Source: Acidimicrobiia bacterium
GTDB taxonomy: Bacteria > Actinomycetota > Acidimicrobiia > Spongiisociales > JAHEDJ01
DNA length: 33,308 nt
Direction: 5' to 3'
Assembly: GCA_029210695.1 (NCBI GenBank)
Contig: JARGFH010000041.1
Location: 1 to 33,308, forward strand
Shown: in pieces, positions 1 through 33,308 of the stretch
How the letters are laid out: every line of letters starts with the position of its first letter
Numbering within the stretch: the stretch's first letter is position 1
Notes under the pieces: generated by a model
Seen by the model: only the letters and a program-made list of their open reading frames with translations
The model's database searches: none
What the model was told of the DNA's origin: nothing
Program-made: the position numbers and the translations under genes

Positions 1-57
1 CACTACGCTCAACTGACCACTACCGGATGACTTGGAAACCAAACAACCGAGTCTCCA

Positions 58-480
58 TCAAACCCAGGGCGGTTCAATTCCCAGAATGTCATCGAGGAAG
101 GCGATCTCACCAACTGAGTCGAGCAGATCTCGCGACAGCAACCGTTCATCGTTGAGCATTGTGGTCTGAGCACCGAATGCGCCGTCCTCCTGCATACGCT
201 CCAGTAGTTCGCGCCGGTCAATCGACATGTAGTAGTACGCGGTAAGGAGATAGGACGAAGCGGCGTTGCCGTCGCGCCCTTGCCAGACGTAGACATTGTC
301 GTCCCGAAAAGCCCCAAGATCCAGATCCCCGGCGATGTAGCTATCGGTCCACAAAGCGTGCGCCGTCCGTGGGTCGTCAAAGGCCTCGTATTTCGCTCGT
401 AATTCGAGAAGACGGGGTGATTCCAAGCGCGGACCAATGGCGGGCCTGCGCTCTTTCATGTGTTCATGATGGGAATCCAT
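58..480 (-). CDS. Uncharacterised protein, possibly the N-terminal part of a broken sugar O-methyltransferase
   Basis: A 140-residue product from ATG at 480; GTG at 507 in the same frame is an alternative, and neither has a convincing Shine-Dalgarno sequence. The protein is acidic, with no signal peptide or membrane segment. A stretch near the C-terminus (LLSRDLLDSVGEIAFLDDIL) recalls from memory the region just before the SAM-binding motif in putative sugar O-methyltransferases, which are much longer (about 350 residues). If that is right, this gene stops before its catalytic domain. The frame beyond the stop, towards the window edge, shows no methyltransferase motif I. The glycosyltransferase neighbourhood fits a glycan-modifying origin. 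The assignment is weak; it may simply be a small unknown protein. Confidence 0.45.
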   Translation of the reverse strand: MDSHHEHMKERRPAIGPRLESPRLLELRAKYEAFDDPRTAHALWTDSYIAGDLDLGAFRDDNVYVWQGRDGNAASSYLLTAYYYMSIDRRELLERMQEDGAFGAQTTMLNDERLLSRDLLDSVGEIAFLDDILGIEPPWV

Positions 481-507
481 GTCACACCACCGCTCCGCGT
501 CACGCAC

Positions 508-718
508 AGCCCCGACGCGACGACCTCAGAAACGCCGTCCTTGTTGCCTCGAGAAACAATCGTATCTGCTCTTGCGATGATCGGGCACGATCGCTCGAGG
601 CGAGGGACACTATCCTCCGAGCACACCCCCCAATCGGGGCATGACCCAACTCATTGCTCGGACCTCCTTGCGACCACCAGCTGACGACGTTCGACCGATC
701 CTTCAAGGCGAAACACAT
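508..718. other. Divergent intergenic region, probably two promoters
   Basis: This gap separates the small minus-strand gene from the plus-strand glycosyltransferase. TATCCT around 610 could be a -10 for the plus gene, but no matching -35 was recognised. A short CCCC/GGGG inverted repeat lies near 628-640. Open frames crossing the gap lack ribosome sites and family motifs. Confidence 0.3.
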
Positions 719-2608
719 ATGCCCCAATCCCATTCACAGCCTTCCAATCAACCCGACGAGACCGACCGGCGCCTCGATTTGACGGACGTGGCAGACCGTT
801 GGGCGGTGGCTGAGAATGCCGCGACCGCCGCCAACTACCGACTCCAGAGACTCCAGGACCGTCGTTCCGTTCGGCTCATCACGCTTGCTACGGATGTTGC
901 CCGCCGGCGAATAGCTTTGAGGTCGATACCCCGCCGGTTCGCCGCCGCGGTCAAACGTCGCCCGCCCCAACCTCAGCGGCCCGCCATCATTCCAAGCCAG
1001 ATCCTGGAGAAGCTGCCCATGCAGCGTTCGAGCGCGCTTGGGTCCGGGTCGGATTCTGTATACCCCCACCTGCAAATCGTACATTGGGGGCGGCCTCCTA
1101 CGTTTGGCCGCGTGACCAGGCACTTGACAATCACACCGGACCTGAATTGGGTCAGCCTGCTGGACCAGCACATCGACTTCGTCATGCTCGAACCTGCCGC
1201 GGCGAGAGCGGTCGCTCCAATCGAAGCGTTGTCGGCTCTCCACCGGAAGGGCGTTCCCATCGTGCTCTTCGCTCGATCGAGGGACCATCTCCAGCTCTTC
1301 GACCCGACAATGTTGTCTCTCGTCGTTTCCGAGGAGCCGGATGTCATCGATGCCGCTCACGTCATCGTTGGCAAAGACCGGACGCTGCAGATCGACCCAT
1401 CGGTCGACATCGACCTGTTTAATCCCATCGGCTGGCAACGCCGGCCCGAATCGAACACCGCAGCCGTCTTCCCAACAACCACCAAAGCCGACGAATCCGC
1501 CGACACTAAAACACTCATCACTCCCCTCGGTGTTGAGGCCACCGTGTACACCGGGCGGGATCGCAGTCCGACCCACCGAGCGACTCTGGCCCAAGCTGCG
1601 AAGCGGCACATCGCAGTACTGGATTCACGGCAATTCCACGAAACCGAAACCGCGTTCCTCCAACACATGCTCGAGCATGCAGCCATGGGCCTGCCCATCA
1701 TCACGACGGGCTCACCTCGACTCGGCACCCTCATTCCCGCCGGGCTGATCTTCACGGTCGGAGATCCATCCGAGACGTTGGATTCGTTCAACGAACTCCG
1801 AGACACCGACGATCGCGAGCGACACAGCGTTCGACTCCGGCAATATGTACTCAGCCGTCATACGAAACGCCATCGGTTCGACCAGATCCTCGCGCAGATC
1901 GGGGTTGCCACCCCGCCCCCTCAACGGATCTCCATCATCCTGTCGACCAATAGACCAGACCACCTCGAGCATGCCTACGACCAGATCAGAGCGCAGCAAT
2001 ATCCCGATCTCGAATTGGTGACAGTGCTGCACGGAGACGGCGTCCCCGCCGGGCGAGCGCAGGAGTTAGCCGACTCCCTGACCTTCCCGAACCGCATTTT
2101 GACGGCTCCTGCCGGCTGGACACTCGGCGACTGTCTCAACTACGCCACATGGCACTCGACGGGCGATCTCATAACCAAGATGGATGATGATGACTTCTAC
2201 GGCCCTCATCACCTCCTCGATCTGGTCACCGCCAGGGCGTATTCGAAGGCCGATATCGTGGGCAAGCGTGGCAACTTCGTGTTTCTGGCCAAGGAAGACG
2301 TCACCGTCAGCTGGGGTGCCGACTACCAGGAGACTTCGCCTGTGCACATACCGGGGGCCACCATGATGTACACCCGCCAGCTTGCACACGAGTACCCCTT
2401 CCAGCGTCTGTCAAAGGGTGAGGACTCGGACTTCTTCACGCGAGTTCGACTCGACGGCGGGTTGCTCTACTCGACCCATCGATACAACTTCGTACGCAAT
2501 CGGCACGGCGACCACAGCTTTGACAAACCCGATGCCGAGTTCCTCGCTGAAGCCGATGGTGAGCCGACTCCGGGGTTCGATTACCAGACAACCGAGATCG
2601 CCTACTAG
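719..2608 (+). CDS. Two-part glycosyltransferase: CgeB-like region plus C-terminal GT-A (family 2) domain
   Basis: Probably transfers a sugar from a nucleotide donor to a cell-surface glycan in the cytoplasm; donor and acceptor are unknown. The 629-residue product has an Arg-rich N-terminus (about 1-95), then a degenerate GT-B/CgeB-like region with an FNPIGW motif near 234 and HAAMGLPIITTGSPRLGT near 320. The GT-A domain begins around 404 (ISIILSTNRPDHLEH), with VLHGDG, a DDDD metal motif at 489-492 and a late RNRHGDHSF segment. I chose ATG at 719 because an AAGG-type site lies a few bases upstream; the frame is open from an ATG at 641. It is one of three paralogues here and ends tail to tail with the next, sharing the CTAG at 2605-2608. 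Confidence 0.8.
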   Translation: MPQSHSQPSNQPDETDRRLDLTDVADRWAVAENAATAANYRLQRLQDRRSVRLITLATDVARRRIALRSIPRRFAAAVKRRPPQPQRPAIIPSQILEKLPMQRSSALGSGSDSVYPHLQIVHWGRPPTFGRVTRHLTITPDLNWVSLLDQHIDFVMLEPAAARAVAPIEALSALHRKGVPIVLFARSRDHLQLFDPTMLSLVVSEEPDVIDAAHVIVGKDRTLQIDPSVDIDLFNPIGWQRRPESNTAAVFPTTTKADESADTKTLITPLGVEATVYTGRDRSPTHRATLAQAAKRHIAVLDSRQFHETETAFLQHMLEHAAMGLPIITTGSPRLGTLIPAGLIFTVGDPSETLDSFNELRDTDDRERHSVRLRQYVLSRHTKRHRFDQILAQIGVATPPPQRISIILSTNRPDHLEHAYDQIRAQQYPDLELVTVLHGDGVPAGRAQELADSLTFPNRILTAPAGWTLGDCLNYATWHSTGDLITKMDDDDFYGPHHLLDLVTARAYSKADIVGKRGNFVFLAKEDVTVSWGADYQETSPVHIPGATMMYTRQLAHEYPFQRLSKGEDSDFFTRVRLDGGLLYSTHRYNFVRNRHGDHSFDKPDAEFLAEADGEPTPGFDYQTTEIAY

Positions 2609-5055
2609 ACCGCACCGCCATCGCCGCCCAGCGACGCCTGCGCGCCAGGAGGCGGATCCTCGACTCCGGCAAACCCGAACGCGAGGCCGCGGACCTGTTC
2701 CTCGGATTGCTGTAGGAAGTAGTCGATGTCGGCGTCCCACGTGTGCCCGATCCCGTGTCGATTCAGGAGATACCCGTAACCGTGCGTGCGATGGGTCACC
2801 CCGCCGGCCACAGAGAGAGCGCCGAGCAACGCTCGATCGACGGAGCGGGCCACAGGGCGCCATCCACCGATTGCATTCATATCATCCCGGCGCATCAACA
2901 TCGCCCCTCCGGCGAGGGTGGTTGACGGTTGTTCCGCCCCATCCTCAAACCTCCGGATGGTGACGTCGAGATCGGCCAGATACACGAACTCCGCGGCCTT
3001 GCCTGTGAGATGAGCCCCGGAGTAGTCCGCGGCGAGTACCAGATCCCACAGGTGATGATTGCCGTACCAGTCGTCATCGTCCATCTTGGTCACGAATGCC
3101 CCGGACGCCTGTTCGAGACCGAGATTCAATGCATCACCGAACACGACGGAATCTGGTACCAACACCACCTTGGCCGATTCCCCCAACCGGGCGTCCGCCG
3201 ATGCCACGAGATCGGGTGGGAAATGGTCACCGTGCAGCACCAGGATGGGTTCGATCTCCGGGTACGTCTGTCTCACGATCTGGCCGACCAGGTGCCGAAG
3301 GTAAGCTGGTCGATTCGTAGCCGCGATCACCGACACGCCCCGCGCGGGTGGTTGTCGCAAGCGCAAATAGGAACGAACGTCCGTCCATCGAGATTCGACG
3401 GACAACGTCCTGTGCGCTACTCGCCGAAGCGAGATACTCATCTGCTCGCGAAACAAAGCCCGCGTCAGTCGCTCGGGGGTCGTTGCCCGGATGAGGCCGA
3501 TCAGTTCATCACCGAGCGCGGCATCGAGACCGGCGACGTTGTCGAGCGCCACCACAGGAATACCGCTTGCCGTCAGCTGGGCGAGGGCCTCGACACGCTC
3601 ATTTGCCGATCGGTGGAGACTTGGATGATCGAGCACACCCCGATAACCCTTGAGTCGCACGTCACCGCCGTGCAGTTCGGAGCGATCCCCGACTCTTTCA
3701 ACCCCTTTGGGTATCGGTAGGCCGAGGTCTGAGTCGTCGAGGAAGTCGATCGGATGGGTCATAGAGAGTGCTGCAATCTGCCCCTCCAGGTCGTCCCATC
3801 CGATTCGGGCCGGATTTGGAGGGCCGATAACGGCAAATCTCCCGTTGTCGTCTCGGACAAACCCAATCGGGTTGAACATGCGCGGATCGATAGCAGGACC
3901 CAGACAAAGCGGTGAGGCGACGCCTGGACCGACCAGCTCAACGGACGCCTGATCGTCTGCGATTCGCGCCCACAAGATGTGGTCGGCGATTGGCGGGCCG
4001 TCCGCATCGGGCTCCACCGTTTCCCCTTCGTCAATGATGGCGATGTCAAAGGGGAGCAGCTCCGACCCCACCTGCGAAGAAAGCTGAGACGCAACCCACT
4101 CAGCACCTGCAAAGATCGAAGCGGCGACCGGTCCATGCACCAAGACGCTCTCTCCCCCGATCGGTCGTCGTCTGATCCCGAAACCCGGGGATAGAGCGTG
4201 CGGCGGAGGGGATTCCTGTCGAGGCGACGCCCTGTTACTGACAACCGAATCGATGACGGCTGCGAAGCGCCCCAACGCACTCTGAGCTGCTTCGAGCGAG
4301 GACTTCATGGATCGTGCCGCGTTTTCGCTGGCCGTCACCCGAGCCGAAAGGGCGTTGGCTCTCGCCGTGGCCGTGGCCGCGCTCTTGCGCGCCTCTGTGG
4401 AGCCGGCAGCGGAGAACTCGGCAGCCCGCTCGGCGCCCTCGCCACTTGCTGCGAGTGCACGAACAAACGACTCGCGGAACTCCCCGGTCGGATCCTCACA
4501 ACTACGCCACGAAGACATCCACAAGACCTGGCCGGCAGTCGAGACGATCAGCTGCTCTGATTCGAATCGCAGCCGGCGCGGGTCCGAAGCGAGTCCTAAC
4601 ACAAGCCCGTCTGTCAACCATGGCTCTCCGCGCAGTCCGAGCGGCATGGATGCCGACAGCAGAATACGAGTACCCGGATTGGAGCCGGATAGCACTGTTT
4701 CAAGAGCCGCAATCGGGTCTGGCAGCCGATCGAATGACTCGAATAGAACGAGTTCAGACCCGGCGAGGTCGAGATCAGCGAGATCCGCCCGGTGAATCCG
4801 ACGTCGGGTGAGGGGGTCGACAAGCGACAGGGACTGTTCGAGTGCCGCAACAGCGGTGGCGTCCCATTCGACCACGGTGACATCCGCTCCGGCAGCCGCC
4901 AGGTCCAGCGCGAGGACGCCGTCGGCGCATCCGATGTCGATGAGGCTGTCGGCGTCGACCCGCGCCGAGAGCCAGGCGATGCGCCGCTGATGGAACCGTC
5001 GGAGATCACCCCCCAATCGCCCGGACAGCGCTTCGCCGAAGAGATACGCTCTCAT
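2605..5055 (-). CDS. Three-part protein: SAM methyltransferase, CgeB-like region and GT-A glycosyltransferase
   Basis: An 816-residue protein that likely both methylates and glycosylates a surface glycan or its precursor. Residues 35-150 form a class I methyltransferase with motif I LIDIGCADG (38-46) and an acidic strand end VVEWD (61-65). An Ala-rich, probably coiled stretch spans about 195-270. The CgeB-like part has an RMFNPIGF motif near 392 and HRSANERVEALAQLTASGIP near 481. The GT-A domain starts near 573 with ATNRPAYL, VLHGDH and KMDDDDWYG (657-665), ending with LLNRHGIGHTW. ATG at 5055 overlaps the upstream stop as ATGA, so translation is probably coupled. The frame is open 73 codons further upstream, but that stretch only shadows the preceding gene. 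Confidence 0.82.
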   Translation of the reverse strand: MRAYLFGEALSGRLGGDLRRFHQRRIAWLSARVDADSLIDIGCADGVLALDLAAAGADVTVVEWDATAVAALEQSLSLVDPLTRRRIHRADLADLDLAGSELVLFESFDRLPDPIAALETVLSGSNPGTRILLSASMPLGLRGEPWLTDGLVLGLASDPRRLRFESEQLIVSTAGQVLWMSSWRSCEDPTGEFRESFVRALAASGEGAERAAEFSAAGSTEARKSAATATARANALSARVTASENAARSMKSSLEAAQSALGRFAAVIDSVVSNRASPRQESPPPHALSPGFGIRRRPIGGESVLVHGPVAASIFAGAEWVASQLSSQVGSELLPFDIAIIDEGETVEPDADGPPIADHILWARIADDQASVELVGPGVASPLCLGPAIDPRMFNPIGFVRDDNGRFAVIGPPNPARIGWDDLEGQIAALSMTHPIDFLDDSDLGLPIPKGVERVGDRSELHGGDVRLKGYRGVLDHPSLHRSANERVEALAQLTASGIPVVALDNVAGLDAALGDELIGLIRATTPERLTRALFREQMSISLRRVAHRTLSVESRWTDVRSYLRLRQPPARGVSVIAATNRPAYLRHLVGQIVRQTYPEIEPILVLHGDHFPPDLVASADARLGESAKVVLVPDSVVFGDALNLGLEQASGAFVTKMDDDDWYGNHHLWDLVLAADYSGAHLTGKAAEFVYLADLDVTIRRFEDGAEQPSTTLAGGAMLMRRDDMNAIGGWRPVARSVDRALLGALSVAGGVTHRTHGYGYLLNRHGIGHTWDADIDYFLQQSEEQVRGLAFGFAGVEDPPPGAQASLGGDGGAV

Positions 5056-6968
5056 ATTCCACACCACTCGAAATCGCTCCCAGTACGTCGCGAAGTCGCT
5101 TGATCGATGAAGTAGCTGCTGTCCGCCAGCCACGAGTGCCCTTCCCCGTGGCGATTCAGCACAAACCCGAAACCGTGGGTTCTCCAGACCGATCCGCCAA
5201 CGCCGAGGACGTCGCGAACCAGTGCCCGGTCCTCGCCGACAGAGAGACGTCGGAACCCGTCGACGGCTTTCCAAACGGTTTTCTCGACCATGAACGCGCC
5301 TCCGGCAATCGTGGTCGTCGGAGCTTCGGCTCCACCCGCGAATCTGCGAATGGTCAGATCCTCAGGCGCTAGGTACACGAATTCTGCAGCCTTGCCGACA
5401 AGTGGTGCGCCGCTGTACGAGTGCGCGAGAACGAGGTCCCAGATGTGGTCAACTCCGTAGAAATCATCATCGTCCATCTTGGCAACAAAGTCGCCACTTG
5501 CCATCCAGACTCCCGCGTTGAGCACATCTCCGAGAACCATCTCCGACGGCGCACGAAGGACCCGGGTTTCAATGTCTAGACCGCCGGCAATTCGGTCTTC
5601 CATATCGGCCGGAAACCCGTCCCCATGAAGCACGAACACACACTCGAGATCCGGGTAGTTCTGCCGGGCGACCTGGCTGAGGGCGTGATCGATGTGATCG
5701 GGTCTGTTGGTCGCGATCAGCGCAGTCACCTGATCGCGGCCGATCGATGGTATGCCGAGATGCGCGTCGATGGCCCTCCAACGCTGGGTGAACGTATGAT
5801 CGCGAAGGGCGAGCCTCCGCTGTTTCACGCTATGGAGCTCGCGAGCGTTTTCGTCCACCAGATCTCCGGCCGATACCGAGGAAAACAGTTGGGCAAGTTC
5901 TTCTCCGACCATCGCTCGTGCAGCAGGGTTCAATTCGGCAACCATCACCGGCACACCGGCTGCCGCCAACTCAATCATCTTTGTCGCCAGGCTCCCAGGG
6001 GTCGCAAAGCCGCTGCCGACAAGCACGACGCCCGTCGCTTCTCTGAGATGGACGATCACGGATCTCCCTCCGGCCACCATGACGGAAACTGGTCGGCCCC
6101 CCGTCCGCTGCGTGGCCGCCTCGAGGAGCGCCCGATCAGCTCGTGCCTCATCTTCCACCAGGGCAACGAAGCCAGCCTTGCTCGACCGTGAATAACCAGC
6201 TGGATTGACGAATCGCTCGTCGACAGCCGGGGAAAGAGACATCGCAGGCATAGGTTCGAGGGCACTCGAAGTGGAAAAGAGATCAACTCGAACCGCTTTG
6301 GAGACTGTCTGTTCCGCATCGACCAGGATGGTCCGAGCCGATGCGCCCTCAATGACTTCGCCGATTCGGTCGAGACCTTCGGTATCACCATCCAGCACGA
6401 CGAAATCGAGAGAAGAAACGGCGTCGCGTAGATCCTCCGCCCCGCTGAGTTGAACGACGACAACGCCGCCACCCAACAGCTTCTCGCCGGTCTGACCCAG
6501 GAATCCCACTCGGCGGCCGGGTCTGGTTCGGCGAGATCGATCGCCCAGATGCAACGCGACCTCGAGCACGGCGAGTGGATCAAAGCTGTCTTGAACGAAG
6601 CGAATCACTGGAATCGACCGGTCACCTCCACCCAGCGTTTTCAGCGTCACGGCCTGCTTCGTGGACATGGTCTCGAGCAGACCGTCCAGCCGGTCACCGA
6701 ATGTCTCGTAGCCGGCAACGAACGCTATCTCGACTCGTTCGGCCAGGTGTGCGGTGGTGAGCGCCGCCGCCAGTCTGCCAAGGCGTGAGCCATCTCCGAC
6801 AACAAAGAGGGGGTGTTCGGCTTGCTCGATCAGGGCGAGCGCTCCTCTCCATGCCGGTGTCTCGAGAGAGAAGACCGAGGGATCGTCTGCGCCCGCGTCG
6901 CTCACAAACGCACTGATCGCGGAGGCTGCCGCGTCGGACTCGCAGATGATGAGATCGTAGGGGGTCAC
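5052..6968 (-). CDS. Two-part glycosyltransferase: CgeB-like region plus C-terminal GT-A domain
   Basis: A 638-residue paralogue of the two preceding enzymes. The N-terminal 400 residues resemble a degenerate GT-B/CgeB fold, with the shared motif DERFVNPAGY near 250 and MIELAAAGVPVMVAELNP near 331, where CgeB-type enzymes bind the sugar nucleotide. The GT-A domain starts at about 414 (TALIATNRPDHIDHAL), with VLHGDGFP near 447, DDDD at 499-502, the acidic segment SVGEDRAL near 576 and LNRHGEGHSW near 604. The start is GTG at 6968 with only a weak ribosome site. It leads a two-gene minus-strand unit with the methyltransferase-bearing paralogue and diverges from the next gene across 46 bases. 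Donor and acceptor cannot be read from sequence. Confidence 0.8.
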   Translation of the reverse strand: MTPYDLIICESDAAASAISAFVSDAGADDPSVFSLETPAWRGALALIEQAEHPLFVVGDGSRLGRLAAALTTAHLAERVEIAFVAGYETFGDRLDGLLETMSTKQAVTLKTLGGGDRSIPVIRFVQDSFDPLAVLEVALHLGDRSRRTRPGRRVGFLGQTGEKLLGGGVVVVQLSGAEDLRDAVSSLDFVVLDGDTEGLDRIGEVIEGASARTILVDAEQTVSKAVRVDLFSTSSALEPMPAMSLSPAVDERFVNPAGYSRSSKAGFVALVEDEARADRALLEAATQRTGGRPVSVMVAGGRSVIVHLREATGVVLVGSGFATPGSLATKMIELAAAGVPVMVAELNPAARAMVGEELAQLFSSVSAGDLVDENARELHSVKQRRLALRDHTFTQRWRAIDAHLGIPSIGRDQVTALIATNRPDHIDHALSQVARQNYPDLECVFVLHGDGFPADMEDRIAGGLDIETRVLRAPSEMVLGDVLNAGVWMASGDFVAKMDDDDFYGVDHIWDLVLAHSYSGAPLVGKAAEFVYLAPEDLTIRRFAGGAEAPTTTIAGGAFMVEKTVWKAVDGFRRLSVGEDRALVRDVLGVGGSVWRTHGFGFVLNRHGEGHSWLADSSYFIDQATSRRTGSDFEWCGI

Positions 6969-7014
6969 GGAACCTGAATGGTGAGAGGATTAGTTGTGAG
7001 TGTAACCTCCGCGC

Positions 7015-8745
7015 ATGTTCGAGTTGACCACATCCGAGTCCGAAGAGCCGTTCAAAGGAACAGTCCCCGGCAATCAATGGCCCCGAATTCCGGTACAGGC
7101 TCTGAGTGATTTCGAACCCTCACTTCGAGTCGCGGTTGTCGTGCCGTTCTTCGAGGATCCCGAGGCCCTTGAACTGACCTTGATCGGGCTGGCCCATCAG
7201 ACCTACCCCTCCAGCCTGATGGAGGTGGTCGTTGCCGATGATGGTTCGGAGCCCCCGTTCCAGGTGCCGGCCGATCACAATGGACTGCAGATACGCGGCG
7301 TTCGGCAGGAGCGCGATGGCTTCGGTCTCGCCCGAGCTCGGAATCTTGGAGCCCGTTCGAACGACGCCGACATCCTGGTGTTCCTCGATGCAGACATGGT
7401 GCCGGTGCCGGAGTTCGTAGCCGCTCACGCCCGATGGCACCATCTGATTCCCGATGGGATGGTGGTCGGCTTCCGAAAGCATGTCGATTTCGAAGCGATC
7501 GGCCCCAAGGCAGTTCGCAAAGCACTCGCCGAACACGGTTCTCTCGATGGCCTGTTTCGAGACCGCCTGATCACGACCCCCGAGTGGATCGAGCGCCATA
7601 TCGAAAGAACGGGCAATCTCACCTCTGAACACGACGACCTGTACCGCGTCGCCAGCGGTGGCAACCTATCGCTGAGAAGGGAGTTCTATCTCCAACTCGG
7701 TGGAAACGACGAATCCTTCACCGAGTACGGGGGCGAAGACAACGAGTTCGCGTACCGGGCTTTGCTGGCGGGCGCTGTGATCATCCCCGAACGCGCTGCG
7801 CTTGCCTGGCACCAGGGTGCGGGAGGTTGGCAACAAGATGATGATGGGAGCGGCCGCCGACTCACTCACATCAACCTCCAACAACGGATCTCTGAGCAGT
7901 CCCTCCGGCACTCCCGCCCTGGTCGTGGGTATCTGGTGCCCCATGTTGGAGTCGTGGTTCACGTGAGAGACGAACCAGTCGAGCAGGTGATTCTGGTTGT
8001 GGAGTCCATCCTCGGGAACTGGTTCCACGATCTTCACATCGAGGTCAGGTGTCACTTCGTGCGACCCGATTCCGTGCTTCTCGCCCGCGAGTTCGAATTC
8101 GATCCCCGCGTCACGATCGTCGACCCCAATGGTCCGCCCATCAAAGACGTGGCGGCCGTCCAGATGACGGTTCCCCTAAGTGCAGTATTGGGTCCGAGGA
8201 CTGTCGACAAGGTCCTTGCCGAATTGCAGCATGGCGGACCCGGGGCCTTGCACCTCACGGTTCCCCAGCTTTCCCCATCAGATGGTCTCGTCGAAGTAAC
8301 CCAACGCCGATCGGTGCAGCGTGCCCTCCGCCACGTGGGCGCTCTCGGAAGCCTTCCGGATGCACTCGCAACCCTATTTGGTGAACGCTGGATGCCGGGC
8401 GGCGACTTCGAAATCGAACGATACGAAGCAGGCAACGCCCTGGCGGTTTGGACACCACCCGGCGAACGAACGGTGATCGTGCGCCCAACGATGGAGATCG
8501 ATGAGAACAAGGTCACACAACTGGCCAAGCGCCTGCAGCGAACCGAATCGGATTTGTCGAATCATCGGAGGCGAAAGGTCGTCCGGTTCATGAACCTCGT
8601 GGGGGCGGTCACTCGAATGAAGGGCGTGCGAGCGGCTGCGCGCAAGCTGACTGCCCCAGCAGAGGAAGTTCGTGATCTCGAAGTAATCGAGGATGAGTTG
8701 CGGTCCTTGATCCGTCGATCGCCCGAAGACATTCAGCCTGAATAG
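7015..8745 (+). CDS. Family 2 glycosyltransferase with a galactosyltransferase-like late motif
   Basis: A 576-residue cytoplasmic enzyme. The GT-A domain covers about 37-275: VAVVVPFFEDPEALELTL, the VVADDGSEPP nucleotide site, GFGLARARNLGA, the metal motif FLDADMVP (Asp125, Asp127) and a late catalytic segment YGGEDNEFAYRAL near 238, typical of chondroitin-polymerase-like transferases. After about 305 there is a second strand-helix unit (VGVVVHVRDEPVEQVILV) that looks like a vestigial GT-A fold, followed by a basic helical tail. No Shine-Dalgarno precedes the ATG, but TGTAAC lies 8 bases upstream, so a leaderless transcript is possible. It diverges from the paralogue pair and is probably part of the same polysaccharide pathway. 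Confidence 0.85.
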   Translation: MFELTTSESEEPFKGTVPGNQWPRIPVQALSDFEPSLRVAVVVPFFEDPEALELTLIGLAHQTYPSSLMEVVVADDGSEPPFQVPADHNGLQIRGVRQERDGFGLARARNLGARSNDADILVFLDADMVPVPEFVAAHARWHHLIPDGMVVGFRKHVDFEAIGPKAVRKALAEHGSLDGLFRDRLITTPEWIERHIERTGNLTSEHDDLYRVASGGNLSLRREFYLQLGGNDESFTEYGGEDNEFAYRALLAGAVIIPERAALAWHQGAGGWQQDDDGSGRRLTHINLQQRISEQSLRHSRPGRGYLVPHVGVVVHVRDEPVEQVILVVESILGNWFHDLHIEVRCHFVRPDSVLLAREFEFDPRVTIVDPNGPPIKDVAAVQMTVPLSAVLGPRTVDKVLAELQHGGPGALHLTVPQLSPSDGLVEVTQRRSVQRALRHVGALGSLPDALATLFGERWMPGGDFEIERYEAGNALAVWTPPGERTVIVRPTMEIDENKVTQLAKRLQRTESDLSNHRRRKVVRFMNLVGAVTRMKGVRAAARKLTAPAEEVRDLEVIEDELRSLIRRSPEDIQPE

Positions 8746-8941
8746 CAGTGTTACGCCCTACTAAGAAGCTGGGAGCCCCACATGCTCAACGTGACGGGCG
8801 AAAACGGACGTCTGGAATAGACGATTGCCGGTCAGGGTTGAACACTCAACGATCCCTCTGCCTCATGCCTCACCGTGACCCGTACAAGCGCGGTTGCTGG
8901 ATCTCAACAACCATCAGCGCGGACTCGATAGCACTCCGAAT
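8746..8941. other. Intergenic region without a supported gene
   Basis: This gap separates two plus-strand glycosyltransferase genes. It contains a short open frame that looks neither coding nor conserved. Two small inverted repeats are present: CGTCT/AGACG around 8809-8823 and GTTGA/TCAAC around 8837-8850. Neither is followed by a T-run. A promoter for the GT-C gene may lie here, but I could not identify one with confidence. Confidence 0.3.
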
Positions 8942-10627
8942 ATGACGAGTCCGCCTAGCGATACCGCCAGATCAGCAAAGACCCCGTTCGCCGACTGCGC
9001 GGGTATCGCAGCATTTGCCATTGTCGGGGTCCTATGGGTCATCTTCGCAGCTGAGGAACCCCTGCACATCGATGAACTCCGCCAAACGAGGGCGTATGCG
9101 GGTGGACCCGAGCAGTGGGTCGGAACCTCGTGGGGGATGAATCAACCGCCCCTGGAGATCACGCTTGGCGCTATCTGGCGACGCCTCTTCGGTGCTAGCG
9201 ATTATGCGGAGCGGCTCTTCCCGGTCATCGTCGGATTGCTGTCTCTCATCCTTCTCGCCCGTCTCGCCATTCGGTTCTCAGGCAAGAAGCTGGCCGCGCC
9301 GATTGCGATTCTCGCCTACGGACTCTCGCCCCTGGTCTTCCGAACGACGGCGCTCATGAGGCCCTATGCCATTCCCACATTCTTCAGCCTGTTGTTCCTC
9401 ACAACGCTCATCGATCTGCGGGACCGGGGACCGTCCAGGCTCCGGATCACCTCCGCGGTGGTCGGCGGGGCCGGACTGCTCCTCAGTCACGCCCTCATTC
9501 CGGTCTTGGTCGCCGGCGTGGCTGTATTGGGCCTCTTTGCGATGAAGGCCCGCAAACAACCGGATTCAAGTGGGGCGGCGCTGGCCCGTCGCATCGCCCT
9601 CGGTGTGACGCTGCTGGGATTGCTCATGCCGATCGCCCTTCGATTCAAGAACCCGACCTTCTTCGAATCGCCCGTCGCCTACTCGCTCTCTGATCGCCTG
9701 GTAGACGCTGTCGAATTGACGACAACGGCAGCTCGTTCGAATTTTGGATGGGCACTCCTTCCATTGGTGCTGTCGTTGGTTTTGTTGATGATTCCATCCT
9801 TCCGACCGCAGAGAGGCGAGTTGTGGTGGTTCATCGCGCTCATTGGGATCCCGGTTGGTGTTTCCGCCGTCTTCTTCGTAACCGTTGCGCCTGGATATCC
9901 GTATCCGGATCGATACCTGCACGACATCATGCTCTCGGGAGCTATCGGGTTAGGTCTGGTCGGGTCAAGGTGGGAAACCAGGGACCGGCGGCCCTGGCAG
10001 GGCCTGGCGTTCGGCGCTATCGGACTAGCAGTGGCAGGTTCCTTTGTCACCCTTTCAATTCCTGCGTTCCAGCACGAAGTCACCACCGAACGGTTCCTCG
10101 ACTGGGCTGAAGGGACGGACCTGATCATGGAGCACCTTGATTCAGATGTGGTGATCCTCTTCGAACCGCTGGTCCCGTTTCCCAGCTACCAATCGCTGTT
10201 CTACGGACAACCCCGATACCTTCCCGACTCGTACGTCGTCAGAATGTCTCGCCTCATAGTCGACTCTGGTCACATGCTCGGCGACGGTCCGATCGCGGTT
10301 CTGCTCGTTGGATCGCAGGCGTCGACAATCGCACCACCCGGCTGGCGAATAGAGCAGAGTGGCATTTGGCAGCTCCTCATCCCTCCCCCCGCCATCGAGA
10401 ACGATGCCGTAGCTGTACTGGAAGAACTCGAAGCAGCCATCACCGACGACCTCTACGACCTGGTCCTGCGAATGCACATAGCGATCGCCCTCGCCGAACG
10501 CGGTGATATCGAGGAGGCCTACTCGACCCTAGAAGCCATAGACCGACCGGCGGGCAACGATCCACAACAGCTATACGACCGGTACACCTCAAAGGTCCAA
10601 GAGAGGATCGCGCTTCTCCAACCATAA
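8942..10627 (+). CDS. GT-C membrane glycosyltransferase, GT39/ArnT-like
   Basis: A polytopic inner-membrane protein (561 residues) that likely transfers a sugar from a polyprenyl-phosphate donor on the outer face of the membrane. After the first membrane segment comes an extracytoplasmic loop with the acidic motif EEPLHIDEL, where GT-C enzymes keep their catalytic Asp/Glu. Six to eight further hydrophobic segments follow up to about residue 380. The last 130 residues are soluble, and the end (LRMHIAIALAERGDIEEAYSTLEAI) looks like a single TPR-type helical pair. ATG at 8942 was chosen over an in-frame ATG at 8894 because the intervening 16 residues are polar and family members begin shortly before the first helix. 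No strong ribosome site is visible. Confidence 0.75.
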   Translation: MTSPPSDTARSAKTPFADCAGIAAFAIVGVLWVIFAAEEPLHIDELRQTRAYAGGPEQWVGTSWGMNQPPLEITLGAIWRRLFGASDYAERLFPVIVGLLSLILLARLAIRFSGKKLAAPIAILAYGLSPLVFRTTALMRPYAIPTFFSLLFLTTLIDLRDRGPSRLRITSAVVGGAGLLLSHALIPVLVAGVAVLGLFAMKARKQPDSSGAALARRIALGVTLLGLLMPIALRFKNPTFFESPVAYSLSDRLVDAVELTTTAARSNFGWALLPLVLSLVLLMIPSFRPQRGELWWFIALIGIPVGVSAVFFVTVAPGYPYPDRYLHDIMLSGAIGLGLVGSRWETRDRRPWQGLAFGAIGLAVAGSFVTLSIPAFQHEVTTERFLDWAEGTDLIMEHLDSDVVILFEPLVPFPSYQSLFYGQPRYLPDSYVVRMSRLIVDSGHMLGDGPIAVLLVGSQASTIAPPGWRIEQSGIWQLLIPPPAIENDAVAVLEELEAAITDDLYDLVLRMHIAIALAERGDIEEAYSTLEAIDRPAGNDPQQLYDRYTSKVQERIALLQP

Positions 10628-10710
10628 TCTGGGTCTTCATGGGGTCCATACGACCAGTCAAGTCCCGACAGACTCTGGTTTGAACGATGGACGGTATCGT
10701 ACAGCCGACC

Positions 10711-10717
10711 GGAAGGA
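10711..10717 (+). promoter_or_regulatory. Ribosome binding site that fixes the GTG start at 10727
   Basis: GGAAGGA lies 9 bases before GTG, close to the ideal complement of the 16S rRNA tail. The first membrane segment begins immediately after that codon. Confidence 0.6.
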
Positions 10718-10726
10718 ACCGTCACC

Positions 10727-11095
10727 GTGCTTCGACCAATTGCGCTCATCCTCATTTCTATCTCTCTCGGCGTTGTTGCACTGCTTCTGTGGCGCGCCGC
10801 ACTTGTTGAGGTCGGTGGATTCCAGCTGGAATTCTCCACGGCCGGGAGTCAGTTGCTGAAGCTCGTCGCACGCTGGCGCTTCTGGCTCGGTGTGGTGTTG
10901 CTGTTCGGGGTGGTGCTGATCAGCCTCGAGCTATATGGCAACGAGGAACTATCGCGCATCGTTCCGCTGTACAGCATGAGCTACGTGATTATTGCATTGG
11001 TTGGCAAGTTCTACCTGAATGAGAACGTCACCGCCACGCGTTGGGTGGGTATCGCGGCGATCATGAGCGGCGTGTTTATTCTCGTACGATCCTGA
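10727..11095 (+). CDS. Small four-helix EamA/EmrE-like membrane protein (ArnE/ArnF-type flippase subunit candidate)
   Basis: A 122-residue protein with four predicted membrane segments (about 4-23, 50-68, 78-95, 100-120). The second half (IVPLYSMSYVIIALVGKFYL, then RWVGIAAIMSGVFILV) is the classic repeat unit of the drug/metabolite transporter superfamily. Single-repeat members act as dimers; ArnE/ArnF-type ones move lipid-linked sugars across the membrane. Sitting directly after a GT-C enzyme that needs a flipped polyprenyl-sugar, that role is plausible, but it is inferred from context only. The start is GTG, supported by GGAAGGA at 10711-10717 with good spacing. It ends 6 bases before a convergent gene's stop. 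Confidence 0.75.
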   Translation: MLRPIALILISISLGVVALLLWRAALVEVGGFQLEFSTAGSQLLKLVARWRFWLGVVLLFGVVLISLELYGNEELSRIVPLYSMSYVIIALVGKFYLNENVTATRWVGIAAIMSGVFILVRS

Positions 11096-11101
11096 CGAGG
11101 T

Positions 11102-11701
11102 TCACTCGCCGAGCACTCCCCTGAGACGAGCCACCTCAGATCGCAGCTCGTCAACCTCCAGCTGCAACTTGGCCATGTCACGCTCTGCATGTCGCCGCAA
11201 CCGGTTGTTGCTGTAGACCGCACCATCCGGAAGGTCGCGTTCAACGAAGCTGAGCGGTGAGATGATGACACCATCGCCAATCGTCACACCCGGCCCGATG
11301 ACACTCGGTCCACCGATGAAGGTATTGCTGCCGACCTTCGTGGGCGTGTACGCGATGAGGTCCTTGTTCTTCCCCGTTTCTCCCGCCAGCGCCTGCAAAT
11401 GGGTGGTGTGGCTCCATATCATCACGGACAGCCCGATTTGTGTGTTGTCGCCGATCTCCAACCCGCCCTGAGCATCGAGGATGGCTCCCTCTCCGATCCA
11501 GACGTCGGTACCACACGTGAAGCGACCCGGGTTGAGGATCTTTGCGTTCTCCCGGATGCGACAACCGGCAGGGAGGCCGAGAAACCGTGCACGCTCTCGA
11601 TCATTCATCAGAAAAGTACTGCGGTAGCGCAGAATTTCACTTCGGATGTGCTCGAGATCTTCGGACTCTTGCTCGGGGAAGTATCGGAACTCGTCGACCA
11701 T
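11102..11701 (-). CDS. Left-handed beta-helix (hexapeptide repeat) acyltransferase
   Basis: A 199-residue enzyme that probably O- or N-acetylates a sugar or sugar nucleotide using acetyl-CoA. Hexapeptide repeats run from about 60 to 165 (for example IGEGAILDA, IGDNTQIG, IGPGVTIGDGVII), interrupted by a loop with histidines (IWSHTTH near 95) where such enzymes place their catalytic His. The N-terminal 45 residues are helical. The last 30 residues (RHAERDMAKLQLEVDELRSE) form a heptad-like coiled coil, probably stabilising a trimer. It lies 104 bases downstream of an aminotransferase on the same strand, so it may serve the same amino sugar or be transcribed separately. The substrate is unknown. 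Confidence 0.82.
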   Translation of the reverse strand: MVDEFRYFPEQESEDLEHIRSEILRYRSTFLMNDRERARFLGLPAGCRIRENAKILNPGRFTCGTDVWIGEGAILDAQGGLEIGDNTQIGLSVMIWSHTTHLQALAGETGKNKDLIAYTPTKVGSNTFIGGPSVIGPGVTIGDGVIISPLSFVERDLPDGAVYSNNRLRRHAERDMAKLQLEVDELRSEVARLRGVLGE

Positions 11702-11741
11702 GCGCGCATGCTATCAGGCGCTCAAGACCGACCCAACACAC

Positions 11742-11780
11742 CAGGAACCCCGCCCGGCCCGGTAGCCACGACGGTTCCTG
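11742..11780 (-). terminator. Inverted repeat after the aminotransferase gene, possible weak terminator
   Basis: CAGGAACC and GGTTCCTG form a perfect 8-bp inverted repeat with a 23-base loop in the 104-base gap between the aminotransferase stop and the acyltransferase start. No T-run follows, so it may attenuate rather than end transcription. A second arm pair, ACCCCGCC/GGCGGGGT, overlaps it. Confidence 0.35.
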
Positions 11781-11805
11781 AACGGCGTTGGACACCGCGG
11801 CGGGG

Positions 11806-12939
11806 TCAGGCTCCCGCCGCGTCGGCCATGCAGCGAACAACCCTGTCCAGGTCCGACGACGACATCTCGTGGTACATGGGCAAGATGATGGACGTGTCGG
11901 TCAGGATCTCGGTGACAGGAAGATCGGCGTGGGGGTGACCGGCGAACGCAGGCTCCCGATGGGCAGCCATTACGCCCCGGCGTGTTGAGATCGCTCGCTC
12001 GAGCATCATCTCCATGAGACGATTCCTCGACGTGGGAAAACCTTCGCGAAGAACAACTGCGTACGATTGGAAATTCGTGGTGCCATAGGATGGGTCGGCT
12101 GGGAGTTGGAGCCCGTCGATGCCTGCCATCCCTTTCCGATACTCCTCCGCCAGCTCCCTGCGCCTTTCGATCATTGATGGGAGCTTCTCGAGTTGAACAA
12201 TCCCCACCGCAGCCTGGAGATCGGTCATCCGGAAGTTGTAGCCCATCTCGACGTACTGCTCGATTGCGACCCGAGTATTCTCGTGCCGATCGAAAGCACT
12301 CACACTCATGCCGTGCTGGCGAAGCCGCCGCATTCGGTCGGCCAGATCTTCGCTCGATGTCGTGATCATGCCGCCTTCGCCTGTGGTCAGGATCTTTCTC
12401 GGGTGGAACGAGAACACCACCACATCTGAGTGAGAACCGATCGCGATCCCCCCATACGTGGAACCTATCGCACAAGCTGCATCTTCGATCACCGTCAGGT
12501 TTCGTTCGTGACACAATGCGGCGATCTCGTCGAGCTCCGCCGGCATGCCGACCTGATGGACCACGATGACCGCCCGGGTCGCCGGAGTGATGACGGCTTC
12601 AATTGTATCGGCGGTGAGGTTCTGCGTGACGGGGTCGACGTCCGCGAAGACCGGTGTGGCGCCAACGTAGCGAGGAGCGTTGGCGGTGGCGATGAACGAC
12701 AAGGAGGGGACCACGACCTCGTCGCCCGGACCGATTCCGAGGGCGTGAAGTGCGAGGTGCAATCCCGTCGTGCATGATGACACGGCAACTCCATGAGCTG
12801 CTCCAACTTGCCCGGCCAGCGCCTTTTCGAATTCCGCAACCCGGGGACCCTGTGCAACCCAGCCGGATCGGATCGTCTCTTCCGCGGCGGCCACCTCACC
12901 GTCGCCGAGCCACGGTTTCATGACGGGGATCAAATCCAA
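11806..12939 (-). CDS. DegT/DnrJ/EryC1/StrS family sugar aminotransferase
   Basis: A PLP-dependent enzyme (377 residues) that aminates a nucleotide-linked keto sugar, usually with glutamate as donor. The family signature is clear: IPVMKPWLGDGEVAAAEETI at the N-terminus, SSCTTGLHLAL (PLP phosphate site, about 54-64), VIEDAACAIGS (near 150) and SFHPRKILTTGEGG with the Schiff-base Lys182. I chose the TTG start at 12939 because the conserved IPVMKPWLG segment would be lost from the next ATG (12921), and a GTGGAG site lies just upstream. It overlaps the end of the SDR gene, so the SDR probably supplies the keto sugar. Exact regiochemistry (C3 or C4) cannot be told. Confidence 0.88.
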   Translation of the reverse strand: MDLIPVMKPWLGDGEVAAAEETIRSGWVAQGPRVAEFEKALAGQVGAAHGVAVSSCTTGLHLALHALGIGPGDEVVVPSLSFIATANAPRYVGATPVFADVDPVTQNLTADTIEAVITPATRAVIVVHQVGMPAELDEIAALCHERNLTVIEDAACAIGSTYGGIAIGSHSDVVVFSFHPRKILTTGEGGMITTSSEDLADRMRRLRQHGMSVSAFDRHENTRVAIEQYVEMGYNFRMTDLQAAVGIVQLEKLPSMIERRRELAEEYRKGMAGIDGLQLPADPSYGTTNFQSYAVVLREGFPTSRNRLMEMMLERAISTRRGVMAAHREPAFAGHPHADLPVTEILTDTSIILPMYHEMSSSDLDRVVRCMADAAGA

Positions 12940-13919
12940 TTCCGCTCCACTTCTGCCGACAGCAACTCCTCGACGTCCTGGTCGGCGAAAAACTCAATAG
13001 TTCGCCTCAGGCCGTCCGCGAGGTCGGTAGACAACTCGAAAGGCACGATTGAAGACACCTTGGTCACGTCTGCTCGTAACTTGGGTAGGTCGCCGGGGCG
13101 CTCCTCGCCGTGAATCACCTCGCTCGCCGACCCGGTGGCCGTCAGGATCATGGCCGCCAACTCGGCGACCGAAGTGTCGCGCCCGCTCCCGATATTGACG
13201 ACATCTCCGATCAGTTCGTCGACTCCGGCGAGTTGCATCAGCCAGCGGGCCGTGTCCTCCACGTACATGAAATCGCGCGTCTGCCGTCCGTCGCCGTGGA
13301 TGAGCAGCGGACGATTGGCCAACGCACGCAGGATGAATTTCGGAATCACCTCACCAGAATCGCCTTCGAAATGAGAACGCGGGCCGAAGTTGTTGAATGG
13401 ACGAATCACCCGCGTGTCCATCCCGTAGGTCCGATGGTATGCCTGTGCAATGAGTTCTCCTGCGAGCTTTCCAGCCCCGTACACGGTGGTGGGTGCAGGC
13501 ACGATCGACTCCGAGAACAGCCCCGATTCGGGCAGGCCGTACACCTCCGACGACGACACGTATACGAATCGCCCCTGATCACCGGTCCGCATCGCTTCGA
13601 GCGCAGCCAGCGTGCCGTTGGCATTGACGCGGAGATTCTCCGCAGGATGCGCGATCGATGCACGCACGTTCCGCACCGCCAGATGGAATACCAGATCCGC
13701 GGTCGACAACTGAGCTGCCACTGCCTCGGCACAGATGTCGCCCTCGATGAAGTGAATTGAATCCAGCACCGGACGAAGATTGTCCAGGCTCCCCGTCGAG
13801 AGATCGTCGATCACGATACACGCGGCCGGACCCGCCTCAACGATGCGCTCCACCAGATGAGAACCGATGAACCCAGCGCCGCCCGTCACAGCGATGGTGA
13901 GCCCGCCGACCTCACTCAT
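12930..13919 (-). CDS. Extended short-chain dehydrogenase: NAD-dependent sugar epimerase/dehydratase
   Basis: A 329-residue extended SDR acting on a nucleotide sugar. It shows the NAD motif GGAGFIGSH (13-21), DDLSTG after the second strand, YVSSSEVYG (Ser for catalysis near 122-124) and the YxxxK pair Tyr147/Lys151. The substrate half contains RPFNNFGPRS and the DGRQTRDFMYVEDTA segment found in UDP-glucose 4-epimerase and 4,6-dehydratase relatives. It lies between two StrS aminotransferases and overlaps both (8-10 bases), indicating a coupled operon. Adjacent SDR and StrS genes commonly form a dehydratase/aminotransferase pair for a 4-amino or 3-amino deoxysugar; 4-epimerase activity is equally possible. 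Confidence 0.87.
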   Translation of the reverse strand: MSEVGGLTIAVTGGAGFIGSHLVERIVEAGPAACIVIDDLSTGSLDNLRPVLDSIHFIEGDICAEAVAAQLSTADLVFHLAVRNVRASIAHPAENLRVNANGTLAALEAMRTGDQGRFVYVSSSEVYGLPESGLFSESIVPAPTTVYGAGKLAGELIAQAYHRTYGMDTRVIRPFNNFGPRSHFEGDSGEVIPKFILRALANRPLLIHGDGRQTRDFMYVEDTARWLMQLAGVDELIGDVVNIGSGRDTSVAELAAMILTATGSASEVIHGEERPGDLPKLRADVTKVSSIVPFELSTDLADGLRRTIEFFADQDVEELLSAEVERNWI

Positions 13920-15033
13920 CAGTCGCTCGCTCGACCGCAGAAAGCAGCGTCTCCGCTACGTAGACGATCTGTTCGTCGGTGAGTTCCGCATACATCGGGA
14001 GCGAGAGCAACGAGGATGCGCTCTCCTCCGCCATGGGGAAATCTCCCATTGCATGTCCCATGGATGCATATGCCTGCTGAAGATGAACCGGCACCGGGTA
14101 ATGCAAGCCCACGCTGATCCCGGCCGCTTGCATCAGTTCCGTCACCCGGTCCCTATTCGGTACGTGTACCACGAAGAGGTGATACACCGAATACGCCCAT
14201 TCCGCATCCACCGGTAGCTGTATACCATCCCCGTCGCTCAGCAACCGGCTGTACCGGTCGGCCACTGCTCGCCGTTGCTCAGTCCAGCGGGCGAGGTGTG
14301 GCAGTTTGACGTTGAGCGTGGCGCCGACGATCTCGTGCATCCTGCTGTTGAATCCGATGCGCGAACTGTGGTACTTCTTCGTCTGGCCGTGATCACGCAA
14401 CTCGACCATTGCCTCCGCCAGCGCGCTGTCGTTGGTGAGTATCGCCCCTCCCTCACCTGGGGCTCCCAGGTTCTTTCCCGGATAGAACGAGAACCCTGCC
14501 AATCGTCCAATACTGCCCACCGACCGATCCTTGTACCTGGCGAGGTGCGCTTGGGCGGCGTCTTCCATCACCCAGCGATCCATGCGGTCGGCCGCCTCGT
14601 GAAGCGGGTCGAGGTCGCACGGCTGACCGTAGAGGTGCACTCCGATCACTCCCTTGACCTTGGGATCCTCGAGCGCCGCAATCGCCCGGCCAACGTCGAT
14701 GTTCTTGGTGACGGGGTCGCAATCGACGAAACGGGGTGTGGCGCCGGTGTGGCTCACGGCTTCCGCGGTGGCGATGAACGTGTTGGCCGGCACCACGACT
14801 TCGTCTCCAGGTCCTACACCGAGTCCGAGCAAGCCAAGGTAGAGAGCATCGGTTCCCGAGCTCACGGCGACGCAGTGAGCGGTTTCGTGAGCCTCGGCAA
14901 ATGACGACTCGAAGGCCTTGACCTCGCGGCTGCCCACGAAGCGGGTCGCGTCGTAGACCTCTTCCCAGGCGGCCAGAATCTCGCTCCGCAAAGGACGGTG
15001 TTGCGCCCCCAGGTCGAGAAATGGGACGTTCAT
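13912..15033 (-). CDS. StrS-family sugar aminotransferase, WbpE/WlbC-like
   Basis: A 373-residue PLP enzyme. Key segments are VPFLDLGAQHRPLRSEI at the start, SSGTDALYLGLLGLGVGPGD (58-77), PANTFIATAEAV (82-93), VMEDAAQAHLA (155-165) and FSFYPGKNLGAPGEGGA with Lys187 as the Schiff base. With the dehydrogenase and acetyltransferase genes just upstream it matches the WbpB-WbpE-WbpD (WlbA-C-B) set that installs a 3-acetamido group on UDP-GlcNAc-uronic acid. Biochemical identity is inferred. The ATG at 15033 has AAGGAG upstream and overlaps the previous stop (ATGA); the frame is open 66 codons further but that part is antisense-like Arg-rich noise. Confidence 0.87.
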   Translation of the reverse strand: MNVPFLDLGAQHRPLRSEILAAWEEVYDATRFVGSREVKAFESSFAEAHETAHCVAVSSGTDALYLGLLGLGVGPGDEVVVPANTFIATAEAVSHTGATPRFVDCDPVTKNIDVGRAIAALEDPKVKGVIGVHLYGQPCDLDPLHEAADRMDRWVMEDAAQAHLARYKDRSVGSIGRLAGFSFYPGKNLGAPGEGGAILTNDSALAEAMVELRDHGQTKKYHSSRIGFNSRMHEIVGATLNVKLPHLARWTEQRRAVADRYSRLLSDGDGIQLPVDAEWAYSVYHLFVVHVPNRDRVTELMQAAGISVGLHYPVPVHLQQAYASMGHAMGDFPMAEESASSLLSLPMYAELTDEQIVYVAETLLSAVERATDE

Positions 15034-15557
15034 GATGCTCCTTCCATGTCCGGCGCGGCTCCGACGACCCGGCCGGGCACACCTACTACCAGTGCACCGT
15101 CTGGAACGTCGTGGGTAACGATGGCCCCGGCACCCACCATTGCCCCCTCGCCGATGGTCACTCCAGCCAGGATGATGGCCCCCGATCCGATCGATGCGCG
15201 CTTCTTGACGACGGTCGGCTCCAAGGTCCAATCATCTGACCCCTGCGGAGTGCCATCAGGGCGGGTGGCCCGAGGGGTTTTGTCGTTGGTGAACATCACA
15301 CCGTGGCCGATGAAACACTCATCCTCGATCGTGACGCCTTCGCAAACGAACGTGTGGCTCGAGATCTTGCAGGCCCTGCCGATCACTGCGCCCCGTTGCA
15401 CTTCGACGAAGGCTCCGATCGTGGTGTCCTCGCCGATACGGCAACCGTATAGATTGACGAATGAGGAAACTCGTGCTCCGTCACCAAGCTCCACATCTGG
15501 AGAGATGACCTGGTTTTCTGCTCTGAACGCCGGACGTCCGCTGGTCATGGCAGTCAC
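15030..15557 (-). CDS. Hexapeptide-repeat N-acetyltransferase, WbpD/WlbB-like
   Basis: A 175-residue left-handed beta-helix enzyme that likely acetylates the new 3-amino group of a UDP-sugar using acetyl-CoA. Repeats run almost from end to end (ISPDVELGDGARV, IGEDTTIGAFVEV, IGSGAIILAGVTIGEGAMV). The internal loop HGVMFTNDKTPRA near 84-96 is, from memory, typical of WbpD/WlbB proteins. The reading frame starts at GTG 15557, which overlaps the upstream stop as GTGA; ATG at 15548 is an alternative, and neither has a strong ribosome site. It is the middle gene of the dehydrogenase-acetyltransferase-aminotransferase trio, which supports the assignment. Confidence 0.85.
   Translation of the reverse strand: MTAMTSGRPAFRAENQVISPDVELGDGARVSSFVNLYGCRIGEDTTIGAFVEVQRGAVIGRACKISSHTFVCEGVTIEDECFIGHGVMFTNDKTPRATRPDGTPQGSDDWTLEPTVVKKRASIGSGAIILAGVTIGEGAMVGAGAIVTHDVPDGALVVGVPGRVVGAAPDMEGAS
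15038..15043 (-). promoter_or_regulatory. Ribosome binding site that fixes the ATG at 15033
   Basis: AAGGAG on the minus strand sits 4 bases before the ATG. Together with the ATGA overlap and the conserved first residues (MNVPFLDLG), it rules out the longer open frame. Confidence 0.6.
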
Positions 15558-16588
15558 GCATCCAAGTCGAGCGGAATCGTGGCCCCGCCTGCCGCCAGGC
15601 TGTCGTGAATAGCCGCGAGTACCTTCAAGACTCGTAGGCCGGCCCTGCCGTCCGTCAAAGGGGCTCTTCCCTCCCGGATTGCAGAGGCGAACTCCCCAGC
15701 AACGAGTTTCAGCGCCTCGGATTCATCCAGAACCGGGGCCACCATTTCGCCCGTGCGGTACGACACCAGGGTACGGCGTCGCGCCTGGTCGTCGAGAGGC
15801 TCGAGTTCGACACCTGTGTCAAACACGCTGATTCGCTGCGCCGGTTTCAAATCATCCCAAACGAGCATCTTCTTCGACCCACCGACGGTCGTTGTCCGGA
15901 CCTTGGTAGGGCTCAGCCAGTTCACGTGGGCATGGGCGATGGAACCGTTGGAGAGCGGCAGAGAGAAGAACCCGACGCACGGGTGCCCTACTCCAAGAGG
16001 GTCTGCACCCTGCGCAGACACACCGAGAGGTACAACATCGTCTGGAAGGATGAAGTCCAGTATCGACAAGTCGTGCGGTGCCAGATCCCAGAAGACGTCT
16101 ATGTCGGACTGAATGAGGCCGAGGTTGATCCGTACAGAGTCGAAGTACTGCAGATCACCCAGAGAGCCGCTCTTAACAAGATCCCGTATCTTTCGCACGG
16201 CCCCGGTGTAGCAGAACGTGTGATCTGTCATCAGCACCAGCCCGAGGCTCTCGGCCGTGGCCACCATCCGCTCGCCTTCTTCCACCGTCCGGGCGAGAGG
16301 TTTCTCGACAAGAACATGCTTGCCTGCCTCAAAACAAGCGGCCGCCAGAGCTGCATGAGTTCCCGCCGGTGTGGCGATTGCCACGGCCTCCACCTCGGGA
16401 TCGGCCAGCACTTCCTGAAGGTCGACCGTGGCCTTGACGCCCGCTAGAGGCCCGACGGTTCTGGCGGCCCTTTCGAGTGACAGATCGCAAACCCACCGCA
16501 CATCGGTCGAATTGTGTGCAGCGAAATTCCGCACCAGGTTTGGGCCCCAGTACCCCGCTCCGACAACGGCAACACCAACAGGCTTCAT
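15554..16588 (-). CDS. Gfo/Idh/MocA family NAD(P)-dependent dehydrogenase, WlbA/WbpB-like
   Basis: A 344-residue oxidoreductase. The Rossmann motif VGVAVVGAGYWGPNLVRNF is at 4-22, ATPAGTHAALA near 72 and the diagnostic VEKPLA at 94-99. The C-terminal half carries the alpha/beta substrate domain with DLAPHDLSILDF, where the family's catalytic His lies. WlbA/WbpB enzymes oxidise C3 of UDP-GlcNAc-uronic acid to give the 3-keto sugar taken by the aminotransferase; the next two genes encode exactly those follow-on functions. The UDP-GlcNAc 6-dehydrogenase needed first is not in this window. ATG at 16588 has GAGGAG 6 bases upstream. This is the first gene of the minus-strand amino-sugar operon. Confidence 0.87.
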   Translation of the reverse strand: MKPVGVAVVGAGYWGPNLVRNFAAHNSTDVRWVCDLSLERAARTVGPLAGVKATVDLQEVLADPEVEAVAIATPAGTHAALAAACFEAGKHVLVEKPLARTVEEGERMVATAESLGLVLMTDHTFCYTGAVRKIRDLVKSGSLGDLQYFDSVRINLGLIQSDIDVFWDLAPHDLSILDFILPDDVVPLGVSAQGADPLGVGHPCVGFFSLPLSNGSIAHAHVNWLSPTKVRTTTVGGSKKMLVWDDLKPAQRISVFDTGVELEPLDDQARRRTLVSYRTGEMVAPVLDESEALKLVAGEFASAIREGRAPLTDGRAGLRVLKVLAAIHDSLAAGGATIPLDLDA

Positions 16589-16594
16589 CCGACA

Positions 16595-16600
16595 CTCCTC
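16595..16600 (-). promoter_or_regulatory. Ribosome binding site of the dehydrogenase gene
   Basis: GAGGAG on the minus strand is 6 bases from the ATG at 16588 and selects it over the in-frame ATG 51 bases upstream, which would add residues ahead of the Rossmann fold that the family lacks. Confidence 0.6.
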
Positions 16601-16666
16601 GAGGACACAACTGGCAGTAATGAACCCGCCGCGTGACAATTGGCAGATCCGGTGGGAGCCTAACTG

Positions 16667-17710
16667 ATGGGAGCATGGGCCCGGCCATCAGGTCGCAGTG
16701 GTATGGTCGTGGCCAGCCTCCAGAGGACGTCATTGCAGCCCAAGATCTCGGTCGTTTTGCCGGCCTACAACGAAGCCACCTCAATCGTCTCGACCCTCGA
16801 CCGGATCCTGCAAATGGCGAGGTCGCATCTATCCAGTGCGGCGGACCTGGAGGTCGTCGTCGTGAGCGACGGTTCCTCTGATGCCACCTTCGACAGAGCG
16901 GCAGAGCACCTCGCAGGCGGGAACGGCGGTTCGGTCATTCAGTTGGTTCGCAATGTCGGATCGCACTCCGCCATTCGCTGCGGGCTGGATCACGCCAAGG
17001 GCGAGATTGTCATCGTTATGGCGGCCGACGGCCAGGATCCGCCGGAGATCATCCCGGAGCTTCTGGCAGCTCTTCAACCGGGTATCGACGTCGTGTGGGG
17101 TCAGCGTGGCAGCCGGGACCACGATCCGATTCTGACCCGCCTGCTGGCCGGAACCTACTACCGGCTCTTTCGGACTCTGACCGGATTCGACTATCCGCCT
17201 TCCGGGTTTGACTTCGTGGCAATGCGCAGATTGGTCGTCGAAGCGCTGCTGAGCTATCAGGAGCGCAATACCTCGGTTTTCCTGCTGATCTTCAACCTCG
17301 GATTCAGCCAAACGAGCATCGAGTACGAGCGGGGCCAACGGCAGGACGGATCCTCCGGCTGGACATTCAGGAAGCGGGCCAAGTTGGCCGTCGACATGTT
17401 GACGGCGTTCTCGGCGGCGCCGATCCGGCTCCTATCACTCACCGGAGTCATCGTTGGAGCCTTTGGCCTCATATTCGGCGGTATCACAATGGTGCGCGGC
17501 CTACTCGGTCAGATTCCGATCTCAGGCTGGGCTTCGCTGATGGTCATCTCATCGCTGATGAGCGGCCTCATGCTCATGGCGCTCGGGTTCCTCGGCGAAT
17601 ACGTATGGAGAACACTGGACGAGGTTCGAGGCCGCCCTCTCTACCTGGAAGGACGCCGTGCCGAGCTCCGACCCGCGCACGCCCCCGGCTCTGAGAACGA
17701 GCCCCGTTGA
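16667..17710 (+). CDS. Polyprenyl-phosphate glycosyltransferase, GtrB/DPM1-like family 2
   Basis: A 347-residue membrane-attached enzyme that likely moves a sugar from a nucleotide donor to undecaprenyl phosphate. The GT-A domain has ISVVLPAYNEATSI (27-40), VVVVSDGSSD and RNVGSHSAIRCGLDHAKGE. The metal site reads AADGQDPPE (119-127) instead of the GtrB form DADLQDPPE, so the first Asp is absent; similar variants occur in the family. Two C-terminal hydrophobic hairpins (about 244-270 and 276-303) match the GtrB/ArnC architecture. ATG at 16667 is preceded by GGTGGGAG at 8-base spacing; ATG at 16703 is possible. It could supply the donor for the GT-C enzyme upstream. It diverges from the amino-sugar operon over 78 bases. 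Confidence 0.85.
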   Translation: MGAWARPSGRSGMVVASLQRTSLQPKISVVLPAYNEATSIVSTLDRILQMARSHLSSAADLEVVVVSDGSSDATFDRAAEHLAGGNGGSVIQLVRNVGSHSAIRCGLDHAKGEIVIVMAADGQDPPEIIPELLAALQPGIDVVWGQRGSRDHDPILTRLLAGTYYRLFRTLTGFDYPPSGFDFVAMRRLVVEALLSYQERNTSVFLLIFNLGFSQTSIEYERGQRQDGSSGWTFRKRAKLAVDMLTAFSAAPIRLLSLTGVIVGAFGLIFGGITMVRGLLGQIPISGWASLMVISSLMSGLMLMALGFLGEYVWRTLDEVRGRPLYLEGRRAELRPAHAPGSENEPR

Positions 17711-17739
17711 CCTCACAGATCGGATCCAGGAACGGGCTC

Positions 17740-17757
17740 GACGCCGATCGGGGCGTC
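17740..17757. terminator. Hairpin between convergent genes, likely bidirectional terminator
   Basis: GACGCC and GGCGTC pair around a GATCGG loop in the 58-base gap between the plus-strand glycosyltransferase and the minus-strand ABC ATPase. Flanking GGATCCAG and CTGGTCC can extend the stem imperfectly. No long T-run follows in either direction. Confidence 0.5.
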
Positions 17758-17768
17758 TCTGGTCCGGC

Positions 17769-18506
17769 CTAGCCCAGAGTCACCGCGTCTCGATACCTGC
17801 CAACGACAGACTCGGCCTCGCCGATACCGCGCACGGTTCCCTCGGAAAGCCACATCGCCCGGTCGCAGAACTCCGCCACCCGGGGTAATGAGTGAGACAC
17901 GAAGACGATCGTGCCCGCCCGATCGAGAAGTTCCTGCATCGACTGAAGGCTCTTGTCCTGGAACGCCTGGTCGCCGACCGCCAGGACCTCATCCAGCAAG
18001 AGTATGTCCGGCTTCATGTACATGCTGATCGAGAAGGCGAGTCGCGAGAACATGCCGGATGAATAGGTCTTGAGGGGCCGATCAATAGCATCGCGCAACC
18101 CGGCGTAGTCGACGATGTCGTCGTACAACTCGTCGATCTCGGCCTTCCTGAGACCGGCCGCCAGTGATCCCAGGTAGATGTTCCTTCTGCCCGATAGCTC
18201 GGCGTTGAACCCGACGCCCAACTGCAAGAGCGTCGAGATCTTCCCGCGGACCTCCACACTGCCCCGATCGGGTCGCAGAGTACGAGCCAGAACCCTCAGC
18301 AAGGTGCTCTTGCCGGCCCCGTTGGCTCCAATGATGCCAAACGCCTCGCCCTTGTCGATCTCGAACGACACGCCGTCGAGCGCGACCACCTCTTGCACCG
18401 CTTTGTGCTGGCGCTTGCCGATCGTTCTCCGCAGCGTCGGACTCCGGTCGAGGTACGGCCTGAACTTCACGCCAATGTCGTGAGCCTTGATCGCAGGATC
18501 GGTCAC
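17769..18506 (-). CDS. ABC transporter ATPase for polysaccharide export (Wzt/TagH type)
   Basis: The 245-residue nucleotide-binding subunit that powers export of a lipid-linked glycan. It shows Walker A GANGAGKST (60-68), the Q-loop LLQLGVGFNAELSGRRNIYL (93-112, typical of this subfamily), signature YSSGM (148-152), Walker B ILLLDEVLAVGD (168-179) and the switch His in VFVSHS. It ends soon after the ATPase domain, so it lacks the C-terminal carbohydrate-binding domain of O9a-type Wzt; export may not need recognition of a terminal modification. GTG at 18506 overlaps the permease stop (GTGA). An upstream extension of the same frame, 80 codons, is Arg/Gly-rich and overlaps the permease, so it was rejected. 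Confidence 0.9.
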   Translation of the reverse strand: MTDPAIKAHDIGVKFRPYLDRSPTLRRTIGKRQHKAVQEVVALDGVSFEIDKGEAFGIIGANGAGKSTLLRVLARTLRPDRGSVEVRGKISTLLQLGVGFNAELSGRRNIYLGSLAAGLRKAEIDELYDDIVDYAGLRDAIDRPLKTYSSGMFSRLAFSISMYMKPDILLLDEVLAVGDQAFQDKSLQSMQELLDRAGTIVFVSHSLPRVAEFCDRAMWLSEGTVRGIGEAESVVGRYRDAVTLG

Positions 18507-19336
18507 AGGTGCCTCACCATATTGCCCTCGTAGCGGACGAAGGCGAACACCCCGACAACGCCCATCACCACGGCCCACAACGCCGCCACAATGAGCATTT
18601 CCGGCTCGAATTCCCGACCCATGAGTGCGGTCCGATAGCAGACGATCACCGAGTACATCGGGTTCAAACGAAGCGCCCATTGGAACCACTCGGGTTTGTC
18701 GGCCACGAAACTCATCGGCCAGATGATCGGCGAGAGGTACATCCACAGGCGGTTCAGGTGTGGGATCAGGTTGTTGATGTCACGAAACGGGACGGCAAGC
18801 CGAGCGGTGAGCGCAGCAAGTCCCAGATTGAAGACGGTCTGCAATACGACGACCACCGGGAGCAGGAATACCCACATGGTCGGGTGGACACCATCGACCG
18901 GCCAGACGATCACGTAGAAGATCAGCAACGACGAAAGGAACCCGTAGAGGGCTTCCGCCAGGCCCGAGATCGGAAGGATCAAGCGTGGGAACCGGACGTT
19001 GATCAGGAGCTTGGAGTTCGCCAGGATGCTGTTGGCGCCTCCCGTCATCGACATGGTCATGAAGTTGAAGGCGAACATGCCGGAGAGGAGATAGGCGAGG
19101 TACTGCTCCTCACCTTGTCTGGCGTTGAAGATGAATCCGAAGACCAGGAAGTAGACCCCGGCCATGATGAGGGGATTCAAGACCCACCACGCCAGGCCGA
19201 GGGCGGTGGAGGCGTTCCGTGCTTTCAGGTTGCCGGAAGCGAGGAACCAGGCGAACTCACGCCGCGACCACAAGTCGCGGAGGTAGGACCTCCATCCCGC
19301 TAATCCGGGTCGATCCGAAGAAGTGACAGTCGCCAT
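18503..19336 (-). CDS. ABC-2 type permease for polysaccharide export (Wzm/TagG type)
   Basis: A 277-residue inner-membrane protein with six predicted membrane segments, partner of the ATPase encoded immediately downstream. An N-terminal amphipathic stretch (WRSYLRDLWSRREFAWFLA) precedes the first segment (LGLAWWVLNPLIMAGVYFLV). AVPFRDINNLIPHLNRLWMYLSPIIWP near the middle and LNPMYSVIVCYRTALMG are the family's hallmark cytoplasmic/membrane turns. Family members move undecaprenyl-linked O-antigen, teichoic acid or galactan. No Wzx/Wzy pair is visible in the window, so the glycan built by the neighbouring enzymes is probably completed in the cytoplasm and exported by this pair. ATG at 19336 has no clear ribosome site. 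Confidence 0.9.
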   Translation of the reverse strand: MATVTSSDRPGLAGWRSYLRDLWSRREFAWFLASGNLKARNASTALGLAWWVLNPLIMAGVYFLVFGFIFNARQGEEQYLAYLLSGMFAFNFMTMSMTGGANSILANSKLLINVRFPRLILPISGLAEALYGFLSSLLIFYVIVWPVDGVHPTMWVFLLPVVVVLQTVFNLGLAALTARLAVPFRDINNLIPHLNRLWMYLSPIIWPMSFVADKPEWFQWALRLNPMYSVIVCYRTALMGREFEPEMLIVAALWAVVMGVVGVFAFVRYEGNMVRHL

Positions 19337-19368
19337 GAATGCGCCAGTCTACGCCTGCACATGGATAC

Positions 19369-19390
19369 GGCGAGTCGGGTGGAACTCGCC
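19369..19390. terminator. Stem-loop between SLH/GH26 gene and exporter operon
   Basis: GGCGAGT and ACTCGCC form a perfect 7-bp stem with an 8-base loop. It lies after the minus-strand SLH gene and before the minus-strand permease gene. A GC-rich CCCC/GGGG palindrome follows at about 19402-19418. Probably separates the two transcripts, but there is no T-run. Confidence 0.4.
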
Positions 19391-19429
19391 TGCCCTGCTC
19401 ACCCCAGGGGGCCCCGGGTTCCTCGAGAC

Positions 19430-20956
19430 TCAGCCCGTTGGAGCGAGTGCCCGATGGAGGAAGGCGGCCATCTGACCGCGCGTCACGAGTTGCTGCGGGC
19501 AGTAGAGACCGGTGGCGCATCCCAGCGTCACCCCGGCCTCGGCGATTCGATTGATGTTGCCCTGATGCGGAGATGACCCGTCGTCGCTGAAGTAGTCCGT
19601 CCCCGTTGCCGGCAATCCGAGTGCCCGGGAAAGGAAGGAAGCCATCTGTGCACGAGTGATCGAGTTGTCCGGGCAGTACAGATCGGTTCCACAGCCGAGG
19701 GTGACCCCGGCGGCCGCCATCCGGTTGATTGCTGCCTGGTGCACGGAGCCATTGTCATCCGTGAAGAAGTCCGACGAGGTCGCCTTGAACGAGAGGGCCC
19801 GATCGAGGAACGTGGCCATCTGTGCACGCGTCACGGGAGCATTCGGACAGAATCGGTCGACCGCGCACCCTTGTGTGATCCCCTGGTCCGCCATCCACAG
19901 GATGTCGGTGAGGAACGGCGAGCCGAGCGCATCCGGGAAGCGGTACAACTGTTCCCTGGCAGCCACCCAGGCGTCCATGCGACCATCGAAGATCCAGCCT
20001 GCTTCCGTTGGTGCATCCCAGGCGGAGTAGCCCGACTGCACAGCCGAACTGAGCACTCCGTCGACTAGAATCCGGTAGTCGTAAGTTGTCAGCGGAACAC
20101 CTTCGGTCTTCTTGCGATTGAAGTAGATCACCCCGATGACCTGGTCCTCAGCGGGCAGGCGGGCGAACATCTCCGCAAGCCATGCCTCCTTACCGCCTGT
20201 CCCGTTGCCGACGGTGGCGGCCTGGGTAACGAGGATCGGCTTGGTGTACGAAACCGTCTCCTGCATGTCCAGCATGTGCTGAACGAACACGTCTTCGTAG
20301 TCCCTCCAGGGGTCATTGCGGTTCAACCGGCTGAAACCGATGATCTCCACGAAATCATCGCCGGGGTAGAACTGGTCGTAGGTAAAGGAACCGGACGACC
20401 ATCCGTTCATCGAGAAGACAAAGGCGACCTGATCGGCTCCGTACCCCGCCGAGCGAAAGGCGTTCCAGATTCGCAGGTAGCCGGCCTTGTAGCCGGCCGG
20501 ATCGCCGCTCCAGGGGGCGCCGGACAGGTTGGCCTCGGGTAGGGGGGCGATCAAGAGATTGTGCGATGGTGAAGCGCCTAGCCAGGCTCCAATCCCGCTA
20601 ACGAGGTTGGAGATGGCAGGGTCGTCTGCTCCCGACACCAATGCGGCGAGGTTGTCGGTCGTCAACTCCACGTACGTGGTTACTCCCAGGCCGCGGTGAG
20701 TGTCCAACTCGCGCGAATACCAATCGAGATCTGCTGCGTGAGTGTTCTGAAGCGTCCAATACGTCTGGAATAGAGCGGGAGACTTGCCGGCCTTCTCTGT
20801 GAAGATCGGAATCTGATTGCGCCAATCAGACGTAGCCATCCCAAACAGCGTCGGCCGATCAGGAGCCGTGACGGCGGACACGTGCTCGACCGCCGGCATG
20901 ATCGACGCAGCCAGAACGACGAGCAAGACGACTGAGAGCCGCTTTGTGAACTTCAT
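19430..20956 (-). CDS. Secreted protein: GH26-like domain plus three SLH-type repeats
   Basis: A 508-residue exported surface protein. Residues 1-28 are a Sec signal peptide ending near VSA. Residues 35-300 match the beta-mannanase (GH26) fold: LIAPLPEANLSGAPWSGDP (acid/base Glu141), FSMNGW, QFYPGDDFVEIIGF, KPILVTQAATVG and VIYFNRKK. The strand-7 nucleophile, normally Glu in a KPxxxxE motif, is Gln245, so normal retaining hydrolysis is doubtful and a binding role is possible. Three SLH-type repeats (about 347-390, 397-448, 456-505) each carry Cys-x(6)-Cys-Pro and TRAQM/TRGQM-A-x-F-L; SLH domains anchor proteins to cell-wall polymers. ATG at 20956 has GGGGGG upstream. A FliA/WhiG-like promoter precedes it. 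Confidence 0.85.
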   Translation of the reverse strand: MKFTKRLSVVLLVVLAASIMPAVEHVSAVTAPDRPTLFGMATSDWRNQIPIFTEKAGKSPALFQTYWTLQNTHAADLDWYSRELDTHRGLGVTTYVELTTDNLAALVSGADDPAISNLVSGIGAWLGASPSHNLLIAPLPEANLSGAPWSGDPAGYKAGYLRIWNAFRSAGYGADQVAFVFSMNGWSSGSFTYDQFYPGDDFVEIIGFSRLNRNDPWRDYEDVFVQHMLDMQETVSYTKPILVTQAATVGNGTGGKEAWLAEMFARLPAEDQVIGVIYFNRKKTEGVPLTTYDYRILVDGVLSSAVQSGYSAWDAPTEAGWIFDGRMDAWVAAREQLYRFPDALGSPFLTDILWMADQGITQGCAVDRFCPNAPVTRAQMATFLDRALSFKATSSDFFTDDNGSVHQAAINRMAAAGVTLGCGTDLYCPDNSITRAQMASFLSRALGLPATGTDYFSDDGSSPHQGNINRIAEAGVTLGCATGLYCPQQLVTRGQMAAFLHRALAPTG

Positions 20957-20991
20957 GATTTTCCCCCCGGGGCGCGGTTACTCATGCCTAC

Positions 20992-21019
20992 TAATCGGCT
21001 TCCTCGGCTCCTGACTTGA
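20992..21019 (-). promoter_or_regulatory. Candidate FliA/WhiG-type promoter of the GH26-SLH gene
   Basis: On the minus strand TCAA is followed after 16 bases by GCCGATTA, close to the sigma-28 family consensus TAAA-N15/16-GCCGATAA. The -10 lies about 35 bases before the ATG, entirely in the gap after the transketolase stop. A similar site precedes the other SLH gene. Confidence 0.42.
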
Positions 21020-21024
21020 GCCGC

Positions 21025-22962
21025 TCAAACCACTGCCTCTGCCACTGCTGCCGCGATGGCCTCCGCGGTGAAGCCGAACTGAGAGCGCAGCACGCCGGCG
21101 GGTGCCGAGGCACCGAACGAATCGATGCCGACCGTCACATCGGCATAGCGGTCCCATCCGAACGTCGACCCGGCCTCAAACGAGACGACCGGCAGACCGG
21201 TACCCAGCACACCGATCCGGTACGGGTCGTCCTGGAGGTCGAACGCCTCCCAGCACGGCATGCTCACGACCCGCGCCGATATGCCTCGTTCGGCCAATAG
21301 GCCGGCCGACTCGAGCGCCGTTGACACCTCGGAACCGGTGGCCAGAACCACGACATCGGAGCCATCCCGCAGCACATACGCACCCCGCGCCACGCCACCA
21401 GGCGGCCGATCGAGGGTCGGCACCCCTTGTCTGGTCAACACCAGTGCGGTCGGGCCGTCGTGGCGATTGAGCGCCAGTTCCCAGGCCTCCACCGTCTCTC
21501 CCGCATCGGCCGGGCGAATCACCCAGAGGTTCGGGATTGCCCGCAATGCCGCGATGTGTTCAATCGGCTGATGGGTCGGTCCATCCTCGCCGAGGAAGAT
21601 CGAATCGTGCGTGAACACAGAGATGCTGGGCGCACTCATCAGGGCACTGAGCCGGATGGCCGGTCGCATGTAATCGCTGAAGACCAGGAACGTCGAACCG
21701 TAGGCCCGGAGCCCTCCGTGGATCGCCAGGCCGTTGACGATGGCGGCCATACCGTGCTCCCGGATACCGAAGTGGATGTTGCGTCCGGTTCGGTCTTCCC
21801 GGCTGAATGACCCCGACGTCGAAATGCGGGTGTTCGTCGAGGCTACGAGATCGGCGGCGCCGCCGATGAATCCGGGAACCCTATCGGCGATCTGGTCGAA
21901 CAGCTTGCCGCTCGCCGCCCGCGTCGCCAGGGAGCCGCCCGGCTCGAAATCGGGGCTCTCGAGGGCGACGGGACTCGAGCCGAATTGCATTTGCCACCGT
22001 GCCGCTACTTCGGCGTCTGCCTCCAGGGCGGCTGCCGATCGGTCGCGCCAGGCGGTGTGGACGTTGCGGCCCCGGTCCATTGCCGATGCGAAGAACGCGT
22101 AGACCTCCTCCGGCACGTAGAACGATTCGCCGACCGGCCAGCCCATCGCTTCCTTCGTCGCCCGGATCTCGGCCTCACCCAGCGGAGAGCCATGCGATTT
22201 CGAGGTGTCCTGCATCGTCGGCGCGCCGTGGGCGATATGGGTGTGAGCAACGATGAGACTCGGGCGGTCGGCCGCCGCCAGCGCCTCACGCGTTGCCTCC
22301 TCGATGGCCCTATGGTCGTGTCCGTCGATCTCCAGGGTATGCCAGCCGACCGCCGCGAACCTGGCGGGTACATCCTCCGTGAACGTGATGTCGGTGGAGC
22401 CGTCGATCGAGATGTCGTTGTCGTCGTAGAAGTAGGTGAGTTTGCCGAGGCCCAGATGCCCCGCGATAGATGCCGTCTCCGCAGAGATGCCCTCCATGAG
22501 ATCGCCGTCAGACACGAAGGCAAAGGTCCGGTGGTTGACGAGCGGTTCGCCAAACGTCGCCCGAAGATGCTCCTCGGCGATGGCCAGTCCGACCGCAGTG
22601 CCGAAACCCTGGCCGAGAGGCCCGGTGGTCGTCTCGATCCCGAGTTCCGGGTCTCGTTCAGGATGCCCAGGCGTCTTCGAACCGAACTGCCGGAAGCTCT
22701 TGAGGTCATCCAACGACAAAGCGAACCCGGAGAGATGGAGGAGCGAGTAGAGGAGCATGGATCCATGCCCGTTGGACAGCACGAACCGGTCCCGGTCGAT
22801 CCAGGTCGGATCGTCCGGGTCGACCACCAGGAACTTCGACCAGAGCACCACCGCCAGGTCGGCCATACCCATCGGCATGCCCGGGTGTCCGGAATTGGCC
22901 TTCTGGACTGCATCCATGGCCAGTCCCTTGATCGTATTCACAGCAAATTGCTCGATCGACAC
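21025..22962 (-). CDS. tkt: Transketolase
   Basis: The pentose-phosphate pathway enzyme that moves two-carbon ketol units between sugar phosphates, using thiamine diphosphate and a divalent cation. At 645 residues it has the usual length. Motifs include KANSGHPGMPMGMADLAVVL (21-40), RFVLSNGHGSMLLYS, GPLGQGFGTAVGLA, the ThDP site VSDGDLMEG continuing to YDDNDISIDG, IREHGMAAIVNGLA with the catalytic Glu, and the LGEDGPTHQPIEH segment. The GTG start at 22962 is supported by AGAGGA 6 bases upstream. The gene sits alone between two surface-protein genes on the same strand; transaldolase and other pathway genes are not present here. Confidence 0.95.
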   Translation of the reverse strand: MSIEQFAVNTIKGLAMDAVQKANSGHPGMPMGMADLAVVLWSKFLVVDPDDPTWIDRDRFVLSNGHGSMLLYSLLHLSGFALSLDDLKSFRQFGSKTPGHPERDPELGIETTTGPLGQGFGTAVGLAIAEEHLRATFGEPLVNHRTFAFVSDGDLMEGISAETASIAGHLGLGKLTYFYDDNDISIDGSTDITFTEDVPARFAAVGWHTLEIDGHDHRAIEEATREALAAADRPSLIVAHTHIAHGAPTMQDTSKSHGSPLGEAEIRATKEAMGWPVGESFYVPEEVYAFFASAMDRGRNVHTAWRDRSAAALEADAEVAARWQMQFGSSPVALESPDFEPGGSLATRAASGKLFDQIADRVPGFIGGAADLVASTNTRISTSGSFSREDRTGRNIHFGIREHGMAAIVNGLAIHGGLRAYGSTFLVFSDYMRPAIRLSALMSAPSISVFTHDSIFLGEDGPTHQPIEHIAALRAIPNLWVIRPADAGETVEAWELALNRHDGPTALVLTRQGVPTLDRPPGGVARGAYVLRDGSDVVVLATGSEVSTALESAGLLAERGISARVVSMPCWEAFDLQDDPYRIGVLGTGLPVVSFEAGSTFGWDRYADVTVGIDSFGASAPAGVLRSQFGFTAEAIAAAVAEAVV

Positions 22963-22968
22963 GTGGGT

Positions 22969-22974
22969 TCCTCT
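22969..22974 (-). promoter_or_regulatory. Ribosome binding site for the GTG start of transketolase
   Basis: AGAGGA on the minus strand is 6 bases before GTG at 22962 and supports this non-ATG start, which also gives the expected N-terminus (MSIEQFAVNTIKGLAMDAVQ). Confidence 0.6.
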
Positions 22975-23026
22975 CGAGATCGACAGAAAGAGATTAGGGC
23001 AGGATCGCTAGGACGAGATCCGGGTG

Positions 23027-24004
23027 CTACCAGCCAAGCCCGCGCACGAGGAAAGAGGCCATCTGAGCCCTGGTCACCAAACCGTTCGGACAATACTGAC
23101 CATCGGAGTAGCCGGTCGTGATCCCGGCTGCCGCCAGCGCATTGATCTCGTTCTCAAACCGGTTGCCGTCGTCGTCTGAGAAGTAGTCGGTGGTTGTGGC
23201 AGGCAGGTCGAGCGCCCGGACCAGGAACGCCGCCATCTGACCGCGCGTCAGCGGATCGTTGGGGCAATACTCACCGGGAGCGCATCCCGACGTGATCGAG
23301 GCGGCCGCGATCGCATCGATGTCGTCTTCAAAGAAACTGGCGTCGTCGTCCGAGAAGAAATCCACCGTTGCAGCAGGCAGATCGAGCGCCCGGGCCAGGA
23401 ACGCCGCCATCTGACCGCGGGTCAGCAGATCTTCCGGGCAGAACTGACCGTCGGCGCACCCACCGCTGACTCCCCGGTCATACAGAATGATGATGTTCTC
23501 TTCGTGAACCGACCCGTCGTCATCCCAGAATGGGGGCAATCCGGCCAGGGGGTCGGGATGGCTGTAGAACACCTCGGTGGCCCAGACATAGCCCGACGAG
23601 ACGAGCACTCCCACTGCCACCCTGGTTGAATCCGGGTTGAGGATATTGGCTCGATGACCCGGTGAATCCATGAAAGCCTGGTGGAGCCGGCCGCAATCAG
23701 CGGCGTACCCGACGTTCTCTCCCCAACTGGTCCATCCGTCCGGCAACACCGGGTTCAGCTCAGCAGGTGTCGAGTGGAACAACCCGCCTGCTGCCAGCAT
23801 CGCAGCAGAATGGTCCCGGGCGTACGCCACTAGCTGGCTATCGAGCTCCACCGGGTTGGCGCCCTGGGCCACTCGATCAGCATTGATGGCGTCCACGAAG
23901 CATGCTTCGACATCAACAACAGAGGCGGCGGAGGCGGGTGCAACTATCCAGACCTGGAACAGGATGGCAAATACCAGTGAGATGGACAGACGTTTATGAG
24001 TCAT
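23027..24004 (-). CDS. Secreted CAP-domain protein with three SLH-type repeats
   Basis: A 325-residue surface protein. A Sec signal peptide ends near APASA (about 27). The CAP (SCP/PR-1) domain spans about 32-150 with the cavity residues His77 (FHST), Glu96 (GENV), His117 (SPGHRANIL) and Glu144 (ATEVFY) in place; bacterial CAP proteins are secreted and mostly of unknown function. Three SLH-type repeats follow (about 162-205, 215-265, 273-325), with TRGQMAAFL twice and TRAQMASFL. The first two keep the Cys-x(6)-Cys-Pro pattern; in the third the first Cys is Tyr, leaving an unpaired Cys. It resembles the GH26-like surface protein in anchoring design and promoter type, so both are probably displayed together. 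Confidence 0.88.
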   Translation of the reverse strand: MTHKRLSISLVFAILFQVWIVAPASAASVVDVEACFVDAINADRVAQGANPVELDSQLVAYARDHSAAMLAAGGLFHSTPAELNPVLPDGWTSWGENVGYAADCGRLHQAFMDSPGHRANILNPDSTRVAVGVLVSSGYVWATEVFYSHPDPLAGLPPFWDDDGSVHEENIIILYDRGVSGGCADGQFCPEDLLTRGQMAAFLARALDLPAATVDFFSDDDASFFEDDIDAIAAASITSGCAPGEYCPNDPLTRGQMAAFLVRALDLPATTTDYFSDDDGNRFENEINALAAAGITTGYSDGQYCPNGLVTRAQMASFLVRGLGW

Positions 24005-24032
24005 TGACCAGCGCAGCCTCGACTACTCCGGG

Positions 24033-24058
24033 TTATCGGCACCTCAAGAAAAACCTAA
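24033..24058 (-). promoter_or_regulatory. Candidate FliA/WhiG-type promoter of the CAP-SLH gene
   Basis: On the minus strand TTAGGTTT, 10 bases, then an exact GCCGATAA. The enterobacterial FliA consensus is TAAAGTTT-N11-GCCGATAA. The -10 is 28 bases before the ATG, leaving a leader of roughly 20 bases. Confidence 0.5.
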
Positions 24059-24152
24059 AGGGCCTCAAAGGATGAATCTGCCTGGAATCGAGTCGAACTC
24101 GCTCAAGGGGAGCAATCCGGAGCTTGCGCAACCTCGGGACAAGCCGGTTCGG

Positions 24153-25022
24153 TCAGCGTCGGGAGCGCAGCAGCTTCCTGACTCGAAGGAGCGGGCGTAC
24201 GACGGGATGGCCGGCGAGTCGTTCGTAAGCTGTCTGCCACTTGGCGGCAGCCTGCTCGGCTGCTTCGACCTGTTGTCGACTTCGATCGAGGATGAGCTGA
24301 ACGTCGAGTTCGGACGCGTCTGAGCCGCTCCGCTGGAGTGTTCGGCCTACCCACAGTTCCTCGTTCGGGTCGACACCGAATCGGGTAACGGCCTCTGAGG
24401 TCAACAGATCGGTCGGACGGATGGCGGCCAGTCGCAGACCGTGGCGCTCGGCCCGAGCCTCGAAGTCGTTGCCGTAGTAGCGAACATGATCGGCCTGACC
24501 AAAGAGCCGGGTGCGCGTCGCTTCGTCGGCATCCAGGTCTTCGATCGTGGGATGCCCCCGGCGGCGTGGAACTTGGATGAAGGCAACGCCTCCTGCCGAC
24601 AGGACTCGAGCCATCTCCTCCAGAGCTGTCAGATCGTTGGGGATGTGCTCGAGGACCTGGTAGCAGATGATGACGTCGAAGGTGCCGTCGCGAAACGGGA
24701 GCATGGTGGCATCAGCCTGGATATCGATCGGCAGTTTGGACTCGAGGTCCAGCCCGACGTAGCGGATTCCGGCTGACTCCAGGTACCGGCGAATCTGAGG
24801 CTGCGGAGCGATCTCGAGGACCCCATTGACGGTGCCAAGCACCGGTCGGATCCGCTCGAGCAGCGCCACCAAGACCCGGTGCCGTTCCAGTGAGTCGCAC
24901 GTCGGGCAACGGGCGTTGGGGCGCCCGCCTGGTCCCTCGCCAAATGAGTCTGCGCTCGTTCCGCAGGCAGGGCAATGAAACCCGCTTTGATCTACCGCCC
25001 TCGGCACCTGCCCCTCAGTCAT
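24153..25022 (-). CDS. Class I SAM-dependent methyltransferase with N-terminal zinc ribbon
   Basis: A 289-residue cytoplasmic enzyme of methyltransferase family 11 type; substrate unknown. An N-terminal CPAC...CPTC pair (Cys17, 20, 39, 42) suggests a structural zinc site. The Rossmann part shows VLEIAPQPQIRRYLESAG (motif I variant without the usual GxGxG), VGLDLESK, ADATMLPFRDGTFDVIICYQVLEHI and AGGVAFIQVP. The region after 235 is a predicted helix pair ending in a very basic tail (RVRKLLRSRR) that might touch membrane or nucleic acid. Methyltransferases of this design are frequent in polysaccharide loci, but the neighbours here do not fix a substrate. ATG at 25022; the ribosome site is weak. 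Confidence 0.8.
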   Translation of the reverse strand: MTEGQVPRAVDQSGFHCPACGTSADSFGEGPGGRPNARCPTCDSLERHRVLVALLERIRPVLGTVNGVLEIAPQPQIRRYLESAGIRYVGLDLESKLPIDIQADATMLPFRDGTFDVIICYQVLEHIPNDLTALEEMARVLSAGGVAFIQVPRRRGHPTIEDLDADEATRTRLFGQADHVRYYGNDFEARAERHGLRLAAIRPTDLLTSEAVTRFGVDPNEELWVGRTLQRSGSDASELDVQLILDRSRQQVEAAEQAAAKWQTAYERLAGHPVVRPLLRVRKLLRSRR

Positions 25023-25081
25023 GAATGCAAGGAACCTTGATTCGGGACGGGTCCACCCGGCTTCTCCTCAGCACCACTCGT

Positions 25082-26170
25082 TCAACCGACCGGAGCGAGG
25101 TCGAGTTCTGAACGATTGAGCCGGTCAACGCCATCGTTTGTTACCACCACGATGTCCTCGAGGCGTACCCCGAATTGGCCGGGAAGGTAAATCCCCGGCT
25201 CGATAGAGAAAGACATTCCCGGCTCGAGCAAGAGGCCGTTTCCTTCGACGATGTAGGGGTGTTCATGTACCTCGAGGCCGATGCCGTGCCCGGTCCGATG
25301 AATGAAGTACTCAGAGAAGCCTGCATCAGCGATGACCGCACGGGCTGCTGCATCGATCGACCCGGCGGTCACACCGGGCCGAACGGCCTCAACCGCGGCG
25401 CGGTGCGCCGCTCGAACCGCCTGGAAAACGGCGAGGTAGCCATCCGGCGGGGCACCGACCACGAAGTTCCGGGTCGTGTCCGAGTAGTAACGGTCGAAAC
25501 GCCCCCCGAAATCAACTACCACTGCATCGCCGGCTTCGATGATTCGCTCACCCGACTCATGATGCGGTGAGGCTCCGTTCGGACCGGAGGCCACGATCCC
25601 GAACTCGGCCACCTGATGGCCTTCTTCGACCGTCATCTCGGCGATCATCCGCGCCATCTCACGCTCGGTGCGTCCGGCGAATGGCGTCTCCCGAAGGCGG
25701 GCCACTACCCGATCGGCGGCTTGTCCGGCCCGCCGGAGCGCGTCGATTTCGGCCGTGTCTTTCCGCATTCTCTGTTCACGAGTTGTTTCGGACGCTCTGC
25801 CGAGCAACAACCCGGGCAGTCGCTCCTGGAGGCCGAGCACGAACGTCGCCCAGGTGTGGTCGCCGATCAGCCCGTGTCGCCAAGCGGAGATCGCATCGGA
25901 GACGAGCGCGACCGGATCCTCGCGTTCCGACCAGGGTCGGATTTCGAACAGGTCGCCGTGGCGCTCAACGCGCGACGCTTCGAGTTCCGGAACGAATAGC
26001 ACCGGGTCCCCATCCGCGGGAAGGACAAGCATCGTGAGTCGCTCGGTCTGCATTGCCTCGTAACCGGTGAAGTACGGAAGGTCTGCGCCCACCGACAGAA
26101 GGAGCCCGTCGAGGTTGCGCTCGATCATCAGCGATCGTGCACGATCGACCCGATCGGCGAAGGGATTCAT
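25082..26170 (-). CDS. M24 family metallopeptidase, Xaa-Pro aminopeptidase/dipeptidase
   Basis: A 362-residue cytoplasmic peptidase that removes residues next to proline. The N-terminal creatinase-like domain (1-125) contains GADLPYFTGYEAMQTERLTMLV. The C-terminal pita-bread domain carries all five metal ligands: Asp220 and Asp231 (VVVDFGGRFDRYYSDTT), His295 (RTGHGIGLEVHEHP), Glu324 (FSIEPGIYLPG) and Glu338 (GVRLEDIV). Length fits PepP/PepQ-like proteins of Actinobacteria. ATG at 26170 overlaps the stop of the LipB-LipA gene (ATGA), so it is translated as the last member of the lipoate operon. No functional link to lipoylation is known; the coupling may just reflect genome compactness. Confidence 0.9.
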   Translation of the reverse strand: MNPFADRVDRARSLMIERNLDGLLLSVGADLPYFTGYEAMQTERLTMLVLPADGDPVLFVPELEASRVERHGDLFEIRPWSEREDPVALVSDAISAWRHGLIGDHTWATFVLGLQERLPGLLLGRASETTREQRMRKDTAEIDALRRAGQAADRVVARLRETPFAGRTEREMARMIAEMTVEEGHQVAEFGIVASGPNGASPHHESGERIIEAGDAVVVDFGGRFDRYYSDTTRNFVVGAPPDGYLAVFQAVRAAHRAAVEAVRPGVTAGSIDAAARAVIADAGFSEYFIHRTGHGIGLEVHEHPYIVEGNGLLLEPGMSFSIEPGIYLPGQFGVRLEDIVVVTNDGVDRLNRSELDLAPVG

Positions 26171-28002
26171 GGCCTGGCCCCGACTCCGCTCGCAACGCGG
26201 GCGGCATCCTTGGCGTGGTAGCTGGACCGCACCAGCGGGCCGGATTCAACATGGCGGATACCGAGGCCTTCTCCGTTGGCCTTGTACCTCGCGAACTCGT
26301 CGGGGTGTACGTAGCGGTGAATGGGCCGGTGCCTGGCCGTCGGTCGGAGGTACTGCCCGATCGTGACGATCTCGACACCTACCGCCCGCAGATCGGCCAG
26401 GGCACCTAGCACTTCCTCCTCGGTTTCGCCCATCCCAACGATGAGCCCCGACTTGACGGCCACCTCCGGGTGCAATGCATTCGCTCGCCAGAGCAGGGTC
26501 AGCGACCGTCCGTAGTTAGCGGCGGTGCGGATATCCCTTTGAAGACGCAGCACCGTTTCCGTGTTGTGGTTGAGCACGTCCGGCTGCTCGGCCATGACGG
26601 TGGCGAGGTCGTGCCGGTCCCCTTTGAAATCTCCGATCAGCACCTCGATCGAAGTCGAAGGGCTCAGCCGGCGGGATTGCCGGATCGTCTCCGCCCAGAT
26701 CTCTGCTCCTCCATCTTGGAGATCGTCCCGGTCGACGGCGGTGATCACCGCGTGCTCGAGGCCCATGTCGCGGATCGCCTCTGCCGCCCTGAATGGTTCC
26801 AGGACGTCGAGTTCGGTTGGCTTGCCCGTGAGCACGTTGCAGAAGCTGCAGGCCCTCGTGCAGGTGTCCCCGAGGATCATGAGCGTGGCGGTCCCCGATT
26901 CCCAGCACTCGAATATGTTCGGGCAGCCGGCCTCCTCACACACCGTGTGCAGGTCGAGACCGCGCATGAGCTTCTTGACGTCGCGGTATTCCGCTCCGAG
27001 ATTGGCTCTGACCTTCATCCATTCCGGCCGTTCCGGTTCGCCGGGCAGCAACCCCCCCTTACGCGTGACCGGTACCTCATGGCGGCGCTCGGACGAGAAC
27101 GTTCCCTGTTCGACGAGGCGGTCGACCTCGAAGTCGGGCGGTCGACCCTGACTGCGAGTGAAGGCGCCGAGCTGGATCTCCGGGTCCCGGTACCCGAATA
27201 CCGACGCGAAGGCTGGGACGAGGCGTTCGACAACTTCTTCAACTGACACCCGCCGACCGAGAATTTCAGTCATCGAGGACACCGACCGGTCCGTGATCCC
27301 GCACGGGTGCATGTGAGCGAAATAGCTCATATCCGGATCCACGTTGAGGGCGAACCCGTGCATGGTGACGCCCCTCGAGACCCGCACCCCGATGGCGGCG
27401 ATCTTGCCACCGGCCGTCCAGACACCGGTGAAGCCCGCCTCTGCCCAGGCATCGATGCCGAACCCGGCCAGAGTCAGGATCAGCGCCTCCTGCATCCGAT
27501 CGACGTAGGCGGTGATCTTCTTGGGATCCTCCAGTTCGATGATCGGATAACCGACGAGCTGGCCGGGGCCGTGGTAGGTGATGTCACCGCCCCGATCGAC
27601 GTCGTAGCGCTCTGCGTTGAGCACTCGCAGTCGCTCATCGGAGACGAGCAGGTTGCCGGAGTCGCCGTGGCGACCGATCGTGTAGACGTGGGGATGCTCG
27701 AGCAGCAGAAGGTAATCCCAGGTGGATCGTCCCGACGTCCGGCCGTCCCAGAAGGCTCTCTGGAGGTCCCACGCCTCGGCATACGGGAGTCGCCCGAGCC
27801 ACCGGACCCGCAGGGTCGGTCCCCCCTCCGGGGGGAAGGTACCGCCGGAAGTTTCGACTCGCGACTCGCCACCCGCGACCCGCGGGGTCGGTCCCCCCGG
27901 AGGGGGGAAAGTACCGCCGAGCCCGGAGGGCTCGGGGGTAGGGGGGCCGCCGGGAGTTGCGACCCGCGACTCGCGACCCGCGACTCGCGACCCGCGCTTC
28001 AC
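26167..28002 (-). CDS. lipBA: Fused octanoyltransferase-lipoyl synthase (LipB-LipA)
   Basis: One 611-residue polypeptide with both steps of lipoyl cofactor assembly: octanoyl transfer from acyl carrier protein to E2/GcvH lysines, then radical-SAM insertion of two sulfurs. The LipB half (about 64-275) has RGGDITYHGPGQLVGYP, catalytic Lys200 (GGKIAAIGV) and Cys234 (HMHPCGI). The LipA half (about 325-611) has the auxiliary-cluster cysteines 355, 360, 366 (TVCEEAGCPNIFECW), the radical-SAM CxxxCxxC at 381, 385, 388 and the terminal RSSYHA serine ligand. All catalytic residues are intact. Residues 2-62 are low-complexity, encoded by DNA repeats inserted after the start. GTG at 28002 overlaps the E2 stop (GTGA); ATG at 28026 is possible. 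These are normally two genes. Confidence 0.9.
   Translation of the reverse strand: MKRGSRVAGRESRVATPGGPPTPEPSGLGGTFPPPGGPTPRVAGGESRVETSGGTFPPEGGPTLRVRWLGRLPYAEAWDLQRAFWDGRTSGRSTWDYLLLLEHPHVYTIGRHGDSGNLLVSDERLRVLNAERYDVDRGGDITYHGPGQLVGYPIIELEDPKKITAYVDRMQEALILTLAGFGIDAWAEAGFTGVWTAGGKIAAIGVRVSRGVTMHGFALNVDPDMSYFAHMHPCGITDRSVSSMTEILGRRVSVEEVVERLVPAFASVFGYRDPEIQLGAFTRSQGRPPDFEVDRLVEQGTFSSERRHEVPVTRKGGLLPGEPERPEWMKVRANLGAEYRDVKKLMRGLDLHTVCEEAGCPNIFECWESGTATLMILGDTCTRACSFCNVLTGKPTELDVLEPFRAAEAIRDMGLEHAVITAVDRDDLQDGGAEIWAETIRQSRRLSPSTSIEVLIGDFKGDRHDLATVMAEQPDVLNHNTETVLRLQRDIRTAANYGRSLTLLWRANALHPEVAVKSGLIVGMGETEEEVLGALADLRAVGVEIVTIGQYLRPTARHRPIHRYVHPDEFARYKANGEGLGIRHVESGPLVRSSYHAKDAARVASGVGARP
27805..27995. 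repeat. GC-rich tandem repeats inside the 5' end of the LipB-LipA gene
   Basis: Two diverged copies of a unit of about 70 bases (27805-27876 and 27877-27995) share GGTCGGTCCCCCC, a GGGGGGAA stretch and GTACCGCCG. The second copy holds an extra segment of about 32 bases with the hairpin GAGCCC/GGGCTC and ends in a 14-base microsatellite of alternating GACCCGCG and ACTCGC. The C-run/G-run halves can form terminator-like hairpins. On the minus strand the whole block is open in the LipB frame and encodes about 60 Gly/Pro/Arg-rich residues. Confidence 0.8.
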
Positions 28003-29399
28003 GCCAGTTCCTGCTCCCAATCCCATGTTTCGAGGTTCTCTTTGATGCGGCGGAGGAACAGCACTGCCGTCGACCCGTCGAATGCCCGGTGATCCCAGGT
28101 CAATCCGAGGTAGCCGATGTGCCGAATGGCGATCATGTCGGCTCCGTCGGGTCCGGTGATCACCGTCGGCCGCTTGACGACCGTCTCCGTGGAGAGGATG
28201 CCGGTGTTCGGCACGTTGATGATCGGCGCAGACATGAACGACCCGAATGGGCCGGGGTTGGTGATCGAGAAGGTCGACCCGGTGATGTCGTCGAGGCCGA
28301 GTTCACCGGCCCGGCCGCGCACGGCGATGTCGCGGATCCTCCTGGCCAGACCGACGAGGCGGAGACCGTCCGCGTCCCGGATCGAAGCGACCAGCAGCCC
28401 CTTCTGGTCCATGTCCACGGCGATGCCGAGGTTGACCGTCCGATGGAACACTGCCTTCTTCTGTTCGAGGTAGAACGAGCTGTTGACCACCGGGAACGCC
28501 TTGAGCGCATCCATCGTGGCCCGGGCGATGAACGGCAGGTAGGTGAGCGAGAAACCTTCGGCCTCTTTGAACTCGGCCTTGTGCGCCTGCCGGATCCGTT
28601 CTACTCGCGTGTAGTCGACCTCTACAGACGTCCACACGTGGGCGGCCGTCTGTTTGGCGTGGATCATGTTCTCACCGATGCGGACCCGCAGCCGGTCGAG
28701 ATCCCGCACTTCGTCACCTTCGAGCAGCGGGATGTCGGCGGGCTCGACCGCGGCGGGCTCGGCCGCAGCGGGAGCGGCCGGCGAAACGGCTGCCACCGGA
28801 GCGACCTGCGGTGTCACCGGCGCTTCTGATGGAGTCGTAGGCACTTGAGCCACGCCCGTTTCAATCAGGGCCTCGACGTCCTTGCGGGTAATCCGCCCGT
28901 CCCGGCCCGTCCCGGTGACGGAACTGAGATCGAGGTTGTGCTCGCGGGCAAGCTTGCGCACCACGGGAGAGAGGAACAGGCCCTCGGTGGATTCAACGAC
29001 GACGGGGGCCGCCGGAGCGGGCTGCGGCGCGGTTTCCGGCGTCGCCGCACTCGGCTCAGCAACCGGCGACGGTTCGGGCGGCACCATCGGAGCCGGCGCG
29101 GGCTCGGCGACGACTGCGGCGGGCTCCGCCTGGGGGGCGGCGGGGGTGGCCGGCTCCTCACCGGCCTCACCGATGACAATCAGATCGGTTCCGACGACGA
29201 CGGTCTCGCCTTCGGGAACCAGGATGTCGAGGATCACGCCGCCGACCGGCGACGGGATCTCGGTATCGACCTTGTCGGTCGAGATTTCGACGAGCACCTC
29301 GTCGACGGCGATCGTATCACCGACCTTCTTCGGCCAGCTCAAAATGGTTCCCTCGGTGACCGTTTCGCCGAGTTGTGGCATGGAGACCGTGGTGGCCAT
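27999..29399 (-). CDS. 2-oxoacid dehydrogenase E2 component (dihydrolipoamide acyltransferase)
   Basis: The core of a pyruvate/2-oxoglutarate-type dehydrogenase complex (466 residues). One lipoyl domain occupies 1-78 with the lipoylated Lys43 in EISTDKVDTEIP. A long Ala/Pro/Glu linker follows (about 80-140). The E3/E1-binding domain is near 143-182 (FLSPVVRKLAREHNLDLSSV), then a second linker and the catalytic domain with His437 and Asp441 in TWDHRAFDGS. A GAGAGGAA site precedes the ATG. Neighbours are E3 upstream and LipB-LipA downstream, so the window encodes E2, its lipoylating enzyme and E3, but no E1. Whether the substrate is succinyl or acetyl cannot be fixed; it resembles SucB-like actinobacterial proteins. 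Confidence 0.93.
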   Translation of the reverse strand: MATTVSMPQLGETVTEGTILSWPKKVGDTIAVDEVLVEISTDKVDTEIPSPVGGVILDILVPEGETVVVGTDLIVIGEAGEEPATPAAPQAEPAAVVAEPAPAPMVPPEPSPVAEPSAATPETAPQPAPAAPVVVESTEGLFLSPVVRKLAREHNLDLSSVTGTGRDGRITRKDVEALIETGVAQVPTTPSEAPVTPQVAPVAAVSPAAPAAAEPAAVEPADIPLLEGDEVRDLDRLRVRIGENMIHAKQTAAHVWTSVEVDYTRVERIRQAHKAEFKEAEGFSLTYLPFIARATMDALKAFPVVNSSFYLEQKKAVFHRTVNLGIAVDMDQKGLLVASIRDADGLRLVGLARRIRDIAVRGRAGELGLDDITGSTFSITNPGPFGSFMSAPIINVPNTGILSTETVVKRPTVITGPDGADMIAIRHIGYLGLTWDHRAFDGSTAVLFLRRIKENLETWDWEQELA

Positions 29400-29475
29400 G
29401 CGTTATCGGTTTCCTCTCATCATGCAATCTCTACCCTCAACGATACTGCCGGACCCAGCATTCCGACCCAACAAA

Positions 29476-29529
29476 CCGTTTTCGCGCGGGGATCGCACCA
29501 TATACGGTGGGATCCCCGCGCGAAAACGG
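29476..29529. repeat. 54-base perfect-arm hairpin between the E3 and E2 genes
   Basis: The arms CCGTTTTCGCGCGGGGATC and its exact 19-base complement flank an inner CACC/GGTG stem and an ATATAC loop, with a single G/G mismatch between the two stems. It lies about 20 bases past the E3 stop and about 75 bases before the E2 start. There is no T-run after it on the minus strand (TTTGTTGG), so it could be a terminator or attenuator, an mRNA-processing or stabilising structure, or a mobile palindrome. Confidence 0.85.
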
Positions 29530-29548
29530 AAGTTTCCGGCCGCCGCCG

Positions 29549-30913
29549 TCAATGGAGGCTGCGTCCCGTCGAGGTCAGGAGCGTCTCCCCCACCGCTTCC
29601 GACAGCGTCGGGTGGGCGTGAATGAACGCGGCCGCCTCTTCAGGAAGGGCCTCCCACCCCACTATGTACATCAACTCGTGGATCATCTCACCGGCCTGCG
29701 GGCCGACCACCGAGGCGCCGAGAATGGGCCCATCCTTCTGGACCACGAGCTTCACGAGACCCTGGTTCTGCCCGATGATCTGGGCGCGACCCACTCCGAG
29801 GAAGCTATGCGAATACGTTTCCACTTCGAGTCCCTGGGCAGCGGCGGCCGCCTCCGTCAGGCCGACTTCGGCCATCTCCGGGTGGGTATAGACGACCAGC
29901 GGAATCGCCCGGTAGTCGGGACCGGCCGCCTGTCCGGTAGCAATGTGCGTGACTGCCGCGATGCCCTCGGCGAACCCGGCGTGGGCAAGTTGTGGGGTCC
30001 CGGCCAGGAGGTCGCCCACCGCATAGACCCCCGGCTCACCGGTCTGCATCGTCGTCAGGTCGGCGAGAACGTATCCGCGGTCGACCTGCACCCTGGTGGT
30101 TTCGAGTCCGATTCCTGAGGTGACCGGCGCCCGACCGACCGCCACCAGCACCACATCGACCTCCGCCGAGTCTTCCCCGAACGGCACAATGACGCCTGCA
30201 TCGGTCATCACCGGTTCACCGACAGATACCCCAGTGTGGATCTTGACCCCGCGCCGCTTGAGGTGTTTGCGGAGTTCCCCGGCAGCTTTGGCGTCTGCAC
30301 CCGGCACGATCTGGTCCATGAGTTCCAAGAGGGTGACGTCACTACCGAGATCGACCAGGAGGCTGGCGAACTCGCACCCGATCGCACCGGCCCCGATGAT
30401 TGCCACCCGCTCCGGCCGGGTCTCCCAGTCGAGAGCATGGTCGGAGTTCACGATGCGCACGCCGTCGAAGTCGTAGCCGGGAATCGAGCGGGGCACGGAT
30501 CCGGTAGCGACGATCACATTCCTGGCCTCGAGAACCTGTTCACCGTCGTTGACGACGACCCGGCGGGCACCATCGAGACGTCCGAAGCCGTTGATCACCT
30601 GAACCTTGCGCTGCTTCAACAGCCCGGACAGACCCTTGACGAGACCGTCCACGATTCGTTGTTTTCTGGCCAGGGCCGTTCCCCAGTCGAACGACGGTTC
30701 GCTCGACTGCACACCGAACTCGGCAGCCCCGGCCACGGTTGTGAACACCTCGGCTGCTTGGAGCCACGCCTTGGCAGGTATGCAGCCGCGCAACAGGCAG
30801 GTCCCGCCGATTTCGTCCTTCTCGACGAGCGCGGTCTCCAAGCCGTAGTTGTGGGCATAGAGTGCGGCGGCATATCCGGCCGGCCCACCACCAACGATCA
30901 CAACGTCGTACAC
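29549..30913 (-). CDS. lpdA: Dihydrolipoamide dehydrogenase (E3)
   Basis: A 454-residue FAD-dependent disulfide oxidoreductase that reoxidises dihydrolipoyl groups on E2 with NAD+. The FAD site VVIVGGGPAGYAAALYA is at the N-terminus, the redox pair Cys39/Cys44 in GGTCLLRGCIPAK, the NAD site VAIIGAGAIGCEFASLL near the middle and the second FAD motif YAVGDLLAGTPQLAHAGFAEG. The dimerisation domain ends with HAHPTLSEAVGE, whose His434-Glu439 pair is the acid/base couple. The start is GTG with GGAGGA 3 bases upstream. It is the first gene of the minus-strand lipoate/dehydrogenase operon and diverges from a small membrane peptide gene. Confidence 0.95.
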   Translation of the reverse strand: MYDVVIVGGGPAGYAAALYAHNYGLETALVEKDEIGGTCLLRGCIPAKAWLQAAEVFTTVAGAAEFGVQSSEPSFDWGTALARKQRIVDGLVKGLSGLLKQRKVQVINGFGRLDGARRVVVNDGEQVLEARNVIVATGSVPRSIPGYDFDGVRIVNSDHALDWETRPERVAIIGAGAIGCEFASLLVDLGSDVTLLELMDQIVPGADAKAAGELRKHLKRRGVKIHTGVSVGEPVMTDAGVIVPFGEDSAEVDVVLVAVGRAPVTSGIGLETTRVQVDRGYVLADLTTMQTGEPGVYAVGDLLAGTPQLAHAGFAEGIAAVTHIATGQAAGPDYRAIPLVVYTHPEMAEVGLTEAAAAAQGLEVETYSHSFLGVGRAQIIGQNQGLVKLVVQKDGPILGASVVGPQAGEMIHELMYIVGWEALPEEAAAFIHAHPTLSEAVGETLLTSTGRSLH

Positions 30914-30995
30914 GAATCCTCCGGGAAGTCGGGTCTGGGGACGAGATTAGCCCCACGCGCAACATCTGCCCCCGGTGCGATACGCTGGCGGCTTC

Positions 30996-31088
30996 ATGCA
31001 GACCCGGTTTCTCCTCGTCGCCTCGATCGTCACCGCCTTGATCATCCTCATCGCCTCGGCGGTGTGGTTGGCGGTGGTCGTCTCATGA
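30996..31088 (+). CDS. Possible 30-residue single-pass membrane peptide
   Basis: An open frame starting MQTRFLLVASIVTALIILIA, with one long hydrophobic segment (about 5-29), a basic N-terminus and a stop right after VVVS. No Shine-Dalgarno is visible. A TACGCT -10-like hexamer sits 9 bases before the ATG, so a short-leader or leaderless transcript is possible. It diverges from the E3 gene and precedes the paired palindromic repeats. Hydrophobic bias at this GC content can arise by chance, so this is tentative; small one-helix proteins of this kind are common but rarely annotated. Confidence 0.4.
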   Translation: MQTRFLLVASIVTALIILIASAVWLAVVVS

Positions 31089-31092
31089 AGCC

Positions 31093-31142
31093 GTTTCTCC
31101 GCAATACTGTGAACCGCCAGCGACCATTGCATTGCGCAGAAA
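31093..31142. repeat. Palindromic 50-bp repeat, copy 1
   Basis: Begins GTTTCTCCGCAATACTGTG and ends CATTGCATTGCGCAGAAA. The ends TTTCTCCGCAAT and ATTGCGCAGAAA are inverted repeats matching at 11 of 12 positions. It is repeated 60 bp further on with three substitutions. Confidence 0.9.
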
Positions 31143-31152
31143 ATGCATCAAG

Positions 31153-31202
31153 GTTTCTCGGCAATACTGTGGACCACCAGCGACCATTGCATTGCGCAGA
31201 AA
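31153..31202. repeat. Palindromic 50-bp repeat, copy 2
   Basis: Differs from copy 1 at three of 50 positions (31160, 31172, 31176); its terminal inverted repeats match at 10 of 12. It ends 12 bases before the dodecin gene's ribosome site, so it lies in the probable promoter or leader of that operon. Confidence 0.9.
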
Positions 31203-31225
31203 CTCCGTAGGAACGAGGTCAGCCC

Positions 31226-31444
31226 ATGATCACCAAGACCGTCCGACTCAGCGGTAGCTGTCCCGACTCGATCGAAGACGCCATCAACGGTGTGCTCGGC
31301 CGCGCCGCCGAGACCCTCTCGGACATCCAGTCCTTCCGGGTGGTGGAGGTCGGAGGAACGGTCGACGCGTCGGGCGCTCCATCTGACTACACGGTCACCC
31401 TCGACATCACGTTCGTCGTCAAGGAATCCACGACCCACCGCTGA
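31226..31444 (+). CDS. Dodecin-family protein, possible flavin or CoA storage protein
   Basis: A 72-residue protein with the dodecin layout: strand, SCPDSIEDAINGVLGRAAETL helix, then two strands (FRVVEVGGTV and YTVTLDITFVV). Dodecins form 12-subunit hollow spheres that store flavins. The Trp that stacks on flavin in typical members (the WFEV segment of the mycobacterial protein) is replaced here: the sequence reads SFRV, with Ser36 at the Trp position. Flavin binding may therefore be weak or different. GAGG at 31215-31218 precedes the ATG at good spacing. The stop shares one base with the next start (TGATG), so translation is coupled to the MBL-fold enzyme. Confidence 0.85.
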   Translation: MITKTVRLSGSCPDSIEDAINGVLGRAAETLSDIQSFRVVEVGGTVDASGAPSDYTVTLDITFVVKESTTHR

Positions 31445-32424
31445 TGGATCACATCGAGTCACTCGGCTTCGGTATCTGGCGCCTCACGCTGCCGCTTCCT
31501 TTCACTGCGCCCAGCTCGGTCAACGCCTACCTCTTCGAAGGCACAGACGGCCTCACGATGCTCGACTGCGGCGTCGACACAGACGACGGCTACGAGGCCA
31601 TCCTGCGCGGCCTCGAGCAGGTCGGCGCCACGACCGCCGACCTCCATCGCCTCATCGGCTCTCACCTCCACGTCGATCACATGGCCCTCGCCAAACGACT
31701 CGTCGAAGAGACCGGGGCAGAGTGGGTGATGCACGATTCCACGCCCGGAGAAGTGCGCTGGTACAACGACTGGGAGAGCCGCCGGAACCGCCTCACCGAC
31801 ATCGTCGCCTCCAACGGCGCCCCCGGCGACATCATCGAACGTTTCCGAACGGGCTTCGAGCAACCAGAGTGGTATTCGACGGCGATGAATCCGACGCATC
31901 CGGTTGCCGACGGCGATCGGATCCCGCTGGGCGACGACCGATATCTCGAGGTGATCTACACCCCCGGACATCAGCCGAATCACATCACGCTGCTCGACTC
32001 GCGCAGCGGAATGCTGTTCGCGGGGGATCACGTGTTGCCCGGCATCTCCCCGTTCGTTCCCTACGACGGAGACGACAACGACCACCTCGGCGACTATCTC
32101 AACTCGATCGAGCGCGTCGAGCTGCTCGACCCCGGCATCGTTCTCCCCGGCCACGGACCCACGATCGAACGGGGACGAGCCCGTGCCCGCCAGATCAGCC
32201 TTCACCACGAACGCCGGATCGGGGCAATCACGCAGGAGCTGAAGTGGGGCCCAAAGACGGCGTGGGAGGTGATGGGCTCCGTGTTCCGACCCAACCTCAA
32301 CCACCTCGAGCAGCGTCTGGCCATTCAGGAAACCCTCGCGCACCTGGAATACTTGCGCCGGCGCGGGACGGTGGAGCGGATCCTCGAAGGGGCAACGTTC
32401 TGGTACCGGGGATTCAACCGGTGA
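31444..32424 (+). CDS. MBL-fold metallohydrolase with C-terminal helical domain
   Basis: A 326-residue metallo-beta-lactamase-fold hydrolase, probably binuclear with zinc or iron. Motifs in order: NAYLFEGTDGLTMLDCGVD (strand and turn before the site), SHLHVDH (His74, His76, Asp78, His79), TPGHQPNH (third-motif His), FAGDHVLP (bridging Asp) and LPGHGPTI (final His). The last 75 residues include HERRIGAITQELKWGPKTAWEV and HLEYLRRRGTVERI, a winged-helix-like end seen in LACTB2-type enzymes. The substrate is unknown; thioester or phosphodiester cleavage is typical. It is coupled to the dodecin gene upstream and to the alpha/beta hydrolase downstream. Confidence 0.88.
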   Translation: MDHIESLGFGIWRLTLPLPFTAPSSVNAYLFEGTDGLTMLDCGVDTDDGYEAILRGLEQVGATTADLHRLIGSHLHVDHMALAKRLVEETGAEWVMHDSTPGEVRWYNDWESRRNRLTDIVASNGAPGDIIERFRTGFEQPEWYSTAMNPTHPVADGDRIPLGDDRYLEVIYTPGHQPNHITLLDSRSGMLFAGDHVLPGISPFVPYDGDDNDHLGDYLNSIERVELLDPGIVLPGHGPTIERGRARARQISLHHERRIGAITQELKWGPKTAWEVMGSVFRPNLNHLEQRLAIQETLAHLEYLRRRGTVERILEGATFWYRGFNR

Positions 32425-33053
32425 CCCTTCCACTCCTGACCGCCGACGGCTTGACGCTGGAGCACCGGTGGTCGGTGCCCCATGACTTCGACCGAGTTGC
32501 TGTGCTATGTCACCCGCATCCACTGCAGGGCGGCTCGATGGACGCCCCCCTCCTGCGACGGGTGAAGAACGTCCTCACCGAACGAGGCTTCGCCGTATTG
32601 CGCTTCAACTTCAGGGGCGTCGGCGCTTCCCACGGTTCCCACGGAGGCGGCGTGAGCGAGGTGCAGGACATCGAAGCCGCCGTCGAGCTCGCCCGCACCA
32701 GCCACCCGGATCTTCCCCTCGGCATCGCCGGGTGGTCCTTCGGATCGGTCATCGCCCTTCGCTGGTCTGCCCAACACCGGTCAGATCTGCCCTACGCGGG
32801 TATCGCTCCACCGGTCGGCAGCGACCTCATACTCGAACTACCTGAAATACGGCACCTCGTCCCGGCGCCGCGCACCTTGATCATCGGCGACAACGACCAG
32901 TTCACCACCGTCGACAAGGTCGAGGACTATGCCGCCTCGATCGGAGCGAAGGTCGAGGTCGTGAAAGGAAGCGACCACTTCTTCTTCACGAAAGAAGGCG
33001 TAGTAGGCGAGTTGGTGGCCGCCGCACTGAGCCACACAGAACTCAGAACGTAA
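32421..33053 (+). CDS. Alpha/beta hydrolase, small serine hydrolase
   Basis: A 210-residue hydrolase of the type that begins with CHPHPLQGGSM, an oxyanion-hole segment common in bacterial dienelactone-hydrolase-like esterases. The nucleophile is Ser106 in GWSFGS, the acid is Asp157 or Asp159 in GDNDQF and the general base His186 in GSDHFF. The LRFNFRGVGASHG segment gives the usual strand before the cap. The natural substrate is unknown. The start is GTG at 32421, overlapping the MBL stop as GTGA; the frame is open far upstream, but that part is out-of-frame noise over the MBL gene. Its 3' end is echoed by a degraded copy about 170 bases downstream. Confidence 0.85.
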   Translation: MTLPLLTADGLTLEHRWSVPHDFDRVAVLCHPHPLQGGSMDAPLLRRVKNVLTERGFAVLRFNFRGVGASHGSHGGGVSEVQDIEAAVELARTSHPDLPLGIAGWSFGSVIALRWSAQHRSDLPYAGIAPPVGSDLILELPEIRHLVPAPRTLIIGDNDQFTTVDKVEDYAASIGAKVEVVKGSDHFFFTKEGVVGELVAAALSHTELRT

Positions 33054-33082
33054 AACCTAGAACTCGCTCCAGGCACCGCAAA

Positions 33083-33138
33083 CCCCCTCCGCCCTGCCAG
33101 CGGCAGGCCACCTCCCCCAGCTAACGCTGGGAGAGGAC
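33083..33138. repeat. Two-hairpin intergenic element after the hydrolase
   Basis: CCCCCTCCGC is followed by hairpin 1 (CCTGCC AGC GGCAGG, 33093-33107), a CCACCTCCCC-type stretch, and hairpin 2 (CTCCCCCAGC TAAC GCTGGGAGAG, 33112-33135, 9 of 10 pairs), ending in GGAC. This layout resembles dispersed palindromic repeats of many GC-rich bacteria. It may also end the dodecin-hydrolase transcript. Confidence 0.65.
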
Positions 33139-33150
33139 GCACAGAAAACA

Positions 33151-33228
33151 CGACCACCTGCTCATCACCAAGGCGTAGTAGGCGAGCTGGTCGCCACCGT
33201 GTTGAGCCACATAGAACTCAGAACATAG
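33151..33228 (+). pseudogene. Degraded copy of the alpha/beta hydrolase 3' end
   Basis: The bases align with 32972-33053 of the intact gene, including the identical GGCGTAGTAGGCGAG. The remnant encodes DHLLI, then after a 4-base deletion (frameshift) GVVGELVATVLSHIELRT and a stop, against GVVGELVAAALSHTELRT in the intact copy. Similarity runs past the stop into the shared CAGAAC...AACCTAG sequence. It has no start or catalytic residues and cannot make a functional enzyme. Confidence 0.75.
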
Positions 33229-33231
33229 AAC

Positions 33232-33308
33232 CTAGTGGTCTGTCGCGGATTCAGTGATCTGGTTGAGGGCGGCTCGTCCTCGTTTGACTTTGGCAATGAT
33301 TTCTTCGG
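33232..33308 (-). CDS. C-terminal end of an IS630-like transposase, cut by the window edge
   Basis: Reading the minus strand from the window edge gives EEIIAKVKRGRAALNQITES followed by ATDH and a TAG stop. The ending matches, from memory, the C-terminus of many IS630-family transposases (usually preceded by a WTKTA motif, which would lie outside this window). Only 24 residues are visible, so intactness and family need the flanking sequence. It sits immediately against the CCTAG that ends the duplicated hydrolase remnant, so the element or its relics border this duplication. Confidence 0.6.
   Translation of the reverse strand, partial: EEIIAKVKRGRAALNQITESATDH

Follow-up and report, generated by a model that had tools for sequence, protein, structure and literature searches.

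Twin palindromes beside a dodecin gene belong to a dispersed, REP-like repeat family probably partnered by an AbiEi-nuclease fusion

What is a pair of nearly identical palindromes doing between a gene for a tiny membrane peptide and a dodecin gene? The question arises from a 33,308-nucleotide stretch of DNA from an Acidimicrobiia bacterium (assembly GCA_029210695.1, contig JARGFH010000041.1; hereafter, the window), in which an initial annotation, made from the letters alone, described two 50-bp copies 10 bp apart and offered three readings: operator sites, two insertions of a small mobile palindrome, or structured RNA in a leader. The copies (31093-31142 and 31153-31202) are indeed 47/50 identical with an exact period of 60 bp from start to start; the window contains no further match to the repeat, and 100 shuffles gave 0. 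Family-wide comparison instead defines a unit of 49 bp and a linker of 11 bp, and the 12-base inverted ends are present but imperfect (11/12 and 10/12). No enzyme for the repeats is encoded within the window itself (the annotation had noted the lack of a transposase for them), and the annotation's dodecin assignment is borne out by Pfam (Table 1); a metallo-beta-lactamase-fold gene and then an alpha/beta hydrolase gene follow downstream. The tiny peptide gene is probably real: it has no Pfam match, but 27/30 residues (by eye) are kept in the relative G002, where a twin again stands behind its stop codon. In the window, the twin begins 5 bp after the peptide gene stop and ends 23 bp ahead of the dodecin start. 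Farther along, by reading only, the 3' end of the hydrolase gene (32990-33056) is seemingly duplicated ~175 bp downstream (33165-33230), and what resembles an insertion sequence boundary follows this duplication at the window end.

Table 1. Positions of the twin and its neighbours in the window, and of two paralogous nuclease genes with their palindromes
Feature	Location	Strand	Remarks
Unit 1 of twin, 49-bp imperfect palindrome	Window 31094..31142	.	Half-sites 31094-31117 and 31119-31142; 0 mismatches to the genome-wide pattern
Linker of twin, 11 bp	Window 31143..31153	.	Length fixed, letters variable
Unit 2 of twin, 49-bp imperfect palindrome	Window 31154..31202	.	Polarity as in unit 1
Membrane peptide gene, 30 aa	Window 30996..31088	+	ORF; conserved with the twin in G002 (L282)
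Dodecin gene	Window 31226..31444	+	PF07311, E=5e-14; neighbour, outside the element system
Gene B, AbiEi_4 paralogue	G000 contig C3 89351-90307		Own 48-bp palindrome TTCTGGCGTCAG...CTGACGCCAGAA at 89246 and 90268
Gene C, AbiEi/MTES_1575 paralogue	G001 contig C70 218932-219858		Own 47-bp palindrome TTCTTGCGTCAG...CTGACGCAAGAA at 218882 and 219889

One alternative considered at the outset was that the repeat occurs as this pair only, which is wrong. The repeats are a real dispersed family of short palindromic extragenic repeats: a strict pattern found 60 units in the window's genome (G000, a 3.9-Mb draft assembly), in dozens of dispersed copies, and 36, 100, 108 and 30 units in the other four of five congeners, with 0 in reversed-pattern controls. 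A PWM scan of 2.0 Mb returned 127 units, all far above the zero control. Across 84,980 species, the family is essentially limited to this genus, with one isolated match in each of about 8 unrelated genomes outside it, and neither viral contigs nor plasmids contained copies. A class-wide scan revealed no further genus with more than two matches, in step with controls, and a de novo search of 400 kb of G024 yielded no comparable inverted-repeat family. One twin of the family lies on a short Gemmatimonadetes MAG contig (L077:3442-3548) that is probably mis-binned.

Family alignment resolves the unit into two 24-bp half-sites around a single central base (TTTCTnnGCAATRC...). The 127 units form 76 clusters of one or two, never tandem triples, and the gap within twins is 11 bp in 49/51 cases and 10 bp in 2/51; separate clusters are sometimes 153-221 bp apart. 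Units are polar, both members share the same polarity in 33/36 scorable twins, and the two units of a twin repeat directly (their cores are 0.84 identical when compared in direct order and 0.47 when compared in inverted order), while polarity relative to transcription shows no significant preference (35:23, p=0.15). A CRISPR array, with three or more repeats and spacers of 25-40 bp, is excluded by runs of at most two units and linkers of 10-11 bp, as the annotation had concluded from the short spacer. Its suggestion of a small palindrome inserted twice is right as to dispersal, given the genome-wide copies, but a double insertion is unlikely because the twin with its fixed 11-bp linker is itself the usual form. 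Birth of twins by 60-bp slippage that included the left flank left only a weak excess of matches (3.41 vs 3.05 of 11), and a target-site duplication signature was weak and not significant, being reached by 56/1000 shuffles. In G001, two identical units lie 153 bp apart, off the 60-bp period (L136:3738-3939; contig C11 27738-27939).

The elements sit immediately behind genes. With gene ends called by a simple home-made gene caller, 125/154 stop-side distances were 0-15 bp, compared with only 8/100 start-side distances. At tandem junctions, the preceding stop was no more than 15 bp away from 34/39 elements, compared with 14 expected under uniform placement, and at convergent junctions both stops were within 15 bp in 20/22; convergent junctions were themselves enriched for elements (7.3% vs 3% of junctions). 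The neighbouring genes have mixed functions with no common theme. REPs of other bacteria are placed behind genes in the same way (PMC3733652).

Many orthologous junctions, including the dodecin-locus site, keep their element across congeners, even with flanking genes ~75% identical, although the conserved share is not an unbiased rate because the comparison set was enriched for element loci. Between G000 and G003, arm positions 2-3, 5 and 8-12 and their partners are essentially invariant, while position 18 differs in 22/22 orthologous units and position 7 agrees in just 14%. In these two genomes, orthologous units resemble each other in their inner cores no better than units from unrelated loci do (0.46 vs 0.47); in the more closely related G000 and G001, the core is specific to its locus (0.88 vs 0.70). 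The inner sequence shifts genome-wide, producing clade dialects. Some lineages show a twin that has lost one unit, and at a few sites one species has no element; one such site, in G000, seemingly holds an ordinary hairpin instead. Among the loci compared, which included few empty sites, neither a target-site duplication nor a clean insertion was seen.

Such placement could also be that of REP/BIME-like hairpins transcribed at 3' ends, acting as bidirectional terminators, mRNA 3' stabilisers or ribosome-stalling REPs without a dedicated enzyme. The short distance from stop codons, the enrichment at convergent junctions, the hairpin at the empty G000 site and the strong folding of the units (mean about -21 kcal/mol on either strand) all suit this explanation. 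However, comparing the two halves of units inside single genomes reveals no compensatory changes; the halves vary independently or avoid matching, with mismatches tending to fall at positions such as 15-16, 22 and 24 in G000 and G001 and 18, 20-21 and 23-24 in G003. G-U is as frequent as A-C on the transcribed strand (43 vs 48), sense and antisense pairing are alike, and folding energies do not differ between strands. The invariant arm letters demand sequence recognition, and hairpins would leave unexplained the palindrome-framed nuclease genes described below. We consider the enzyme-free hairpin unlikely. The structured leader RNA was likewise rejected, as the repeat had no match in Rfam, no strand bias in pairing and no covariation. 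Because compensation and strand differences are absent, G-U equals A-C and the units are polar, these substitution patterns favour recognition of two unlike 24-bp half-sites in double-stranded DNA over that of an RNA hairpin.

A candidate for the recognising protein came from an order-wide scan, which uncovered a sister dialect in g4, a genus of another family (g1 denotes the genus of G000 and its congeners). Units there, such as TTTCTCGTCAATGCTGGCGTCG(N5)CGACGCCAGCATTGACGAGAAA, are also 49 bp long with unlike halves, number 33 and 19, and form twins 60-61 bp apart. A single gene, gene A, is framed on both sides by twins or elements in g1 and g4 (G000, where it is split over two contig ends, G001, G003, G007 and G014), and in 5/5 of these genomes 44 bp separate the end of the upstream twin from the start codon of the gene. 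The gene A proteins of g4 and g1 are 49-55% identical. Domains of the AbiEi-nuclease proteins are PF13338, PF04480 and PF18741; the gene A protein matches the PADLOC AbiEi model (E about 1e-31, residues 11-174) and has a C-terminal DUF559/MTES_1575 domain, a nuclease of the Vsr/EDxHD type. Only the two end domains of the AF2 model are usable, its overall quality being poor (pLDDT 56); top matches of a fold search include the catalytic domain of the homing endonuclease I-Bth0305I and AbiEi 6y8q; a PDB sequence search gave no match. Among ORFs assigned by reading, the neighbours of gene A include Nudix, GNAT and L25-like genes in g1 and a decarboxylase-like gene in g4; the upstream Nudix/GNAT neighbours are common to both genera and the downstream neighbour differs. 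The framing in G000, G001 and G003 is one inherited event, and the independent pairings are therefore few: A in two genera, B and C. Where homologous DNA was at hand, other sampled g4 sites did not coincide with g1 sites, with one exception: the decarboxylase-like gene beside the g4 nuclease carries an element at its 3' end in G002 as well. That G002 gene and its 3' element lie in a different neighbourhood (L310:2611-3048; L033), possibly through rearrangement between element copies.

Genes B and C, the only two other such genes found in the G000 and G001 DNA examined, each have a palindrome of their own (Table 1), so that three paralogous nuclease genes are framed by three different palindrome families. 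Together with its framing palindromes, the B locus spans L193:9246-10315 (G000 C3 89246-90315) and the C locus L232:18882-19935 (G001 C70 218882-219935). More copies of the B palindrome lie 3-11 bp behind stops (C3 55241, 67526 and 87958, C12 41413, and G001 C52 62630), and more of the C palindrome at C21 46240, C35 51985 and C70 174613, so that both families, too, are dispersed at the ends of other genes. Exact half-sites of the two palindromes numbered 9 and 5, with about 0.1 expected by base count, and the reversed control gave one match; by symmetry score alone, 2.3% of random upstream regions contain a palindrome as good as that of B.

From these comparisons and from analogy with known systems, we think it likely that the twin is a dispersed recognition element of the AbiEi-nuclease, in a system like that of REPINs and RAYTs with an unrelated enzyme. 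An AbiEi-type protein fused to a Vsr/EDxHD-like (DUF559/MTES_1575) nuclease and encoded elsewhere in the genome would recognise the elements, each 49-bp unit presenting two unlike inverted half-sites (about 23 bp, 3 bp apart) in the build of an AbiEi operator; the usual element consists of two such units with a 60-bp period and the same orientation. The twin upstream of the nuclease gene would probably be an autoregulatory operator, with the second twin behind the gene. Further copies would have reached the 3' ends of genes in the past, probably aided by the nuclease, and since then would have been inherited vertically while co-evolving with it; the elements may also influence neighbouring genes or mRNA ends. 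Against this, the long-kept positions may just as well reflect domestication for a role at 3' ends. We lean slightly towards a broader proposal, in which an AbiEi-antitoxin/homing-endonuclease-like fusion plays the part of RAYT and one genome can hold several independent nuclease-palindrome pairs with dialects of their own.

The elements could instead be sites at gene ends that have never moved and that bind an ordinary nucleoid protein or regulator of the host, with the AbiEi-nuclease merely one regulated gene. Arms conserved at orthologous positions would fit, as would the dialect shift, which suggests a co-evolving protein, yet the genes beside the elements share no function, the two genera mostly have their elements in different places, and paralogues B and C have different palindromes; we regard such a host protein as improbable. 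An operator pair governing the dodecin operon is hardly credible despite the twin's location just upstream, because one dodecin copy in G002 has no twin beside it, because the twin accompanies the peptide gene's 3' end, and because there are dozens of copies elsewhere whose usual site is behind a stop codon. The peptide-twin-dodecin order recurs in G002 (L282) in the other dialect, so a relative keeps the pair. The two dodecin upstream contexts in G002 (L174, L282) are lpd-peptide-twin at a contig end and an unrelated gene without a twin. The annotation's operator reading survives in another sense, because the design is AbiEi-like and a twin precedes the candidate AbiEi-nuclease gene.

If the twin is a recognition element of the AbiEi-nuclease, partnerships between REP-like repeats and enzymes arose more than once, with unrelated enzymes, and the natural protein-palindrome series (A, B, C and the two A dialects) could be used to study specificity and the ways in which short repeats disperse and are maintained within bacterial genomes. 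AbiEi_4/DUF559 proteins are named antitoxins or else are unknowns; their tie to specific dispersed DNA elements now provides a testable target. What is new here is a REP-like arrangement around an enzyme without an earlier link to such repeats, and our search of the literature on DUF559 together with REP-like repeats found no paper linking both.

Three known systems offer comparisons. The site bound by S. agalactiae AbiEi is 49 bp long, made up of two 23-bp inverted repeats with 3 bp between them, and the M. tuberculosis Rv2827c promoter carries two inverted-repeat pairs in tandem (PMC7319586). The operators of AbiE type IV toxin-antitoxin systems thus share with the elements a 49-bp layout and tandem pairs upstream of an AbiEi-domain gene (PMC7319586), here as 49-bp units, a twin of which precedes gene A by 44 bp in five genomes. 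Unlike AbiE operators, the elements exist in dozens of genomic copies at gene ends, and AbiEi is fused to a nuclease domain; in the stretches examined, with ORFs read by eye, no gene for a toxin such as the nucleotidyltransferase AbiEii was recognised beside gene A. EDxHD homing endonucleases (I-Bth0305I) and Vsr-like nucleases resemble the C-terminal domain fold of the AbiEi-nuclease, whereas here an AbiEi antitoxin is the DNA-binding part and the palindromes lie outside any intron or intein. REP/BIME/REPIN elements with RAYT share the dispersed imperfect palindromes, 3'-end placement, heterotypic halves, vertical persistence and an enzyme gene framed by repeats (PMC3733652, PMC8049555). They differ in that the twins here are direct repeats rather than inverted (HH/TT) dimers, with a 49-bp unit, a fixed 11-bp linker and an AbiEi-nuclease fusion as candidate partner. 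The RAYT tyrosine transposase (Y1_Tnp, PF01797) had 0 matches in G000-G004, G007 and G014, with working controls, and the GTAG/CGTC tag is absent from the stem foot (GTAG 1x and CGTC/GACG 11x in 392 six-base flank segments). Because RAYT and the tag are lacking and the twins are direct, we do not file the elements under REP/REPIN, but the system probably works like one.
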